Below, piece by piece: positions 1 to 64,000 of a stretch of DNA of 64,000 bases. Positions within the stretch are counted from its first letter, which is position 1. Each line of letters opens with the position of its first letter. The position numbers and the translations under genes are program-made. Origin of the DNA: Herpetosiphon giganteus. GTDB taxonomy: Bacteria; Chloroflexota; Chloroflexia; Chloroflexales; Herpetosiphonaceae. The notes under the pieces were generated by a model. That model searched no databases. It was not told the DNA's origin and saw nothing but the letters and a program-made list of their open reading frames with translations. The stretch covers positions 1 to 64,000 of the forward strand of contig NZ_JAFBCZ010000025.1 of NCBI RefSeq assembly GCF_016907925.1. The letters run 5' to 3'.

Positions 1-11
1 CTGGGAGTCAT
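1..11 (-). CDS. First codons of the next late phage gene (cut by window edge)
   Basis: On the minus strand an ATG at 11-9 is preceded by a purine-rich ribosome site (AAGGAAAGGA), about 75 bases after the stop of the preceding late gene. Only three codons are visible, so the product cannot be named. By position it should be a head-completion or tail gene. Confidence 0.4.
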
Positions 12-85
12 GGTGGTCCTTTCCTTGGTCTGTTGCATTTCCAAGTATAGTCCACCTGGCTCTCGTTAATTTTGCACCACTTTCG

Positions 86-253
86 TTATACCACCGTTGA
101 GGCCACCGTGTTTGGGAGATTCAACCGCCGCAACGTGCGCCGTAAGGCTGTTGTATAGCCCTTATGCGTGATTGCCGTCCATCCCAACACATCCGCCGTG
201 GCCAGCAGTTCGTCTTGCATGACCTGCTTTATGCTGTCGTCGGTATGTGGCAT
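86..253 (-). CDS. Small late phage protein, 55 aa
   Basis: The ATG at 253 lies one base after the stop of the 135-aa gene upstream, and AAGGCGG in that gene's end can serve as ribosome site, so the two are probably translationally coupled. The protein (starting MPHTDDSIKQ) is short, with an acidic start and a basic helical middle. Position after the capsid gene suggests a head-tail connector or completion protein. This is inference from order only, as no family is recognised. A longer in-frame start at 301 would overlap the upstream gene and has no ribosome site. Confidence 0.5.
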   Translation of the reverse strand: MPHTDDSIKQVMQDELLATADVLGWTAITHKGYTTALRRTLRRLNLPNTVASTVV

Positions 254-254
254 C

Positions 255-662
255 TTAGGCCGCCTTGTGCTCGCGCAATTTCTTAATCGTGGCTTCGCCA
301 ATACCGTCGATGGCGCTCAACGTGGCATCATCAGCGGTAATCGCATCGCCATAGCTGGTATAGCCCGCTGCGGCCAAGCTGGCAGCTGCCTTGCTGCCCA
401 CGATTACCTCAAGTGTTGCTGATGGCTCGCCGCTTGGCGCTTCGCCACCATCGTTGGTTGGGGTCGCTGCGCCGTCGGCGTTGGGGGTTTCGACCCGTTG
501 CACCGGCTCGGCAGCCGCTGGAGCAACAGGCATTGGATTGGTCGCTGCGTTGGCCGCAACCAACACAGTGGCAATCGACTCATCGAGGGTATGCACGCCG
601 GACAAGTAGGTCACGCCCATATGAATCCATGAATCGGCTAAAGTGACTTGAACGTTGGCCAT
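255..662 (-). CDS. Phage head-region protein with C-terminal helix-hairpin-helix
   Basis: The 135-aa protein has three parts. An N-terminal segment of about 40 residues contains a valine-rich strand region. A low-complexity Ala/Pro/Glu linker spans about residues 43-82. The C-terminal 45 residues hold a helix-hairpin-helix signature (LSAIDGIGEATIKKL), as in Rho-N or SAP-like nucleic-acid modules that cap small head-completion proteins. It follows the capsid gene directly and ends with TAA one base before the next start. Function is unknown; a role at the capsid vertex or in DNA retention is plausible from context. Confidence 0.75.
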   Translation of the reverse strand: MANVQVTLADSWIHMGVTYLSGVHTLDESIATVLVAANAATNPMPVAPAAAEPVQRVETPNADGAATPTNDGGEAPSGEPSATLEVIVGSKAAASLAAAGYTSYGDAITADDATLSAIDGIGEATIKKLREHKAA

Positions 663-716
663 TGAAAAAACTCCTTTACAACAACGCCATATAGACCTGA
701 AACCGTCTCCTGTTCT

Positions 717-1805
717 CTAGATGTTTTTCAACACGCCGATCGCTTCTGGCTCGGTAATGACGGGAAAGCTTGTTTGCCATGCCTCGCCTTCAATGCGGGG
801 TGGTTTATTCTCAAAGTGCTCGGTTCGAATCACCCGCCCTGGCTCGCTTTGGCCAGCGGCCCGCCCAATCGCGGTATAGCCCAAGGTGTCGGTGATCAGG
901 TTTTGTTCGCCATCCGGCAGATCAAGCTCTTCGTTTTGACCCGTCAAGGCCACCATCACGAAGGCTTGCGCGTGCAGAAAGCGCACATCGCCTTGTTGGG
1001 TGCGATAGCGCAAGTCATAGCGCTCAATCGGCGGCAAGCTATCCAATTGCAAGGCGGCATTGATGCCCGCCAAGTTGCCAAGGCCAGCAGCGAGCTCTAA
1101 GGCATTGCCATTGGTGGTTACAAAGTGGCTGGTGCGTTGGCGCACATTTTTATTGAGCGACAATTTGGTAATGACGGGCGTGCCGGTGATGATCCGGCCC
1201 ACGGTGTAGCCTTTGCCTTGCAGCAAATTCACCATGGCGTAAATATCTTGGAAGGGGTCGTAGGTATCATTGGCCCAATCGCCTGCCACGTTGACGCGAT
1301 GGCCTGCGGGATTGGCCAACTGTACGGTTTCCTTGAAGGCGTTATCGCCTTCAACAACCACGGCTGCATCAACAATCGCCTGCCAGCGCCATGCTTCGTT
1401 GACCTCAATCAAGGCCAAGTTGAGTGTGGTTTCAGCCCAATTCGTCAAGGCGGCGATGGCTTCCATCGAGGCATTGCGACCTAAATAGCGCAACAGGATG
1501 TCATAGTCACGGCCCGTCAATTCGCGGGCAATATCACTATGGGCCAGCTTGACATCGAAGGTACCGATCAGGTCGCCACCCTTCTTTTGCGCGGGACTAT
1601 AGCGCGTGCCACCATTGGCCACGACGGTGCGATAGCGGATCGCATCTTCGGTATATTGGTTTTCTTCGACGGTGCGTTCAGGTAACAGCTCTGCACCAAG
1701 ATAGCGCCGCTGCGGTCGCCCGAACTGGGCCAAGACATTCCTTGCCAAATTGATGAGCGTGCCATCAGCGCGGGCTTGGGCAATTAAACTTGCAATATCA
1801 GCCAT
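717..1805 (-). CDS. Major capsid protein (lambda E-like)
   Basis: The 362-aa protein has the length and layout of lambda-E-type HK97-fold capsid proteins. It has an N-terminal arm, a middle region with a DPFQDIYAMVNLL helix followed by a strand-rich segment (GRIITGTPVITKLSL), and a C-terminal region with PGRVIRTEHFENKPPRIEGE, resembling the membrane-facing P-domain end of this family. It lies directly after a decoration-protein gene and a scaffold gene, the usual E-type order. The start at 1805 is preceded by a short leader with AGGAGTC. The family is assigned from overall resemblance, without a search. Confidence 0.85.
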   Translation of the reverse strand: MADIASLIAQARADGTLINLARNVLAQFGRPQRRYLGAELLPERTVEENQYTEDAIRYRTVVANGGTRYSPAQKKGGDLIGTFDVKLAHSDIARELTGRDYDILLRYLGRNASMEAIAALTNWAETTLNLALIEVNEAWRWQAIVDAAVVVEGDNAFKETVQLANPAGHRVNVAGDWANDTYDPFQDIYAMVNLLQGKGYTVGRIITGTPVITKLSLNKNVRQRTSHFVTTNGNALELAAGLGNLAGINAALQLDSLPPIERYDLRYRTQQGDVRFLHAQAFVMVALTGQNEELDLPDGEQNLITDTLGYTAIGRAAGQSEPGRVIRTEHFENKPPRIEGEAWQTSFPVITEPEAIGVLKNI

Positions 1806-1837
1806 AGAAACAGACTCCTAGACAGTGAATGAAATGA

Positions 1838-2458
1838 TTAGGCTTTGCCGATGGTGCATTGGTAGCGGCTGCGCACAAAGGCTTTGAGCGTACTGCTGAG
1901 CGCCGCCCAGCCCGGCACAAAGTTTTCTTTGACGATGCCACCATGCCGATACAAATCAGCATCGTTGTTTTTGCTGGCATCAGTAATGTCTTGGGCCAAG
2001 AAATAGATTTCTTCATCAGCATCAGTAGCGGGGCCAAAGGCCGTGCCTGCATCGCGTTCGGCCCACGTTCGGCCCAATAACGTGCCGCTAAGGATGGTGA
2101 CAGGCTTCATGCCACTGCCTTTATAGGTGGCTTTATCGCCGCTCGTGAGACCAGCAGCCAAGGCTTCGACTGCAATGGTGACCGCGCCAGCGGCGGCATT
2201 GGCCGTGGTATAGGCTAATTTGCCCACGCCAAAGCGCAACAACGTGCCACTGGGGATGGGGTTGGCCAACGCGCTCACCGCAATGCTGGTTGCCACCGAT
2301 GCGGCATTGGCGGTTAGGGTGACGACTGCGCCATCGGTTGCCAGAAACTGACTAGCATCGACCTTCGCGCCACCTGGTAATACGTGCTCACGATTGAGAA
2401 AATCGCCCGCCCATGCAGGGCTGGTAAGTTGGTTTGGATAGCTGTTTACGTCGGCCAT
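1838..2458 (-). CDS. Phage head decoration protein
   Basis: The 206-aa protein is rich in Ala, Thr, Val and Gly and predicted mostly beta. It contains a central jelly-like repeat region (residues about 45-110) and a late region with KPVTILSGTLLGRTW, typical of lambda gpD-like decoration proteins, which usually carry this near their end. It is placed immediately before the capsid gene. Its start codon overlaps the scaffold stop as TAATG, so the two are translated in step. It should trimerise on the capsid surface and stabilise the expanded shell. Assignment rests on order and composition. Confidence 0.7.
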   Translation of the reverse strand: MADVNSYPNQLTSPAWAGDFLNREHVLPGGAKVDASQFLATDGAVVTLTANAASVATSIAVSALANPIPSGTLLRFGVGKLAYTTANAAAGAVTIAVEALAAGLTSGDKATYKGSGMKPVTILSGTLLGRTWAERDAGTAFGPATDADEEIYFLAQDITDASKNNDADLYRHGGIVKENFVPGWAALSSTLKAFVRSRYQCTIGKA

Positions 2459-3192
2459 TAATTACCTCGCTTTGGAAGGGCATACCCCATCCGCTGATTG
2501 TGGGTCGTGATTGGATCATCTTTCTTGGGATTGCCAGCACCTTGCTGGATAAAGCCCGTTCCTCGCCGTGGAGGGTTACTACCGATCGTGAGGGATGGCA
2601 TAAATTCACTCCAATGCTTGTCGGCATAGTCTTGGAGTGGGGTTTCCACGTCGCCGTCCTTGACGCTGATCGTGGTCTTGTCGCCCTCGGTTTTGGTGAC
2701 AAAGGTGACATTCGTGGCCAAGCGCTCGAGCACGTTTGGTTTCCACTGCATGGCCTCGGCAACACCGCGAATGGTCGCTTGGGTGCGCAGATTGGCCAGC
2801 TCGGTTTGGGCTTGCTCGCGCTCGGTCAAACGCGTGCGCACTTCATCGATCTGCCCAAGGGCTTGATAGTCGCGCCAGCGCTGCACATCGTCGCCCGTCA
2901 GCACCACGGAACCTTCCGGCGTGCGCTCGCGCAGCTGGCGATTCTGGTCGCGGTACTGATAGTTCTCCTGCATCAACAGCATGAGCGCTGCATCAGGGCC
3001 ACCTTGGCGCGCAACGAGATTGGCAATTTGCCCCGCAATATCGGGTTGATTGCCACCATTAGGAGCGGGCGGATTAGTCGGTGGATTGGCAGGCGGGTTG
3101 GCTGGGGCTGGATTGCCACCGCCGCCACTACCGGAACCACCGCCGCCGTTATCAGCAGTAAATAATTTGATTGAGCGAAAGAAACGAACCAT
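2458..3192 (-). CDS. Capsid scaffolding protein
   Basis: The 244-aa protein begins with a basic segment. A glycine-rich run and a Pro/Asn linker (about residues 15-48) follow, then a long helical, coiled-coil-like region rich in Gln, Arg and Glu (about 50-140) and a mixed C-terminal part. Such helical proteins just upstream of the capsid gene are normally internal scaffolds that direct procapsid assembly and then leave. The stop codon overlaps the next start (TAATG). No protease domain is visible in it or beside it, so scaffold exit is probably not through a fused protease. Confidence 0.7.
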   Translation of the reverse strand: MVRFFRSIKLFTADNGGGGSGSGGGGNPAPANPPANPPTNPPAPNGGNQPDIAGQIANLVARQGGPDAALMLLMQENYQYRDQNRQLRERTPEGSVVLTGDDVQRWRDYQALGQIDEVRTRLTEREQAQTELANLRTQATIRGVAEAMQWKPNVLERLATNVTFVTKTEGDKTTISVKDGDVETPLQDYADKHWSEFMPSLTIGSNPPRRGTGFIQQGAGNPKKDDPITTHNQRMGYALPKRGN

Positions 3193-3226
3193 TGCAAAGA
3201 ACTCCTATAAATACTAAGGATTGGTG

Positions 3227-3499
3227 CTAGCGCTTCTGTCGTGGCTGCCAGCGTACCGATTCCCATGGCTTTGGCTTGCGATTTGGTGATGCTTCGCCTG
3301 CACGCGCTGGTGGATCACCAACACGGGATGGATGGATGCGTGGATGCATGAAATCATCGAACAGGTGCGGTGGTGGATTGAGTACCACAAACCCTTCAAG
3401 ACTGTGACTTAATCGCACCAACGATTCACGCAGCGATTCGTGAGCTTCCGTTGAACCCAACGCTTGCATTGCTCGCGCAGCATCATTGAATTCCATCAT
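3227..3499 (-). CDS. Small phage structural-region protein, 90 aa
   Basis: The first ATG at 3499 overlaps the stop of the MuF-like gene as ATGA, with AGGATAGGAC just upstream as ribosome site. The product starts MMEFNDAARAMQALG. It has a helical N-terminal half and a Pro/Arg-rich, basic C-terminal half (ending PRQKR). It lies between the minor head protein and the scaffold. No family is recognised. The start was chosen for the four-base overlap; a much longer in-frame version would lie almost wholly inside the upstream gene. Confidence 0.55.
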   Translation of the reverse strand: MMEFNDAARAMQALGSTEAHESLRESLVRLSHSLEGFVVLNPPPHLFDDFMHPRIHPSRVGDPPARAGEASPNRKPKPWESVRWQPRQKR

Positions 3500-4491
3500 T
3501 GTCCTATCCTTTGTAATGCGGCCACCGTGGTGACTTGGGCATTTGCGCCCCAAACGCCACCGCTGTGCACCGTCGCTAAATCTTCGAATTGAAATGCACC
3601 CTGTTTCCAGAGTCCATACCGACCTGGGCCAAGCATATCGCGCTGCGTTTTTGCGCTTTGCTCCAGAAACCATTCCTTGCCCGTTGACATCGCCAGCGGC
3701 GCGCGGTTCCTTAAAATTGGCAGAATTGCACACCGGCACTGAGGATGCAGCGGCATCATGACGTTGGTTGGGTAGACCGTGCCATCAAGCGCTAGACAGG
3801 CCAGACAGGTACGCCGTTGGCGTGCCGCGATTCGCATGTAAGCGGTAGTCAAACCACTCGTTTGATACTGCTGCAATGTTGCCAACCGTGCTGCCCGAAC
3901 CGACTGATCACGGGTGATGAGCAAGGCATGATTGAGACTGGTTGTCAGTCCATCGTTGACCATGTTCCGCGCGGTCGTGCGCGGATTCTTGCCCAACGCC
4001 AACCCCTTCAGCAGTTCGTCGGTGATGGCCTGCGCCGTTGCTGGATAGGCAGCACTCAACAAATCAGCGAGCGGATTGCCAGCCCGTGCCAAAGCAGCAA
4101 TGTTTTCAAATGCACCGCTGCCCAATTGATAGAATGAGCCTTGAATCGCGCCGGAATAGCGCAACCACGCCGTGGCCTGCTCGGCCCCCATACTGGCGAA
4201 ACTCAATTGTTGCGCCTGAATCAGTGCAGCTGCATCGGCGTTGTACTTTGCCAATTCCCGCTGGAGTTGCACCAACAACGCGTGGTAGCGATCGTTCGCA
4301 TACAGTTGCGACTCGCTGACGGTTTGCCCCTCGGCTTTGGCTTGGCTCATTTGAAATGCCAAGGCCTCGATCTCAGCCTTCAACGCGGCTTCGACCATAC
4401 GCCAGCGGTTGGTCAAATCGTCCATGGCGCGCGCGTTCATTACCAACAACTCGTTGCGAAACTGCGTCGCAATGGCAACGACATTAATCAT
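3496..4491 (-). CDS. Minor head protein (Mu F / SPP1 gp7 family)
   Basis: The 331-aa protein carries the family signature near its C-terminus: a CLACLALDGTVY segment followed after a short gap by HPQCRC, the Cys/His cluster of Mu-F-like minor head proteins. The N-terminal two thirds are helical. These proteins enter the procapsid with the portal and help early head assembly or DNA ejection. The start ATG overlaps the portal stop (ATGA), so portal and minor head protein are co-translated, the typical arrangement. Confidence 0.88.
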   Translation of the reverse strand: MINVVAIATQFRNELLVMNARAMDDLTNRWRMVEAALKAEIEALAFQMSQAKAEGQTVSESQLYANDRYHALLVQLQRELAKYNADAAALIQAQQLSFASMGAEQATAWLRYSGAIQGSFYQLGSGAFENIAALARAGNPLADLLSAAYPATAQAITDELLKGLALGKNPRTTARNMVNDGLTTSLNHALLITRDQSVRAARLATLQQYQTSGLTTAYMRIAARQRRTCLACLALDGTVYPTNVMMPLHPQCRCAILPILRNRAPLAMSTGKEWFLEQSAKTQRDMLGPGRYGLWKQGAFQFEDLATVHSGGVWGANAQVTTVAALQRIGQ

Positions 4492-6053
4492 TCCGGTTGC
4501 TCCAGACCCGTGCTCGCGGCACCACTGTCGAGCCGTGCTTGGTTGGTTGCGAGCGCTGCGGCCAGCGTGCGGGTTTGCTGAAGCTGCTTGGCTTCCTGCT
4601 CCGCCGCAATGCGGGCTTTCTCGGCATCGACATCTTCCACATCGATCAGCCCTAAGAACAAGTCATGGCTGATGGCCCCTTTTTCATAGGCTGCAAGCAA
4701 GAAATTGCGTTCCTCACTGCTTAAGCTGCCGAGCCACAGGCGTGGGATCACATCCGCACGCAGGCTATCAAAGGCGTTCGGGCGACCAGCAAAGTGGGCT
4801 GCGAGGGCCAAGGTCGCTTCGAGCAGCCAGCGCACCAGCTGTTTGATGGCGGTGGCCGTTGGGCCAAGCGCCATCGCGAAATCGAGCAAGGCTTGTTTAC
4901 GACTTTCGCCGCTAGCAACCGCATCCCCACTCAACAGCGCATGCAGCTGCTTACACTCGTTGAGCATGCGGCGATAAATGGCGGCATCGGTGTCAATGAA
5001 GGTCGTCACGGGTGACGGGTCACGCCATTGCACCGATGGGTTGGTATAACCGGTGATCACCTTCGTGCGCTCATCCCGAATCGGTACACCCACGAGATTG
5101 GTCGTTTTGCCGGGGCCAATGTCATAGGGCTTATAGACGCGCATCTTTTGCCCAGCATTCGCCGGATCGTCCACCTCGTCGTAGGGCATTTGGGCATTCG
5201 ACAAGACGCGTTCGACAAAGCCACTGATGACGATGTTGTGTTGCAGCATGGTCAAGGTCATGTTTAAGGCCTTTTGCATCTGCTGCATCGACAGGCTGAT
5301 GATGGGCTTGCAGGTGATTTCCAGCATCAGTAAGTGACCCATCAGCGGCAATCGCGTTTCGCCCGTGACCGCCTCCCCTTCGAGCGTGCGCACCACGGTA
5401 TCGAGGCCATCAAGGAAGGTCACTTCCGCAACTTCTTTTTTGTCGGCGTTGGTGTAGACATACACGCCACAGGCTTGCATGGTGGCTTTGTCGCGGCTGA
5501 CCCCAGCCTGATCTGGGGCCAGCACATCGAGCCAAATGAGATTCAAGGCATCGGCCAAGGTTGGCTGTCGTTGGATTACCCCGCCATCGACCGCAGCAGG
5601 CGGAATAAACAAGCGCAGCACCGCACGCCCATGCACCACAGCAGTGGCAATTGATTCTTGCAGGATGCCCAACACATTGCGCTGATCCCACCAGCTCGTC
5701 ATGGCTGCTTCGGCTTCGTCGATTAAGATTTGCTCGGGGTCGGTTGGTTGTTCATCCTCCAGTAGCGGGCGGCGCACGGCATAGCTCCACTGCGGCTCAC
5801 GGCCAATCGCTCCATTCATATGCCGTTCAACCACCTCGGCAATCACATTGCTGGACACAAACTCGCGTTGGATACGGGTCATCACCTCGGACGCGTTTGT
5901 ATCGCCAGCGGCAGGCGTGGGGCCAGTCCACGCTGCGCCACCCTGCCAGTGATCGCCATCACGAAACAACACCGCGCTCTTGACGCTTTCGGGCGTAGAA
6001 GGCAGCCGTTTCTTAGCCAATTCAACGGAGAGTGTGTCAAAGGCAGTTGGCAT
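4488..6053 (-). CDS. Phage portal protein
   Basis: The protein is about 521 aa when started at the ATG at 6053. That start is favoured by a TAATG overlap with the terminase stop and a strong GGGGGAG six bases upstream. The size and the mix of a helical wing and stem with a long C-terminal helix (KARIAAEQEAKQLQQ) fit SPP1/lambda-type portals, which form the dodecameric ring through which DNA is pumped. It lies directly after large terminase and before the MuF-like gene. Identity comes mainly from this order, supported by features such as the VSSNVIAEVVERHMN helix. Confidence 0.85.
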   Translation of the reverse strand: MPTAFDTLSVELAKKRLPSTPESVKSAVLFRDGDHWQGGAAWTGPTPAAGDTNASEVMTRIQREFVSSNVIAEVVERHMNGAIGREPQWSYAVRRPLLEDEQPTDPEQILIDEAEAAMTSWWDQRNVLGILQESIATAVVHGRAVLRLFIPPAAVDGGVIQRQPTLADALNLIWLDVLAPDQAGVSRDKATMQACGVYVYTNADKKEVAEVTFLDGLDTVVRTLEGEAVTGETRLPLMGHLLMLEITCKPIISLSMQQMQKALNMTLTMLQHNIVISGFVERVLSNAQMPYDEVDDPANAGQKMRVYKPYDIGPGKTTNLVGVPIRDERTKVITGYTNPSVQWRDPSPVTTFIDTDAAIYRRMLNECKQLHALLSGDAVASGESRKQALLDFAMALGPTATAIKQLVRWLLEATLALAAHFAGRPNAFDSLRADVIPRLWLGSLSSEERNFLLAAYEKGAISHDLFLGLIDVEDVDAEKARIAAEQEAKQLQQTRTLAAALATNQARLDSGAASTGLEQPE

Positions 6054-7777
6054 TAGTAGCTCCCCCATGAGCCAGGCATTGCTTCATCGTCATTGCTTAC
6101 TAACAGGTGATCAAAGCAAAAGTCAGGAGCGCCACACAAGACCAAGCCATCACCATCATCAGGACTATGCTTATGGCGTTTGCGAAAATCATCCTTGGGT
6201 TCAAGGCGTTTCAGCTCGAGCTGCCCCTTCGACTGATAGCCATACTGACGATCGGTCAAATCAATTTCGAGCTGCTCGGCGGGCTGAATAATGGCAATGT
6301 CCTTCAAGACCTCTGCCGTTTCAGCGTACATCTCGGTCACGCAGTTGGCGTACTCCTCGCTGTTGTGCGGCGAGGGCAGCGCCCCAAACATGACCTCAAT
6401 CACCTGATAGTTACGAAAGCGTCGCCGCAATTCGGGATCAACCAGTAAGCGATCGATAATGCCTGCACCAAAACCACCCGTACCATCGACGCGAATATGC
6501 AGACTAGTTACATCCTCAGGCAGCTTCAATGCGGCGAACTTAATATGCTCAACATAGACAAAGGTGTTTTGCTGCTCGATGCGAGCAACCTTGCTAATGT
6601 GCCCGTTGTGCCGCAGATACACCGCCCCGGTATCATCACCCCAGCGCGCACAGTCCACCCCGATCCGCGCCTTGGTTGGGTCAGCGGTTGCGTTAACCAT
6701 GGGCTGTTTGCCACGTTTGACTGCTGCCTCAAATCGACCAACCGGAATGAAGGTATTGATGCTGGCGTTCTCCGGCGGAATGCCCAGCACGCGGAACATA
6801 AATTCATTGTTTGGCTGATACCAGGTCGTGGCATCCCATGGCAATTGGAAGTGGAATAAATCAGGGTTTGGCCCGTCTACTTCTTGGCAGTGCTTTTCGA
6901 TCATGTCGGTGACATAACTGCGTTTCACCGCCCCTGGCACCACAGTTTTATCAGCCACCACATTCGGGTGCTGTAAACAACTCATCCGCATCGAGAGCAC
7001 GTTGCTGTACTTGGCTTGGTGATAGAAATGGCTGTTGCGTGTTTTGGGATTGGCAATCATCAGCACAATCACGATCCCGCCACTCGTCATCGAATCGATA
7101 GCCTCATAGACAAACTTGGGAATGCCTTCGGCCTCGTCCAGTACAAACATCAAAAACTTGCCGTGCTGCCCTTGTACCCGCTCGCCGCCCTTGCCATTGC
7201 TATCATCGGTTGACTTGCCACTCGCAAAATGGTTGTCGTCGATGATGACTTCACAGGTCTCCAGAATTCGACCGGGCAGCTTGGCCTTTTTGCGGTCGGT
7301 TTTGATTTCTTTCCAGAGCAGCTTTTTCACCTGATCCCAACTGGGGGCAAAGGTGTAGATAATGCTGGGCCGAAAGCAATCTAAGAAATGGCTCACCAAG
7401 GCGCTCATGCCTTTGGTCTTGCCCACCCCGTGGCCTGCTTCGATCCGTATCCGATTCTTGATGATCTGCCCCGGCTGCCACACGGTTTCATCGTAGGCTT
7501 CGCCGTTCTCGTACTTTTCTCGTTCAAACTGTTGGCGCAACGCAAGCGTATAGGCCTCGAAAATCTCAACCTGCCCAGGCTCGTCGATGCCTGTGCCGCG
7601 CCATGGCTGCCAGCCCAGCTTGTCTTTGGTGTAGCCCTCAGGATTGAACTGATAGTCGGCAAACGGCGATACATCCTCCAAACCGCGTTCGCGCAGTTCA
7701 AGGATGGCCTTGGCGCGGACTTGCAGGCTGAGTGGCGGCTTAATCCGCAGATTCGTATTAGGGGTTAAGTAAGACAT
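6053..7777 (-). CDS. Terminase large subunit
   Basis: The product is 574 aa from the ATG at 7777, placed after GAGG and overlapping the small-subunit gene by 20 bases. The ATPase domain shows Walker A GHGVGKTK (about residue 115-122) and Walker B FVLDEAEG (about 211-218). The C-terminal nuclease domain starts at RIGVDCARWGDDTG, with the first metal-binding Asp. The enzyme powers DNA packaging at the portal and cuts concatemers. Length and motifs are complete, with no sign of decay. Confidence 0.95.
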   Translation of the reverse strand: MSYLTPNTNLRIKPPLSLQVRAKAILELRERGLEDVSPFADYQFNPEGYTKDKLGWQPWRGTGIDEPGQVEIFEAYTLALRQQFEREKYENGEAYDETVWQPGQIIKNRIRIEAGHGVGKTKGMSALVSHFLDCFRPSIIYTFAPSWDQVKKLLWKEIKTDRKKAKLPGRILETCEVIIDDNHFASGKSTDDSNGKGGERVQGQHGKFLMFVLDEAEGIPKFVYEAIDSMTSGGIVIVLMIANPKTRNSHFYHQAKYSNVLSMRMSCLQHPNVVADKTVVPGAVKRSYVTDMIEKHCQEVDGPNPDLFHFQLPWDATTWYQPNNEFMFRVLGIPPENASINTFIPVGRFEAAVKRGKQPMVNATADPTKARIGVDCARWGDDTGAVYLRHNGHISKVARIEQQNTFVYVEHIKFAALKLPEDVTSLHIRVDGTGGFGAGIIDRLLVDPELRRRFRNYQVIEVMFGALPSPHNSEEYANCVTEMYAETAEVLKDIAIIQPAEQLEIDLTDRQYGYQSKGQLELKRLEPKDDFRKRHKHSPDDGDGLVLCGAPDFCFDHLLVSNDDEAMPGSWGSY

Positions 7778-8327
7778 CGATGATATCCTCGCCTGCTGCA
7801 ATGGCCCGAATTTGATTAGGCGTGAGTTTGCTCACATCAAGGTTGGCCAACAACGAATCTTTGATATTGGTCAGCGCGCCATTGGCCTTGCCAATCAACT
7901 CCAGCGCTTTCAGTGCATCGTGCAACTCCAGCTTGGCACCGACTTTGGACGTTCCTTCTTGAAAACTGCGCACCAGCCCGATGTCCGCCTGCGCCTCCAC
8001 AGTTTTCAGGTTTATCGCATTGCCTTTGGTGATGAATGGCTCGATCGTGCCGCGTGCGATGCGGGCTAAGCGATCAAGCACCTCATCGGCGCTCATGGCG
8101 CGTTCGGCCACCAAGTCTCGTATCGCGCGCATGATGTTAGCTTTTGTTAGCATGCGGCTTGCGGTCACGGATGCAGCGCGAGGATTGTCCTCTGAATAGC
8201 CTGCTCGCTGAGCGGCCTTCGTGCCGTTGAAGTCTTTGACATACTCATACACAAACGCCTGCTCCTTTTTGGTTAAGGGCTTGTCTGCTGCATATTTGAG
8301 GTTGTCGTGTACTTCATTGGTCATCAA
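7758..8327 (-). CDS. Terminase small subunit
   Basis: The 189-aa protein has the N-terminal helix-turn-helix typical of Terminase_2 small subunits: LTKKEQAFVYEYV, then NGTKAAQRAGYS and a helix ending RAIRDL. It binds the packaging site and recruits the large subunit. A central helical oligomerisation region follows. The gene lies just before large terminase and overlaps it. The packaging site itself is often within or near such a gene, but it cannot be located here by eye. Confidence 0.92.
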   Translation of the reverse strand: MMTNEVHDNLKYAADKPLTKKEQAFVYEYVKDFNGTKAAQRAGYSEDNPRAASVTASRMLTKANIMRAIRDLVAERAMSADEVLDRLARIARGTIEPFITKGNAINLKTVEAQADIGLVRSFQEGTSKVGAKLELHDALKALELIGKANGALTNIKDSLLANLDVSKLTPNQIRAIAAGEDIIDVLLNP

Positions 8328-8388
8328 TGGCCTACTTCAGTGATGTCGCCGCTGGCGCGGCGGATAGTAATAGATTTACTGTCAATAA

Positions 8389-8589
8389 TTATTTGCGTGA
8401 CGTTGTTTTGCGTGCGTTCCGGCGACGATGAGCGCGGTCGGGTTTGCCCGTGCGCCACGCTGGTGGGCGATCAATCAAATGATGGGTGCCAGCCAGCAGG
8501 TTGTTGACATCGACATGCAAGCGAGTAAGGGAGTGAGCCACAAGAACGATCAACAGCACAATCAACGTGATGCCAATGAAAACATCCAA
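8389..8589 (-). CDS. Small membrane protein of the lysis cassette (TTG start)
   Basis: A TTG at 8589 follows the endolysin stop by one base and is preceded by GAGGAGG at ideal distance (the site overlaps the endolysin's last codons). It opens a 66-aa frame with one hydrophobic helix (DVFIGITLIVLLIVLVAHSL). A polar part and a strongly basic tail (RRRNARKTTSRK) follow. The single N-terminal membrane segment with a charged tail fits an accessory lysis protein, for example a spanin-like or antiholin-like factor. The exact role is inference. An ATG-started version would overlap the endolysin and lacks a ribosome site. Confidence 0.6.
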   Translation of the reverse strand: MDVFIGITLIVLLIVLVAHSLTRLHVDVNNLLAGTHHLIDRPPAWRTGKPDRAHRRRNARKTTSRK

Positions 8590-8590
8590 T

Positions 8591-9355
8591 TTAGACCTCC
8601 TCACATAAGGATTCGTGAAACATTCCGAGGCCATCGATAGCGCGATGAATCCACCATGGATTGCCATTGATGGCTTGACCTAGAATGCGCTTACCATCAA
8701 ACTCATGACCTGCGTGGAACGTTGCGGCCACAGGAAAGTTGAGACCTGGGCCTTGCCGACAATTCGCATCATTGAATTTAATGCGATAGCGCTTGATGAC
8801 TGGCGCGGCTGGCTCCTTGCGCCATGCGTCAAGCATTGGCATGAGCACTGGGCCGGGGCATTCGCTCTGCCCCCACTCCATATGCCCTTTGGTATTTGAC
8901 TTCACATTGAAGCCACGATCATCGGCCAACGCCTCAAAAAGCATGACCTTTGCATTCCACTGTTTATCGGTTGGGTGTTGCTTGCCACCAATCGGCGTGT
9001 GGACAGCGACGGTTGTGGTGTTGCCGGTGCCATGACCACAATGCCAAAGGATGTCGCTCAGGTTGCGCAGCCAATAAATCGTGCCCGTTGCGCCCACGGC
9101 GTAGTGATACATAATGCCGTGCCCATAAATCGCGATCCCATTGGCATAGCCCCAGATTTTGCCAACGTGATAGTGCGCAATCGCCTGCAAATGCCGAATC
9201 TCTGCATCGATCGATGCCGCTATTGCGGTTTCGGGGCCGTTGTAATGATCAACGCTCCCAGTAATAAGCTTCAGCAGCCGCGTGACGAGATAGCGCGATG
9301 GGCGACGCAGCAGGAGATGCCGAATATCAACAATTGGCAGACTGGCGATACCCAT
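8591..9355 (-). CDS. Endolysin: N-acetylmuramoyl-L-alanine amidase with C-terminal SH3-like domain
   Basis: The 254-aa protein carries an Amidase_2 fold at residues about 25-170. It has VDHYNG (His37) near its start, the WHCGHGTGNTTTVAVHTP segment in the middle and HMEWGQSECPGP (His158, Cys166) at the end, supplying the zinc ligands. Residues about 190-254 form an SH3-like cell-wall-binding tail (NDANCRQGPGLNFPVAATF). It cuts the bond between muramic acid and the peptide stem. No signal peptide is seen, so release needs the neighbouring holin. Confidence 0.92.
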   Translation of the reverse strand: MGIASLPIVDIRHLLLRRPSRYLVTRLLKLITGSVDHYNGPETAIAASIDAEIRHLQAIAHYHVGKIWGYANGIAIYGHGIMYHYAVGATGTIYWLRNLSDILWHCGHGTGNTTTVAVHTPIGGKQHPTDKQWNAKVMLFEALADDRGFNVKSNTKGHMEWGQSECPGPVLMPMLDAWRKEPAAPVIKRYRIKFNDANCRQGPGLNFPVAATFHAGHEFDGKRILGQAINGNPWWIHRAIDGLGMFHESLCEEV

Positions 9356-9358
9356 GGG

Positions 9359-9745
9359 CTACACTCCGTCTGTTGCAGCGGGAACAATGGAAAGGATTGG
9401 CCGCAGCCGCTCTTGTTTAGCTGCTTCAGCCTCAATCAAGGGAGTCAGCGTTTTAGGATCAAGGTCGATGTTGAACCGCTTGGCATAGTCAATGGCAGCT
9501 TGAACAGCAACGTCCTTGGCGGTTGCCCATGCGTGTTCAGGGGTGAAGCCTTGCGCAGCAGCGGCCCGTTCGCCCACCTTCACGGCGGCATACAACACCG
9601 CTTGCTGATGCTCGGTCAATTTGGAATTAATGAAGGCCGTGCCAAGCTTAATCAGCGATGGGCCTGAGCTGGCCACGATGCCAAAAATGACTGAGAGCAG
9701 CAGCGGAACAAGAACATTAGCGATGGCGTTGATGGTTGCGAGCAT
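9359..9745 (-). CDS. Phage holin, LLH family
   Basis: The 128-aa protein has one N-terminal membrane helix (LVPLLLSVIFGIVASSG). A soluble helical part follows with AVKVGERAAAAQG and KDVAVQAAIDYAKRFN, the pattern of LLH-type holins (superfamily 6). It should form inner-membrane lesions that let the endolysin out at a set time. The gene ends three bases before the endolysin start and overlaps the upstream membrane protein gene by 29 bases. Confidence 0.82.
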   Translation of the reverse strand: MLATINAIANVLVPLLLSVIFGIVASSGPSLIKLGTAFINSKLTEHQQAVLYAAVKVGERAAAAQGFTPEHAWATAKDVAVQAAIDYAKRFNIDLDPKTLTPLIEAEAAKQERLRPILSIVPAATDGV

Positions 9746-10217
9746 TGGGTTTACCCTCCTGAATCATTGGTAATGGTTGATTAGGTTGTGTGACATTGCG
9801 GCGTTCGCGGCTCGGTTGTGGCTGTCGCGTGTAGGCATAAATGCCGGCAATATCCAGCTTCATATCGTCGAGGTCTTGGCGTGATGCTCGCAACTCAATT
9901 TGAATCGCTTGCATGGTCATCACGACTTGGGTATTGACCTCGGTATTTTTCTTGTAGGCATCGAGCAGCTCGCCATCATACACATGCGACAACAGGGCAA
10001 GCTCCTCTTTGCGCAAGCGAGCATCACGGTCGAGATCCTCCTTCTTTTGTTGTTCCTTGGCATCAGCTCGCGTCGGATTGAAATAGGAAACAAACCAATC
10101 CCACACCGTGCTGACGGCTGGCGCTGCCGATTTACTCAGAAAAAACAACAGCACGACGAGAATCCCGATGATGCCGTTGTTGTTGATGAGTTTGATTGCG
10201 TGCTCAGCCTCGGCCAT
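9717..10217 (-). CDS. Phage membrane/coiled-coil protein, lysis cassette
   Basis: From the ATG at 10217 (AAGGA upstream) the product is 166 aa. A membrane helix (GIIGILVVLLFFLS) near residue 15-30 is followed by a charged region with heptad-like spacing (DAKEQQKKEDLDRDARLRKEE) and a Pro/Gln/Arg-rich tail. It is the first gene of the holin-endolysin group and overlaps the holin. It could be a second holin, an antiholin or a spanin-like protein; nothing in the sequence decides between these. Confidence 0.7.
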   Translation of the reverse strand: MAEAEHAIKLINNNGIIGILVVLLFFLSKSAAPAVSTVWDWFVSYFNPTRADAKEQQKKEDLDRDARLRKEELALLSHVYDGELLDAYKKNTEVNTQVVMTMQAIQIELRASRQDLDDMKLDIAGIYAYTRQPQPSRERRNVTQPNQPLPMIQEGKPNARNHQRHR

Positions 10218-10244
10218 AGAAACAAATCCTTGAAAACAACAAAA

Positions 10245-10298
10245 ACCCGCAGGATCAACACGCCCCAAATGTATTCGGGGAGTATCGACCTTGCGGGT
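10245..10298 (-). promoter_or_regulatory. Nested hairpin in the leader of the lysis/late genes
   Basis: Outer arms ACCCGCA (10245-10251) and TGCGGGT (10292-10298) enclose inner arms CCCC (10263-10266) and GGGG (10277-10280). On the late transcript this can fold just ahead of the lysis genes. It may be an attenuator or antiterminator site between the small first gene and the late operon. This is sequence-visible structure with no proof of function. Confidence 0.45.
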
Positions 10299-10365
10299 AT
10301 CGCATCAGTCGTGCGCCTAGTTGCCTAGGTCGCCATGGCTAGCCCAAAAGGAAGCTAGTCACATA

Positions 10366-10384
10366 AAGAGCGAAGTTCGCTCTT
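10366..10384 (-). terminator. Hairpin after the 87-aa gene
   Basis: AAGAGCGAA and TTCGCTCTT form an inverted repeat directly after the stop at 10387 on the minus strand. It is followed by TATG rather than a U run, so it is at best a partial terminator. Read-through from the upstream promoter into the late genes would then be controlled here. Confidence 0.45.
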
Positions 10385-10386
10385 CA

Positions 10387-10650
10387 TTAATTGGTGGTCG
10401 GCGCGAGGATGATTTTCGCCAGCGTTGGCTGGTCGTCTGCGTATTCAACTTCCATCGTCGCCATTAGGGATTGCTTGGTTGAAGCAAATCGTTGTTGTTT
10501 GAACGTTTCACCATTCCGCTGGCAGCGTTTGAGAAAAGAAAGCGCTGATTCGTTGTTGTTGCGTTTGATGGTGACGATCCGCGCAACTTCAGGCCAGTTG
10601 CCTGGCGATTCCAAAACAAAAATAACTTTGCCATGAAATCGTGCTGTCAT
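10387..10650 (-). CDS. Small phage protein at the head of the late transcript, 87 aa
   Basis: The second ATG (10650) is five bases from GAGG and is preferred. The product starts MTARFHGKVIFVLES. It is predicted alpha/beta with a basic middle (IKRNNNESALSFLKRCQRN). It is the first gene after a consensus promoter at 10,688-10,715 and before a hairpin, which suggests an early or delayed-early regulator of the late operon. No family was recognised. Confidence 0.65.
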   Translation of the reverse strand: MTARFHGKVIFVLESPGNWPEVARIVTIKRNNNESALSFLKRCQRNGETFKQQRFASTKQSLMATMEVEYADDQPTLAKIILAPTTN

Positions 10651-10687
10651 CATGACCTCATTTGGTTGCGTCGATACGATTGCGGAA

Positions 10688-10715
10688 ATTATAGCACATG
10701 TGTACTAATTGTCAA
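10688..10715 (-). promoter_or_regulatory. Consensus sigma-70 promoter with internal palindrome
   Basis: On the minus strand a perfect TTGACA (10715-10710) and a perfect TATAAT (10693-10688) are separated by 16 bases. The spacer contains the palindrome CACATGTG, a possible operator placed where a repressor would block polymerase. The promoter faces the 87-aa gene and the lysis/packaging operon about 40 bases downstream. Confidence 0.8.
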
Positions 10716-10731
10716 TGAAAATGGGGCTATT

Positions 10732-10749
10732 TATCCCACATATCCCACA
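10732..10749. repeat. Tandem 9-base repeat upstream of the late promoter
   Basis: TATCCCACA occurs twice in direct succession, between the leftward promoter and the start of the rightward lipoprotein gene. It may be a binding site for a phage regulator of either gene. Nothing else supports this. Confidence 0.4.
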
Positions 10750-10849
10750 TTTTCAAACATAGCTTAATAAAAGCGCTCATACAAGACTGTAACGCGCAAT
10801 GGACGTAATCCGTATGGTCAGCAATATCGGTAGAAAGAAAGGCGGAGTT

Positions 10850-11509
10850 ATGCGATTTCGATTACTCGCTGGTGGATTACTCGTTGCGGGATTGATCTCA
10901 GCATGTGGAAGTACAACGCTTCCATCACCTTCTCAACAACCCATATCAACCAATATGCCATCAACCAATACGCCAGCACCGACCGAGAGTATCGTTCAGG
11001 TAACCGTTATTTATCTTGATCCTGATGAGGAGTATGTATCGTCGTTTGAATTTGCCTCGGCCAAAGAACCTGTGATCAAAGGCGAACGCCTGATCATGGC
11101 AGGTTCCGATATTTCTTTATCATTCAAAGTCATTGATTTTGTGCGTGGTACGCAGGCATTAGAGGATATTGCAACTTTTGATCCGGCATATGCTGGTCCA
11201 CCAGCTGGCTATGAGGTTGGGCTGGTTCGAGCGGAAATACAGCATGGGAATGTTCTCACCGAACCAGTAGTCCTTGATGGATCACTCGTGTCACTCCTAG
11301 TCCTAACGAATGGTGAATATCTGGAAGTGCCTACTATGCAGGGCTTACCATGTTGTATTGAACCGCGATTTGATACCCCGGTCGCAAAGGGTGATACGAC
11401 AGAAGTCTATTTTCCGATCTTGGTTGCTCGTGATGATCCCAATCCCTTACTGGTGATCAATCGCGACCAATCGAAGAATAAAGATGCGCGTCATTTTGCC
11501 CTCCAATAA
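10850..11509 (+). CDS. Predicted lipoprotein, phage cargo
   Basis: The ATG at 10850 begins MRFRLLAGGLLVAGL, a lipoprotein signal ending in ISACGS, so Cys18 should be lipidated. An earlier in-frame ATG at 10799 would spoil the signal peptide. A Pro/Ser/Thr linker (about residues 22-45) leads to a beta-rich domain of about 160 residues with a CC pair (LPCCIEP). No enzymatic motif is seen. It is the only rightward gene of the cargo block and is followed by a hairpin. A surface change of the lysogen is plausible. Confidence 0.75.
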   Translation: MRFRLLAGGLLVAGLISACGSTTLPSPSQQPISTNMPSTNTPAPTESIVQVTVIYLDPDEEYVSSFEFASAKEPVIKGERLIMAGSDISLSFKVIDFVRGTQALEDIATFDPAYAGPPAGYEVGLVRAEIQHGNVLTEPVVLDGSLVSLLVLTNGEYLEVPTMQGLPCCIEPRFDTPVAKGDTTEVYFPILVARDDPNPLLVINRDQSKNKDARHFALQ

Positions 11510-11524
11510 ACGCATCTAAGTCAA

Positions 11525-11567
11525 GCAGACGATCTAGCGGTGTTTCTTAAATCGGTGGATCGTCTGC
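11525..11567 (+). terminator. Inverted repeat after the lipoprotein gene
   Basis: GCAGACGATC (11525-11534) and GATCGTCTGC (11558-11567) are perfect 10-base arms 16 bases after the lipoprotein stop and before the convergent membrane-protein gene. There is no U run, so it is perhaps a bidirectional or Rho-assisted terminator. Confidence 0.5.
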
Positions 11568-11605
11568 ACCATGGGCTGATTACTGGAGAGAATGAGCGTG
11601 GGGTA

Positions 11606-12082
11606 CTATAGTACCTGAGAAGAATGATCGCGATCAGTGGGAGGTTCAAGCATCAGGATTGAGCTGGTGAGAAGGATACACGCCGCACCACCAAAGACAA
11701 ACCATTCCGCACGTTGATAGAAAAACACATTATGCTGTCCTCTGACCTCAGTATACTGACGCGAGCGAGAGTCTTGTTTATAGGTATTTCCACTCCATGA
11801 AATAATTCCACAGAGCATCAAGAGTGCAGCGCTCATCCACACGAGATCCCAGACAAAATGCATCCGAGTAAAAAAATGTGCAACACCACTCAAGATAACG
11901 AGGATGATCAGAATTCCTATCCCGATCGTGGCAAGATACACTTGTTCTTCAAATTCATATGAAGAAGATGAATTAAGCATGGGTTGGCGTAAGGTAATGA
12001 GTCCGGCCACCATTAAACCCACACCCATGACCCAGGGAATCCACGCCCAGCGTTGATAGCCATTAATGAGTTTTGTAAGCAT
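11606..12082 (-). CDS. Four-helix membrane protein, phage cargo
   Basis: The start at 12082 is supported by AAAGGAG seven bases upstream; a start at 12103 would include the ribosome site in the gene. The 158-aa product has four hydrophobic segments: WIPWVMGVGLMVAGL, IGILIILVILSGVAHFF, LVWMSAALLMLCGIISW and WFVFGGAACILLTSSIL. No family is recognised. Small membrane proteins in prophage cargo often act in exclusion of other phages, but nothing here shows that directly. Confidence 0.7.
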   Translation of the reverse strand: MLTKLINGYQRWAWIPWVMGVGLMVAGLITLRQPMLNSSSSYEFEEQVYLATIGIGILIILVILSGVAHFFTRMHFVWDLVWMSAALLMLCGIISWSGNTYKQDSRSRQYTEVRGQHNVFFYQRAEWFVFGGAACILLTSSILMLEPPTDRDHSSQVL

Positions 12083-12106
12083 CGAGCGCTCCTTTCTGAT
12101 CATCAG

Positions 12107-12214
12107 TTATTTCAGTTGTTCACGTTGCTCGATAGTGAGCATCCCATAGCCTTCTTCGATATAGCCCTCATAGCCCTCGGTGCGAATAAAGAGCCAAAAG
12201 CCGTTATAGTGCAT
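12107..12214 (-). CDS. Very short ORF or gene remnant upstream of the membrane protein
   Basis: An ATG at 12214 opens 35 codons (MHYNGFWLFIRTEGYEGYIEEG...) ending 25 bases before the membrane-protein start, with normal-looking residues. No good ribosome site precedes the ATG, and the frame continues ten codons further upstream without a start. It may be the 3-prime remnant of a decayed gene or a real leader peptide. Confidence 0.28.
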   Translation of the reverse strand: MHYNGFWLFIRTEGYEGYIEEGYGMLTIEQREQLK

Positions 12215-12337
12215 GACTCGATATCGGACGAACCTAGTGGTGTAGCCCAAAACTTCGTTTCAGGCGAATATGCAATAGAATGCCCTCAGGAATAAACCAG
12301 AAGGAGTTCCCTGCGCCGAGTTGGCGGTTAAATGAAG

Positions 12338-12363
12338 AAAGCCTAGCTTGTAAGCTAGGCTTT
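12338..12363. terminator. Bidirectional rho-independent-like terminator
   Basis: AAAGCCTAGCTT and AAGCTAGGCTTT form a 12-base perfect stem with a two-base spacer. Runs of A on one side and T-rich sequence on the other fit termination in both directions. It closes the leftward three-gene operon ten bases after its last stop. Confidence 0.8.
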
Positions 12364-12373
12364 AAAAACTATT

Positions 12374-13570
12374 TTATTTTAGGAATCCTAAATAATCAAA
12401 CTCATCGTTCATATCTTGTACGTATTTATTCAATCCTCTAAGCCAATTTTTCTGAACTTTAAGTAATGGATCTCTTATCGTTATATATGAGTTTATTATT
12501 TCTTCTTGTATTTTCTGTGATTGATTTAATTTTTTGATTGCATATATAGCACTTTCTCTTATATTATTTTTAGATGCTATTTCTTCAATTTGCTTAGAAA
12601 GAATATATAGTAAATGTTTTTTAGGATATGGACTAGGCCAATTATCAATTTCCTTTTCTACTTGTTCTGAATACGGCGAATATTCTAAGATCTTACTTCT
12701 AAGTATAGGGATTAAATTCCCAGTTTCATCTGGATGAACAATATTACCCCATAGAGGATAGGAAAAAAATTTCGGTGGGTGTTTTTTAGGAATAAATTTA
12801 GTAGTTCTCACTACCCATCGGCTTCTTGTAAATTGCCATAGATTTTTTATTTGTCCTACCCCAACCGCTGTTGAGCCAAAAGCATATGATAGTAGGCCGA
12901 GTGGTCCAGCAAATGCATGAAAAAGAGGTTTTCCAGTATTAGCTAATAATAAGCCAGCTTTAAGAAAGCTATAAATTTCATCTGGATTTGATGGCATTTT
13001 TTCATCCGAAAACTCGAAGGAGAAATACCATCCATCAGCGTTTAGCCTTGTTATATCTGATAGAAGAGCCATGATATTACTATCAGATATAACAGCTGAC
13101 CTTCCTATTATAATACTAGCATAAGTAGGTATTCCAAGATTATCCCCAACCTGTTTTGCTGCTTTAAAAAGCTTCTCATTGAGATCTGTAATTTTATCGT
13201 CTGATGCTTCATAAATAACTGCTGGAGCAATAACAGCATTAGTACCTACTTTCTCATTTATAAATAATAAATCTCTCTGTAATGATAATAAACCATCGCT
13301 ATCAATTTCAACTAGCTTTGAAATTCGATTTCTATGATTATTCATACTATAGGATTGTAGATTTTTATTTGAATAACTAGGAATATGATATTGTTGATCA
13401 ATCATCAGCTCAAAACCTAGTTTTTTAAGCTTTTTTGCATTGGTAATCATTGAGTTCTGAGAGATATCTCTTGGACTAAATACAGCTCCTTGTCCAACAC
13501 CTGTCTTTGCCAAATCTAGCATAATTTTCTGACTACCAGAACCATATTGAAACCATACACCTCTTTTCAT
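12374..13570 (-). CDS. Unknown TIM-barrel-like protein, last gene of nuclease/kinase operon
   Basis: The 398-aa protein matches no family I recognise. Repeating strand-helix units over residues about 1-270 suggest a TIM barrel: GVWFQYGSG, FELMIDQQYHIP, NAVIAPAVIY, PTYASIIIGRS, WYFSFEFSD, then KPLFHAFAGPLG and a glycine-rich STAVGVGQ loop of the kind that binds phosphate. The C-terminal 110 residues are helical and basic. The start overlaps the kinase stop (TAATG) with GGAGG in front, so translation is coupled. The gene is strongly AT-rich compared with the phage genes, pointing to recent transfer. The barrel call is inference from pattern only. Confidence 0.85.
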   Translation of the reverse strand: MKRGVWFQYGSGSQKIMLDLAKTGVGQGAVFSPRDISQNSMITNAKKLKKLGFELMIDQQYHIPSYSNKNLQSYSMNNHRNRISKLVEIDSDGLLSLQRDLLFINEKVGTNAVIAPAVIYEASDDKITDLNEKLFKAAKQVGDNLGIPTYASIIIGRSAVISDSNIMALLSDITRLNADGWYFSFEFSDEKMPSNPDEIYSFLKAGLLLANTGKPLFHAFAGPLGLLSYAFGSTAVGVGQIKNLWQFTRSRWVVRTTKFIPKKHPPKFFSYPLWGNIVHPDETGNLIPILRSKILEYSPYSEQVEKEIDNWPSPYPKKHLLYILSKQIEEIASKNNIRESAIYAIKKLNQSQKIQEEIINSYITIRDPLLKVQKNWLRGLNKYVQDMNDEFDYLGFLK

Positions 13571-14412
13571 TAAGAACCTCCTAATTTTTGCAATAATAAT
13601 TTTACCTGTCCTGCGTTCATTGGGCGATTTATTCTCTCTTTTTCTAAAAGTTTTTTGATGATTATCTTAAGTAGAGGAGGGAGGTTTATATAATCGGGAT
13701 TCATTAAATAAGCAGTAGATAATTGGATGTTTTGATATAGATCACCAGGTATATCGGCAAAAGGATGTGTACCTACAGCAGCCTCATATAATATGATACC
13801 CAGTGCAAATAGATCTGTCCGATGTTCAATTTCTCTTCTGTTTCCACGTGTTTGCTCTGGAGCAAAATACAAAGGAGTTCCTATATCAGCACCTCGCTGT
13901 GTGCTAGTCAAATCAGGTAACCTTAAATGCCTCGCTACTCCGAAGTCAATAATTACAGGATCATTATTCTTATTGATACGGATATTACTTGGTTTCAAAT
14001 CACGATGAACAATACCTTTATCGTTTAATACTGAAAGTCCATCGCATAACTGAGAAAAGATATGGATAATATTATCCAGAGATAATGGGGCTTTGGAAAG
14101 TGTTTCAGTGAAATCACATCCATCAATAAAATGTTCGACTAGATAATGCCGTTGAACGCCATAACGCACAGAATTTTCATAAATAATAAGTTTCGCCAAG
14201 TTTTTGTGATTCATATCATAAAGCGCCCCAATTTCACGTCGGAGGCGCTCATCATCATCATTATCATGTATGATCTTTAAACAAAGATCAATTCCTTTCT
14301 CATCTCTAACATGAAACGCTGCCCTTTGCGCACTAGGCGTAAGTGCTTTAATGAAAGTATAATCTGGATAAAGTTTTTGAGCTTCTTCAAGAGGAACTAT
14401 ATAAAAACTCAT
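13570..14412 (-). CDS. Stand-alone Ser/Thr protein kinase (Hanks type)
   Basis: From the ATG at 14412 (AAGGAG overlapping the nuclease-gene stop) the product is 280 aa, almost exactly one kinase domain with no membrane segment or sensor. It shows Lys46 (CLKII), Glu60, the catalytic loop HRDLKPSN (136-143), DFG (156-158), activation segment GTPLYFAPEQ and conserved Asp200 and Arg263. The N-lobe loop lacks the usual GxGxxG glycines (KALTPSAQRAAF), which is odd for an active kinase. It sits between a nuclease-like and an unknown gene. It may phosphorylate one of them as a switch. The base composition is AT-rich. Confidence 0.92.
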   Translation of the reverse strand: MSFYIVPLEEAQKLYPDYTFIKALTPSAQRAAFHVRDEKGIDLCLKIIHDNDDDERLRREIGALYDMNHKNLAKLIIYENSVRYGVQRHYLVEHFIDGCDFTETLSKAPLSLDNIIHIFSQLCDGLSVLNDKGIVHRDLKPSNIRINKNNDPVIIDFGVARHLRLPDLTSTQRGADIGTPLYFAPEQTRGNRREIEHRTDLFALGIILYEAAVGTHPFADIPGDLYQNIQLSTAYLMNPDYINLPPLLKIIIKKLLEKERINRPMNAGQVKLLLQKLGGS

Positions 14413-14416
14413 AAGA

Positions 14417-15085
14417 TTACTCCTTTTTGTTTTGAGCAAGTATCAAGGCCAGCCGATAATAATAACTCCAAACTTTGGGATTATCACGTCTAGCTGATTT
14501 GATAACCTCTACTTGGTGTGCTGCATTGACTGCAAGAATACCGATCCCGAGATCTTGAATGCTGGGTTCAAGCTGAATCCGTATGGCAACACGGGTTGGC
14601 ATTGCAATATACGAACGATGGGCAAATATCTTATTACGATGTGCCTGAGCGACTGCCTTGCGCCAATCGCTTACCTTTGCTTCGACGCTCACGATTTCAG
14701 GCAAGATGGAACGCCACGTTGGGGCAAGGGCATAGGTATATCCTGATTGTTCGACAATATTTAATTCAATAAGATTCGATAACTGTTCCCACACATTCCG
14801 GCTCGTTTGAAGCACTCGCTCAGCGATGGTTTCAAGCCGAGCTTTATTGATTCTACGAAGATATGACATGATATTAATTGGATCTTGCGTAACTCGTGTG
14901 AGCTTCGTTACCTCAGGCTGGAAAGTTGTCGCTAACAGATCTGGCTTTCCTGCCCCAACGGTCAGTGAACCAGCAGTCCAAAATTCTTGCCGACCAAGAA
15001 GCAACTGAGGGAGGTGATGTGCTACAGCATCTTCAATAATTGCTTCTGGGCCATTGATCCGACGGCTAAAATAGGTGACACTCAT
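14417..15085 (-). CDS. Nuclease-like protein: split PD-(D/E)XK motifs around a winged helix
   Basis: The 222-aa protein has an N-terminal helix with Glu18, then GAGKPDLL (44-51) matching the PD motif. A winged-helix-like region with a helical block and Tyr-rich wing spans about 70-125. Then IVSVEAKVSDW gives Glu135 and Lys137 of the (D/E)XK motif, and a helix with Gln147 leads to the strand YIAMP. Together they fit a restriction-endonuclease-like fold with a DNA-binding domain inserted between the two catalytic strands. It leads a tightly packed operon with the kinase. The fold is inferred by motif only, and GC is higher than in its two partners. Confidence 0.82.
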   Translation of the reverse strand: MSVTYFSRRINGPEAIIEDAVAHHLPQLLLGRQEFWTAGSLTVGAGKPDLLATTFQPEVTKLTRVTQDPINIMSYLRRINKARLETIAERVLQTSRNVWEQLSNLIELNIVEQSGYTYALAPTWRSILPEIVSVEAKVSDWRKAVAQAHRNKIFAHRSYIAMPTRVAIRIQLEPSIQDLGIGILAVNAAHQVEVIKSARRDNPKVWSYYYRLALILAQNKKE

Positions 15086-15125
15086 AGATCGCTCCAGTAA
15101 GCGTTATTGCACAAAGAAGAATTGT

Positions 15126-15154
15126 ATAATACGCCTTTGTGATGAATATTACAA
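15126..15154 (-). promoter_or_regulatory. Probable promoter of the nuclease/kinase operon
   Basis: On the minus strand TTGTAA (15154-15149) and TATTAT (15131-15126) are separated by 17 bases, about 40 bases before the nuclease start at 15085. Agreement with the sigma-70 consensus is moderate. The AT-rich intergenic stretch of about 250 bases to the next gene on the right contains no gene. Confidence 0.55.
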
Positions 15155-15338
15155 GACGCTAATCGTATGAGTTTCTTACGAGTTTTGCGCGTATTTACTA
15201 AAGGTCTGCGCCCCTCCAATGTCTTTCTATCAACAGTCTATAAACAGGTAAATTCCTAGTTATCCACAGTTAATTCATAAGAAATATTAGATCTATTGAG
15301 TGCTTTGATAGCTCTGTCTGAGTGGTTAAATACTCCCG

Positions 15339-15926
15339 CTACGGCCCATATAACCAATGATCAACGCCACCATGATGGCTACACGCACCACGTCCAGTTG
15401 CATAGGAGCGTGAACCGTCGCGACAAATAGCTCCAACCCGTTGGCCTGAGTTTGAAGCAGGCCGTGCTGTTGGGCGCGGTCGAGCAGTGGGAACCACAGT
15501 TGGCAACCTGGGGAGATCCGAGCGATCAAGGGTCAATACTGCTTGTTGTTCGCTAGAAACATCAAACAGACTAGCGCTCATCCATCCATCGTAATCTCCA
15601 ACTTTAACGTGATACCACAATTCATCATAAACCGTGCGTTGAGCGAGAATCGTAATCGCATCGCTTGGCGCAATCTTAGTAATCACGTCATAGCGGGTGC
15701 TTGGGCCTTGTCGCAGGTTCGAGGTTGCAGGCACAGAAACAACCAAAGCCGTGGGTTCTGGAGTAGATGTTGGTGCAGGCCGTGCTGTCGCTGGCGATCG
15801 CTGAGGCCGAGCCGTACTTGCTGAGAGTTTGGATTGGGTCGATGTTGTTGGGACAAGTGTCGTGCTTGCGCCACCACATCCAATAACGATGAGAAGGCAG
15901 AATCCAAGGATGAAGCGATGGAGCAT
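15339..15926 (-). CDS. Secreted lipoprotein with SH3 and DUF3761-like tail
   Basis: The 195-aa product has a lipoprotein signal (FILGFCLLIVIGCGG). A Thr/Ser/Pro linker spans about residues 20-58. A bacterial SH3-like domain (TSNLRQGPSTRYDVI to YDGWMSASLF) is followed by a second linker and a C-terminal Cys/His-rich module (GAICRDGSRSYATGRGACSHHGG) matching the DUF3761 type. It probably sits on the cell surface. The conserved bipartite element 30 bases upstream is shared with two other secreted-protein genes in this prophage. Confidence 0.82.
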   Translation of the reverse strand: MLHRFILGFCLLIVIGCGGASTTLVPTTSTQSKLSASTARPQRSPATARPAPTSTPEPTALVVSVPATSNLRQGPSTRYDVITKIAPSDAITILAQRTVYDELWYHVKVGDYDGWMSASLFDVSSEQQAVLTLDRSDLPRLPTVVPTARPRPTARPASNSGQRVGAICRDGSRSYATGRGACSHHGGVDHWLYGP

Positions 15927-15955
15927 AGGAACCTCGCAATTCTAAGGGCTTTCTC

Positions 15956-15989
15956 TATTTAGATGCACTGTGAGGGTGAATTTTGCATG
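15956..15989 (-). promoter_or_regulatory. Bipartite promoter element, copy 1
   Basis: On the plus strand TATTTAGATGCA (15956-15967), 13 bases, then TTTTGCATG (15981-15989). Read leftward this gives CATGCAAAA-N13-TGCATCTAAATA, 30 bases before the start at 15926. Copies with the same spacing precede the genes at 18267 and 21173. Confidence 0.7.
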
Positions 15990-16004
15990 CAATTAATAGC
16001 ATGA

Positions 16005-16038
16005 TGTTTGGTCACCTCTATTTAGATGTGACCAAACA
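16005..16038 (-). terminator. Hairpin after the HsdR-N-like gene
   Basis: TGTTTGGTCAC (16005-16015) and GTGACCAAACA (16028-16038) are perfect 11-base arms 15 bases after the stop of the leftward HsdR-N-like gene. The 12-base loop repeats the CATCTAAATAGAG core of the neighbouring promoter element. A U run is missing. Confidence 0.55.
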
Positions 16039-16052
16039 CTAATCAACTAGGT

Positions 16053-17159
16053 TTATGCTTCAGCCTTGGGATTGGTATAGGCCGCGATGGTAGCTCTGAG
16101 CCGATCAGCAAACTTATAGATATCATCAATATCTTTGATTTGAACTTTTTCTTCTTTGCGTTGGTTATCAAAGAGGCTGATCGATTTTGTGGTGGTTGAG
16201 TTCAGCCAGAGCCGGCAGATGGGCTTGCGATTGTTGTCATCGAGCAGAATGCCACAGTAGCTCTGCTTATCGCGCATGACGATGCGTTTGGCATCGATGG
16301 CTTCACGCAAGATGGAGCGCACGATGTAGAAGGCTTCAAGCTCTTCCATCGTGGTCAGCACGCCCGTGGCTTCTTTGTCGGCTGCGGTCACTGGCTCGTC
16401 GGTTGCTGCTTGAGCAGCTGGGGTTTCCTCGATCGTGATCCGTGTATCGGTTCCCAATGCGGTTTTGAGCCGATCGTTCACCTGGTCGTTGATGAAGTTG
16501 CGCAGCGCTCGGCGGGTGGTCTGGCCAAATTGCTCGCGCATGTTGGCGGTCATGCGGCCACTGTAGACTTGGGTCGCGAAGAACTTGATAAATTCTTCCG
16601 AGGGATTGGTGAGTTGTTCGCCCATGATCCGCTTAATTTCGCGGGTATATTTCAGCTCGCTGGCGGTCGTGACGATGCCAGCTACATCGAAGGTGGCTTT
16701 GGTAAATTTCTTTAGTTCGTCAACATCTTGTTCACGAATATCAAGCAAGTTGAATTCGAAGAAGGGTTTGGTATCCATTTTGTTGGGCGCTTCGAGATCG
16801 GTGTAAAACCAGTAGGAGAGGCCATTCGTAAGAATCCCAAAGCGAGCCTCAGTTACGCTGAAATAGCGATACAACTGGGAAGCATGGGCCTTACCCAAAT
16901 CGGCATTGTGATGCTTACATTCGAGGAGCATGACCGGCTTTCCATCACGCAGGATCGCATAATCAACTTTTTCACCTTTTTTCAAGCCAATATCGGCATT
17001 CAGTTCGGGGGTTACTTCGAGAGGATTGAAGACATCGTAGCCCAGTGAGGCTAAGAAGGGCATAACTAGGGCATTTTTGGTTGCCTCTTCCGTTTGAATA
17101 TACTCCAGCTGCTTGGTAACACGGGTGGCCAGATCGCGCAGACGGTCAATCAGATCCAT
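16053..17159 (-). CDS. Orphan HsdR N-terminal-type nuclease
   Basis: The ATG at 17159 is six bases from AAGGGA and is preferred over one two codons upstream. The 368-aa protein has the type I restriction HsdR_N (PD-(D/E)XK) core: Asp in KGEKVDYAILRDG, then LLECKHHN (Glu80, Lys82) and a following helix with SQLYRYF. The C-terminal part (about 180-368) is helical then mixed and has no helicase. No HsdM or HsdS gene is nearby, so this is not a complete restriction system. Such solitary proteins are common in bacteria and phages with unknown role; nucleic-acid cleavage is likely. Confidence 0.85.
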   Translation of the reverse strand: MDLIDRLRDLATRVTKQLEYIQTEEATKNALVMPFLASLGYDVFNPLEVTPELNADIGLKKGEKVDYAILRDGKPVMLLECKHHNADLGKAHASQLYRYFSVTEARFGILTNGLSYWFYTDLEAPNKMDTKPFFEFNLLDIREQDVDELKKFTKATFDVAGIVTTASELKYTREIKRIMGEQLTNPSEEFIKFFATQVYSGRMTANMREQFGQTTRRALRNFINDQVNDRLKTALGTDTRITIEETPAAQAATDEPVTAADKEATGVLTTMEELEAFYIVRSILREAIDAKRIVMRDKQSYCGILLDDNNRKPICRLWLNSTTTKSISLFDNQRKEEKVQIKDIDDIYKFADRLRATIAAYTNPKAEA

Positions 17160-17307
17160 GGTCATTCCCTTCTAAACAAGAATGCGGTTACCCTAGTTCC
17201 TACACACACTGCGATAAGCGCTCTCTACACGCCTAACAAACGAAGTGCCTTGAAGTCTACCACCTCCTAACTAACGCTACAAGACAAACATTTGTGTTAT
17301 TCAGGTA

Positions 17308-17353
17308 TAGGTCGGCAGCACTATCTAAGTGAGGAGGTGATGCTGCCGACCTA
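17308..17353 (-). terminator. Long hairpin after the Excalibur-domain gene
   Basis: TAGGTCGGCAGCA (17308-17320) and TGCTGCCGACCTA (17341-17353) form a 13-base perfect stem with a 20-base loop, five bases after the stop at 17359. Apart from this hairpin, the 200-base gap to the HsdR-N-like gene holds nothing recognisable. Confidence 0.65.
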
Positions 17354-17358
17354 TTTTC

Positions 17359-18267
17359 TTAACTTTCGCACCCAATACCATCTTTATCGCGATCAAAACG
17401 GTGTGGATCGGGTGCCAAAACTCTAAATCGACGATATGGGATGTCACCACAATCAAGATCTGGCGGTGGTGGTGCAATACAGACATCAGGATAGGAAGGA
17501 TCACATCGTGGGACAGACGTTGATGTAAGTGTTGGTGTTGCAGTTGGAAGAGCCGTTGCTGTCGGGAGTGGAATTCCCGTTGGTTGCGGCATCGGGATTG
17601 CGGTTGGCTGGGTTACGCTTCGCACTTCGCTCCCAAGTAATCCAAGCAATACCTTAAACTCATCAGGATTATTGGGATGCCATTCAAATCGAGCGCGCTC
17701 GAACCACTGGGTTTGAACAGTATCGCCATTCGCATTCGTTTCAGTGGCTACACTAGTAAGAGGAAGTCCAAAAAGTTGTAATGATCGTGCATATACATCA
17801 AGCCCTGGTATCGTTAATCCATGCGATTGCCAGTAGCTTTTGAATCCTCGGTTTGGAGCTTGATCACAGACATTATGCCCGGTCTCCTCAAACCACAAAC
17901 ACCCTGGGATTGGTCCAGCTTCGCGGGCATTAGCAGTGCGACCGAGTTGTGTCAGTCGCTCTTTTCCAAGCAATCCTAAGAGCACTTCATAAGGAGTACC
18001 AACATTTTCAGGATGGTACTCAAAGCGATTCCGCTCTAGCCATTGTGTTTGATAGACCATCCCAGTGTCAGGATTAGCTTCACCTGCAGCTGCGCTGATG
18101 GGATAGCCAAACACGGCGAGACCACCATTGGCTTCCCAATAATCCGAGAATGGATCATCAAGGCAAAACGCTGATTGTGAAAAGCAAAGGTTGTGGGCGG
18201 TTGCTGCTTGTGGAAGAAACAGCACGATAAGACTCAGAGAGCATAGAAGGAAGATGAGCCGACGCAT
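17359..18267 (-). CDS. Secreted protein: duplicated FGYP-type module plus Excalibur domain
   Basis: The start at 18267 gives a 302-aa product with a clean signal peptide (MRRLIFLLCSLSLIVLFLPQAATA). Residues about 25-205 hold two copies of a module with YW..NGL, FGYP/FGLP, TQW.ER.RFE.HP and VLLGLLG motifs, frequent in extracellular Chloroflexota proteins. A Pro/Thr linker leads to a C-terminal Excalibur domain (DRDKDGIGCES) that binds calcium through its Asp cluster. It is a paralogue of the protein at 19,980-21,173, differing in the C-terminal part. A role in surface binding is plausible but unproven. Confidence 0.85.
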   Translation of the reverse strand: MRRLIFLLCSLSLIVLFLPQAATAHNLCFSQSAFCLDDPFSDYWEANGGLAVFGYPISAAAGEANPDTGMVYQTQWLERNRFEYHPENVGTPYEVLLGLLGKERLTQLGRTANAREAGPIPGCLWFEETGHNVCDQAPNRGFKSYWQSHGLTIPGLDVYARSLQLFGLPLTSVATETNANGDTVQTQWFERARFEWHPNNPDEFKVLLGLLGSEVRSVTQPTAIPMPQPTGIPLPTATALPTATPTLTSTSVPRCDPSYPDVCIAPPPPDLDCGDIPYRRFRVLAPDPHRFDRDKDGIGCES

Positions 18268-18298
18268 GCAAAGACTCCTTAACAAACTGATGATATAG

Positions 18299-18332
18299 TA
18301 TTTAGATGCACTCTTCATGCATTTTTTGGATG
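18299..18332 (-). promoter_or_regulatory. Bipartite promoter element, copy 2
   Basis: TATTTAGATGCA (18299-18310), 13 bases, then TTTTGGATG (18324-18332), one mismatch to the other copies. It lies 32 bases before the start at 18267 and just behind the stop of the HEPN gene. Confidence 0.7.
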
Positions 18333-18346
18333 TGAAGTAAAGAAGT

Positions 18347-19078
18347 TTATTTTTGTGTTTGTCGGGCTAATTGCTCAGCAAGTCGTTCAAAAACCCTATC
18401 AATCCGGGGAATAACTCCAAAATACACATGGCGATTTTCATAGGCTTTGAGGGCTTCGATATGGGCTGGCATGGAAGCAAGTAATTGGTCAATTTCCTCA
18501 AACCACGTGAGCGAAGCTGGATCATCGACAATCAACGGTTCCCACTTGTAATGAACAAAATCATTTCGTTGTTTCGCAAGTGCTCGTAATGCCTCGCGAA
18601 TTGACTCATCAAAACGGGGCAGGCCAAGGCCATCAAGCACTTTGGTATATTTATCACCAAGATTATGCTTGCGAATCAATCTTTTGATATCTGCATCTGA
18701 CTGGCCTTGTCGTCGAGCAATGCTTGTGATGATGCCATTAATCCAATGTTCACACCATGTTGCATAAAGAATGATTGCGAGGAGTGTATTTTCATTATTA
18801 ACAGCATTCAGCGCATCCTCTAGTAATCCATCGGTATAATTGAGGGTGAGTTTTGTTGACAAGGTTGTTTCGTTTGCTAGTTGAGGTATATAAGCAAAGA
18901 CCAATTTTTGGAGTTCTCGATCAGTTTTATTCGCAACATCTAACATTCCAGTGCGAATAGCATTAAGCACTGATGATTTAACGAAGGCTAGGAATTGATG
19001 GTTATCAATAGATTGATCATTGATTGATGCTTCAATGATATGAAGATATACTTCTAAATCTGCGGCTGACATATCCAT
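18347..19078 (-). CDS. HEPN-domain protein (RNase-like), second gene of HEPN pair
   Basis: The 243-aa all-helical protein carries the HEPN signature RNDFVH (Arg171 to His176, RNxxxH) at the start of a helix, following a long helical region (LAIILYATWCEHWINGIITSI) of the usual four-helix bundle. In HEPN RNases these Arg and His residues form the cleavage site in a dimer. The gene begins 23 bases after the end of another HEPN gene, so they form an operon. Many HEPN pairs act as abortive-infection or toxin systems; this function is inferred. AAGGT lies eight bases before the start. Confidence 0.8.
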   Translation of the reverse strand: MDMSAADLEVYLHIIEASINDQSIDNHQFLAFVKSSVLNAIRTGMLDVANKTDRELQKLVFAYIPQLANETTLSTKLTLNYTDGLLEDALNAVNNENTLLAIILYATWCEHWINGIITSIARRQGQSDADIKRLIRKHNLGDKYTKVLDGLGLPRFDESIREALRALAKQRNDFVHYKWEPLIVDDPASLTWFEEIDQLLASMPAHIEALKAYENRHVYFGVIPRIDRVFERLAEQLARQTQK

Positions 19079-19101
19079 GTGATGTTACCTTCTCTATTAA
19101 A

Positions 19102-19896
19102 TCAAAGTATATCAAAAGGTGTTATAACTCCTAATATTCGAGATCTATTGTTTGAACAAGTAACAATAAACGGCTTATTTATATTTTTTTCTAATACTTC
19201 TAAGATGGTAGTATCAATATAGCAGAGATTTGCTTTTTCTTTATATAGTTGGTTATTAGTATCAGTTAATGCCGCTTTAATAGAGGTAGATAATCTTTCT
19301 ATTCGTTGATTATTTGACTGTAGGTTGAATCTTAAGTACTTAACTATATGATAGTCGGATATAAGATACCAATCATCTTCATGGAATAATGGTAAATAGG
19401 AAAATGAATTTCCTAACATCTGTTGTCGTACAAATGAAATAGGATGCCAATCTTCAGCAACCACCACGTTTGAAACCATAAAAGCATTCACTGTATCTTG
19501 ATTAGACATTAGAGCTGCCTCAATTAATAAAGCTAAACGTATCGCATGTGATGTAAGATTTCTCGCGACAGCACCTTGATGAAGTGCGTCATTACGATAA
19601 TATGTCACAGCCGTATAGAGTTTTTCTGGATCAATATAATAAGGCGATGTTGTATCAAGACATATTGTACTGATTAGAGCGCATATTTTTGTTTGATAGG
19701 CTTTTAGACTTGCGTCGGTTCCTTTTTTAGGAGACGTTAGAGTAATTCCCAGTTTCTCTAAGGCAAATAGAATGTCTTGAAAATCCTCAGCATTCTTCTG
19801 TGCTTTGGCACGGGCACTCCTGAATAAATCCCGAAAATAAATACGTTGATTATCACAAAGTACTATTGGATTCTGATGTGTTAAATTTCTAGCCAT
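19102..19896 (-). CDS. HEPN protein with C-terminal tandem CBS (Bateman) module
   Basis: The ATG at 19896 is preferred (GAGG five bases upstream) over a start inside the neighbouring gene end. The 264-aa product has an N-terminal helical domain with RNDALH (Arg101 to His106), a second HEPN RNxxxH motif in this operon. From about residue 138, two CBS-like repeats follow: ISFVRQQM...YLPLFHEDDWYLISDYHIVKYL and TSIKAAL...FIVTCSNNRSRILGVITPFDIL. CBS pairs usually bind adenine nucleotides, so RNase activity may be gated by a ligand. GC is clearly below that of the phage genes. I know of no named system with this layout. Confidence 0.8.
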   Translation of the reverse strand: MARNLTHQNPIVLCDNQRIYFRDLFRSARAKAQKNAEDFQDILFALEKLGITLTSPKKGTDASLKAYQTKICALISTICLDTTSPYYIDPEKLYTAVTYYRNDALHQGAVARNLTSHAIRLALLIEAALMSNQDTVNAFMVSNVVVAEDWHPISFVRQQMLGNSFSYLPLFHEDDWYLISDYHIVKYLRFNLQSNNQRIERLSTSIKAALTDTNNQLYKEKANLCYIDTTILEVLEKNINKPFIVTCSNNRSRILGVITPFDIL

Positions 19897-19921
19897 TCTA
19901 TCCTCAATAACGAAGTAAACA

Positions 19922-19949
19922 AGAGGCTGAAATCTAAATTCCAGCCTCT
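19922..19949 (-). terminator. Rho-independent terminator after the secreted-protein gene
   Basis: AGAGGCTG (19922-19929) and CAGCCTCT (19942-19949) form a stem extended by AAT/ATT. On the minus strand it is followed by TTGTTTACTT. It separates the secreted-protein gene at 19,980 from the HEPN pair, which therefore needs its own promoter or read-through. Confidence 0.75.
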
Positions 19950-19979
19950 CTACCCAGCATTCAGATACTAGCAGAATGG

Positions 19980-21173
19980 TTATTTGGGTGCAATACTCCA
20001 ATCACCATCAGCTTGCACTTCGTAGAAACAAGGGCCTTTGCTGAATCGTGCTACTGCTTCACTCTGTACAGGGCCAATCTCGTTTTGAACAAGATCCCGC
20101 CCACCAGCACAGTAGACCCAAACAATAAAGTTACTGTTGCCATTGTGGCTAAATCGATAGGGGATATTACCGATTTTAGCCGGCTCAAAAAGATCGCTGA
20201 CCGTATCTCCTCGTCCTTCGATTCCACTAGTGGCAATCCCTTGATTGTAGCCGAGCGGCTCGAGACGTAACGACCATGTTCCATCAGCATCTATTTCAAA
20301 AAAGGTTTCTTTCTTGCCAGTAACGAAGCGACTGCCGTTATATCCGCCAATTTCATTGACAATCAGATCACGATCCGAGCCTTGATAGGCCCACACAATA
20401 AAGTTACTGCGGCCATCATGGGTAAAGGTGGCGCGTGCATAACCAAACGGAATCATAAGAGGATCGGTCACTTTTGGCCCAATCCCGCTCAGCATGATTG
20501 GTTGCGGTGGAGGAGTATTTTCCCGCACTTCTTTCCCGAGTAATCCAAGAAGCACTTTGTATTGATCGGGATTGTTAGGATGCCATTCAAAGCGTGCACG
20601 TTCAAACCATTGGGTTATCACGGTATCGCCATTGGCATTGGTTTCCATGGTGGCACTGGTTAATGGAAGTCCAAAGAGTTGCAACGAACGAGCATAGGCA
20701 TCTAAACCGGGGATTTTTAGCCCGTTTGATTGCCAGTAACTTTTGAAGCCGAGTCCTTGAGCTTGATCACAGACATTGTGTCCAGTATCTTCGAACCAGA
20801 GACAGCCTGCAATCGCCCCAGCCTCGCGTGGTTCTACGCCGCGATTAAGTTGAGCAAGACGATTTTTTCCTAATAATCCCAAGAGAATTTCGTAGGGTGT
20901 GCCTGCATTCTCTGGATGAATTTCAAACCGATTGCGTTCCAGCCACTGGGTTTTATAGGTTTGCCCAGTATCACTATTCGCTTCATCGGTAGCAGCATTA
21001 ATAGGATACCCAAAGACCGGCAATCCTCCATTACTTTCCCAATAGTCACTAAAAGGATCTTCGAGACAGAAACCTGTTTCGTTAAAACAAAGATTGTGGG
21101 CCGCAGCGATGCTGGGCATCCCTGCTATCACGAGCACCCCCAGCATAAGCATAGAAAACCAACGACGCATCAC
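19980..21173 (-). CDS. Secreted protein: duplicated FGYP-type module plus two beta repeats
   Basis: The 397-aa product has a signal peptide (MMRRWFSMLMLGVLVIAGMP followed by SIAAA). Residues about 26-215 match the two-copy module of the paralogue at 17,359-18,267 almost residue by residue. The C-terminal 170 residues instead hold two similar beta-rich repeats marked SNFIVW, DLI.NEIG and DGTWS/DGDWS, resembling pre-peptidase C-terminal-type sandwiches. Two related proteins with swapped tails flank the HEPN pair. The gene is preceded by the shared promoter element at 21,204 and followed by a terminator. Confidence 0.85.
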   Translation of the reverse strand: MMRRWFSMLMLGVLVIAGMPSIAAAHNLCFNETGFCLEDPFSDYWESNGGLPVFGYPINAATDEANSDTGQTYKTQWLERNRFEIHPENAGTPYEILLGLLGKNRLAQLNRGVEPREAGAIAGCLWFEDTGHNVCDQAQGLGFKSYWQSNGLKIPGLDAYARSLQLFGLPLTSATMETNANGDTVITQWFERARFEWHPNNPDQYKVLLGLLGKEVRENTPPPQPIMLSGIGPKVTDPLMIPFGYARATFTHDGRSNFIVWAYQGSDRDLIVNEIGGYNGSRFVTGKKETFFEIDADGTWSLRLEPLGYNQGIATSGIEGRGDTVSDLFEPAKIGNIPYRFSHNGNSNFIVWVYCAGGRDLVQNEIGPVQSEAVARFSKGPCFYEVQADGDWSIAPK

Positions 21174-21203
21174 AAAACTCCTAATACAAAAGAATCCTCA
21201 TTG

Positions 21204-21237
21204 TATTTAGATGCAATCGATTGCGAGATTTTGCATG
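21204..21237 (-). promoter_or_regulatory. Bipartite promoter element, copy 3
   Basis: TATTTAGATGCA (21204-21215), 13 bases, then TTTTGCATG (21229-21237). It is identical to copy 1 in both boxes and in spacing, and lies 31 bases before the start at 21173. Confidence 0.7.
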
Positions 21238-21596
21238 GAATAAAGGAATATTTGAAGATTTAGTCTCAGATAGCTGGTGAGGGTGAGTGCTTATGAAATA
21301 CTTACATGCGCTAGATAGAACTAATACAAGACAGCCCAGCCTGATCAGTTAATTCTGTACTGTTATAGATTTAGCCGCAGATGCTGGCCAGCTGGAGCAA
21401 AAGCAACAACGATTATTCGCGCTATGTTATCGCTATATTGTTGCTTTGTTGTTGATGATAAATGATGCTACGCGCTTTCGACAATATACCAGCATCATGT
21501 GTTGTTGATCCGGCAGCCGCCGCAGCGAGCAACAATAAACTAACAACGTTTGTTGTCGTTTCATAAACATTTCGCTCATCAATCCTCTTTAACCAG
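21238..21596. other. Non-coding stretch rich in GTTGTT/AACAAC words
   Basis: No convincing gene is seen. The segment 21,390-21,560 has many GTTGTT and AACAAC words, including the inverted pair AACAACG and TGTTGTCG near 21,542-21,556. It could be part of the phage control or replication region; otherwise nothing is identified. Confidence 0.4.
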
Positions 21597-21710
21597 TGTT
21601 ATCAATCGTTATCAATCGTTATCAATTGATAACACCCCCTGTGCATTACAGTGTTATCAATCGTTATCAATTGTAAATCCCAGCGCTATAGCCTGTTTAC
21701 AATTGATAAT
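21597..21710. repeat. Iteron-like GTTATCAATC array with palindromes
   Basis: GTTATCAATC occurs at 21598 and 21608, and GTTATCAATT at 21618, in direct 10-base steps. The last opens the perfect palindrome GTTATCAATTGATAAC (21618-21633). Two more units start at 21653 and 21663. The second runs into a 14-base perfect inverted repeat: TTATCAATTGTAAA (21664-21677) with TTTACAATTGATAA (21696-21709). One-turn spacing on the same helix face suggests cooperative binding by a repressor or replication protein. Confidence 0.7.
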
Positions 21711-22345
21711 AGCATCTTTGACTAACCCTTTTGGGTTAATACTGGCAAAATTATACCGTGTTTGGATTAATTATTTGGGGTATTACTTTCGTGAATGAAT
21801 ATATTCAAAGCAATTATTTCACTCTTGAAAGGCACTACCGTTTCACATGCCTGTAAAAATTACTAAATTTTACTTTCATTTAATGAGGTTTATAAGAATA
21901 TCGTTAATATCCGCACAAGAAAATGTATTTGTGCGTGATTCATGCCACTTTGATTCTTGCAAAAATAAAACGTTTCATTCATAATTTTTACTATTGCATC
22001 GACAGTATTTGCTCACTTCCTCGTTGTCGATGCACGCTCATTCACCCCAGTTAGAGGGACAACACCATGTCGTGTGACCATCTTCTCCGCTCAGGGATTT
22101 TTGGAGGGCTTGATATACTTTTCAATGCCCGCCGCGTAACCGCTGGTTCAATGCATCATGCCACGCCTGCTGATGCTGATGCCCAGGTTGATCATGTTCG
22201 TGTCGGTGTAGAACTGTTGGAGCAGTATTCGGCAGCGCACAACAATAAGACCGCTGTGCTTGACTGGATAGAAAGTGTTGACATTGATCGGCAGCTTGTT
22301 GACGAGAGTCAATCAGTGGGGGAGCGACCAGTGGTTGATGATCAA
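21711..22345. other. Intergenic control region without a convincing gene
   Basis: The first half (21,711-22,020) is AT-rich, with many poly-T and TTTCAT words and no coding pattern. The second half (22,067-22,426) has open frames on both strands with unnatural composition. The rightward one has AGGGA before its ATG but runs through the terminator of the opposing repressor gene. It may be a decayed gene. Confidence 0.4.
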
Positions 22346-22373
22346 AACAAAGCGGGTCGGGGACAACCCGCTT
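22346..22373 (-). terminator. Terminator of repressor gene 1
   Basis: AAGCGGGT (22350-22357) and ACCCGCTT (22366-22373) form the stem, followed on the minus strand by TGTTTTG. It lies 14 bases after the repressor stop. Confidence 0.7.
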
Positions 22374-22386
22374 GTCAGGATGGCGA

Positions 22387-22761
22387 TCAGGCGTTCGTCG
22401 ACGTTTCGACTTTCCAGCGCAAATGAGACAAGATAGCGGCACGATCATCGGGCGAGAGTTGACCCAATAAGTTCAGAAACATGCGTACCTCGGGGACGGC
22501 AGTGATGAGGGCTTGGATGGTGGCATCCTCATCGCTGGGGTGAGCGTCCACAGGAATGCCACAGGCTTCAACAAGCTGGCGGATGGGCAGGTTGAGGCTA
22601 ATAGACAAGGCATTCAAGGTACGAAGATCGGGCATGACATCGGGCTTATTGATGAGATTGGAGAGGGTTGAAACGGCAATGCCAGAGCGTGTGGCAAGTT
22701 CCCGCAACGACCAGTTGCGGGAAGCCAGTTCTTGCGACAGGAGACTGGATAACCCAAGCAT
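22387..22761 (-). CDS. XRE-family repressor 1
   Basis: The 124-aa protein has an N-terminal XRE helix-turn-helix (residues about 17-68): WSLRELATRSGIAVSTLSNL is the recognition region. A C-terminal helical dimerisation part follows, with no autocleavage (LexA-type) protease. GAGAGG precedes the start. It is a paralogue of the protein at 23,015-23,395. It is divergent from a consensus rightward promoter at 22,805, which it probably controls. One of the two should be the lysogeny repressor. Confidence 0.88.
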   Translation of the reverse strand: MLGLSSLLSQELASRNWSLRELATRSGIAVSTLSNLINKPDVMPDLRTLNALSISLNLPIRQLVEACGIPVDAHPSDEDATIQALITAVPEVRMFLNLLGQLSPDDRAAILSHLRWKVETSTNA

Positions 22762-22804
22762 GAAACACCTCTCAAGGGAATAGTAATAGGACGGAATTCA
22801 GGGA

Positions 22805-22832
22805 TTGACAGATGTTCGATTTAGTGTACAAT
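22805..22832 (+). promoter_or_regulatory. Rightward promoter P1
   Basis: TTGACA (22805-22810), 16 bases, then TACAAT (22827-22832). The AGTGTACAAT.CG context recurs at promoter P2 (23,461). TGTTCGATTTA occurs inside the spacer (22813-22823) and again exactly 100 bases on (22913-22923), a possible operator pair. Confidence 0.7.
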
Positions 22833-22838
22833 CCGACA

Positions 22839-22905
22839 CATAATACACGAGGTTGAGGAAACAATCAACCGGAGCAGGAACTCCACATAGGTGGAGCTAC
22901 TTTAG
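22839..22905 (+). ncRNA. Possible structured leader or small RNA from P1
   Basis: Two hairpins follow P1: GGTTGA (22851-22856) with TCAACC (22865-22870), and CTCCAC (22881-22886) with GTGGAG (22891-22896). No convincing gene follows on the plus strand before the antisense repressor gene 2. Transcripts would end here or run antisense to repressor 2. There is no strong U run. Confidence 0.35.
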
Positions 22906-23014
22906 GATAAAGTGTTCGATTTACAGAACAGTTCAAAAAATAATTATAAGTTTACTACATAGTTTCTATTTGGGGAGTGGTATTTTATGGATTTTGCTAA
23001 GTTTGACCGAGTGA

Positions 23015-23395
23015 TTAGGATGCCTGGTGTTCTTGATCGAGTAATTTCATGTATGCAATTACAGAGCGTCGAAAATCGTCATTCGAAAGGGTTAAGTCTA
23101 GAAACATCTCACGAAGCTCCGGCACAGCCCCAGCGATTGCAGCAATCTGCCGTTGAACATCATCAGGATTTCCAACGGAACCCACATCGTATCCACAAGC
23201 CTCAATCAATCTCCCCAGAGGAAGATTTAATGCACTAGAAAGTGCGGCAAGAGTTTTTAAGTCAGGTGTGTGATTCGGTGTATTCATTATTTTGGATAAT
23301 GTGGATGGTGCTAGATCGGCCAATGATGCAAGATCTCTTAGCCCCAATTTCCGCTTATCCATTTCATGCTTAAGAAAAATAGGTAGACCCGACAT
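23015..23395 (-). CDS. XRE-family repressor 2
   Basis: The start at 23395 is supported by AAGAGG six bases upstream. The 126-aa protein is clearly related to repressor 1: LGLRDLASLADLAPSTLSKI is its recognition region, followed by PDLKTLAALSSALNLPLGRLIEACG. No protease domain is present. It is divergent from promoter P2 and the early operon, which it should repress. Tandem paralogous repressors may recognise the same or diverged operators. Confidence 0.88.
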   Translation of the reverse strand: MSGLPIFLKHEMDKRKLGLRDLASLADLAPSTLSKIMNTPNHTPDLKTLAALSSALNLPLGRLIEACGYDVGSVGNPDDVQRQIAAIAGAVPELREMFLDLTLSNDDFRRSVIAYMKLLDQEHQAS

Positions 23396-23460
23396 GAGGA
23401 ACCTCTTATTGCTACGAAAGCGAGTATAGATCAGTATATAAGATAATTCAAGAAAAGTTC

Positions 23461-23489
23461 TTGACTTTTTGTTTCCTAAAGTGTACAAT
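23461..23489 (+). promoter_or_regulatory. Rightward early promoter P2
   Basis: TTGACT (23461-23466), 17 bases, then TACAAT (23484-23489), 30 bases before the first early gene at 23,519. The -10 context AGTGTACAAT.CG matches P1, so one regulator may bind both. Confidence 0.7.
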
Positions 23490-23518
23490 TCGCGTTAGTA
23501 AACGAAAGTGAGGTATTT

Positions 23519-23740
23519 ATGAGTCGATTCAATCAAACACACCGTCCACCTCGAAAAAAATCAGCTACTTATATGTTGTCTAATGAAGTTATTCAATTCA
23601 TTAGATTACTAGCTGAAACTAGTGATAAATCTGCCTCGGCTACTGCCGAAGATTTATTTAGAACTCACCCTCTTTTTTTATCTCAATCTGTTCACTTTGA
23701 GAAACAAAATATTTTAGAGAACAATCATCAAACTATCTAA
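23519..23740 (+). CDS. Small early protein, possible ribbon-helix-helix type
   Basis: The 73-aa protein has a basic N-terminus (RPPRKKSATYML), then a helix (SNEVIQFIRLLAET) and a second short helix. This may form a ribbon-helix-helix DNA-binding fold. It is the first gene after P2, the place of a cro-like or excisionase-like regulator. GTGAGGT precedes the ATG by four bases. GC is low. The function is inferred only from position and size. Confidence 0.65.
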   Translation: MSRFNQTHRPPRKKSATYMLSNEVIQFIRLLAETSDKSASATAEDLFRTHPLFLSQSVHFEKQNILENNHQTI

Positions 23741-23763
23741 ATTAATGACCTAAGGAGCCAACC

Positions 23764-24102
23764 ATGCAAACGATTGATACTATTCACATTCGTCGGTCAT
23801 CAATGCACGCCTTCGCCCCATCCTATCCTGTCCAAACGCAGGCTTTTCCACTATCCGCTGCGCCCATTAGTCCTCTAAAGCCAAAAGCCAAAACCAAGAA
23901 GAACCGCAAAGCCAAAAAGCCGCAATGTACGTGCCCAAGTTGCCAGCTTGGCAGCGAAACAGGTGCGTTCTACTGCCTCAACTTAAGCGAGTGGGGCGTG
24001 TATTCCAGCGGCCAATTGTTGGGCTATCGCTCAACCTATAACGAGGCCGATTCGCTCATGCGTGAGCATCTCTACACCCAACTGACAAAAATCGCTGCCT
24101 GA
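23764..24102 (+). CDS. Early phage protein with CPSCQ zinc motif
   Basis: The 112-aa product starts after AAGGAG. It has a flexible Pro-rich start, a lysine-rich block (KPKAKTKKNRKAKKPQ) and a CTCPSC cysteine cluster. The C-terminal domain (GVYSSGQLLGYRSTYNEADSLMREH) is compact. The basic block next to cysteines suggests nucleic-acid binding. No family is recognised. Confidence 0.65.
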   Translation: MQTIDTIHIRRSSMHAFAPSYPVQTQAFPLSAAPISPLKPKAKTKKNRKAKKPQCTCPSCQLGSETGAFYCLNLSEWGVYSSGQLLGYRSTYNEADSLMREHLYTQLTKIAA

Positions 24103-24431
24103 TTGTTGGAAGGCTCATGCGGCTGCATGCCTGAAATACAGCGCTGCAAGCGTAAGCGGCAGGCCTGAGCAGCCCTGAACCTGCTCACCACACGCACCTT
24201 AATAGCTGAATACGCAGTCGTGACACATCGTGCGCACCCAGCGCAGGATCGCAGCATTCCCAACGGTACAAGGCTATGGGCGATGAGCCCACCTCGGCAT
24301 AACCGCCGCACCGTTGCCAATGTTGCACCACGATCAACGGGCAGGAAATCACGTAGGCCTGCCCAAAGCACACTATCAAAATCTTACTACAGAGGTTCGT
24401 TTTCGTCTCTCAGTTTATTGATGAGGTTGTG
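24103..24431 (+). other. Gene-poor gap in the early operon
   Basis: No frame with a ribosome site and natural composition was found. A hairpin GGGCAGG (24339-24345) with CCTGCCC (24358-24364) lies near the end and may act on the operon transcript. Short frames on both strands here look like chance. Confidence 0.4.
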
Positions 24432-24782
24432 ATGATTGAACTGCTGATTTGCACCCTTGGCTGTGCCATTAGCTTGGCCACCGAACACCTTGCGTTGTGG
24501 GATAACCCATGGCGCTTGAAACCGCCTGTGACCTATGCCATCGGCATGTTGACCATCATTGTTTGGTTCAGCATCTTCTGTTTTCTTGTTAGTCCACTCT
24601 ATGTGTTTTTTGGAGTGGCGCTGCTGCTGTTATCCGGTGGATCGGGGATCGTAGTAATTCTTGGCTATTGGCTGCGCAAGGTATTTACCGCCAAAGATCA
24701 GGCCGCGTTTACCGCTGGGCAGCTTAGTCGGTCTGTTCCATCACCGATCACACAGGATTGGATTGATGGCAGCGACCGATAA
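24432..24782 (+). CDS. Membrane protein, early phage region
   Basis: The ATG at 24432, five bases from GAGG, is preferred to the GTG just before it. The 116-aa product has three hydrophobic stretches: IELLICTLGCAISLA, YAIGMLTIIVWFSIFCFLV and FFGVALLLLSGGSGIVVILGY. A short polar tail follows. Early-region membrane proteins may be exclusion factors, but there is no direct evidence. The end overlaps the next gene. Confidence 0.65.
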   Translation: MIELLICTLGCAISLATEHLALWDNPWRLKPPVTYAIGMLTIIVWFSIFCFLVSPLYVFFGVALLLLSGGSGIVVILGYWLRKVFTAKDQAAFTAGQLSRSVPSPITQDWIDGSDR

Positions 24783-24978
24783 AAACAAGCGTTGGGCCGA
24801 AATAACCGATGCGCTGGCCCTGCGCGGGAACGCTGACGATGCGTTCGTTGAAATCGCGCAGCGTTCCCGCGAACCAACAATTTTGCAGTTTGTTCAAAAA
24901 GGGCGTGAAGAGTTGGCCAAGCAACGCCAACGCCTGATCGCCCTGCGTGATACAGCCAAAGAGGAAACTAAAGAGTGA
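24766..24978 (+). CDS. Small helical early protein, 70 aa
   Basis: The ATG at 24766 starts MAATDKNKRWAEITDALALR and overlaps the membrane-protein gene by 17 bases. The protein is highly charged and helical, with a coiled-coil-like end (KGREELAKQRQRLIALRDTAKEETKE). It is part of the tightly packed early operon. No family is recognised. Confidence 0.6.
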   Translation: MAATDKNKRWAEITDALALRGNADDAFVEIAQRSREPTILQFVQKGREELAKQRQRLIALRDTAKEETKE

Positions 24979-25184
24979 ACTACCACATTGTAATGAACTA
25001 TGGAATGGTAGAAACGCCACTCCAAATCGGTCAGTTGGATCAGGATGAGGCATTGATTATTCAGCGCCAACTTACCACCGTTGCTCGATCAGTGTTCGCT
25101 GATCTTGGTGTTATTGGCTTGGATTGTTTGCCAACGTACTATGTCGAGGAGCACGCCAATGACAGCTTGGATTTACACCATTGA
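24975..25184 (+). CDS. Small early protein, 69 aa (GTG start)
   Basis: A GTG at 24975 overlaps the preceding stop as GTGA, giving a 69-aa acidic protein (NYHIVMNYGMVETPLQIGQL...). An ATG six codons later is a possible alternative start. It overlaps the next gene by 26 bases. The function is unknown. Confidence 0.5.
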   Translation: MNYHIVMNYGMVETPLQIGQLDQDEALIIQRQLTTVARSVFADLGVIGLDCLPTYYVEEHANDSLDLHH

Positions 25185-25386
25185 TGGTGAATTTCAAGAT
25201 CTCGGGGCGGCAATTGAAGCCTACCGAGAGCGGCAACGCAAGGCCGATGAAGCTGAGCGCCGTGCGGCGTTCCGTGCAGCTCAATCCGATCCTGAGGTTC
25301 AGGCGTGGATTGAAATTGCCGAGCGCGAAGAAGCACTTCGCACAAACGCACGGACACAACGTCCAAACAAAAAGCCCATGGCATAG
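25159..25386 (+). CDS. Small early protein, 75 aa
   Basis: GAGGAG seven bases before the ATG at 25159 gives strong start support. The product is helical and charged (AIEAYRERQRKADEAERRAAF), with a basic end (RTNARTQRPNKKPMA). Its stop lies inside a hairpin that begins the terminator region. The function is unknown. Confidence 0.65.
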   Translation: MTAWIYTIDGEFQDLGAAIEAYRERQRKADEAERRAAFRAAQSDPEVQAWIEIAEREEALRTNARTQRPNKKPMA

Positions 25387-25453
25387 GCCAATGGGCTTTC
25401 ATGTACGGTTCACCAGCACCGATTCATGGTCTAGATGAATTGGTGCTTTTGTT
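25371..25453 (+). terminator. Double hairpin terminator between early sub-operons
   Basis: AAAGCCCAT (25371-25379) pairs with ATGGGCTTT (25391-25399) over the stop codon. A second stem AGCACCGATTCA (25415-25426) with TGAATTGGTGCT (25436-25447) is followed by TTTGTTT. This ends the small-gene group before the replication group; phage antitermination may overcome it. Confidence 0.75.
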
Positions 25454-25490
25454 TGGAGTTAGCAACCCCAGTATACCATGGAGGCTTTGA

Positions 25491-26441
25491 ATGTTTCAAC
25501 GTGCGACCAAATTCCGCAGCAAACTGCGGTTAGCTCTGCTCGGCGTTGCGGGGAGTGGCAAAACCTACACCGCGCTCAATATTGCCAAACACTTAGGCAG
25601 CAATATCGCAGTGATTGATACCGAGCATGGCAGTGCCAGCAAATACGCCGATGATGTGGCGAGTTTCGATGTCGTCGAACTGACCTCATTTCACCCAAAA
25701 CGATATATCGAAGCCATCAATGCCGCCAATTGGGTTAAATATGATGTCTTGATTATTGATAGTCTCTCGCATGCCTGGAATGGCAAAGATGGCATTTTGG
25801 AGCAGGTTGATCAGGTTGGGAAACGTGGTGCCAACAAATTTACTGCGTGGGCTGATGCGACCCCGATCCATCAACAATTGATCGATGCCATTCTTGGTTG
25901 CCGGATGCATGTGATTTGTACCATGCGGCTCAAAACCGAGTATGTCGTCGAACAAAATGAGCGCGGCAAACAAGCACCACGGAAAGTTGGGTTGGCTCCG
26001 GTGCAGCGCGACGGTTTGGAATATGAGTTTGATGTGGTGGCCGATCTGGATGTGCACAATACGCTGATGGTCAGTAAAACGCGCTGCCCAGCCTTGCACG
26101 GTGTGAGTATCCCCCGCGCCGGAGCCGAGATTGCCACCACCCTCCTCGAATGGCTCGATCAAGGCATTGATAAACAAGCGCTCAACGAACCTGATCCTGC
26201 CTCGATCGACCCCTTCAATGATCCATCACCCTATCCCTACAAAATCGAACGGGTACAAGCCTGTCGTGGTTGTCGGGCATCGGTGATCTGGATTGACAAT
26301 CTGCCCTACAACGCCGATGCAAATGGTCAACGCACGGAGCATCTTCATTGGGAACCCTGCCCAAAAGCCCATCTCTTTCGCAAAACCAAGCGCCTTACCG
26401 CTGCCCAACAGGCCGAACGGGATTCGGTGTTTGATAACTAA
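25491..26441 (+). CDS. Sak4-like recombination ATPase (AAA_24)
   Basis: The 316-aa protein starts after GGAGG. RecA-like core: Walker A GVAGSGKTYTA (residues about 18-28), a DTEHGSA segment, Walker B YDVLIIDSLSH (about 84-94), then a sensor region with VICTMRLKTEY. This matches phage AAA_24/Sak4-type single-strand annealing ATPases that promote recombination with an SSB. An additional C-terminal domain from about residue 255 has CRGC and later H..PC..H residues, a likely zinc knuckle not needed in minimal Sak4. It is followed by replication genes. Confidence 0.85.
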   Translation: MFQRATKFRSKLRLALLGVAGSGKTYTALNIAKHLGSNIAVIDTEHGSASKYADDVASFDVVELTSFHPKRYIEAINAANWVKYDVLIIDSLSHAWNGKDGILEQVDQVGKRGANKFTAWADATPIHQQLIDAILGCRMHVICTMRLKTEYVVEQNERGKQAPRKVGLAPVQRDGLEYEFDVVADLDVHNTLMVSKTRCPALHGVSIPRAGAEIATTLLEWLDQGIDKQALNEPDPASIDPFNDPSPYPYKIERVQACRGCRASVIWIDNLPYNADANGQRTEHLHWEPCPKAHLFRKTKRLTAAQQAERDSVFDN

Positions 26442-26494
26442 CTGGTCGTTTCGCTGAGCGCCTTGCGGGGCGCTCGTCTGTTTAAAGGTGTGCT

Positions 26495-27559
26495 ATGACA
26501 ACCGGAAATGCATGGGTTGATGCGATTGGCCAATTGCCAATTGAAGGCAATATTGTGCCGCCAGCGTGGTTTCAACATATTACATTCGAGAATGGAAAGC
26601 CCCATGCCTGTGCGGTGATCTTGCTTTCCGATATTGTTTATTGGTATCGTCCCACGATTCTGCGCAACGAAACCACGGGCCATGTCACAGGCAGTCGCAA
26701 AAAATTTCGCGCGGATATGCTCCAGCGCAGCTACGACAACTTTGCTGACCAATATGGGTTTACCAAAGCCCAAGTCAAAGCTGGCATTAACGCCTTGGTC
26801 GAAAAGGGGTTAATTGTGCGCGAATTTCGCTCGGAAACCGTGAACGGGCAGCGCCTAACCAATCTGCTCTATGTTGCTCCGATTGCCCATGCCATTGCCA
26901 CGATTAGCACACCCCTCTGTGATTCTAATGCTATACCTCCCTCAACAGAATCGCATACCTCTCCCAATAGAATGACAGAGGTGGGTGATTCTAATGGCAC
27001 ACCTCCCCCAACAGAATCGCAGACAAATACAACAACTACACAGAGACTTCCCAAAGACTTCCCAACAACATCAACTCCCGTATCGCATGATGCACATGAT
27101 GATGGTGTTGTCGTCGAGAAACCATCACGCCGATCACAAGTTGCGACCGAGACCTATCTTCTGCTTCGAAACCATAATCCGCCCATTGGCGCTGCTCGCG
27201 AATTTGCCCATGAGGATTATGCCCAAGTCAAGGCCTATTTAGCCCATGCCGATGCCGCAGGCTATCACCCTGCGCAGATCGTCGAGAATTTGCGCGCTGG
27301 CTTACATCGCCAGCCTGCTGCCCAACCCGCAGCTGCCGAGCCAACCCAGCCTGATGAGCCATTGGCTAAATGGCCCACTTGGTTACCTGCCGATCATGGC
27401 TTGCCGCCCGAGATGGCCCCGTGGATGAAAGAGGCTGTATGGGTTGATGAACGCGGCGAAATTGAAATCCCCAAACATAATGATCGCTTTCGGCGGCGGT
27501 TCAGCTACTGGCTGACCCCGCTCGAATGCATGTTGCGAGGACTCTATGCAACGACTTGA
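26495..27559 (+). CDS. Phage replication initiator (lambda O-like role)
   Basis: The 354-aa protein has an N-terminal winged-helix-like region with QYGFTKAQVKAGINALVEKGLIVREF, typical of replication initiators. A repetitive low-complexity middle follows (two copies of DSN.IPPSTES-like text, residues about 142-172), then a C-terminal domain ending in an aromatic-rich segment (FSYWLTPLECMLRGLY). It overlaps a DnaC-like loader gene, the classical initiator-loader pair. The middle repeats coincide with iteron-like DNA at 26,919-27,021, as in lambda O. Conserved sequence was not compared. Confidence 0.8.
   Translation: MTTGNAWVDAIGQLPIEGNIVPPAWFQHITFENGKPHACAVILLSDIVYWYRPTILRNETTGHVTGSRKKFRADMLQRSYDNFADQYGFTKAQVKAGINALVEKGLIVREFRSETVNGQRLTNLLYVAPIAHAIATISTPLCDSNAIPPSTESHTSPNRMTEVGDSNGTPPPTESQTNTTTTQRLPKDFPTTSTPVSHDAHDDGVVVEKPSRRSQVATETYLLLRNHNPPIGAAREFAHEDYAQVKAYLAHADAAGYHPAQIVENLRAGLHRQPAAQPAAAEPTQPDEPLAKWPTWLPADHGLPPEMAPWMKEAVWVDERGEIEIPKHNDRFRRRFSYWLTPLECMLRGLYATT
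26919..27021 (+). repeat. Iteron-like repeats within the initiator gene, probable phage origin
   Basis: Five copies of a core like CANYAGAATSRCA lie at 26919-26930 (inverted), 26943-26955, 26965-26977, 26985-26996 (inverted) and 27009-27021, spaced about two helix turns. Copies 2 and 5 are identical, as are 1 and 4. Lambdoid phages place the origin as iterons inside the initiator gene, so this is the best origin candidate. It shows no clear match to the GTTATCAATC array at 21.6 kb. Confidence 0.65.
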
Positions 27560-28349
27560 TACGATTATTCAATCGTCCGTAACTCCGGCTCCCGAGATCA
27601 TGCCGCCAACAGTGCCGTGGACACCAAACGACACCTGTCTGTGTTGTAAAGGGGCTGGCTATTTTGTCTACGATGTACCGATCGAGCACCCCTTGTTTGG
27701 CAAATTGCAATCGTGCGGCTGTCTCCAACAACGCCAAGTTGATCGGCGGCGCGGCGAGCTGCACGCCAAAAGCGGCCTTGCGCCGTTTCAGGGCAAAACC
27801 TTCGCGACCTTCGATAGCCATGTTGCTGGCGTTGAACTGGCGGTTGGGGCCGCCCAAGCCTTTGCGGCCAACCCCGATGGTTTTTTAACGTTGGTTGGCA
27901 ATCCAGGCTGTGGCAAAACCCACTTGGCCCAAGCGATTGGCAACGAGCTACAAACGCGTGGCTACGAAGTTGTCTGGTCAACCGCGCCCGATGCCTTGCG
28001 CTTACTTCGTTCGACTTTTGATCAAACCAGTGCCAAGCCCAAGAATAGCTTCGATGAACAATTCGAACTCTTCCGCAAAGCCCCAATTCTGCTGCTCGAT
28101 GATCTTGGGGCCGAGAATGCTACTGACTGGGGCAAAGAAACGTTGTTCCAGTTGCTCAACGAGCGCTACGAATATCAACGCCCAACCGTGATCACCAGCA
28201 ACCTGCATCCCAATACCCCAGATGCGCATCGGCGTTTTGGGATGCGCTTATGTAGCCGCTTGCTCGATGCGGTGCAGGGTCATTTGGTGGTGTTGAGTGC
28301 TGCTGATTATCGGCAACGTGATCCGATGGATCGACTGGGGGCAGCCTAA
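27546..28349 (+). CDS. DnaC-like helicase loader
   Basis: The 267-aa protein overlaps the initiator by 14 bases. The N-terminal part has CLCC and CGC cysteines (zinc module, residues about 24-60), as in DnaC/IstB-type loaders. AAA+ motifs follow: Walker A GNPGCGKTHLAQ, Walker B ILLLDDLGAEN, sensor I TVITSNLHP and the arginine-rich RMRLCSRLLD. It should load the host replicative helicase at the phage origin. Confidence 0.9.
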   Translation: MQRLDTIIQSSVTPAPEIMPPTVPWTPNDTCLCCKGAGYFVYDVPIEHPLFGKLQSCGCLQQRQVDRRRGELHAKSGLAPFQGKTFATFDSHVAGVELAVGAAQAFAANPDGFLTLVGNPGCGKTHLAQAIGNELQTRGYEVVWSTAPDALRLLRSTFDQTSAKPKNSFDEQFELFRKAPILLLDDLGAENATDWGKETLFQLLNERYEYQRPTVITSNLHPNTPDAHRRFGMRLCSRLLDAVQGHLVVLSAADYRQRDPMDRLGAA

Positions 28350-28579
28350 TGCGTCGCAAACCTGTTAGTTTTACCGCCGCGCGGCTGGTGTGGGCCGCAG
28401 TGAGTCGTCGACCACAAGCGACCGTGCGCGATCTTGCCACTGAAGTCAAACTTGGGTATAGCACCGTTGCCCAAGCGCTGTTGGTGCTGCGCGATGCTGG
28501 CTATATCGAGTTTACCCCGCAGCGCTGTGGCTGCCGCAAAATCATCATTCCCTTGTTGGCTACCGCATGCGTACATTGA
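28349..28579 (+). CDS. Small winged-helix protein
   Basis: The 76-aa product starts in a TAATG overlap with the loader. It has a winged-helix core: ATVRDLATEVKLGYSTVAQALLVL, then RDAGYIEF and a basic wing. It may be a GntR/MarR-like mini-regulator of the early operon or a replication accessory protein. No ligand domain is present. Confidence 0.75.
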   Translation: MRRKPVSFTAARLVWAAVSRRPQATVRDLATEVKLGYSTVAQALLVLRDAGYIEFTPQRCGCRKIIIPLLATACVH

Positions 28580-28695
28580 TCAATCTGGTTGGTACACGGC
28601 TCGAGATTCAGGCGCAGCTGCACAATGGGAATCATGATGCAGCCCGCAACCTGATCACCAATCGCATGATTTCACCGTGGTTGTTGGCCAAGTGA
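28567..28695 (+). CDS. Mini-protein, 42 aa
   Basis: An ATG at 28567 overlaps the end of the winged-helix gene by 13 bases and gives a normal-looking frame (MRTLINLVGTRLEIQAQL...SPWLLAK). The overlap style matches the operon. The product is helical with a hydrophobic end. The function is unknown. Confidence 0.45.
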   Translation: MRTLINLVGTRLEIQAQLHNGNHDAARNLITNRMISPWLLAK

Positions 28696-28834
28696 CTGAC
28701 TCCAGCCGAGCAGGCACTCCTGACTGATCAATCATCACCGCTTATGAACCATTCTGTTTCAGCAGAGTTACCCTATCAAGGAACCCAATTGATGCTCGCG
28801 ATCAGGTGATCGTGTGGCCCTAGCGAGGTGTTGT

Positions 28835-29017
28835 ATGGATACACATCCTGACGAGATTGATTTGACGGCTGATCCGGCATTCGTTGCTTGGCTCCACGCT
28901 GGAGTAGAATGGATTACCGCCAATACATGTCCTCAGTGTTCGTCACGCACCTTGCGCCAACGAGGAGAGCAAATCGAATGCTGTACCTGTTTGCACCAGT
29001 GGACGGTCACTGGATAG
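28835..29017 (+). CDS. Zinc-ribbon mini-protein, 60 aa
   Basis: The start at 28835 follows GAGGTG. The protein has an acidic start and a zinc ribbon made of CPQC and CCTC pairs with a short strand between, the usual nucleic-acid or protein-binding module. Related small zinc proteins occur among phage early genes. No specific partner is visible. Confidence 0.6.
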   Translation: MDTHPDEIDLTADPAFVAWLHAGVEWITANTCPQCSSRTLRQRGEQIECCTCLHQWTVTG

Positions 29018-29034
29018 TTAAGAAGGATCGACTC

Positions 29035-29577
29035 ATGGATTTTCGTAGCTATTATCAAGCCGCCAAGCGCACCATGAATAGCACGCTCAGTCGCGAGATG
29101 CAACTGTGTACGGCAGCGCTCGGCATCTGCGGCGAAGTAGGTGAAGCGATTGCGGCTATTAATAGCAGTATCGATGCGCCTAATCGGACGGTGATCAATG
29201 AGCTTGGTGATGTGTGCTGGTATATCACGTGGTGCATGGATTTATTTGCAATCGATATGCTGCATGCGCTTGTACCAATTCCGCAAGAGGATGTGGAGGT
29301 GTATGGGTTGGCGGCCCAGCTCGCTGATATCGTCAAGAAAATCGCCTGTCACCAGCACCCCATCACTGCTACCCACAAATCCACAATTGTCGATATTCTG
29401 AGCCGCTTGCACGCATGGATTGGTGAAGCTGCCACGTGGGAGCAGGCCAGTATTTATGATGTGTACACGGCCAACATCGACAAACTGAACCAGCGGTTTT
29501 CAACTGACCAAGGCTTTAACAGTGCAGAAAGTATCAGCCGCGTTGATACGGTCGCGATCGAGAGGCTGACCTCGTGA
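29035..29577 (+). CDS. MazG-like nucleotide pyrophosphohydrolase
   Basis: AGAAGGA precedes the ATG at 29035; the product is 180 aa. The motif ALGICGEVGEAIAAIN followed by NELGDVCWYITW is the metal-binding helix pair of MazG-type enzymes (EExx and ExxD), which hydrolyse nucleoside triphosphates, including (p)ppGpp in some cases. Phage MazG enzymes are thought to influence nucleotide pools or alarmone levels during infection. It is the last gene before a strong terminator. Confidence 0.85.
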   Translation: MDFRSYYQAAKRTMNSTLSREMQLCTAALGICGEVGEAIAAINSSIDAPNRTVINELGDVCWYITWCMDLFAIDMLHALVPIPQEDVEVYGLAAQLADIVKKIACHQHPITATHKSTIVDILSRLHAWIGEAATWEQASIYDVYTANIDKLNQRFSTDQGFNSAESISRVDTVAIERLTS

Positions 29578-29602
29578 GTGTCCAAGTGCAAATTCAACCC
29601 AC

Positions 29603-29627
29603 ACTGCCCACCGAGGCAGTTTTTTTT
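29603..29627 (+). terminator. Rho-independent terminator of the early operon
   Basis: ACTGCC (29603-29608), loop CACCGA, GGCAGT (29615-29620), then eight T. It ends the early operon before the recombinase gene. Confidence 0.88.
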
Positions 29628-29733
29628 ATTGAAATTGAGCCAGCCGACCCTGGCACCGACCATAGCTTGATCCATACGTTGATCGATATTCTTGCGAACT
29701 TGTGTACTATAGAGGACACAGGAGGAAAGCAGC

Positions 29734-31263
29734 ATGCGAATAGCGATCTATCGGCGTATTAGCACGGAGGAACAATCGGATTTTTCGCTCTCGGCCCAAG
29801 AAGCGAAATGTTTAGTCTACATCGACGAGCAACAGTGGACGCATGTCAAAACCTACACCGATGAAGGGGTGAGTGGTGCGAAGGAATCACGGCCCGCGCT
29901 TGACCAGCTTCGCCACGATGCCAAACTCAAGCGCTTTGATGTGATTCTCGTCCACGACCTGAGTCGTTTGGCCCGTGGGATGCGAATTCAAGAAAACATC
30001 TTGCATGAATTTATGAATCTCCGCGTGCGCTTGATTGCCTTGAAAGATGGCTTTGATAGCGCCAATCCCCAATCGATGCTCATGGCGCAGTTCATGGGTA
30101 TTATCAATCAACAATATCGGGACAACCTACGCTGGCATACCCAGAAGGGCTTGCAAGAAAAAGCCGCCCGTGGGCACTGGGTTGGCACGGTTCCATGGGG
30201 CTATCGGGCACTCGATAAAAACACCATCGCCCCTGATGACAACGCCCAATATATTCGCCAAATTTTCACCTTGTATGCGACTGGTCAATATTCGCTCAGC
30301 GCCCTCGCCGATCACATCAATGAACTCCAAACTCGCCATTGCACCCGTGATTTTATTCGGGCAGTGCTGAGCAGTCGCGCCTATTTGGGCTATGTGCATT
30401 GTGGAAAGGAGTATCAAGGCAATCACGAGCCACTGGTGACCGAGGATGTGTGGCAAGCATGCCAAGCAATTCGCAATGAGCGCAGCGGTGAACGTCGGAT
30501 CATGCAGAAGCCCAAGGCCACCATTAAAGGCTTAATCATGTCGATTATCTCTTGCGAGCGCTGCGGAGCCGCGATGTGGCAGCACGTGAATAGTAATATG
30601 GGCAAAGCAACGCCCATTTATTACTACCGCTGTAGTGGCAATAGCCGTCGCACCTGTAATGCCCCACTTTCGCGCATGACCAAAGTCGATCAAATGGTAT
30701 TGGATATGCTTGCCAGTTTCATGCTCGACGACAACCAAATTCAACGAGTTATGGAAGGCTTGCGCCAGCGCCATCCCACGCCGCAGCCAGCAATTGATCA
30801 CGCGAATATTCAAGCGCGGATTGATCGACTTACGCTGGCATGGTCGCATGGCAATTTGTCTGATGCGGTCTATAACCGGGAAGTGGCCAAGCTCAAAGCA
30901 CGCTTCGACGAGCAGCCAAAACAACCGCAGCAAATCGATATTGCGAAAGCAGCAGCGTATTTGCGCAATGTTCCCATGTTGTTGAATGCAGTTGGATTAC
31001 AAGAGCAACGAAGAATTGTGCAGGAATTACTAGTGAAAGTGGTGGTTCGTGAGGGATTAGTGGTTCGTATAAAGCCAACAGCGGCGTTTGCGCCGCTGTT
31101 TCCCCAACAATTTGATGTTGTATTTGGAGCGGGAGACGAGACTCGAACTCGCAACCATCTGCTTGGAAGGCAGATGCGCTACCATTGCGCTACTCCCGCA
31201 TCGGTTGTGCTAGCGCCAATAATGCCCGAAGTTAGCGAATTTGTCAAGTCTGACGAATGCTAA
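29734..31263 (+). CDS. Large serine recombinase (phage integrase)
   Basis: The frame is 509 codons after AGGAGGA. The N-terminal resolvase domain has YRRIST with the nucleophile Ser10, EGVSGAKESRPAL and VHDLSRLARG. The recombinase domain (about 165-260) follows, then a zinc ribbon (CERCGAAMW with CSGNSRRTC). A coiled-coil region is at about 355-400. The last 60 or so residues read antisense through a hairpin and a tRNA-Gly gene. The true end in the phage genome is therefore uncertain; the tail FGAGDETRTRNHLLG is antisense tRNA. It catalyses integration at the attachment site. Confidence 0.92.
   Translation: MRIAIYRRISTEEQSDFSLSAQEAKCLVYIDEQQWTHVKTYTDEGVSGAKESRPALDQLRHDAKLKRFDVILVHDLSRLARGMRIQENILHEFMNLRVRLIALKDGFDSANPQSMLMAQFMGIINQQYRDNLRWHTQKGLQEKAARGHWVGTVPWGYRALDKNTIAPDDNAQYIRQIFTLYATGQYSLSALADHINELQTRHCTRDFIRAVLSSRAYLGYVHCGKEYQGNHEPLVTEDVWQACQAIRNERSGERRIMQKPKATIKGLIMSIISCERCGAAMWQHVNSNMGKATPIYYYRCSGNSRRTCNAPLSRMTKVDQMVLDMLASFMLDDNQIQRVMEGLRQRHPTPQPAIDHANIQARIDRLTLAWSHGNLSDAVYNREVAKLKARFDEQPKQPQQIDIAKAAAYLRNVPMLLNAVGLQEQRRIVQELLVKVVVREGLVVRIKPTAAFAPLFPQQFDVVFGAGDETRTRNHLLGRQMRYHCATPASVVLAPIMPEVSEFVKSDEC
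31077..31100 (-). terminator. Hairpin downstream of tRNA-Gly
   Basis: AACAGCGGCG (31077-31086), loop TTTG, CGCCGCTGTT (31091-31100). It lies 25 bases after the tRNA 3-prime end on the minus strand and inside the recombinase frame on the other. It may be the tRNA terminator and could be host DNA, which would place the prophage boundary left of it. Confidence 0.65.
31125..31199 (-). tRNA. tRNA-Gly (anticodon TCC), CCA encoded
   Basis: The 5-prime GCGGGAG pairs with CTCCCGC; D-arm GCGC..GCGC; anticodon stem TCTGC/GCAGA with loop CTTCCAA (TCC, Gly); T-arm with GTTCGAGTC-type loop. The 72-base body is followed by encoded CCA at 31127-31125. Its 3-prime end faces the prophage, as expected for an integration site in a tRNA gene. 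Confidence 0.97.
31219..31247 (-). promoter_or_regulatory. Promoter of tRNA-Gly
   Basis: On the minus strand TTGACA (31247-31242) and CATTAT (31224-31219) are separated by 17 bases, 20 bases before the tRNA 5-prime end. Confidence 0.7.
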
Positions 31264-31276
31264 AGTCTGATTGGAG

Positions 31277-31303
31277 TAGCCCTTCAGGTTTAATGAAGGG
31301 CTA
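31277..31303 (-). terminator. Terminator after the YtkA-like lipoprotein gene
   Basis: TAGCCCTTCA (31277-31286) and TGAAGGGCTA (31294-31303) form a 10-base perfect stem shortly after the leftward gene's stop. Confidence 0.75.
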
Positions 31304-31314
31304 GTTGCTTGGGG

Positions 31315-31713
31315 TTATTCTGGCACGTTAAAATCAAAATTGGCTTGATATTCTTTGCCCGCAAATTCGGCAAAGACGCTGACTGACCACGCCCCGCTCA
31401 TGGTGTAGATGCCTTGGGCGCGATAATTGCCGTTGCCCTCGCCTTTGGCTAGCGGTTTGTTCTGGCCCATCGGCATCGACGGCATATCAATATCCAAATA
31501 GACATCAGCATTATCAACGGGCTGGCCATCTTGGCTGACATTAATTACCCAAGTTTGGTCTGTATTTGGCTTTAGCGGGCTTTCCGACGTGAGTTTGAGC
31601 GTCACGCCATCAACGGTTTTTTCGACCGGAGCCGGTACTTGCGCCCCATCATTGCCGCCACATGCAACCAAACTCGTCAATACCAATAAGCAGATTAAAA
31701 GTTGTTTTAACAC
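31315..31713 (-). CDS. Lipoprotein with YtkA/FixH-like domain
   Basis: A GTG at 31713 with GAGGAG six bases upstream gives a 132-aa product with a lipoprotein signal (LICLLVLTSLVACGG). The rest is an immunoglobulin-like YtkA-type domain: GVTLKLTSESPLKPN, VYLDIDMPSMPMGQ and GAWSVSVFAEF. The methionine-rich PSMPMGQ part may bind copper, as such domains occur near copper-handling and cytochrome oxidase genes. It is next to a small membrane protein gene. The ATG further up would place coding before the signal and is disfavoured. Confidence 0.8.
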   Translation of the reverse strand: MLKQLLICLLVLTSLVACGGNDGAQVPAPVEKTVDGVTLKLTSESPLKPNTDQTWVINVSQDGQPVDNADVYLDIDMPSMPMGQNKPLAKGEGNGNYRAQGIYTMSGAWSVSVFAEFAGKEYQANFDFNVPE

Positions 31714-31762
31714 AAGATACTCCTCAAAAATAGCATTATTCAGCAATTTAATTGGTATGCGC

Positions 31763-32158
31763 TTATTTTGGTGGCGGTGCAAGCGGTGGCTGTGAGGCTT
31801 GGCTTTGCCAGATCAGCGGGGCAGGCGAATATTTGCGCCAATGCCAGCTTAACATCACAATCAATCCAGCATGACCAAGCAGCTTAAATAGCCCTTGGTT
31901 GGCTGGATTCGGGTTTGAATTCGGAGCATGGGTGTGAAGCAAATTGGCTGGTGGCTGGGATTCGGCGATCAAACAGATAAATATGCCCGCATCGAGCGGC
32001 TGATTTGCAGCACTCAATTCGTTTGAGCGATCGCAATGCCACAAGCAACTCAGCGGGTTTAGCCAGCCAAGCATGAGGATGCAGAGTAACCCCAGCCAAC
32101 GCTGCTGGCTGCTTGAAACGCTTGAGTGCTCGATTAAACGTAACGTCGCCGTTTGCAT
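31763..32158 (-). CDS. Small membrane protein
   Basis: The 131-aa product has hydrophobic segments (WLGLLCILMLGWLNPLSCLWHC and LLGHAGLIVMLSWHW). The periplasmic-type loop is His/Asn/Pro-rich (LLHTHAPNSNPNPANQ) and the tail is Pro-rich. The His and Cys content resembles DUF2946-type proteins seen with metal genes, which would fit the neighbouring YtkA-like lipoprotein; this is inference. Confidence 0.65.
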   Translation of the reverse strand: MQTATLRLIEHSSVSSSQQRWLGLLCILMLGWLNPLSCLWHCDRSNELSAANQPLDAGIFICLIAESQPPANLLHTHAPNSNPNPANQGLFKLLGHAGLIVMLSWHWRKYSPAPLIWQSQASQPPLAPPPK

Positions 32159-32220
32159 GCCAATCCATAAATTCGATAATCACTCAGGTTATCGTATCAC
32201 AGATTTTAGGGGCTTAAATG

Positions 32221-32259
32221 CTTCATTGCCCACAGTTAAATTAACTATGAGCAATGAAG
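32221..32259 (-). terminator. Terminator of aspS
   Basis: CTTCATTGC (32221-32229) and GCAATGAAG (32251-32259) enclose AGTTAA/TTAACT arms, giving a long hairpin just after the aspS stop. Confidence 0.65.
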
Positions 32260-32273
32260 TGGTGAATGATCAA

Positions 32274-34058
32274 TTAGCCGCGTGGCTCAACGCCATCGGC
32301 CAAGCGCAAGCCAAGCTCGCGCAATTGCTTGCTATCGACCGACGATGGTGCGTTCATCATCAGGTCTTCGGCGCGTTGGGTTTTGGGGAAGGCAATCACG
32401 TCGCGAATGTTGTCGGTATCGGCCAGCAACATCACTAAGCGATCGATGCCTGGAGCCATGCCGCCGTGGGGTGGCGCGCCATATTCGAAGGCTTCCAACA
32501 TATGCCCGAAGCGTTTTTGAATTTCTTCTGGGCTGTAGGGCAAGCGATCGAAAATGTATTGTTGAATGCTGCGATCATGAATCCGAATTGAGCCTGATGC
32601 CAACTCGTAGCCATTGCAGACCAAATCGTAGGAAGCGGCGCGCACGCCTTCGAACTCGCCGCGCTGCATTTTCTCCACATCAGCAGGGTTAACCATACAG
32701 AAGGGGTGGTGAGCAGCATCCCATTCGCCGCTCTCGGCGTTGTATTCAAACATTGGGAAGTCGATGACCCATGCAAAATGCATCAGATCTTTGTCGGCGA
32801 GATCAAGCCGTTTGGCCATTTCGCGCCGCACTTTATCCAACGAGGCGGCGACAACTGCTGGTTTATCGGCAACATACACGATTAAATCGCCTGCTTCTGC
32901 TGCGGTCGCAGTTTTCAGTTGCTCAAGTTGGGCTGGCTCGAAGAATTTAGCAATTGGCGAGCGCACGCTGCCATCAGCTTCGATTGCCATCCAGGCCATG
33001 CCTTTGGCTCCGCCAATTTTGGCAACTTCTTGCAAATCGTCAATTTGCTTGCGCGAATAGCTGCCACAGCCAGGCAAGCGAATCGCCTGCACCTTGCCAC
33101 CGCTGCTGAGTGCGCCAGTAAACACGCCAAATTGGCTATCTTTGACGATTTCGCCAACATTGACAAACTTCAAATCGTAGCGCAAATCGGGCTTGTCTGA
33201 GCCATAATATTCAATCGCATCGGCGTAGGTCAAGCGTGGGAAGGGCGAAACCAGCCGTTTGTGTGGCGTAACATTGGCAACCAATTCGGTCATCAAGCGC
33301 TCAACCACATCGAGCACATCATCTTGCTCAACAAAGCTCATTTCAATGTCGAGTTGGGTGAATTCTGGCTGACGGTCGGCGCGTAAATCTTCATCGCGCA
33401 TACAACGCGCAATTTGAAAATACTTGTCGATGCCCGAAACCATCAGCAGTTGTTTGAGCTGCTGTGGCGATTGGGGCAAAGCGTAAAATTCGCCTGGGTG
33501 CAAGCGGCTTGGCACGAGATAGTCGCGTGCGCCTTCGGGCGTGCTTTTCATCAAAATTGGGGTTTCAATTTCCCAAAAACCCTCACGATCCATCCAATCG
33601 CGCATAAATTTGATGGTGCGATGGCGCAAGCCAAGGATATGCTGCTGGCGTTCGCGGCGCAATTCGATATAGCGATATTTCAAACGCAGCGCTTCATCTT
33701 CGCCGCCATCACGATTGACCAAGATCGGAGGAGTTTTGGCAGTGTTGAGGATTTTGGCGCTTTGAACTTCGATTTCAATTGCGCCAGTATCCAAATTGGC
33801 ATTCTCTGCCCCAGCAAGCCGTGATCGAACGCGGCCAGTTACTTGAATCACATACTCGTTTTTGATGCTATCAAGCACAGCGCGCGCTTCAGGATTCGAC
33901 GACGGATCGACAATCACTTGCGTCAAGCCATAGCGATCGCGCAAATCGATAAACAGCACCGTGCCATGGTCACGGCGGCGATGAACCCAACCAGCTAACG
34001 TCACGGTTTGGTCGATGTGGTCGCGGCGCAACTCGCCGCAAGTGTGAGTTCGGAGCAT
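32274..34058 (-). CDS. aspS: Aspartyl-tRNA synthetase
   Basis: The 594-aa product starts [15 protein letters not shown] at 34058 after GAGGAG. N-terminal OB-fold anticodon domain: [14 protein letters not shown]. Class II motifs: motif 2 FRQI-type region with [20 protein letters not shown], a flipping-loop [14 protein letters not shown] and motif 3 [14 protein letters not shown]. The bacterial insertion domain is present, so it is the bacterial-type enzyme charging tRNA-Asp. The product is full length; the longer frame upstream adds unrelated residues. Confidence 0.98.
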
Positions 34059-34319
34059 ACGACTGCTCTCCTCGCGTTTGGATAATAACAAAGCCAAAGC
34101 CACGCCAAGAAGCGGCACGTCGGTGTGCAACCAGCGTTGAGATCGCGGCTAGAGCCGTTGGGCGACAACACAATGTTGCGTATTTTAACACAAGGATGTG
34201 CTTGTGTCGCATCTGGCTTTTATGCTATCCTTCAGCAACCATCAATCGCAGTCCTTCAGCTGCAACATTTTAATAATTACCACGTACAGAAGCTACACTC
34301 GGATGTGGAGAAAACGCTC

Positions 34320-34922
34320 ATGAAGGTATGGACAACGTGGTACAACCTACCATTTTTGATTAGTCTTGGTCTTGGTTTGGTTTTTGCGGTTTTGCAAATC
34401 GTTGGTGGCTTCGGCGATCACGATAGCGATGCCGATCTTGATAGTGATGGCCACGGTATGTTTGATGCCGCCCTCGATACACTCGGGGTTGGCAAAGTGC
34501 CCCTCATGTTTATCCTCGTCAGTTTCTTATCGCTCTTTGGCTTAATTGGGTTGTTGCTGAATGCCGTAGCAGTGCAAGTTGGCAGCGGCTACCAGAGCTG
34601 GTTTTTTGGCTTGATTTTGCTATTGAGCTTGCTGCTGGCCTTTTTTGGTACCAGCCGCACCAGCCGAATCTTCGCAAAATTGGCTCCCGAAAGTACCAAC
34701 GCGATTGGCTTTGAACAATTGGTTGGGCGGGTTGGCCGCGTGAGTAGCCCAACGATTAGTATGACCTACGGTCGGGTTGAAGTACGCGATCCGCATGGCT
34801 TATTACACACGGTGTTTGCCCAATTAGCCACTGGCGAGCCATTACCAATCAATACCGAGGTCGCCTTGGTTGAATACGATAGTACGAAACGCTGTTTTAT
34901 TGCCAAACAATTTCGCCATTAG
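34320..34922 (+). CDS. YqiJ/NfeD-like membrane protein, flotillin partner
   Basis: The 200-aa product has an N-terminal membrane helix (LPFLISLGLGLVFAVLQIVGG). A short Asp-rich stretch, two more helices (MFILVSFLSLFGLIGLLLN and WFFGLILLLSLLLAFFG) and a C-terminal OB-fold domain (GFEQLVGRVGRVSSP to EVALVEYD) follow. This is the YqiJ/YuaF type that lies beside a flotillin gene and shares its membrane microdomain. The flotillin gene follows 139 bases later on the same strand. Confidence 0.85.
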   Translation: MKVWTTWYNLPFLISLGLGLVFAVLQIVGGFGDHDSDADLDSDGHGMFDAALDTLGVGKVPLMFILVSFLSLFGLIGLLLNAVAVQVGSGYQSWFFGLILLLSLLLAFFGTSRTSRIFAKLAPESTNAIGFEQLVGRVGRVSSPTISMTYGRVEVRDPHGLLHTVFAQLATGEPLPINTEVALVEYDSTKRCFIAKQFRH

Positions 34923-35061
34923 GTCGTGTTTATGAAATGTAAGGAAGCATTGAATGTGATATTTGCTTGAAAAAGAAGGCTTATTTTACGAGGGAACGTC
35001 TCTAGGGTGGCTATTTGAGTATGTATATGGACCATCCCTGGTTATAAAGGAGTAATCGCTA

Positions 35062-37296
35062 ATGGAACAAATTGCAATCTTGGTTGGGGTAGCAATCCTG
35101 GTCGTCATTCTGTTGATAGTCGTGTTTTTTGCGTTGGTTAATCACTTTTATGTCAAAGCTCCCGCTGATCGTACCTACGTGCGAACTGGCGGCAGCAAAC
35201 CAAAAGTGGTTTTCAACGGCGGTAGCTGGGTTATTCCAGCTTTCCACGAAATTACGTGGGTCGATTTGCGCACGATGGATATTGATGTTGAGCGTACTGA
35301 GGCCAATGCCTTGCTCACGATCGACCCGCAATATGCCGATATTCGGGCGATTTTCTTTATCAAAGTTAATCCAATTGCCGAAGATATTGAGCGCGCCGCT
35401 CGTACCATTGGCGGTAAAGAAGTCAATACTGATAGTGTTAAACGCTTGGTTGAAAGCAAATTGGAAGGTGCGTTGCGTGACGTAGCCGCAACCTTCACCT
35501 TGATGTCGTTGCACCAAGAACGCGAAAAATTTGTTGAACGAGTGCAAAATTTGGTTCGTAGTGATTTAGCTGAAAATGGTTTGGTATTGGAAGCTGTTTC
35601 GATTACTGCATTGAAGAGTGCCCGCCAAGGCAGTTTTGGCACCGATGATGTGTTCGGCGCACAAGTGGCCCGCGCCAATGCAGAAGTTATTCAGCAAGCG
35701 CTCAAACAACGCAACGAAATTGATCAATTGACCCAAACCGAAATTGCCAAGCGCAATGCAACCGCCGAGCAAGAGCGCAACACGATTGAGCGCCAAAAAC
35801 AGCTTGAAATTGCCCGCCGTAATGCCAGCACCTCGCAGGAGCAAAATGATATTGAACGCTCAAGCGAATTGGAAATTACCCGCCGTAATGCTGATGTTGA
35901 CCAAGAAAAATTGAATTTAGAGCGGAATCTCTCGCAAGCGCGTGCCACCCAACAACGTGAAATTTTGATTCGCGAATCAGAAGAGCGCACTGCTGCCGAG
36001 CGCGTTGCCTACGAACAACAACAATCTGCTGAATTAAGTCGGGTTGAAAAAGAACGCACCATCGCCGAAGCAGAAAAGCTCAAAGAACAAGCGGTGATGT
36101 TGGCTGAACAACGCAAACAACAAGCGATTCAGTTGGCCGAACAAGAACGCCAGCGCGAAGTCCAGCGCAGCCAAGTTTTGCGTGAACAAGCTGTTCAAGT
36201 GGCCGACCGCGAACGCCAAGTTGCATTGGCCCAAGAGCAAGCCAAGCTGGAACAGGCTGAAAAAGATCGGTTGGCAATTGCTGCTGAGCGTGAAGCTGCC
36301 GAACAAGGCGTGGTCACGGTGCAAGAACGCGCTGCCGCTGAACGCGAAGCGCAAATTCAAATTATCAATGCTGAACGTGATGCCAAGCGCGAAATTATCA
36401 ATCGCAAAAATGAAGTCGAGCTTGAAACCTTCCGCCAAATTAAGCAGGCCGAAGCCGATGCTGAAGCCTTGAACAAGAAGGCAACCGCTGAAGCAACTGC
36501 TGCGATTAAGATGGCCGAAGCCCGTCGTACCGAAGCCCAAGCAATGTCTGATGCGGAAATTCTGCGCGCTGAAGCCAATAAATCAACGGTTGCTTCGCAA
36601 GGTTTGGCTGAAGCTGAAGTGATCAAGGCCAAAGCTGAAGCCTCACGGATTGAAGCTGATGCGATTCGCGAACGTGGTTTGGCCGAAGCTGAAGCTGCGC
36701 GGGCCAAAGCGCTGGCCGAAGCCGAAGGTCAAAAAGCCTTGGCCGAAGCCTTGGCTGCTCACGCTGGGGTAGCCCAAGAGCTGGAACTGGAACGGATTCG
36801 CATGCACGCCCAAGTTGAAATTGGCGTGGCGCAAGCTAAAGCCATGGGCGAAGCAATGGCCGCGATGGACTTCAAGCTTTATGGTACGCCAGAAACGGCC
36901 CAACAAATCCTGCGCATGATCGGCTTGGCCGACGGGGTTGGCAGCTTGATCAACACCGCACCAGCGCCGTTGAAAGAGCTTGGCAATCGTTTGATCAGCC
37001 GCGTATTGCCAACTAATGGCAATGGCGATGCTGAAAAGCCCGCCAGCAATTCCAATGGCATGAATTTGGCCTCGGCGCAGCCCGTGTTGCGCGAAGCAGC
37101 TTTGATTGCCAGCCAATACTTGAGCGCCGAAGAATTGCAAAGCCTAACGGTTGGCGCAGCTCTCGAACAAGTGTTGAGTGTCGCTAGCGCAGACCAACAG
37201 CCAGTGTTGCATAAAGTGCAGGGAATGCTGCAATTGATGCCACAATTGGCCGAACAACCACTGAGCAGCGTGCTGATGTTGGTCCAAAATAGCTAA
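35062..37296 (+). CDS. Flotillin family protein (YqiK/FloT type)
   Basis: The 744-aa protein starts after AAAGGAG. It has an N-terminal membrane helix (AILVGVAILVVILLIVVFFAL) and an SPFH/PHB domain of about 200 residues with PQYADIRAIFFIKVNP. A very long Glu/Ala/Gln-rich coiled coil (about 210-600) and a short C-terminal region follow. Flotillins organise membrane microdomains; they appear with NfeD/YqiJ proteins as here. The coiled coil is longer than in FloT but normal for YqiK types. Confidence 0.92.
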   Translation: MEQIAILVGVAILVVILLIVVFFALVNHFYVKAPADRTYVRTGGSKPKVVFNGGSWVIPAFHEITWVDLRTMDIDVERTEANALLTIDPQYADIRAIFFIKVNPIAEDIERAARTIGGKEVNTDSVKRLVESKLEGALRDVAATFTLMSLHQEREKFVERVQNLVRSDLAENGLVLEAVSITALKSARQGSFGTDDVFGAQVARANAEVIQQALKQRNEIDQLTQTEIAKRNATAEQERNTIERQKQLEIARRNASTSQEQNDIERSSELEITRRNADVDQEKLNLERNLSQARATQQREILIRESEERTAAERVAYEQQQSAELSRVEKERTIAEAEKLKEQAVMLAEQRKQQAIQLAEQERQREVQRSQVLREQAVQVADRERQVALAQEQAKLEQAEKDRLAIAAEREAAEQGVVTVQERAAAEREAQIQIINAERDAKREIINRKNEVELETFRQIKQAEADAEALNKKATAEATAAIKMAEARRTEAQAMSDAEILRAEANKSTVASQGLAEAEVIKAKAEASRIEADAIRERGLAEAEAARAKALAEAEGQKALAEALAAHAGVAQELELERIRMHAQVEIGVAQAKAMGEAMAAMDFKLYGTPETAQQILRMIGLADGVGSLINTAPAPLKELGNRLISRVLPTNGNGDAEKPASNSNGMNLASAQPVLREAALIASQYLSAEELQSLTVGAALEQVLSVASADQQPVLHKVQGMLQLMPQLAEQPLSSVLMLVQNS

Positions 37297-37309
37297 ACTA
37301 GTGGTCGCT

Positions 37310-37340
37310 GGCTGCTCGTACTTGGCCAGTGCGAGCAGCC
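37310..37340 (+). terminator. Terminator after flotillin
   Basis: GGCTGCTCGTACT (37310-37322) and AGTGCGAGCAGCC (37328-37340) form a long hairpin with one mismatch, followed by ATTGCTGTTTAAT. Confidence 0.7.
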
Positions 37341-37457
37341 ATTGCTGTTTAATAATTGAGTTTCGCCAGCCAAGCTGCTAGAATCGTGACAATTGGTGGT
37401 ACGGAAATCGCAGTAGTAGCTGTAGGATTATGTGCTTAGCACCAAAGGAGTTGTTGT

Positions 37458-38345
37458 ATGTCGAAGGCATTAACCGACCTGTTTGCCGAAATAACCAACA
37501 ATCTAGCCGATGAACGTGATTCATTGAATGCACTTGATGGGGTTGGCGATGGCGATGCTGGCGATAATATGGTCAGCAATTTTGAAACAATCACCAAGAC
37601 GCTCCGCCAAAATGAAGGCCAAGGCTCGGTTGATCAGGCTTTACGCGCTGCTAGCCATGCCTTGCGCACCTCGGGCAAAGGCCCAACCGCGCCAATGTAT
37701 GCCAACGGTTTGGACCAAGCTGCCAACGATCTCCAAGGCAAGACCTCGTTTGGGGTCAACGATATTATGAAATTGCTTGGCGGTTTGTTGGGCGGGGTGC
37801 AAAATACGCCTGGGGTCAAGCAACAAGGCGAGGGCGGGATTCTCGACGGCCTCGTGCCTGGCGTGACCACCTTTATGCAATCGCGCAACAACGGCAAATC
37901 GACGCTCGAAGCGCTGATGGATGGCTACAAAGCCTCACAACGTGGCGCATATGGCACGAGCCAGCAAGGTTCAGGCTTTGGTCTATTTGGCAATAATGAC
38001 ACATCTGGCAAGGTCGATCCCGGCGCTGCTGGCGCTAGCTCGTTGCTTGGCAGCTTGCTGCAAACCTTGCTTGCCAATGGTCTCAGCGCAGGCCGCGGCG
38101 AGCCATCCAAAACCAGTGGTTTTGAAGAGTTGTTTGGTGGCGGCCAACAACAGCAACAACCACCCCAAGGCGGCGGTGGCTACGGCGATCCACTTGGTGG
38201 GCTTGGTGGCTTAGGCGATTTGTTCGGCCAATTGTTTGGCGGCGGTGGCGGCATGTTTGGCGGCCAGCCCCAACAACAGCAACAACGCCCAAGCAGCGGT
38301 GGCGACGATCCTAAGCCACGCTTGCGCGACCAAGAAGTGATTTAA
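37458..38345 (+). CDS. DhaL/DAK2-like protein with Gly/Gln-rich tail
   Basis: The 295-aa protein has near its N-terminus DGVGDGDAGDNM, which matches the nucleotide-metal loop of DhaL/DAK2 domains (GDGDTGTNM type), and helical surroundings typical of that fold up to about residue 165. The C-terminal 120 residues are Gly/Gln/Ser-rich (GGGQQQQQPPQGGGGYGDP). No DhaK or phosphotransferase partner is nearby. It may be a DAK-type protein with altered role, or bind a nucleotide without phosphorylating dihydroxyacetone. The gene ends in a perfect terminator. Confidence 0.75.
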   Translation: MSKALTDLFAEITNNLADERDSLNALDGVGDGDAGDNMVSNFETITKTLRQNEGQGSVDQALRAASHALRTSGKGPTAPMYANGLDQAANDLQGKTSFGVNDIMKLLGGLLGGVQNTPGVKQQGEGGILDGLVPGVTTFMQSRNNGKSTLEALMDGYKASQRGAYGTSQQGSGFGLFGNNDTSGKVDPGAAGASSLLGSLLQTLLANGLSAGRGEPSKTSGFEELFGGGQQQQQPPQGGGGYGDPLGGLGGLGDLFGQLFGGGGGMFGGQPQQQQQRPSSGGDDPKPRLRDQEVI

Positions 38346-38351
38346 TCGCAG

Positions 38352-38388
38352 TGCGGCGCATGAATTTGGTTCATGCGCCGCAGCTTTT
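38352..38388 (+). terminator. Strong terminator after the DhaL-like gene
   Basis: TGCGGCGCATGAA (38352-38364), loop TTTGG, TTCATGCGCCGCA (38370-38382), then GCTTTTTT: a 13-base perfect stem. It also abuts the end of the convergent exporter gene. Confidence 0.9.
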
Positions 38389-39816
38389 TTAGGCCGCCGA
38401 ATGGCCTAATTCGCTGTGCTCACCATGTTCGGCCATGGTTGCTGCTGCATCGCGGTCGCGGATGAAGAGCGCCACACAGGCCGAAATTAATGCTAAAACT
38501 GCCGCTGCCATGAAGGCATATTGGTAGCTTTGGGCATTTTGATTGATGCCCGTGCCACTATGATTGAGCGCCAAAACGCTGCCCAAAATTGCCACGCCCA
38601 AGGCTGAGCCAAGTTGTTGTTGCATGTTGAAAATGGCTGAAGCCTGACTAGTCGAAGCATGCGGAATTTGGGCAAATACTGCTGCTTCAATTGGCAAAAA
38701 CAGATAGGCCATGCCCACGCCAGTGCCAAACATCAAGGCCCGCACCAACCATAAATTGGTTTCTGCATCAATCGTGCTCATCAGTCCGATCATGACGGCA
38801 ACTCCGAGCACGCCGCCAAAGGTCAAGCGCCGTGGGCCAACTTTGGGGTAGAGCCGCGCCACAAGTTGGCTCGATAATACTACGCCAATCGCTTCGGGCG
38901 AGGTCGTCAAGCCCGATTCGAACGCGCTTGCGCCAGCGACATTTTGCAAAAATTGCGGCATCAAAAAGAGAATCCCGGTGAAGGCCGCCGAGCCGAAAAT
39001 TGCGACCAAATTGCTCACTCGAAACAGCGGAATCGAAAACAGCCGCAGATCAAGCATTGGCTTGGCTTTGGCTAATTCGACAAATACCAAGGCTGCAAGG
39101 CTTACAATGCCAATCGCTGCGCTGCTCAGAATAAGAACCGAACCCCAACCTTTGCTTGCGCCTTCGGTCAAGGTGTAGAGCAAGGCTGCAAAGCCAGCGC
39201 CTGCCAAAATGAAACCAAGCCAATCGAAGGCCCCAACTTGTTCGCGCTCTGGCGTTTGCAGCCAAAGTGCGCCAAAGATCAACGCTGCCAAGCCAATTGG
39301 GCCATTGACGAAAAACACCCAATGCCACGACAAGCGATCGACTAAATAGCCACCCAATACAGGCCCAACCGCTGGTGCAATCACGGTTGGAATAATCAAA
39401 ATCCGCGAAACTTGAATCCGTTGGTGTGGTGGAAAGGTACGAAAAAGCATCGTCGTGCCAACCGGCATGAGTGCCCCAGCAGCGATGCCTTGGGCGGCAC
39501 GGGTCAGCATCAATTGCTCAATATTTTGAGCCAAACCACATGCCATCGAAGCCAAGGTAAATAGGCCAAGCGAGGTCAAAAAGACCCATTTTGTGTCCCA
39601 GCGGTCGCTTAGCCAGCCTGAAGCAGGTATCACAACCGCAAGACAAATTAAGTAGATCACAACGATTGCATTGATTGCGCTGCTACTAGCCCCAAAATCT
39701 TGTTGGATGGTCGCGAGGGCTACGTTGATAATCGTGCCATCCATAATGCTCATAAACAATGCCGCCACGAAGACGACACAAACTGCAATTTTTTGATCGA
39801 TCACGATCCGCTTCAT
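38389..39816 (-). CDS. DHA2-family MFS multidrug exporter
   Basis: The start at 39816 (GAGG five bases upstream) gives 475 aa with about 14 hydrophobic segments. It has MDGTIINVALATI in the first helix, the motif A-like GWLSDRWDTKW and GPVLGGYLVDRLSWHWVFFVN with motif C character, diagnostic of EmrB/QacA drug:H+ antiporters. Substrates cannot be told. The neighbouring AraC gene on the same strand upstream may regulate it. Confidence 0.92.
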   Translation of the reverse strand: MKRIVIDQKIAVCVVFVAALFMSIMDGTIINVALATIQQDFGASSSAINAIVVIYLICLAVVIPASGWLSDRWDTKWVFLTSLGLFTLASMACGLAQNIEQLMLTRAAQGIAAGALMPVGTTMLFRTFPPHQRIQVSRILIIPTVIAPAVGPVLGGYLVDRLSWHWVFFVNGPIGLAALIFGALWLQTPEREQVGAFDWLGFILAGAGFAALLYTLTEGASKGWGSVLILSSAAIGIVSLAALVFVELAKAKPMLDLRLFSIPLFRVSNLVAIFGSAAFTGILFLMPQFLQNVAGASAFESGLTTSPEAIGVVLSSQLVARLYPKVGPRRLTFGGVLGVAVMIGLMSTIDAETNLWLVRALMFGTGVGMAYLFLPIEAAVFAQIPHASTSQASAIFNMQQQLGSALGVAILGSVLALNHSGTGINQNAQSYQYAFMAAAVLALISACVALFIRDRDAAATMAEHGEHSELGHSAA

Positions 39817-39935
39817 GAAAACCTCGTGCTTGCATGCTAACAGATTGCTGGCTAGTAGCTGCTGAAACCTAGCCATCGCTCTATTGTACTCATTGATGGA
39901 GCTTGAAAAAATGGAAAAATTTTGGTCCTAACATA

Positions 39936-40781
39936 TCATTTTTTTGTGCTTTGTTCGCGATAGCGACGCGGCGAAATGCCAAGCTCTTGCTTGAAAAACT
40001 TGCTGAAATGGAAGGGATCGTGAAAGCCGAGGTTGTGGGCAAGCTGTTGAATTGGCAGGCTGGTGAATTGCAGATAGCGCTGGGCTTCGAGCAAAACCCG
40101 TTTGAGAATGAGGCGTTTGGGTGGTTGGCCACTATATTGGCTACTAATTTGGGCCAATTGCGTTTTGCTCAGATTAAGCTGGGTTGCATAATAGTGAATG
40201 TCGTGGTGTTGCTGAAATGCCTGCTCAAGCAAGCCCAAAAATTGGCGATAGATAGCATAATTTGGCTGCTGTGGCTGGTCGTGGGCTGCTTGATTGAGGC
40301 GCTGGCTTTGCCAAAGCAAGGTTAATAATAAATGGCGCAGGCTGTGATATTTGGCTGCACAATCTTCGCGTTGATATTCTTGGGCCAATAAATCAAATAA
40401 ACTATCGATTATGTGGCTATCGGGAGCGCTCAGTTGCAGCCCACCATTGGCCTGAAACAGCGGTTGCTGCTCATGGGCTTGGGGTTGCAAAAATGCTTGA
40501 TCATAACGCAGATAATAGCCATTCAGCTGATCAGCTTGCTCGAACACATGCACCTGGCCTTGGGCAACCAAGGCTAAAGTGTGGGCTTGCAAGCGATACG
40601 ATTGTTGATCAACTTGATGGCGACCAGCGCCAGCCTTGATCCAAAGCAGCTCGTGAAAGCTATGTCGATGGGGCAAATTAACCACATTTGGCAGTTGCTG
40701 TGGCTCAAGTTTGGCGATGAAAATCGGTGCCCAAGCACTATGTTCAAGTGGAATCTGCTCAATCTGATATTTATTTGACAT
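39936..40781 (-). CDS. AraC-family transcription regulator
   Basis: The 281-aa protein has an N-terminal cupin-like effector part with PHRHSFHELLWIKAG (the HRH-E type ligand region). The C-terminal double helix-turn-helix spans about 190-280, with IHYYATQLNLSKTQLAQIS and IQQLAHNLGFHDPFHFSKFFKQELG followed by SPRRYRE. It starts four bases after the preceding phosphatase gene and lies upstream of the exporter gene, a likely target. Confidence 0.92.
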   Translation of the reverse strand: MSNKYQIEQIPLEHSAWAPIFIAKLEPQQLPNVVNLPHRHSFHELLWIKAGAGRHQVDQQSYRLQAHTLALVAQGQVHVFEQADQLNGYYLRYDQAFLQPQAHEQQPLFQANGGLQLSAPDSHIIDSLFDLLAQEYQREDCAAKYHSLRHLLLTLLWQSQRLNQAAHDQPQQPNYAIYRQFLGLLEQAFQQHHDIHYYATQLNLSKTQLAQISSQYSGQPPKRLILKRVLLEAQRYLQFTSLPIQQLAHNLGFHDPFHFSKFFKQELGISPRRYREQSTKK

Positions 40782-40784
40782 AAT

Positions 40785-41987
40785 TTATTGAATGGCTACC
40801 ACGACTAAAGTGATGTCGTCGTGAGGCTGAATGTTGTGGCTGTAGCTGCGAATTGCCGCCAGAATTGCTTGCACAAACTCCTGCGGGTGGTTACTGGGCA
40901 GGGTTTTGACCAAATTGAGCAGATTTTCAAAGCCCCACATTTCGCCTTTGGCATTTTGGGCCTCGACCACGCCGTCGGTGTAGAACACCAACAGATCGCC
41001 AGTTTGCAGACTAATCGTTTCTTGAACATGCGGCATTTGCGGCCCCATGCCAAGCGGCAAACTACCCTGAATTTCCAAAAACTCGACCGTTTGCTGGCGA
41101 CGACGCAAGGGAGCTAATTGGCCTGCATTGGCTAAAAGCATGCTGCTGGTTTGCGGGTTGAACAAGGCTACTTGCAGGGCCACAAAGTTGTTAGTTTGGC
41201 GCTTGGTACGCAGCCAACGATCAAGCTCGCTGAGCACGGCGGCTGGCTCAGCGTGATCATAAATCTCCGATTGCAACACGCCCAGCGTAATCCCCATCAA
41301 CATTGCAGCACTGACGCTCTTGCCCGTCACATCGCCAACGCTGATGCACAAACGCCCGTCGGCGGTTAAATCGTAGCTCAGCAAATCGCCGCCAACTTCG
41401 TGCGCGGGAAAACAACCGCCAGCAATTGCTAAACCATTGATTTCGGGCGCTTGATCGGGCAATAAGCCTTCTTGAATCATCCGTGCGAGGCGTAATTCTT
41501 CCGAGAGGGCGGCATTTTTGCGTAGCGCTTGGCGACCTTTTTCTAAATCGTTCAAGATCCGTTCGGCGGTATAAAATATGGCGGTGGTGCTGGCAGAGAG
41601 CAACGAACCCAAAATAATCCAAAAAATAATGAAGTTGAGCCGCTCGGGTGCTGGAATGAAAAACAGGCCAAAAATCACTGCATAGATGATGCTTGCAATC
41701 AGTCCGCCAATAAAAACGGCCAGTGACCAAGCCCGAATTGGCGACCAGCTGCGACGTTGAGCAATTGGTATAGTCCAGCGCAAGAGGAAAAAGACCAGCG
41801 ACGGCGCGGCAATGCTAATCGAATAGCTTGAGCCAAAAGTTATTAGCACATTTTCGAGCTTTACGCCAGAGGTAGCAACTGGAATCAGAATAATAAAGCC
41901 CAAAATGGTTGAGAGCAGCATCGACCAGCGCAGCAGGCGGCGAAAGGGCATTGGTGTGTAGGTATAGCTGGTTCTGGCGGCTTGCAT
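40785..41987 (-). CDS. Membrane-anchored PP2C (SpoIIE-type) phosphatase
   Basis: The ATG at 41987 (GAGGA upstream) gives 400 aa. Four hydrophobic helices (about 15-150) are followed by a linker helix and a SpoIIE/RsbU domain with GGCFPAHEVGGDLLSYDLTADGRL, SVGDVTGKSVSAAMLMG and VFYTDGVVEAQN, giving the acidic metal sites. It would dephosphorylate anti-anti-sigma proteins; candidates are the STAS proteins at 49.6-50.7 kb. It is next to the AraC gene. Confidence 0.9.
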   Translation of the reverse strand: MQAARTSYTYTPMPFRRLLRWSMLLSTILGFIILIPVATSGVKLENVLITFGSSYSISIAAPSLVFFLLRWTIPIAQRRSWSPIRAWSLAVFIGGLIASIIYAVIFGLFFIPAPERLNFIIFWIILGSLLSASTTAIFYTAERILNDLEKGRQALRKNAALSEELRLARMIQEGLLPDQAPEINGLAIAGGCFPAHEVGGDLLSYDLTADGRLCISVGDVTGKSVSAAMLMGITLGVLQSEIYDHAEPAAVLSELDRWLRTKRQTNNFVALQVALFNPQTSSMLLANAGQLAPLRRRQQTVEFLEIQGSLPLGMGPQMPHVQETISLQTGDLLVFYTDGVVEAQNAKGEMWGFENLLNLVKTLPSNHPQEFVQAILAAIRSYSHNIQPHDDITLVVVAIQ

Positions 41988-42214
41988 GAGTTCCTCGGGC
42001 CAATGAAGCTTCAATGGAGCAAAATTGTTGGTTGCATTATACGGCACAATCCTATGCTATTATAGGCTATCTAGCTATGAGATCGTTCTCAAGTACCGAC
42101 TAGAGCAGCAAAAATTATATAGCACTGTAGCAGCAGCTTTAGTCTGGATACCCTTCTTGCATTTACGCCTGTGTATTGAGACCGATTCCAATGAAGTGAA
42201 TCATGGAGGCAGCA

Positions 42215-44998
42215 ATGAGCGCTGACCACAGCCGTACCGTGATTGGTATTCGTTCGACGAGGAGCTTTTGGGCGCGAGGATTGTTCGTGCTTTGGCTGAT
42301 TATTGCTTTAGGATGTCAACAAGCAATCGTGCCTGCAACCTCACAAATCCATGCCCAACCCCCGCAAACTGTTGGAAATTTACTCCAAAATGGTGATTTT
42401 AGTGCTGGGCTTGCCCCATGGTGGGCCACGAATACCGTTACTGCTGATGCTGCGAGTGGCGCATTAGTTGCGACGATCACCAACGCTGGCAGTAACCCAT
42501 GGGATGCAATTGTTGGCCAAAATGGGCTTAATTTGCAAGCTGGCCAAACCTACACCGTCACCTTTCGCATTCGGGCCGCAAGCACTGGCACGGCGGTGCT
42601 CAAACTGCAAAAAGAAGCTTCCCCCTACACCAATTATTTTAGCCAAGATGTTGCCCTAACCACCAGCGATCAAACCCATCAATTTGTGTTTACATCGGGT
42701 TTTGATGATGCTGGGGCTGCTTTTCAATTTCAGATGGGCGGCCAAGGCAATAATGTGCTGACGATTGACGATGTGCAGGTACTTGGCGAAACTGGGCCTG
42801 CCGAGCCATCGAGCAATTTGGTGCAAAATGGCAATTTTGTTGGTGGGATTGAGCCATGGTGGACAAGCGGCGATCTCAGCATTGATACCGCTGATGGTGC
42901 GTGTTTGACGATTAATACTGCTGGTAGCAATCCTTGGGATGTGCAGCTTGGTCAACATACTATTGCGTTACAAGCTGGCGCGAGCTATCAACTAAAATTC
43001 GCCGCTAAATCGACAACGCCCGTAACCTTGCCAGTGCGTTTGCAACAAAATGGCGAGCCATATACTGGCTATTTTGCGGCTGATCCCGGGCTGAATGCAG
43101 CTTGGACTGAATTTGTATTCACCTTTACGTCGGCCTATAGCGATGCAGCTTCGTTGTTGTTCCAAATTGGTGGCTTAGGCACGCCGACGATCTGCTTCAA
43201 TCATGTGAGTTTAGAAATGTTAGAAACTGGAATTCGGGTTAATCAAGCCAGCTATTTGCCCACAATGAGCAAAGTTGCCAGCTTGGCGCACCCTGCAACC
43301 GAGCCATTGAGCTGGGAATTGCATAATGCTGCTGATACAGTGGTGTTGAGCGGTCAAACTACGGTTTATGGCGAAGAAGCAGCTTCTGCTGAACATGTAC
43401 ACTTGATCGATTTTTCAAGTTTTCAAATTGTTGGCGAAGGCTATTATTTGCAGGTTGGCAGCGAACAGAGCTATCCTTTTGCAATTGAGGATGGCTTATA
43501 CTTGCGGCTGAAATACGATGCCTTGGCCTATTTCTACCATAACCGCAGCGGGATTGCGATTACCATGCCCTATGCTGGTGATGAACAATGGACGCGGCCT
43601 GCTGGCCACATTGGCGTTGCGCCAAATCAAGGCGATCTTGCGGTGACATGTTTTGCTGGCACTGACAACCAAGGCCAGACATGGCCCGGCTGTGATTATG
43701 AACTTGATGTTTCCAAAGGTTGGTACGATGCTGGCGACCATGGCAAATATGTGGTTAACAGTGGCATTTCGGTGTGGACGTTGCTGAATCAATATGAACG
43801 GGCGCAACAACGCGGTGCTGAAAGCCTTGCCCAATTTGCCGATGGCAGCATGAATATTCCCGAAAATAACAATGGTGTGCCCGATTTATTGGATGAAGTG
43901 CGCTGGAATATGGAATTTATGCTGGGAATGCAAATTCCTACGACTGCGCCAGTTTCCAAAACTGGGATGGTGCATCATAAAGTCCATGATGCCCAATGGA
44001 CGGGCTTGCCAATGGCTCCCCATGACGATCCACAAATGCGCTATTTGTATCCACCAAGTACCGCTGCAACCTTAAATTTGGCAGCGACGGCGGCTCAATG
44101 TTCACGCATTTGGCGTGGGATTGATGAGGCGTTTGCTGACCGTTGTTTGGTTGCTGCCGAACGCGCTTGGCAAGCAGCAGTAGCCTATCCCAACGAATTT
44201 GCCAGCGATCACTTCGCTGGTGGTGGTGGCTATGGCGATCGAACGTTGAACGATGAATGGTATTGGGCCGCCGCCGAATTGTATGTAACAACTGGTTCGG
44301 CAACCTATCGCGAAGCGATTGAAGAATCGCCATATTATTTGAAGCTCGATATTGGTGGCGGTAGCGCTATGAACTGGGGCAGCGTCGCCAGCCTTGGCAC
44401 CTTGTCGTTGGCCTTGGTTCCAAATCATTTGAGTAGTGCTGATCGCCAAACTGCTCGCGCGGCAGTGATTGCGGCAGCTGATCAATTTGTGGCAGCGCAA
44501 CAAGCAAGTGGTTATGGCATTCCCTACAATCCGGGCAGCCAATATCCATGGGGTTCTAACTCATCGATTTTGAACAATATGATTGTGATTGGTTTGGCTG
44601 GTGATTTTACTGGCGAAACCAGCTATGCCGATGCAATTAGCCAAGGCATGGATTATTTGCTGGGCCGCAACCCGCTCAACCGCTCGTATATTTCGGGCTA
44701 TGGCTCGGTTTCCTTGACCAACCCGCACCATCGTTTTTGGGCTAAGCAAATCAATCCAGAGTATCCTGGTACGCCGCCTGGTGTGGTAGCTGGTGGCCCA
44801 AATTCAGGCATTGAAGACCCGTATGCCCAAGCAGAATTAACTGGTTGTGCGGCCTTGAAATGCTATGTTGACCATATTGATTCGTGGTCTACCAATGAAG
44901 TGACGATTAACTGGAACTCGCCGCTGGCGTGGGTTGCAGCCTATCTTGATGATTATGCAACTGGCTCGGTGCAATATTTGCCCTTGATTACGAAATAA
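42215..44998 (+). CDS. GH9 cellulase with two CBM4/9-like modules
   Basis: The ATG at 42215 (GGAGG five bases upstream) gives about 927 aa. Export signal with IIALGCQQA suggests a lipoprotein. Two related carbohydrate modules (NLLQNGDFSAGLAPWW and NLVQNGNFVGGIEPWW), an Ig-like cellulase N-domain (GIRVNQASYLPTM) and a GH9 catalytic domain follow. The catalytic domain has GWYDAGDHGKYVV (the catalytic aspartates) and near the end WSTNEVTINWNSP with the acid Glu. It cuts beta-1,4-glucans. Confidence 0.95.
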   Translation: MSADHSRTVIGIRSTRSFWARGLFVLWLIIALGCQQAIVPATSQIHAQPPQTVGNLLQNGDFSAGLAPWWATNTVTADAASGALVATITNAGSNPWDAIVGQNGLNLQAGQTYTVTFRIRAASTGTAVLKLQKEASPYTNYFSQDVALTTSDQTHQFVFTSGFDDAGAAFQFQMGGQGNNVLTIDDVQVLGETGPAEPSSNLVQNGNFVGGIEPWWTSGDLSIDTADGACLTINTAGSNPWDVQLGQHTIALQAGASYQLKFAAKSTTPVTLPVRLQQNGEPYTGYFAADPGLNAAWTEFVFTFTSAYSDAASLLFQIGGLGTPTICFNHVSLEMLETGIRVNQASYLPTMSKVASLAHPATEPLSWELHNAADTVVLSGQTTVYGEEAASAEHVHLIDFSSFQIVGEGYYLQVGSEQSYPFAIEDGLYLRLKYDALAYFYHNRSGIAITMPYAGDEQWTRPAGHIGVAPNQGDLAVTCFAGTDNQGQTWPGCDYELDVSKGWYDAGDHGKYVVNSGISVWTLLNQYERAQQRGAESLAQFADGSMNIPENNNGVPDLLDEVRWNMEFMLGMQIPTTAPVSKTGMVHHKVHDAQWTGLPMAPHDDPQMRYLYPPSTAATLNLAATAAQCSRIWRGIDEAFADRCLVAAERAWQAAVAYPNEFASDHFAGGGGYGDRTLNDEWYWAAAELYVTTGSATYREAIEESPYYLKLDIGGGSAMNWGSVASLGTLSLALVPNHLSSADRQTARAAVIAAADQFVAAQQASGYGIPYNPGSQYPWGSNSSILNNMIVIGLAGDFTGETSYADAISQGMDYLLGRNPLNRSYISGYGSVSLTNPHHRFWAKQINPEYPGTPPGVVAGGPNSGIEDPYAQAELTGCAALKCYVDHIDSWSTNEVTINWNSPLAWVAAYLDDYATGSVQYLPLITK

Positions 44999-45015
44999 GG
45001 GTATCCCCTCGCCCC

Positions 45016-45050
45016 AGCCCCTCTCCCGCACGCGGGAGAGGGGCTTTTTA
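45016..45050 (+). terminator. Terminator in a copy of a GC-rich dispersed repeat
   Basis: AGCCCCTCTCCCGC (45016-45029) and GCGGGAGAGGGGCT (45032-45045), followed by TTTTTA. The CCCCTC/GAGGGG text recurs near 51.4 and 55.6 kb, so a dispersed repeat seems to serve here as terminator. Confidence 0.8.
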
Positions 45051-45087
45051 TTTGGATATTGCGGCATTAGTTATGGGTGAGGAACAG

Positions 45088-45723
45088 TTAATCGCGCTGG
45101 GCGACGATGAAGATTTGGGTTTCAGGGGTCGCGCCGTGATGTGGCACATAGTGTTGCAGGCGGGTTTCTAAAATTTGAAAGCCAGCTTTGGTGATAACTG
45201 CTTCGAGTTGGGCTTGGGGATAGGCCGTAACAAAGACTGGCTGATCGCCGATGACGATTTGAATATAATCGAAATCGCCTTCGACCATTGAGAGCACAAG
45301 CAAACCAGCGGGCTTCAACCAATGGTGAAATTGCTGCAAGGCATGCTCAATATCGTGGCGACGCAGCATCAGCAGGGCAAAAAACGAGACCACCGCATCA
45401 AATGAGTTGGGATCGAAATTAACCTGATTCACGCTATCGAGCACATATTGGCCGTTGGGTACATTTTGGCGCGCCAAATTGAGCATGGCGGCGGAAATTT
45501 CGAGGCAGGTCACTTCATGGCCTGCTTTGGCCAAGGTTTGGGCTGTTGGAATGCCCGTGCCGCAGCCAGAATCAAGCACCTTTGAGTTTGGCTCCAATAA
45601 ATCGGCCAGCCATTGGCTGAGATCTTGTTGATCTTGGTTATTGCCAAACATCAGCTCATAATCGGCCCCAATGGCGTTAAACACGGCAGCTTGTTGTTGA
45701 ATATCATCAGACCACGGTTGCAT
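45088..45723 (-). CDS. Class I SAM-dependent methyltransferase
   Basis: The 211-aa protein has SAM-binding motif I VLDSGCGTGIPTAQ (about residue 46-59). The acidic end of strand 2 is VTCLEIS, and FDAVVSFFALLML follows as motif post-III. It is UbiE/Coq5-like small-molecule type; the substrate is unknown. It ends the partner-switching operon, 11 bases after the SDR gene stop. Confidence 0.9.
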   Translation of the reverse strand: MQPWSDDIQQQAAVFNAIGADYELMFGNNQDQQDLSQWLADLLEPNSKVLDSGCGTGIPTAQTLAKAGHEVTCLEISAAMLNLARQNVPNGQYVLDSVNQVNFDPNSFDAVVSFFALLMLRRHDIEHALQQFHHWLKPAGLLVLSMVEGDFDYIQIVIGDQPVFVTAYPQAQLEAVITKAGFQILETRLQHYVPHHGATPETQIFIVAQRD

Positions 45724-45733
45724 AATTCTCTCC

Positions 45734-46573
45734 TTAAACCAAGCCGGTTGGCGGCGTGTTATCTTCGTGAGGCTTTGGTTGCGGTTGTGAACGCTTCAGA
45801 GGCCGGGCAAAAAAGCGATTTAAGAGCGGCGAGCCAAAATTGCCAACTCGCACCACCCATGAGCTTTGAGCATCGGCTGTGATGATAAAACGGCGTTTGA
45901 GAATCCCACGGACAATCGCTTGCGCAAGGCGATCAGGATTGGGTTGCGGCTGATTGTTGCCATTTCCATCGCCATTGTTGCTTTGTGTAACTGGCATTGG
46001 TACATCACTAGGATAGACCACGCTGCTGGTGATGTTGTAGGCTTTAAGTTCTTGGCGCAGCACTTCCATTAGCCCACGGATGGCAAATTTAGTTGGTGTG
46101 TAGGCGCTATACCCAAGCGAGCCAACAAAACCCGCGACCGATGAGACGGCGACGAGCGTTCCAACGCGACGGCTTTGCATATGCGGCACGACGGCGCGAA
46201 TTGCATGCAAGGTGCCAAAATAATTCAGCTCCATTAAATCGTGAAAAATCTGCTCATCAAGATGCTGAAAAGCTCCCGCTTGGATACTGCCAGCGGCGGC
46301 GATCAGCACATCGCATGGCCCAGCGCGTTGAATCAGATCGGCGATGGCTTGACTGACATCGTTGCGCACTCGCACATCGGCGGTGGCGATTTCGATGCGC
46401 TGTCCAGCCCGATTGACTAAAGGCTGAAGGCGTTCGGCGGCCTCGACCAAGCGAATGCGATTGCGCGCGATCAACGAAACCGACGCTCCGCGCGCCAACA
46501 TTCGTTGGGCGGTGGCAAAGCCAAGGCCGCTGGAGCCACCAGTGATGATCACATGTTTATTTAGGAGACGCAC
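45734..46573 (-). CDS. Short-chain dehydrogenase (ketosphinganine reductase-like)
   Basis: A GTG at 46573, eight bases from AGGA, is the favoured start; a TTG overlapping the upstream stop is possible. The 279-aa Rossmann protein has TGGSSGLG at the cofactor loop, SSVAGFVG and the catalytic YTPTK within GYSAYTPTKFA. A later PSDVPMPVTQ segment resembles 3-ketodihydrosphingosine reductases (YPxDxxTP). That substrate is only suggested. It lies in one operon with the methyltransferase. Confidence 0.88.
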   Translation of the reverse strand: MRLLNKHVIITGGSSGLGFATAQRMLARGASVSLIARNRIRLVEAAERLQPLVNRAGQRIEIATADVRVRNDVSQAIADLIQRAGPCDVLIAAAGSIQAGAFQHLDEQIFHDLMELNYFGTLHAIRAVVPHMQSRRVGTLVAVSSVAGFVGSLGYSAYTPTKFAIRGLMEVLRQELKAYNITSSVVYPSDVPMPVTQSNNGDGNGNNQPQPNPDRLAQAIVRGILKRRFIITADAQSSWVVRVGNFGSPLLNRFFARPLKRSQPQPKPHEDNTPPTGLV

Positions 46574-46584
46574 GATCAAATTCC

Positions 46585-49572
46585 TCAAACAGGTTGATTG
46601 GCGCTTGCAAGCCGTTTGATCACCACTAAGGTGAGGTCATCGAAGGCTGGTAAATCGCCAGTATGAGCCGCAAGGCGGCTACTGATAGCGTGTAGCATGG
46701 TTGCTGCATCAGCATGGGCGGTCTGATGAATCGTCTCCATCAGCCGTGGCACGCCCCACTCATCCATTGTACTATCAACTGCCTCGGTTACGCCATCGGT
46801 ATAACAGACTAAAACATCGCCTAATTCAATCGTTGTTTCAGCTTCGCCCAAGACTGCATCGTCAATTACGCCTAAAGCAATGCCTGGCGTGCGTAATTGT
46901 TCAATCTGACCAGTTGCCGCCCGATAGAGCAAGGGTGGATTGTGGCCAGCGCAGGTATAGCGCAAGCGCCCAGTTACTGGATTGATAATGCCATAAAACA
47001 GGGTCACAAACATATACGACTGGCTATCACGCATAATCCAGCGGTTGGCGCGCTCAATTGCTTGCGATGGCGGCGATCCATCAAGCGCCGCACCGCGCAC
47101 CAGCGAGCGCGAAAGTGCCATAAATAAGGCAGCAGGTACGCCTTTATCCGAGACATCAGCAATCACAAAGCCCATTTCACCTGCCGATGGCCCACTGCGA
47201 AACTGCCAGAAATCGTAGAAATCGCCGCCAACTTGGCGCGCCAAATTCCAATGTGCGCCGCTATCCCAGCCCTCAAGTTGGGGTAGGCGGGCTGGCAACA
47301 AACTCATTTGAATTTCGCGAGCGACGCTAATTTCTTGTTCGATATGTTGGCGGGCGGCTTCGATTTGGGCAAATAAGGCGCTTTCGATCGCCGCAGCAGC
47401 TTGGCCAGCAATCCCTGCGGCAATCGTTACTTGGCGCGGTAACCAGGTTTCATCGGTGCCACATTGCTCAAGCAGCAGCACGCCAAGGGTTGCGCCGCGC
47501 GAGTTGAGCGGTTGGGCCAACACTGCGCCATAACTGGTATAGGGAACTAAGCCTGCGCTCGAAAGTTGTTCAAGATCAACCAACTCGGCTGCAAATGATT
47601 CGCCTTCGGAGCGCATCCGTACGAGCCATGGCACTTGTTCATCGGTCGCGCTGGCACCAATCGATTGGCGTTGTTCGTTGGTCAAGCCCCAGCCTTCGGC
47701 CAAAATCCAGCGGTTGCTTTCACGTTGCCAAAGCAGACATAACGCACGTTCGCAGCCAACCAATAAGGCTGGCAGGCGCACGCTGAGATAGAGCATTTCG
47801 CTAATCTCGCTGACCCAAGCAAAATTTTCTGCCGATTGCAATAGCGCATTCAGCACCCATGCTTCTTCTTGTTGCGATTGAAAGACCGAGGCGCTATCGA
47901 TTGCGATGGCAATTTGATCGGCGAGGGTTTGCACAACGAAGAAATCATTTTCATCGAAAGCCCCGTAGCGTTCGCTTTGCACATCCAAAACGCCAAGCAA
48001 TTGCTGGCCAACCCGCATCGGCACTGCCAATTCCGAGGCAATGCCTGGTTGGTCGGGCAAAAAGCGTGGTTCTTCGCGCACATCATTAACCAACATTGGC
48101 TCGCCACTGACCGCAACATGGCCGACAATTCCCAGTCCAAGCGGCAAGCGTTTGCCTTGGCGTTGCCAAAATGGGCTATCGCTGGCAGTGCTAGCACGGA
48201 AAAAAAGCTGTTGATGCAATTGATCGAAGGTAAATAAATGCACTTGTGAATAGCCGAAGCTTACGCGAATCCGATGCACAACCGAGGGCAACAAACGATC
48301 CAAATCGAGAATCGCGGTTACTTGACGGCTTACCTCGCCAATTGTGGCCAGTTGGGCGGCGCGACGGCGCGCTGCCGAATAGGCGCGGGCTTTATCAATC
48401 GCCACTGCTGCTTGGTCGGCAATCAGTGAGAGCAAGCGCAAATCGTCGGTATCAAAAGCGCGTGGCTCGCTGCTTTGAATCGAGATCGTGCCTAAAACCT
48501 CATCGCCAGTCATCAACGGAATATAAATCCCTGAGCGCGGCGGAAATTCTGCTTGATAGGTTGGCTGAGCAGGCAGGCGATCCATTTCGGTCTCAAAATC
48601 TTCGACCAACAACGAACGACCTGTGCGTCGAATCCAACTGACGATCCCGCGATCGTTGGGAATTTCGACCCGCAGCGGTGGCTCGTGATGGCCATCTTGC
48701 ACCCGCACTTTAAGCTCAAAGAAGCGCCCTTCAAACAAGCCCAAGCGAAAATTGCTGGTATCGACAACCTTGCTGGCCTCACCAAACACCAGTTGACACA
48801 GTGAATCAACATCGAGTTCGGCGCGAATAATTGCGCGGCTGATTGCATTAATTTGGCCAAGCTCAGCGACCGTGCGGCGTTGCAAGCCCAATGATCGGCT
48901 GGCGCGTTGTACCATCCAAGCGCTGCCAATCAAGCCTGCTGCTGAGATCGCCACCAAATTAAAGGGGAATGATTGCGCCATTTGGGAACCGATGGCAGCC
49001 AACGGCAAGGGCAACATTTCAATTGAAAAAATATTGGGCGCGCTCACTTGCCAAGTGCCAAGCGTGATTTGCTTGCCATCCCAGAGCAAAGCGAAGATCA
49101 AGCGAGCGCCTTGAACCACCACAATATAGCTCAAGATGAGCAGGCAGAGTTTTGACCACAAACCTAAATCGTCAATAAACGGGAGCGCGAGGGCAAGACC
49201 TAAACTCCGTGCGCCACTTTCGAGTGTGCGGCGGGCCAAATCCTCATAGCGCGAGCGGGCCAAACGCCCAAGCCGAATACATAAGCCAGAGGCGGCGGCT
49301 AAAACCAAGGTTGTGCTGGGGGTGCTAATTAACGCAACCGCCAACAACACAACGCCTGAGAGGCTAAGCGGCTGGTTGGAGCGATCGCGGACGGCTAAGC
49401 CATCGAGCAAGAGCAAGAGTGCGCCTGCAACTGGCAAGGTCGCCGAGTTGAAGGTGGGCAGCCCATACCAAACAATATTGGCGCAGCCCAACAAAAAGAG
49501 CATGGCAGCCCAACCAAGGGCCACCATGCGTGGTTTCGAAAGCCGGATTCCACGATCAAAACTGGGTAACAT
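46585..49572 (-). CDS. Membrane GAF-GAF PP2C phosphatase (RsbU-like)
   Basis: The 995-aa protein has an N-terminal membrane part of several helices (about 10-220). Two or three GAF domains (about 250-740) with patterns such as GIYIPLMTGDEVLGTISIQS and ELAVPMRVGQQLLGVLDVQ are followed by a coiled coil and a C-terminal SpoIIE/PP2C domain with GGDFYDFWQF, VIADVSDKGVPAALFM and YTDGVTEAVD. It probably dephosphorylates the STAS proteins encoded just upstream in response to a signal sensed by GAF. It lies six bases after the kinase-STAS gene. Confidence 0.93.
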   Translation of the reverse strand: MLPSFDRGIRLSKPRMVALGWAAMLFLLGCANIVWYGLPTFNSATLPVAGALLLLLDGLAVRDRSNQPLSLSGVVLLAVALISTPSTTLVLAAASGLCIRLGRLARSRYEDLARRTLESGARSLGLALALPFIDDLGLWSKLCLLILSYIVVVQGARLIFALLWDGKQITLGTWQVSAPNIFSIEMLPLPLAAIGSQMAQSFPFNLVAISAAGLIGSAWMVQRASRSLGLQRRTVAELGQINAISRAIIRAELDVDSLCQLVFGEASKVVDTSNFRLGLFEGRFFELKVRVQDGHHEPPLRVEIPNDRGIVSWIRRTGRSLLVEDFETEMDRLPAQPTYQAEFPPRSGIYIPLMTGDEVLGTISIQSSEPRAFDTDDLRLLSLIADQAAVAIDKARAYSAARRRAAQLATIGEVSRQVTAILDLDRLLPSVVHRIRVSFGYSQVHLFTFDQLHQQLFFRASTASDSPFWQRQGKRLPLGLGIVGHVAVSGEPMLVNDVREEPRFLPDQPGIASELAVPMRVGQQLLGVLDVQSERYGAFDENDFFVVQTLADQIAIAIDSASVFQSQQEEAWVLNALLQSAENFAWVSEISEMLYLSVRLPALLVGCERALCLLWQRESNRWILAEGWGLTNEQRQSIGASATDEQVPWLVRMRSEGESFAAELVDLEQLSSAGLVPYTSYGAVLAQPLNSRGATLGVLLLEQCGTDETWLPRQVTIAAGIAGQAAAAIESALFAQIEAARQHIEQEISVAREIQMSLLPARLPQLEGWDSGAHWNLARQVGGDFYDFWQFRSGPSAGEMGFVIADVSDKGVPAALFMALSRSLVRGAALDGSPPSQAIERANRWIMRDSQSYMFVTLFYGIINPVTGRLRYTCAGHNPPLLYRAATGQIEQLRTPGIALGVIDDAVLGEAETTIELGDVLVCYTDGVTEAVDSTMDEWGVPRLMETIHQTAHADAATMLHAISSRLAAHTGDLPAFDDLTLVVIKRLASANQPV

Positions 49573-49577
49573 GCACC

Positions 49578-50330
49578 TTACTCAACCTGGGCTAACGCTG
49601 CAAGTGCTTCATCACGCGTGCGGTGAATGGTAAAAATTTGGGTGAAGCCTGTCAGTGCAAAGACTTCGGCGACGGCTGGTTGCAATGAGCATAAGCGCAG
49701 TTCGCCGTTGGAGCCTTTCAGCTCGCGGGCCAACAACAGCAAAATGCGCAGGCCGCTGCTGCTCAAAAAGGTTACGCCCGTCAGATCAAGTAAGATGCGT
49801 CGTCCGCCAGTTTCGGCGGCTTCATGGACAATCGTGGCTAAGGCTGGTGCTGCCGTGGCATCAATCCGGCCTTGAACTGGCACAACCCGTACATCGTCGG
49901 GTAGGCGTGTTCCAACGATTTTACTCATGTGTAACTCGTTTTCACCAGTTTCAGGATTGTAGTTGAATTGCACATCATCCATCATTCTGCCCATCAAATA
50001 CATACCAAGGCCACCAGCCTCGCGGGTGTCGATTGATGAGGTCAGATCGGGAGGAGGAACAGTTTCAGGATCAAAAGGAACCCCGCGATCGAACAGCCGT
50101 ACCACAAAACGGCTACCATCGCGTCCGCAGACCAAGCGAACATCACCAGGATGTTCGGCAGTGTAGGCGTGTTGGATAATATTGGTGGCTGCTTCATCAA
50201 CGGCCAATTCAATTTCCCACGCCGTATGTTCGTTAAGCCCAGCTTCGAGTGCTGCCTGATAGGCAAACTTACACAGGGCACTGAGCGAATCGAGTACCCC
50301 TGGCAGTTTAAGTTCAGCGGTTTGCGCCAT
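49578..50330 (-). CDS. Anti-sigma kinase domain fused to a STAS domain
   Basis: The 250-aa protein begins with a HATPase_c_2 (RsbW/SpoIIAB-type) kinase domain: ELAVDEAATNIIQHAY, FDRGVPFDP and GGLGMYLMGRMMDD (N-, G1- and G2-boxes). The C-terminal half is a STAS domain (RVVPVQGRIDATAAP to LDLTGVTFLSSSGLRILL) with the phosphorylatable Ser in SSSG. Kinase and its usual substrate type are thus joined in one chain; this could be self-inhibition or a bridge to the separate STAS protein. It is between the STAS and phosphatase genes. Confidence 0.92.
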   Translation of the reverse strand: MAQTAELKLPGVLDSLSALCKFAYQAALEAGLNEHTAWEIELAVDEAATNIIQHAYTAEHPGDVRLVCGRDGSRFVVRLFDRGVPFDPETVPPPDLTSSIDTREAGGLGMYLMGRMMDDVQFNYNPETGENELHMSKIVGTRLPDDVRVVPVQGRIDATAAPALATIVHEAAETGGRRILLDLTGVTFLSSSGLRILLLLARELKGSNGELRLCSLQPAVAEVFALTGFTQIFTIHRTRDEALAALAQVE

Positions 50331-50350
50331 ATCGTCTCACCGAAATTCGT

Positions 50351-50701
50351 CTAGAAGCTGCCAACAGCTTCCACCAAGTCGTCGTAAATTTGGAACAGTG
50401 GCGTGAAGCCAGTCAAGTCGAATACTTCGCGAATCCGTTGGGGCAGATTGGCGATCCGCACATCACCCCGTTCAAGCTCGCTAAATTTCCATTCGCGGGC
50501 TTTTTTACGTGCTTCAATCAAGACCCGTAAGCCTGGGCTGCTGATATACTCTAAATTTTCGAGGTCGAGGACAATCCGATGGCGGTTTTCCTCATAAATT
50601 TGGTTAATCTTATCGTTCAGCGCATCTTTGGTTTCTGCGGCCAACCGTCCAGAAACGGTGATAACATCAACACGGTTATAGGTTTTATGGCTAATATCCA
50701 T
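50351..50701 (-). CDS. STAS-domain anti-anti-sigma factor
   Basis: AGGAGG precedes the ATG at 50701. The 116-aa single STAS domain has VITVSGRLAAETKDAL and IVLDLENLEYISSPGLRVL with the phosphorylation Ser in SSPGLR. It is the first gene of the partner-switching operon and probable target of the kinase-STAS fusion and PP2C phosphatases. No sigma factor gene is nearby, so the output may be another protein. Confidence 0.93.
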   Translation of the reverse strand: MDISHKTYNRVDVITVSGRLAAETKDALNDKINQIYEENRHRIVLDLENLEYISSPGLRVLIEARKKAREWKFSELERGDVRIANLPQRIREVFDLTGFTPLFQIYDDLVEAVGSF

Positions 50702-50846
50702 GCATTCCTCCTGCCACCATTGTAAGCGGGTTACATTTTGGCGAATCTGCGGCATATTATAGCACAGCGATATTAATTTTCTCAGGGAACTTTTGGCCGA
50801 GTTTTAACGTTTTGGCTAGGTAACGAATAACTTTTTGGAGGATTCT

Positions 50847-51302
50847 ATGCGCCGCACATTAACGATATTTGCTCTCTTTGCTGCTTTGGCTGGCTGTGGG
50901 AGTGCGTCCACGCCAACCGCAATGCCAACCAACGTGCCTACAGTTGATGTTTCGCAACCAGGTGCTGGCTTGGCTGGCTCAAAATGGAATGTCTTGCAGA
51001 TCAATGGTCAAGCGCTGAAAGGTCAGCAAGCATTGCCATTAAGCTTTGAAATGGATGGCCGCGCTTCCGGCCATAGCGGCTGTAACGGCTACGGTGGCGA
51101 TGCCAGAATCAATGGCGATCGATTGACGCTTGGCCCATTGATGTCGACCAAGATGGCTTGTGCCGACCCTGAGTTGCAACAACAAGAAACCACGCTCTTC
51201 GAAGCCCTCGAAAAAGTAACCAGCTATACGATGGCTGGCGATAAATTGAGTTTGCTCGATGATAGTGGCACGGTTGTGGTCGAATTGGTGAAGCAAGCCT
51301 AA
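50847..51302 (+). CDS. META-domain lipoprotein (HslJ-like)
   Basis: GGAGG five bases before the ATG at 50847 fixes the start. The 151-aa product has a lipoprotein signal (FALFAALAGCGS) and a short Thr/Pro linker. The META domain has SGCNGYGGDARINGDRLTLGPLMSTKMACADP, the conserved Cys/Asn core. These surface proteins are often linked to stress or heat; the exact function is unknown. Confidence 0.9.
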   Translation: MRRTLTIFALFAALAGCGSASTPTAMPTNVPTVDVSQPGAGLAGSKWNVLQINGQALKGQQALPLSFEMDGRASGHSGCNGYGGDARINGDRLTLGPLMSTKMACADPELQQQETTLFEALEKVTSYTMAGDKLSLLDDSGTVVVELVKQA

Positions 51303-51720
51303 ACTAGGCATTGAGGCTATAGGCTATAGGCTATTGAATTGTTAGGTTAACCACGATCTGATCCCCTCACCCCCTGACCCCCTCTCCCGCCCGCGAGGCG
51401 AGGGGGAACCACAATTCCAGTGCTCCCCTCGCCCGCGTTCAGTGGGAGAGGGGACACGGTTGCCAAGCCAATGTACCAGTACACAGAGAACAGAGAACAT
51501 AGAACATATGGCGTTGAGGATCGGGGATAAGGGATCAGGCTATGGGAACACTAATCAAGCTAATCTGTGTCATCTGTGGCAAAAAATAGTTATTTGTGCA
51601 ATTCGTGGAATTTGTGGCTAAAAAAACAGCCTTCGCGTCCTTCGGGGTTTCAGCCCTTCGTGCGCTTCGTGTCCTTCGTGGATCAAAAACGTAACCTTTG
51701 CGATCTTCGCGGTTTTAGCC
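51303..51720. repeat. Intergenic repeat-rich stretch
   Basis: No gene is seen. It holds AGGCTAT tandem copies (51,313-51,336) and a GC-rich dispersed repeat (51,361-51,453) sharing a perfect 31-base core (51423-51453) with 55647-55677. It also has ACAGAGAACA-type short repeats near 51,480 and many CTTCG-words at 51,640-51,700. It looks like non-functional repeat DNA or REP-like structure. Confidence 0.6.
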
Positions 51721-51722
51721 CC

Positions 51723-51771
51723 TTGACAATTCAATGCTGAACACATATATTGTTATCGAACATTGTTCGAT
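51723..51771 (+). promoter_or_regulatory. Promoter and operator of the TetR gene
   Basis: TTGACA (51723-51728), 17 bases, TATATT (51746-51751). The 17-base palindrome ATCGAACATTGTTCGAT (51755-51771) lies across the start site, a classical autorepression operator. A near copy lies at 52426-52442. Confidence 0.82.
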
Positions 51772-51801
51772 GAAATGCTTGTAGCTGAAATGGAAGCAAC
51801 G

Positions 51802-52410
51802 ATGGGCAGTAAAGAACGGCGCGAACGGATCAAACAAGCGACCCGCGAGGGGATTTTGAGTGGTGCGCGCCAAATTGCCCAAGCAGATGGTTGGTCGGGC
51901 TTGACCATCCGCAAAGTTGCTGAGTTGATCGAATATAGCCCATCAATGGTCTACGAATATTTCGCCAGCAAAGAAGCTATTTTGGAAGCCTTGTTGGAAA
52001 TTGGCTTTCAACAATTAACCAGTGCCATGCAACAAGCTAGCGCCGCCTATGTCGATCCCTATCAGCGCTTGCAGGCCTTGGCCTTGGCCTATTGGCACTT
52101 TGCCCAAGCCAATCCCGACTTGTATCAAGTGATGCATGGCATGGATGGCGTGACGGTCAACCCTGATTTGCGCAACCAAGCAGCATGGCCAACCTGTTTG
52201 CTGGTTGAGCAAGATTTACAAGCTTTATTGATTGACGAGCAGGTTACAAGCCCCAATTTACGTGAAGATAGCGAAATTCTCTGGGCAACCTTGCATGGCA
52301 TCGTCAGCTTAGCACTAAGCCAACGCCTCAGCCAAGCAGCACAGATCGAAGCCCGCATCCAACGCACAACCCAAGCCTTGTTACAGGGCTTATTAATGAC
52401 CACCACATAA
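51802..52410 (+). CDS. TetR-family transcription regulator
   Basis: The start at 51802 (GGAAG five bases upstream) gives 202 aa. The N-terminal TetR helix-turn-helix has LTIRKVAELIEYSPSMVYEYFASKEAI split around the conserved turn. The C-terminal part is helical, with a TetR_C-like region. Longer starts at 51775 or 51790 would move toward the operator. It should repress itself and the adjacent epimerase-like gene through operators before each. Confidence 0.9.
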   Translation: MGSKERRERIKQATREGILSGARQIAQADGWSGLTIRKVAELIEYSPSMVYEYFASKEAILEALLEIGFQQLTSAMQQASAAYVDPYQRLQALALAYWHFAQANPDLYQVMHGMDGVTVNPDLRNQAAWPTCLLVEQDLQALLIDEQVTSPNLREDSEILWATLHGIVSLALSQRLSQAAQIEARIQRTTQALLQGLLMTTT

Positions 52411-52425
52411 ATTTTTTTATTCCAT

Positions 52426-52442
52426 ATAGAACGTTGTTCGAT
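52426..52442 (+). promoter_or_regulatory. Second TetR operator, before the epimerase-like gene
   Basis: ATAGAACGTTGTTCGAT matches the first operator at 15 of 17 positions and lies 29 bases before the start at 52471. The shared site suggests one TetR-controlled two-gene unit. Confidence 0.78.
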
Positions 52443-52470
52443 TATTGAATCTTGTACAAGGAGTATTGAA

Positions 52471-53424
52471 ATGAGTTCATTGCATGTTGTTTTTGGCACT
52501 GGCCCAGCTGGGAGTAGCCTCGCCGAAGAACTTTTAGGCCAAGGCAAGCAGGTACGCTGTGTGAATCGCAGTGGCAAGGCCAATCTGCCAGCAGCAGTTG
52601 AGGTTGTGGCTGGCGATTTGTTGAATCAATCCCAAATCAATGAATTGTGCCAAGGCGCGAATGTTGTTTATCACTGCGCTAACGTTCATTATGCTGAACA
52701 GACCAAAATTATGCCTCAGTTTCAGCAAACAATTATGCAGGCAACTGCGGCGGTGGGTGCACGCTTGGTCGTGCTCGACACGCTCTATGTCTATGGTTCG
52801 AGCCAAGGCCGCCCATTGACTGAAGTCACACCGTTTGCGCCGCATACTCGCAAAGGCCGCATGCGCGCTGCATTGGTCGAAACTTATTTAGCGGCGCATC
52901 GGGCTGGCACGCTGGAGGTAGCGATTGGCCGCGCTGCCGATTTCTTTGGCCCACGGGTTTTAAATTCGACCTTGGGCGATCGGGTTTTTCCAATGTTGTT
53001 GCAACATAAGCCAGCCCAATTGTTGGGCAACATCGATTTGCCACATAGTTTTAGCTATATTGGCGATGTGGCGCGCGGCTTGGCGTTGTTGGGCCAGCAT
53101 CCAGCTGCTGTGGGCCAAGCATGGCATTTGCCAGTTGCTCCGCCATTAACTCAACGGGCGATGTTGCAAACCATTGGCGAATTGCTGGGCTACCCCGTGC
53201 GCAGCATTGCGCTCCCCAAAATGGCGATTCGGGCCTTTGGCCTGATGGATTCGTTTATGCGCGAGTTTGTTGAGATGTTTTATCAATATACCGAGCCACA
53301 AATTGTCGATGCTCAAGCGATTGAGCGTGAGCTTGGCTTGGCGGCTACGCCGTTGGAGCAAGCGTTGCAAGCAACTATCGCTTGGTATCGCGGCCACCAA
53401 ACTACGCAAAAAGCCGCTGCCTAA
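52471..53424 (+). CDS. NAD-dependent epimerase/dehydratase-like protein
   Basis: AAGGAG precedes the start. The 317-aa Rossmann protein has GTGPAGSSLAEEL at the cofactor loop (a GxGxxG variant), VEVVAGDLLN and the catalytic-type YVYG. It is an atypical extended SDR of the NmrA/epimerase group. The substrate is not visible. The TetR operator suggests induction by a small molecule the enzyme may process. Confidence 0.85.
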   Translation: MSSLHVVFGTGPAGSSLAEELLGQGKQVRCVNRSGKANLPAAVEVVAGDLLNQSQINELCQGANVVYHCANVHYAEQTKIMPQFQQTIMQATAAVGARLVVLDTLYVYGSSQGRPLTEVTPFAPHTRKGRMRAALVETYLAAHRAGTLEVAIGRAADFFGPRVLNSTLGDRVFPMLLQHKPAQLLGNIDLPHSFSYIGDVARGLALLGQHPAAVGQAWHLPVAPPLTQRAMLQTIGELLGYPVRSIALPKMAIRAFGLMDSFMREFVEMFYQYTEPQIVDAQAIERELGLAATPLEQALQATIAWYRGHQTTQKAAA

Positions 53425-53492
53425 AGCTGGCAACGGCTGAGGATTCAATTATTTGGGCTGCGCTGATCGATTCAGATTAGCGTAGCTTTGAT

Positions 53493-55541
53493 CTATTGGT
53501 TGCTTTTCCATTCGCCAGCCACGTTGCGCCGAAATTGATCGGCGGGCGTGAGGTCGTGGCCTTGCAAATAGTGGCCGAACCAATCGAGAATATATTCGAT
53601 CCGCGCGATGCGATGCAATGGCTCGCCGCTGCGCGAAAGTTCGTGGCCTTCGCGGGGAAAGCGCACAAAGCGCACAGGCTTGTCGAGCACCTTGAGCGCG
53701 GTATACAGTTGCTCTGCTTGCTCAACTGGGCAACGATGATCTTCATCGGAATGCAAAATTAACAATGGGGTGTTAATTGAATTGACATAACGAATTGGTG
53801 AGCGTTCCATAAATTTGTCGATATTGGCCCATGGCTGGCCGCCAAATTCATCTTCGCCGAAATATGGCCCAATATCCGATGTGCCGAAGAAACTCATCAA
53901 ATTGGAGATACAGCGCTGGGTATTGGCGGCGGCAAAACGGTCGCTATGGCTGATGATCCAGTTGGTCATGTAGCCGCCATACGAGCCACCGAGCACACCC
54001 ATGCGTTTGCTGTCGATCCAATCCCACGTTTCAGCCAAATCGGCGGCAGCCATGAGATCGCGATAATCATCGCCGCCAAAATCTTGGCGTACCAAGGCGC
54101 GGAAGCGTTGACCATAGCCCGTGCCACCGCGCGGGTTGGTGTAAATCACGCCATAACCAGCCGCCGCCAGCACTTGAAATTCGTGCATAAAATTGTGGCC
54201 GTAGGCGCTGTGCGGCCCACCATGAATGTAGAGCAATGATGGATATTGCTGGCCTTCAGTGAAGCCAACCGGCTTCATTGCCCAACCTTCGATCTCCAAA
54301 CCATCAAAACTGTTGTAGGTAAAACGTTCTGGCTCGATCGTTTGCATGCTGGCCAGCAAGCTGGCATTTGGGTCGTAGAGCACATTAATGCTGCCATCTG
54401 CATCGCCCATATACAAGCATTCGAGTTGGGTTGCGGTGCCTGCGGTAAAGGCGGTGCGCTTGTTGAGCGATTGGCTGTAGCCTGAAATGCTGGGATTATC
54501 CTCTGGCGTGAGTTCGTGCATTGTGCCGTCGCTGTAGCGATAGGCGCGGGTGCGGGCTGCGCGGGTTGCCAAACAATAAATGCCATTATCGCGCCAATAA
54601 GGCCGATAGGGAAAACGCCCAATCCGTGAATCGCTGATAATGCTATTTTCTAGCCCATGCTCAAAGCCAACGCTGAGCAAACGGGCATCGCCGCCAGATC
54701 GACTAACACACCACAAGGCCTCGTTTGAAGCATTGCCAAGCTGTTGATCGTGGCCGATGTAGGCGATTTGGCTGCCATCAGGCGACCACGTTGGGTGATA
54801 AACCGGCCCAAGTGCGTTGGTCAAGCAGCGCGATGTGCCAGTATCAACATTTAAAAGATACATATCAGCTTGGCGGGTGTGCTCTAATTCTGCCCGCGAA
54901 ACCGTGATAAAAGCCAACTCGCTGCCATCGGGCGACCAAGCCGGATCGGCGTGATCAAAGGCTTGGTCGGTAATTTGGTGCGGCGCTTGGTCAAGCTCCA
55001 CCAGCCAAATTTGGGCATATTCTGGCTGCAAATAGCCCACGCCATCAAATTTAAATGGCAAGCGCTCGATAATTTTTTCGTCGCGCAAGCTCTCGACATG
55101 GGCTTGATCTTTGGCTTTAGCTCCGCGAGAGATGAAGGTTAAGGCTTGGCTATCGGGCCGCCAGTTGATTTCGGCTACGCCATAGCCAAGGCTGGTAAGT
55201 TGCTGGGCCTCGCCACCACGAGCCAAATCAAGCACAAATAATTGGGCCACGCCTGCATCGCGGGTTGAAATAAAGGCCAATTTGCTGCCATCAGGCGACC
55301 AGCGCGGCGAGCTATCGCGGCCTGAAACGCTGAAGGTCATGCGTTGCGGCGTGCCGCCATCGGCCTGAATTAGCATAATTGCCGAGCGATAATCGGGCTT
55401 GCGCGGGCCAATTTTGCCTGCTGTTTCTTCGATCCAAGTTTCAACAAACGCAATCTGCTCGCCATTGGGCGCAATTTGGGCATCGGAGATAAAACGTAGC
55501 TCCAACAGACTGGTGGCCTGCCAGGTTTGCAACTCTGCCAT
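53493..55541 (-). CDS. S9-family acyl-peptide hydrolase / oligopeptidase
   Basis: The 682-aa protein has an N-terminal beta-propeller of WSPDG-type repeats (RWSPDGSKLAFIS, AWSPDGSELAFI, TWSPDGSQIAYI). The C-terminal alpha/beta hydrolase (about 420-675) has the nucleophile in LGGSYGGYMTNW, Asp in LILHSDEDHRCP and His in REGHELSRSG. No signal peptide is visible, so it is probably cytoplasmic. It releases short or acylated peptides. Confidence 0.95.
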   Translation of the reverse strand: MAELQTWQATSLLELRFISDAQIAPNGEQIAFVETWIEETAGKIGPRKPDYRSAIMLIQADGGTPQRMTFSVSGRDSSPRWSPDGSKLAFISTRDAGVAQLFVLDLARGGEAQQLTSLGYGVAEINWRPDSQALTFISRGAKAKDQAHVESLRDEKIIERLPFKFDGVGYLQPEYAQIWLVELDQAPHQITDQAFDHADPAWSPDGSELAFITVSRAELEHTRQADMYLLNVDTGTSRCLTNALGPVYHPTWSPDGSQIAYIGHDQQLGNASNEALWCVSRSGGDARLLSVGFEHGLENSIISDSRIGRFPYRPYWRDNGIYCLATRAARTRAYRYSDGTMHELTPEDNPSISGYSQSLNKRTAFTAGTATQLECLYMGDADGSINVLYDPNASLLASMQTIEPERFTYNSFDGLEIEGWAMKPVGFTEGQQYPSLLYIHGGPHSAYGHNFMHEFQVLAAAGYGVIYTNPRGGTGYGQRFRALVRQDFGGDDYRDLMAAADLAETWDWIDSKRMGVLGGSYGGYMTNWIISHSDRFAAANTQRCISNLMSFFGTSDIGPYFGEDEFGGQPWANIDKFMERSPIRYVNSINTPLLILHSDEDHRCPVEQAEQLYTALKVLDKPVRFVRFPREGHELSRSGEPLHRIARIEYILDWFGHYLQGHDLTPADQFRRNVAGEWKSNQ

Positions 55542-55584
55542 GGGTGGTTCCTATTCTCTATATGCAATGATTCGTTAATCTGCA

Positions 55585-55695
55585 ATCCCTCACCTCCTAA
55601 CCCGCCCAGCGAGCAAGGAGGAACCATTTCAGCATGAATATTGGAACTCCCCTCGCCCGCGTTCAGTGGGAGAGGGGCTGGGGGTGAGGGGACAA
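55585..55695. repeat. GC-rich dispersed repeat, copy near 55.6 kb
   Basis: It contains the 31-base core at 55647-55677, identical to 51423-51453, with arms like CTCCCCTC and GAGGGG that can fold. The flanks are also similar. The element is found between genes, like REP/BIME sequences. Confidence 0.75.
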
Positions 55696-55926
55696 ATTAC
55701 AGTTATATGCAATTCTGCGCATAGTAGCATAGAACGATTAACTCTTTAACCAGCCTTTGGAAGCATTCAGCATGCGAAATGACTTATTTTAGTCATTGAA
55801 TAATAGTTAGGAAAAAATTAAAATGGCAGTATATGGATTCTTTGATCGAAGGAGGTTGCTTGATTCATGCGACGAGGAGTTCATAACATTTCGGCTATCG
55901 ACGTTGATTAGTACACGAGGATGTGC

Positions 55927-58900
55927 ATGAATACACAACATTTGCCTAATCGCTCAAGACGATTACCATGGCTCGCAGGAACCCTGCTTACCTTTCTAAC
56001 CACGAGTTTGTTCTTTTCTCCCACGCAACCTGTTGCCAACGCTGATCAAGCTGGGCTTGGCAGCTACACCACCAACTTGCCAGCAGGCGCGAAAGTTCCC
56101 GATGATTTTAATGGCAATCCGGTTTCGCCCAAGCGCACTGCCAACGTCACTGGCGCAATGCCCACCAACGACTGGTGGAGTTCGCTCGCCTGGCAGCGCT
56201 TCCCTGGCAATCCCTATTCGGAAAATATGACGGCCTTGCCATTGATTGTCAAAGCCAAATCTGCTGGCTTGGGCGTAACGTTCCCCACGATTCCCGCAAT
56301 TTCAACCGGCTCGCCCAACTACATTGGCGAATTTCACTATAACGCTTCCGAAGACCTGAACCTTGGTTTGGTGGGCTTGAACTCGCCTGATGCCAAAGTT
56401 GACGGCTACTCGGATTGGACGGTCACGGCCTATTGGAATGGTGGCGGCACGCTGCGCGCAACCTTCGGCCATGGCATGCCCTTTGTTTACCTGACCAAGA
56501 GCGGTGGCGATGCCTTGATTGGCGCGGCTGCTCCGCCAAGCGTCTGGACTGGCGCTGGCACGAATGCGCTTGGCATCACGGTTAATGGCCATCACTATGG
56601 TATTTTTGCCCCAACTGGCGCTACCTGGAGCCAATCGGGGAATAATTTCCAATCCAATTTGGCAGGCAAAGATTATTATTCGGTGGCGGTGCTGCCTGAT
56701 AATAGCGTGGCAACCTTTAATTTCTTCAAGTCACGCGCCTATGCGTTTGTAACCAATACTACTGCCAGCTGGAGCTACGACCAAGCGACGGCTAGCTTGA
56801 ACACAACTTTTGCTGCAACTACGGTTGCCAAAGAAGGCTCGAATACCAACACCGTGTTGGGCTTGTATCGCCACCACGCGATCAACTCATCGACGGCGTT
56901 GACCAACTACAGCTACGCCACGGCCCGCGGCCAAATCCGCTTGCGCGATGGTAACTCGTTTACCACCTCGATGCGCTTCAATGGCGTGCTGCCAGCTTTG
57001 CCAGATGCAGGCGATTACAACCGCACCACGCTCAACAATCACTTGAATGATGTTGCTAACGAAGCTAGCCACTTTGGCGGTGCTGATACCTATTACACTG
57101 GTAAGGCGTTGCTGCGTTTGGCAAATTTGATTCCAATTGCTGAACAATTGGGCAATACCAATGCTCGCAATTCGTTGATTACCGCCGTGCGCAACCGTTT
57201 GCAAGAATGGTTCACCGCCAGCGCCAACGACACCAACGGCCAGTTCTACTACAACAGCAACTGGGGCACGGTCATCGGCTATCCAGCTTCATTCGGCTCG
57301 GATACCGAATTGAACGACCACCACTTCCACTACGGCTACTACATCTACGCTGCGGCAATCTTGGCCCAATACGATCCAAACTGGGCACTCGATAGCAACT
57401 GGGGTTCGATGGTCAAGCTGTTGATCAATGATGCTGCCAACATCAGCACCGCCAACGATCCACGCTTCCCCCGCTTGCGCACCTTCGACATCTACGAAGG
57501 CCACTCATGGGCTTCGGGTCACGCTGGTTTTGGTGCAGGCAACAACCACGAATCATCATCAGAAGCGATGATGTTCAACAGCGCCGTGCTGTTGTGGGGC
57601 GCAAACACTGGCAACACCCAATTGCGCGACCTTGGGATCTTCATGTATACCCATGAAACCCACGCCATCGAGCAATATTGGTTCAATGTTGATAACGCTG
57701 TCTTCCCTGCTGGCTTCACCGCCAACAACAATCACCCAGCCGTCGGTATGGTTTGGGGCGATGGTGGCAGCTATGCAACCTGGTTCAGCGCCAACCCAGA
57801 AATGATCCACGGCATCAACTTCTTGCCATTCCACGGTGGTTCGTTGTACTTAGGCCGCAATCCAGCCTACGTCAACAAAAACTACAGCCAAATGCGCAAC
57901 AACATTGGTGGCGCAGAACGCTATTGGCTCGATATTATTTGGCAATTCCAAGCTTTTGGTGATGCTGCAACTGCTGCAACCAAGTTCGATACCGTTCCCT
58001 TCACGCCAGAAGAAGGCGAAACCAAAGCCCACACCTACCACTGGATTCGCAACTTGAAGCAGTTGGGTTCGATCGATACCTCGATCACCGCCAACACGCC
58101 AACCTATGCGGTGTTCAACAAAAATGGTGTCCGCACCTATGTTGCCTGGAATCCAACTGGTAGCCCATTGAGCGTTACCTTCTCGAATGGTGTGGTCTTG
58201 AATAGCATTCCAGCGCGCAGCATGGCTCGCAGCACTGGCACAACTCCACCACCAACGGCAACTCCGGTCAACCCGAATCCGACCGCCACGCCAGTCAACC
58301 CAACGGCAACGCCGGTCAACCCAACCGCGACTCCTGTTCAACCAACGGCCACGCCAGTTGCAGGCTGTTCAGCAGTCAGCTTGGATGCCAATGCCTACTA
58401 TCGCGTAACTGCTCGCCACAGTGGCAAAGCCTTGGATGTCGATGCAGTTTCGACCGCTGATGGTGCGAACGTGCATCAATGGGGCTATGTTGGCGGAGCC
58501 AACCAACAATGGCGCTTCGAAGCCATTGGCAGCAACTACTTCAAAGTAACCGCTCGCCACAGTGGCAAGGCGCTTGATGTGGCAGGCGGCACAACCGCAA
58601 CTGGCAACGGAGTCAACATCCATCAATGGCCATATGGCAACACCACCAACCAACAATGGTGTTTGCGCGATGTTGGCAGTGGCTACTATGCGATTATTGC
58701 CCGCCACAGTGGCAAGGCGCTTGATGTTGCTGATGCTTCAACCGCCGATGGTGGCAACGTCCACCAATGGGAATATGTCGGCGCGACCAACCAACAATGG
58801 CAACTGACCAAGATCGATGCTGGTGGCAGTGGTAACACTCTGCACGTGATCGATGGCGCTGCCCAAAATGTGGCTGGTACCTTGAGCTTGAGCGCAGGCG

Positions 58901-59337
58901 CTGGAGCCAACAGCGACAGCATTCCATCAGCTGGCGGAGCCAACTACGATGGCATACCAACCAACGCGCTGGTCTACACCATCTCAGGCTTGACCCGCAG
59001 CTACAACAGCCAAGCCACCCAATTCAAGTTGTTCGTCGATTCCAACACCGCCGTGGGCAATGGGGTGCAAGCCCGCATCTCCTACGATTGGACTGGCGAC
59101 GGCAGCTATGATCGTACCGAAACCTACAACTACTTCCCAACCGATCCGGTGGCAGGTTTCGAGCAATACAGCCAAAGTTCTGGCCTCAAGAGCAGCAGCG
59201 GAGCTTGGGCCAACTTGAGCAATGGTCGGGTACGGATTGAAATTTGGAACGCGATTGGCAATGGTTCGGCGAGCGTTCGCACCAGCGCCACCAGCGCCCA
59301 AGGCCAACAATCGACGATTACGTTGCCATTCAACTAG
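55927..59337 (+). CDS. GH81 endo-beta-1,3-glucanase with ricin-type lectin and C-terminal module
   Basis: The ATG at 55927, six bases from GAGG, is the favoured start. The 1,136-aa product has a signal peptide. The GH81 domain (about 30-760) has the catalytic segments ELNDHHFHYGYY and GNNHESSSEAMM. A Thr/Pro repeat linker (ATPVNPTATPV type), three RICIN repeats (SGKALDV and QW motifs) and a C-terminal beta-sandwich of about 170 residues, possibly a further binding module, follow. It should degrade beta-1,3-glucans such as fungal walls outside the cell. Confidence 0.95.
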   Translation: MNTQHLPNRSRRLPWLAGTLLTFLTTSLFFSPTQPVANADQAGLGSYTTNLPAGAKVPDDFNGNPVSPKRTANVTGAMPTNDWWSSLAWQRFPGNPYSENMTALPLIVKAKSAGLGVTFPTIPAISTGSPNYIGEFHYNASEDLNLGLVGLNSPDAKVDGYSDWTVTAYWNGGGTLRATFGHGMPFVYLTKSGGDALIGAAAPPSVWTGAGTNALGITVNGHHYGIFAPTGATWSQSGNNFQSNLAGKDYYSVAVLPDNSVATFNFFKSRAYAFVTNTTASWSYDQATASLNTTFAATTVAKEGSNTNTVLGLYRHHAINSSTALTNYSYATARGQIRLRDGNSFTTSMRFNGVLPALPDAGDYNRTTLNNHLNDVANEASHFGGADTYYTGKALLRLANLIPIAEQLGNTNARNSLITAVRNRLQEWFTASANDTNGQFYYNSNWGTVIGYPASFGSDTELNDHHFHYGYYIYAAAILAQYDPNWALDSNWGSMVKLLINDAANISTANDPRFPRLRTFDIYEGHSWASGHAGFGAGNNHESSSEAMMFNSAVLLWGANTGNTQLRDLGIFMYTHETHAIEQYWFNVDNAVFPAGFTANNNHPAVGMVWGDGGSYATWFSANPEMIHGINFLPFHGGSLYLGRNPAYVNKNYSQMRNNIGGAERYWLDIIWQFQAFGDAATAATKFDTVPFTPEEGETKAHTYHWIRNLKQLGSIDTSITANTPTYAVFNKNGVRTYVAWNPTGSPLSVTFSNGVVLNSIPARSMARSTGTTPPPTATPVNPNPTATPVNPTATPVNPTATPVQPTATPVAGCSAVSLDANAYYRVTARHSGKALDVDAVSTADGANVHQWGYVGGANQQWRFEAIGSNYFKVTARHSGKALDVAGGTTATGNGVNIHQWPYGNTTNQQWCLRDVGSGYYAIIARHSGKALDVADASTADGGNVHQWEYVGATNQQWQLTKIDAGGSGNTLHVIDGAAQNVAGTLSLSAGAGANSDSIPSAGGANYDGIPTNALVYTISGLTRSYNSQATQFKLFVDSNTAVGNGVQARISYDWTGDGSYDRTETYNYFPTDPVAGFEQYSQSSGLKSSSGAWANLSNGRVRIEIWNAIGNGSASVRTSATSAQGQQSTITLPFN

Positions 59338-59359
59338 AATTCAATAGTTTTTGGTTACA

Positions 59360-59396
59360 AACCCGTCACTCGTGGATACGAGTGGCGGGTTTTCGT
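59360..59396 (+). terminator. Terminator after the GH81 gene
   Basis: AACCCG-CACTCGT arms (59360-59373) with ACGAGTG-CGGGTT (59378-59391), one mismatch, followed by TTCG: a good stem with a short tail. Confidence 0.75.
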
Positions 59397-59429
59397 CACT
59401 ATTCAGATAAAGCTCTAGTAAACATTTGT

Positions 59430-59458
59430 TTCAAAAATAGTAAAATTAACGCTATAAT
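59430..59458 (+). promoter_or_regulatory. Promoter of the cyclase gene
   Basis: TTCAAA (59430-59435), 17 bases, then a perfect TATAAT (59453-59458), 33 bases before the cyclase ATG. No strong ribosome site precedes that ATG, so the leader is short. Confidence 0.6.
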
Positions 59459-59490
59459 GGTGCAATATTTTTGCGCCGAGTACACCGCCT

Positions 59491-62400
59491 ATGCAATGTA
59501 CAGAATGTCTCAACCTCAACCCTGCTAGCGCACGTTTTTGTTCACAATGTGGCCGCATGTTGGCCGATACACCCTTGCCTCGTAGCGAACGACGGCGGGT
59601 TACGGTGATGTTCGCCGATTTGGTGGGCTTTACCTCAATTGCTGAACAGCTCGACGCTGAGGCGGTACATCGCTTAATTAATACCTGTTTTGACCGTTTG
59701 GTGCCGATTATCGAGCACTACGGCGGAGTCGTCGATAAATTTATTGGCGATGCAATTATGGCGATTTTTGGCGCACCCCTTGCTCACGAAGATGATCCGA
59801 TTCGGGCTGTGCACGCTGCCAGTGCCATGCTCGCTGCAATTGCTGAACTCAGCCAACAAGAAGGCCTCGAACTTGGCTTGCACATTGGCATCAATACTGG
59901 CGTGGTGATTGCTGGTGGCATCGGCTCGCTCGGTCGGCAGCAATATTCGGTCATTGGCGATGCAGTTAATTTGGCTGCCCGCTTGCAAGATTTGGCCAGC
60001 AACGCCGAGATTTTGGTTGGCCCCGAAACCCAACGTATGACGGCCCACGTGTTTGATTATGCAGCCCTTGGCGAACGCACAATCAAAGGTCGCTCTGAAC
60101 AAGTGGCGGTGTTCAAGTTGCGCGGCCTCAATCCGCGACCCTCATCTGGCCGTGGCATCAAAGGCCTGCAAAGCCCAATGGTTGGCCGCACTGGCGAACT
60201 CGATAGTTTGTTGGCGGTCACCACTGAACTTAGCAAACAGCGCGGGCGGGTGGTGATGGCGGTCGGCGAGGCGGGCATTGGCAAAAGTCGGCTCTTGACC
60301 GAATGGCGTAATCAAAGTTTTGAGCAATTGCCCCAAGTTGTTTGGTACGAGGCCCGCTGTCTCTCCTATACCCAAGAAAGTGCCTATGCCTTGCTGCGCG
60401 ATTTGGTGCGCTCGCTGATTGGCGTTTCAATTACCGATAGTGAAGATGATATGGCAGCTGCCTTGCATCAAATCGCCACGGCACTGTTGTTAGATCAAGC
60501 TGATCAGGTGATTCCAGCGCTGAGCCATTTGTTGTTGCTGCCAGCTTCGCGCCGCTTCGATGAACTCAGCCCGCAAGCGTTGCAAGCCTTGTATATTACC
60601 GCTGTGCGGCGTTTGGTGCTGGCCCAAGGCCAACATACGCCCGTTATTTGGTCGATTGAGGATATTCACTGGGCAGACGAGGCTTCGGTTGATGTGCTGC
60701 AAAATCTTTTGCAATTGCATAACGACATTCCGCTCGTCATTTTGGCCACCTCGCGGCCTGATCGCGAAGTGGTGGGCTGGCGCTTGGTCGAATCGGCCCG
60801 CGATTTAAGTGGCCTCGAATTGAATTTAGCGCCTTTATCACTCGCCAATGGCCGCGAATTAATCGCCAATTTGCTGCATTTCGATGGCTTGCCCGAGCAT
60901 TTGCGCACGGCGATTCTCAACAAAGCCGATGGCAACCCCTTCTTTGTCGAAGAAGTGATTCGCACGCTGATCGATCGCGAAGCGATTATGCACGATGGCA
61001 ATAGTTGGGTGGCGCTGGAAGCAATTAATCAAATCGAATTGCCCGATAGCGTGCATGGCTTGTTGGCAGCGCGGATCGATCGTTTGCCCAGCGAGTTGCG
61101 CCAATTGTTGCACATTGCTGCGGTGATTGGTCGCCGTTTTGCAATTCGGGTGGTGGCCGAGGTGCTTGGCTCGACCGCCGAAAAAATGACCAACTCAATC
61201 GATTTGTTGGTTGATCGCGAGTTGTTACGGCGTGATCGCACGAATCCCAATGGCTATTTGCGTTTTCGCCATGCTTTGGTTCACGAAGTGGTCTATAGCA
61301 CGACCTTGCAAACTGAGCGGCGGCGTTTGCATGGCGTAGTTGGCGAAACCTTGGAAGCCTTGTATCCCTCGCGGCGCGAAGAATTGGCAGCGGCTTTGGC
61401 CAACCACTTTATGCATGCCGAGCATCCCAAGGCCTTTGAATATGCCTTGCTTGCTGGCGACGTGGCCTATCGCCAATATGCTTTGCGCGAGGCAATTCGC
61501 CATTATGAACGCGCTCACGATTTGAGCCATCATTACGATTTGCCGTTGGGTGTGGTGCGCGGCTTGTATCTGAATTATGCCCGTGCTACCGAGCTAATTG
61601 GCGAAACCAAACAAGCGCTCGAGTTATACCAGCATGTGCTTGAGCGCTGTGAGAGCGAACATGATACCGAATCGTTGATTATTGTCTTGATTGAGCATGC
61701 GCGACTGTTGATGCTGCCGAGCCACCATCGCGACCTTGATCGCAGCCGCAGCGAGACGACGCGTGCTTTGGAACTGGCGATCCAACAAGGCGATCGTCAA
61801 TCGGAAGCCCGTTGTTATTGGCTTTTGGCCTTGATCGAAGGCCACCTCAGCCGCTTTACTGCTGCCGAGCCGTGGGGCGCAAAAGCGCTTGGTTTGGCCC
61901 GTGAGTTGGGCATGCGCGAGCTGCAAGCCTATTGTCTCAACGATTTCCACCGTGTTGCAATCAACAATGGCCAACCAGAATTGGCCGAACGAATGTTGCG
62001 CGAGGCGATTGAACTTTGGCGCTCATTGAATAACTTGCCGATGCTGGCCGATAGCCTTTCGGGCATGGCCGATTTCTACTATTCGCGCCGCGATTTGGAT
62101 CAAGCTGTGCGCTACGCCCGTGAGGCTGAGCGTTTGGCTGTGATGATTGGCAACGCTTGGAATTTGGGCTTTTCGCGCTCGGTGCTTGGCGGCATTGCGG
62201 TTGAAACTGGCGATATTCAACAAGCTTTGCACATGTTCCAGTCATCAATCGAGCAATCGAGCCTTTCAGGGCCGATTATGCTGAATATGTATGGGCGCAC
62301 TGAGCTAATTCGGCTCTATCGCATGCTTGGCGATTATCAAGCGGCGCTAGATGTGCTGGAAGCTGGCGAATCATACATTGAACAAGTTAACGATGAAGCG

Positions 62401-62973
62401 TTAATTGCATTGCGCCAATTGTTCATTGCCATGCGCTTGCTTATCACGCTCGAGCAAACCAATCAAGATCCAGCTGAGCTGAGTGAAACGATTCGCCATA
62501 TTTTGAGCTTTGAACTTGGCGAGCAACAAGTGGTGGCTGGGGTGATGTTGCGGGTTATTCATATTGAATTGTGCCTCAAACTTGGCGACTATGCTCATGC
62601 CGAGCGTTTAATTGCCGAAATTGTCGAGCAACTTTCATCGTTGTGGTTTGGTGGCTCGTTGGTTTCCAACTATCGCGCCCGTTTGGCAGCGGCCCAAGGC
62701 CAATTGGCTGAAGCGATCGAATTCAGCGAAGTATTGATTAACGAAAAGCCTGCTGGCGATATTCATGATCTTTGGCGCTTTCGGGCGTGGCGCGCTGAAT
62801 GGCTCGAAGCTCAGGGCCAATTTACGCTGGCGGTAAGCGAGCGCCAACATGCTCAGCGCTTGATTCAACATATTTCGGGCAACATTCTGCGCGATGAATT
62901 GCGCGAGCGCTTTTTGGGGCTGCCTCTGGTTCAAGCAACGCTGCAAGAACCAAGCTCAACCTACATTATTTAG
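59491..62973 (+). CDS. Class III nucleotide cyclase fused to AAA ATPase and TPR region
   Basis: The 1,160-aa protein starts with a zinc ribbon (Cys3, Cys6, Cys17, Cys20). A class III cyclase domain (about 35-195) follows with FADLVGFTSI, KFIGDAIMAIFG and YSVIGDAVNLAARLQ, retaining the metal Asp residues. A P-loop ATPase with GEAGIGKSRLL (about 258), then a long TPR-like helical half (about 640-1,100) complete it. This is the SWACOS/LuxR-ATPase-like signalling architecture common in Chloroflexota. Whether it makes cAMP or cGMP cannot be told. Confidence 0.93.
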   Translation: MQCTECLNLNPASARFCSQCGRMLADTPLPRSERRRVTVMFADLVGFTSIAEQLDAEAVHRLINTCFDRLVPIIEHYGGVVDKFIGDAIMAIFGAPLAHEDDPIRAVHAASAMLAAIAELSQQEGLELGLHIGINTGVVIAGGIGSLGRQQYSVIGDAVNLAARLQDLASNAEILVGPETQRMTAHVFDYAALGERTIKGRSEQVAVFKLRGLNPRPSSGRGIKGLQSPMVGRTGELDSLLAVTTELSKQRGRVVMAVGEAGIGKSRLLTEWRNQSFEQLPQVVWYEARCLSYTQESAYALLRDLVRSLIGVSITDSEDDMAAALHQIATALLLDQADQVIPALSHLLLLPASRRFDELSPQALQALYITAVRRLVLAQGQHTPVIWSIEDIHWADEASVDVLQNLLQLHNDIPLVILATSRPDREVVGWRLVESARDLSGLELNLAPLSLANGRELIANLLHFDGLPEHLRTAILNKADGNPFFVEEVIRTLIDREAIMHDGNSWVALEAINQIELPDSVHGLLAARIDRLPSELRQLLHIAAVIGRRFAIRVVAEVLGSTAEKMTNSIDLLVDRELLRRDRTNPNGYLRFRHALVHEVVYSTTLQTERRRLHGVVGETLEALYPSRREELAAALANHFMHAEHPKAFEYALLAGDVAYRQYALREAIRHYERAHDLSHHYDLPLGVVRGLYLNYARATELIGETKQALELYQHVLERCESEHDTESLIIVLIEHARLLMLPSHHRDLDRSRSETTRALELAIQQGDRQSEARCYWLLALIEGHLSRFTAAEPWGAKALGLARELGMRELQAYCLNDFHRVAINNGQPELAERMLREAIELWRSLNNLPMLADSLSGMADFYYSRRDLDQAVRYAREAERLAVMIGNAWNLGFSRSVLGGIAVETGDIQQALHMFQSSIEQSSLSGPIMLNMYGRTELIRLYRMLGDYQAALDVLEAGESYIEQVNDEALIALRQLFIAMRLLITLEQTNQDPAELSETIRHILSFELGEQQVVAGVMLRVIHIELCLKLGDYAHAERLIAEIVEQLSSLWFGGSLVSNYRARLAAAQGQLAEAIEFSEVLINEKPAGDIHDLWRFRAWRAEWLEAQGQFTLAVSERQHAQRLIQHISGNILRDELRERFLGLPLVQATLQEPSSTYII

Positions 62974-63154
62974 CAAGTACTGGCTTACGATCGATAGTTT
63001 GAGAACAGGTGTGATAGCCTTTCTGATCAAGTGAATTAGGAATGCGACGCAACGGGGCGTTGGCTCATGGGCTGGAATGCGATGACCGTCCATGCTGCGC
63101 TGTTGCACTGGTTCTCGTAGATGCTGCATTTTGTGGCAAGGAAAGGTCGAATTC

Positions 63155-64000
63155 ATGACCGCGAGCGATCAACAAATCAACGACTTGTTGACTCAAATGA
63201 CGTTGGAAGAAAAAATTTCGCTGACCATCGGCCAAGATATGTGGAGCACCCACCCCGTCGAACGCTTGGGGCTTGGCTCGATTAACATGAACGATGGCCC
63301 GCATGGCTTGCGCAAACCTCCCGAAAATTCCTCAATTGGCATTGTCGATGCGCTGCCTGCCACCTGTTTCCCTACCGCCGCCGCCGTCGCCTCGACCTGG
63401 GATGTTGATTTGGCGCGCGCGATTGGTGCAGCGATTGCCCAAGAATGTTTAGCCAATAACGTCCAAATTGTGCTTGGGCCTGGCATCAACCTCAAACGCA
63501 CGCCGCTTGGTGGCCGCAACTTCGAATACTATTCCGAAGATCCGGTGTTGGCTAGCGAGTTGGGTGTGGCGTTCGTGCAAGCAGTGCAAGAGCACGGCGT
63601 TGGTACATCGCTCAAACACTTTGCCTGCAATAACCAAGAATTCGAGCGCATGACGATTAGCGCCGAGGTTGATCAACGCACATTGCGCGAGTTGTATTTG
63701 CTAGCTTTTGAGCAAGTTGTCAAGCGTGCCCAACCTTGGACGATTATGGCTGCCTACAACAAAATCAATGGCATCTACGCAACCGAACACAAGCAATTGC
63801 TCAGCGAGATTTTGCGCGATGAATGGGGCTTTGAAGGGATTGTGGTTTCCGATTGGGGCGCAGTTAACGATAAAGCTGCTGCATTAAGTGCTGGCCTCGA
63901 TTTGGAAATGCCAGGCCCAGCCCTGAATCACGTTGAATTATTGGCCGATTTGGTGCGCAAGGAAACGCTTTCAGAGACGGTAATTGACGATGCTGCCCGC
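63155..64000 (+). CDS. GH3 beta-glucosidase (N-terminal part; cut by window edge)
   Basis: AAGGAAAGG precedes the ATG at 63155. The visible 282 residues have LTIGQDMWST at the start. The GH3 core shows MNDGPHGLRKP, LGPGINLKRTPLGGRNFEYYSEDP, the KHFACNNQE signature and the nucleophile Asp in IVVSDWGAV. It hydrolyses beta-glucosides, and with the GH81 glucanase and GH9 cellulase could complete glucan breakdown. No signal peptide is seen, so it is likely intracellular. Confidence 0.95.
   Translation, partial: MTASDQQINDLLTQMTLEEKISLTIGQDMWSTHPVERLGLGSINMNDGPHGLRKPPENSSIGIVDALPATCFPTAAAVASTWDVDLARAIGAAIAQECLANNVQIVLGPGINLKRTPLGGRNFEYYSEDPVLASELGVAFVQAVQEHGVGTSLKHFACNNQEFERMTISAEVDQRTLRELYLLAFEQVVKRAQPWTIMAAYNKINGIYATEHKQLLSEILRDEWGFEGIVVSDWGAVNDKAAALSAGLDLEMPGPALNHVELLADLVRKETLSETVIDDAAR

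Follow-up and report, generated by a model that had tools for sequence, protein, structure and literature searches.

A prophage-borne trio of a PD-(D/E)XK nuclease-fold protein, a Hanks-type kinase, and a transglycosylase-fold protein is probably an antiviral defense module with a swappable killing part

PD-T4-6, a Hanks kinase defense, is a lone-gene system, and abortive-infection systems typically combine a constant core with swapped toxic parts. tRNA-guanine transglycosylase (TGT) carries catalytic aspartates at the ends of two strands, that of strand 3 serving as the general acid-base and that of strand 8 as the nucleophile. In PglW and DndF, a kinase and a nuclease are joined in one chain, and the Dpd and BRC systems use TGT homologues as modifying enzymes (PMC12839542). 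Within a 64,000-nucleotide stretch of Herpetosiphon giganteus DNA (here called the window), we analyzed an operon of three genes encoding a PD-(D/E)XK nuclease-fold protein (A), a Hanks-type Ser/Thr kinase (B), and a protein with the TGT fold (C). What follows on the gene set and its folds, on conserved residues and co-occurrence, and on tree agreement, swaps, and neighbors was obtained by computation. No named system matching the trio was found in Pfam, NCBIfam, PADLOC, or the open-licence literature (a description elsewhere is possible), in line with the earlier note on this DNA, whose author knew of none. The trio probably represents an antiviral defense that has not been described before, with a swappable killing part; an antiviral function as such is likely.

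The three leftward, tightly coupled genes that the earlier note had read here are confirmed by the open reading frames (ORFs) and their junctions. All lie on the minus strand: gene A (positions 14417 to 15085; 222 amino acids [aa]), assigned from the ORF list, conservation, and a structural model; gene B (13570 to 14412; 280 aa, with an ATG start), assigned from Pfam and conservation; and gene C (12374 to 13570; 398 aa), a TIM barrel of the TGT fold according to its model and structural matches. A and B meet at AAGGAGTAATCTTATG, in which the stop codon of A falls between the ribosome site and the start of B, and B and C meet at TAATG; these junctions imply translational coupling. A sigma-70-like promoter (15126 to 15154, minus strand; TTGTAA-17-TATTAT, a consensus match only, at 9 of 12 positions) is located 40 to 70 bases upstream of gene A, and an intrinsic terminator (12338 to 12363, minus strand; 11-bp stem, 4-base loop, and T-rich tail) is placed exactly at the operon end, the counts of promoter-like and terminator-like sites both being near chance for the region. 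As had been noticed before, two of the genes are richer in AT than the phage genes: the GC content is 35.8% in B and 31.9% in C, with A intermediate at 45.6%, versus 55.4% in the phage structural genes at 4488 to 7801.

A viral contig from IMG/VR (L018) is identical to the window over 3,484 bases, which agrees with the reading of this region as a prophage. Just upstream of the trio, a lone gene (16053 to 17165, minus strand) encodes an HSDR_N-type endonuclease (Pfam HSDR_N, 2.4e-17; PHROG 4225 endonuclease, 3.3e-124), which may give the prophage a second gene for restriction or exclusion. Farther on, two minus-strand genes (17359 to 18318 and 19980 to 21173) encode secreted paralogues with the common repeated motif DPFSDYWE.NGGL.VFGYPI, which are probably duplicated prophage cargo.

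The PD and EAK nuclease motifs previously seen in A are present (as PD and ExK) and hold up in structure prediction. In the predicted structure (pLDDT 96), the conserved catalytic set of E14, D49, E135, K137, and Q147 is carried on a PD-(D/E)XK core fold; among 49 full-length A relatives, D49, E135, K137, W141, and Q147 are invariant and E14 is nearly so. Structural matches to the model include PaqCI, a restriction endonuclease (Z = 12.0), and SPO1766 (Z = 11.3), a protein of unknown function that we take to be PD-(D/E)XK-like. The middle part of the model gives matches to winged helices of the ArsR/MarR type, and this segment (about residues 57 to 128; 14702 to 14917, minus strand) lies between the strands bearing the D and ExK motifs. 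According to the model, A is a single nuclease domain interrupted by an insert of DNA-binding type, in agreement with the split nuclease of the earlier note. The insert is optional, since the Polaromonas A and many other relatives lack it and keep the catalytic set. Sequence searches with A returned nothing beyond a weak winged-helix match in Pfam, NCBIfam, PADLOC, and PHROGs, and no match among solved structures.

B belongs to the Pfam family Pkinase (E = 4.7e-34). Its glycine loop (TPSAQRAAF) lacks the canonical GxGxxG, and in 18 of 81 B relatives the first loop glycine is a serine. The original description of B, a Hanks kinase whose glycine loop is degenerate, is accurate: the loop is glycine poor, and HRD and DFG are present. 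The VAIK lysine, the alpha-C glutamate, HRD, the asparagine, and DFG are intact in B and kept in 74 to 81 of the 81 relatives. Because these catalytic residues are kept, B should be an enzymatically active Ser/Thr kinase. Its best PADLOC profile match is PD-T4-6 (E = 5.6e-44), and it falls below the equivalog cutoffs of MAD6 (117.8 bits versus 460) and PglW (66.6 versus 990).

The third protein had been called TIM-barrel-like, and its predicted structure (pLDDT 92.4) agrees with this, specifying the TGT fold. The best 50 structural matches to the model (VIA) are all TGTs (Z = 18.4 to 19.3), 289 to 318 residues can be aligned with TGT structures at 6 to 9% identity, and Foldseek matches the model to 2pwu (3.2e-5). 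By these matches, C is no generic TIM barrel. At the sequence level, Pfam, NCBIfam, PADLOC, and PHROGs assign C to no family, solved structures gave nothing meaningful, and cultured phages gave no match; neither C nor ten of its relatives matched PF01702 at E values up to 1. A pattern search of genome contigs with C as a single protein gave nothing because C diverges too fast. Profile comparison with TGT by hhalign is weak (pairwise E = 0.0055 for the subset with CxCxxC, weakly in register), so the TGT assignment of C rests on structure, motif, and register. The CxCxxC motif is found in 19 of 87 C relatives, where it aligns with the TGT zinc motif in the profile comparison, and is absent from the C of the window.

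Conserved positions in C may fall at the strand ends that are catalytic in TGT. Strand 3 ends in D58, which never varies (87/87), and strand 8 ends in G239, found in 84 of the 87 relatives; P116 is also near-invariant. By strand order, we infer that C keeps the general acid-base residue of TGT and has lost the nucleophile. The possibility that C is a functional transglycosylase was provisionally rejected, the presumed nucleophile site having no conserved acidic residue. The genome from which the window comes has its own true TGT gene elsewhere. At G506:C1 (92759 to 93904 and 97661 to 98737), a trio lies about 4 kb from a true tgt gene, which may be a coincidence.

Using profiles of A, B, and C, we found the complete trio at 85 loci besides the window, distributed over at least 14 named bacterial phyla in the genome scan and including one haloarchaeal plasmid. 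Plasmids of Bradyrhizobium and the haloarchaeon Natribaculum gave the first relatives of C, and plasmids of Polaromonas the next; searching with A led to plasmids of Priestia, Kocuria, Arthrobacter, and Kineococcus, each of which also carries the kinase and C. The trio on the Bradyrhizobium plasmid (L002, 6662 to 8870) is broken by several frame changes. The A motif VExKxxDWRxAxxQA, used as a DNA pattern, yielded 18 viral and 116 genome loci. Several gene orders occur among the genome loci: B-C with a convergent A (26 loci), a fused B-C (13), A-B-C (12), and B-C-A (10). Thirty-two loci extend 2.5 kb or more beyond A in each direction; C is also present in 28 of them and the kinase in 19. Short A genes were considered as a possible A-only class and rejected as such, a better C profile having detected C in 13 of 13 of their loci with full flanks. 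In C-centered genome surveys, 11 independent strong hits (E values no higher than 4e-26) were left once the seeds and the window were set aside. All 11 have A next to C; 10 have the kinase, and the eleventh has a PIN RNase. Among these strong hits, the third gene does not mostly occur without the others.

In phylum-wide genome draws, C occurs sporadically (seeds included, in 7 of 400 Chloroflexota, 5 of 296 Bacteroidota, 11 of 296 Actinomycetota, and 1 of 299 Pseudomonadota genomes), which marks the trio as accessory and not as a set of conserved housekeeping genes. The trees of the three proteins agree with one another (Mantel r = 0.45 for A-B, 0.57 for A-C, and 0.75 for B-C; 0 of 2,000 permutations each). 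The window C clusters with two alphaproteobacterial C proteins, that of Limimaricola among them (SH-aLRT 100). This grouping suggests that the trio has moved across phyla, and horizontal mobility of the trio is supported.

Restriction enzymes of types I, IIG, and III, BREX-like genes, and integrases are encoded around the trio, and a SAVED-domain gene adjoins the Bradyrhizobium copy. At one locus (L213, 2746 to 11239), the trio lies between the genes for a BREX-type PglXI methylase and a BrxHI helicase, an arrangement that looks like capture within a BREX-like locus. The neighbors of the trio (140 proteins) matched 300 PADLOC families versus 19 matched by 103 control proteins from arbitrary regions of carrier genomes, none of them a restriction enzyme, a ratio that overstates the difference because one restriction-modification (RM) system matches dozens of PADLOC models, that is no count of systems, and that is crude given the short loci and simple ORF calls. 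Together with the 85 loci, these RM and BREX-like neighbors bear out the expectation that the trio would be conserved in diverse hosts and defense islands.

Some relatives of the operon have another gene in the place of the kinase. Three loci show the order A-PIN-C without a kinase. The C of these PIN loci is a full C relative, and the other swaps occur in more distant branches (C'), which match the C profile at 99.6 to 99.7% probability. Seven loci (L013, L019/L056 [counted as one], L029, L090, L112, L120, and L138, from Bacillota, Spirochaetota, and viral contigs) combine a C relative with a SIR2-like protein, a Panacea-like protein, and an A without the insert. The SIR2-type GAGxS motif was found in all six loci checked, and L120 was assigned by Pfam; among the six loci other than L029, Pfam detected the SIR2-like domain in five (E = 1e-5 to 5e-4) and not in L138. 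The Panacea-like protein of these loci was matched by Pfam once (E = 1e-4, just under the cutoff). Six further loci (L059, L064, L073, L097, L131, and L155, from Acidobacteriota and archaea among others) encode related Panacea-like proteins (99.9% profile match) with a short A and C', and four of them (L059, L073, L097, and L131) encode an additional small protein with a hydrophobic stretch. At L153 (5008 to 7196) and L154 (5400 to 7722), C' occurs without A but with a RES toxin and an Xre-type regulator, and the three may form a tripartite toxin-antitoxin system. The same set was seen at L218 and L219, with RES judged by eye.

Across the kinase, PIN, SIR2-like, and Panacea groups, the catalytic residues of A and D58 of C are kept. 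Since A and a C relative persist with a PIN or SIR2-like protein instead of the kinase, the kinase looks like an exchangeable effector. This constant core with exchanged toxic parts is our main reason for favoring the kinase as an effector over a nuclease switched by a kinase. We infer the defensive role, the trigger, the direction of signaling, and the effector role as follows. The trio would be a mobile, abortive-infection-type antiphage module carried by the prophage. A, usually with its winged helix, and C would form a conserved recognition core, in which the former TGT pocket of C probably binds a nucleic acid or a guanine-like ligand, and A may bind or cut nucleic acid. Once the core is triggered, B would phosphorylate cell targets and shut down the cell; in relatives, the PIN RNase or the SIR2-like protein would act as the effector in its place. 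We put the probability of this division of labor, in which recognition falls to A and C and killing to the kinase, one effector among several, at roughly 50%.

The earlier note had instead proposed a kinase-switched nuclease, in which C senses infection and B turns on A by phosphorylation, so that A, as the effector, would cut invader or host DNA. Nearly all A proteins keep the complete PD-(D/E)XK set, the tightest invariant motif of the trio, and this invariance also counts against our model of core and effector, as it suggests cutting; A could itself be the effector, or a second one. The position of the swapped genes other than PIN in the more distant C' branches likewise weighs against our model. 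Pairs of kinase and nuclease are known from BREX PglW and DndF (PMC12839542). A PP2C phosphatase gene stands beside A in seven Bacteroidota loci (L054, L088, L101, L121, L128, L167, and L168), as would fit a reversible switch; under the model of core and effector, it could be a fourth component that reverses the action of the kinase in one Bacteroidota clade. A calcineurin-type phosphoesterase is encoded nearby at two loci (L003 and L010), and both kinds of neighbor fit real protein phosphorylation. However, relatives retain A and C with a PIN RNase or SIR2-like protein replacing the kinase, meaning that kinase control is not required family-wide, and we consider a kinase-switched nuclease unlikely. 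From the earlier interpretation, the conserved mobile unit and the nuclease fold are supported, and the kinase as a switch for A is not supported.

We regard as improbable an addiction module in which the kinase is the toxin, A or C or both serve as antitoxin and autoregulator, and maintenance of the plasmid or prophage is the main function, with defense secondary. The trio is indeed carried on plasmids and prophages, its relatives are paired with RES-Xre and Panacea-like toxin-antitoxin parts, and the winged helix of A suits autoregulation, but three conserved proteins, two of them with enzyme motifs, would be unusual for a toxin-antitoxin system, and RM and BREX-like genes are abundant among the neighbors. 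The TGT fold of C, and a D58 that never varies at the strand 3 end where TGT has a catalytic aspartate, would suit a modification-restriction pair in which C exchanges a base like TGT or DpdA, A cuts unmodified invader DNA, and the kinase regulates. An RM-like system does contain a TGT homologue, DpdA (PMC12839542), but this pairing is very improbable given that the strand 8 nucleophile position is (by strand order) the near-invariant G239, that neither preQ0 synthesis genes nor Dpd genes were seen with the trio, and that no PADLOC Dpd model matches C.

If the division into recognition core and effectors is right, a broad antiviral family has been missed by defense libraries, as no named family covers two of its three proteins. 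With one divergent query, we obtained no trio match in 5,426 Escherichia coli genomes, and screens based on E. coli may therefore never have encountered the trio. The fold of a tRNA-modifying enzyme would have been turned into an immune sensor, and this is open to a direct test, the question being whether a TGT-like pocket recognizes a nucleic acid or guanine derivative made by a phage. The swapping of effectors would be a natural experiment that separates recognition from killing. Our broadest proposal, which we hold tentatively, is an unnamed but widespread immune family of bacteria and archaea that joins a catalytically altered TGT fold as infection sensor to a PD-(D/E)XK protein and interchangeable killers (kinase, PIN, or SIR2-like).

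Compared with described proteins and systems, C resembles TGT and ArcTGT (PF01702) in its overall fold over about 300 residues. Its invariant aspartate at the end of strand 3 may, by strand order, correspond to a catalytic one of TGT, and in the minority of relatives with CxCxxC (19 of 87) this motif aligns with the TGT zinc motif. Unlike TGT, C has no conserved acid at the presumed nucleophile site and is encoded with a nuclease and a kinase. B shares a predicted active-type kinase core with PD-T4-6 and other single-gene Hanks kinase defenses but is bound to A and C at 85 loci and is sometimes fused to C. Like BREX type 2 PglW, DndF, and MADS, the trio unites a Ser/Thr kinase and a nuclease domain in defense loci, whereas its proteins are separate and small, its own helicase or ATPase is absent, and its third subunit has the TGT fold. 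The pairing of a TGT-fold protein with a nuclease recalls Dpd 7-deazaguanine DNA modification, but C lacks the presumed nucleophile and the module lacks the other Dpd genes; C had no PADLOC match at E values up to 1, and no Dpd gene was present among the window ORFs examined. Effector-swapping systems such as CBASS and the Panacea toxin-antitoxin modules share with the trio family a core that stays the same while the toxic parts (kinase, PIN, and SIR2-like in the trio family) are exchanged, although its core consists of a PD-(D/E)XK protein and a TGT-fold protein, and we found no described module with such a core. None of these described systems has this gene set. We file the trio as a mobile multigene defense module with exchangeable effectors, both core proteins of which have no family name; if C is a sensor, the trio would merit its own category.
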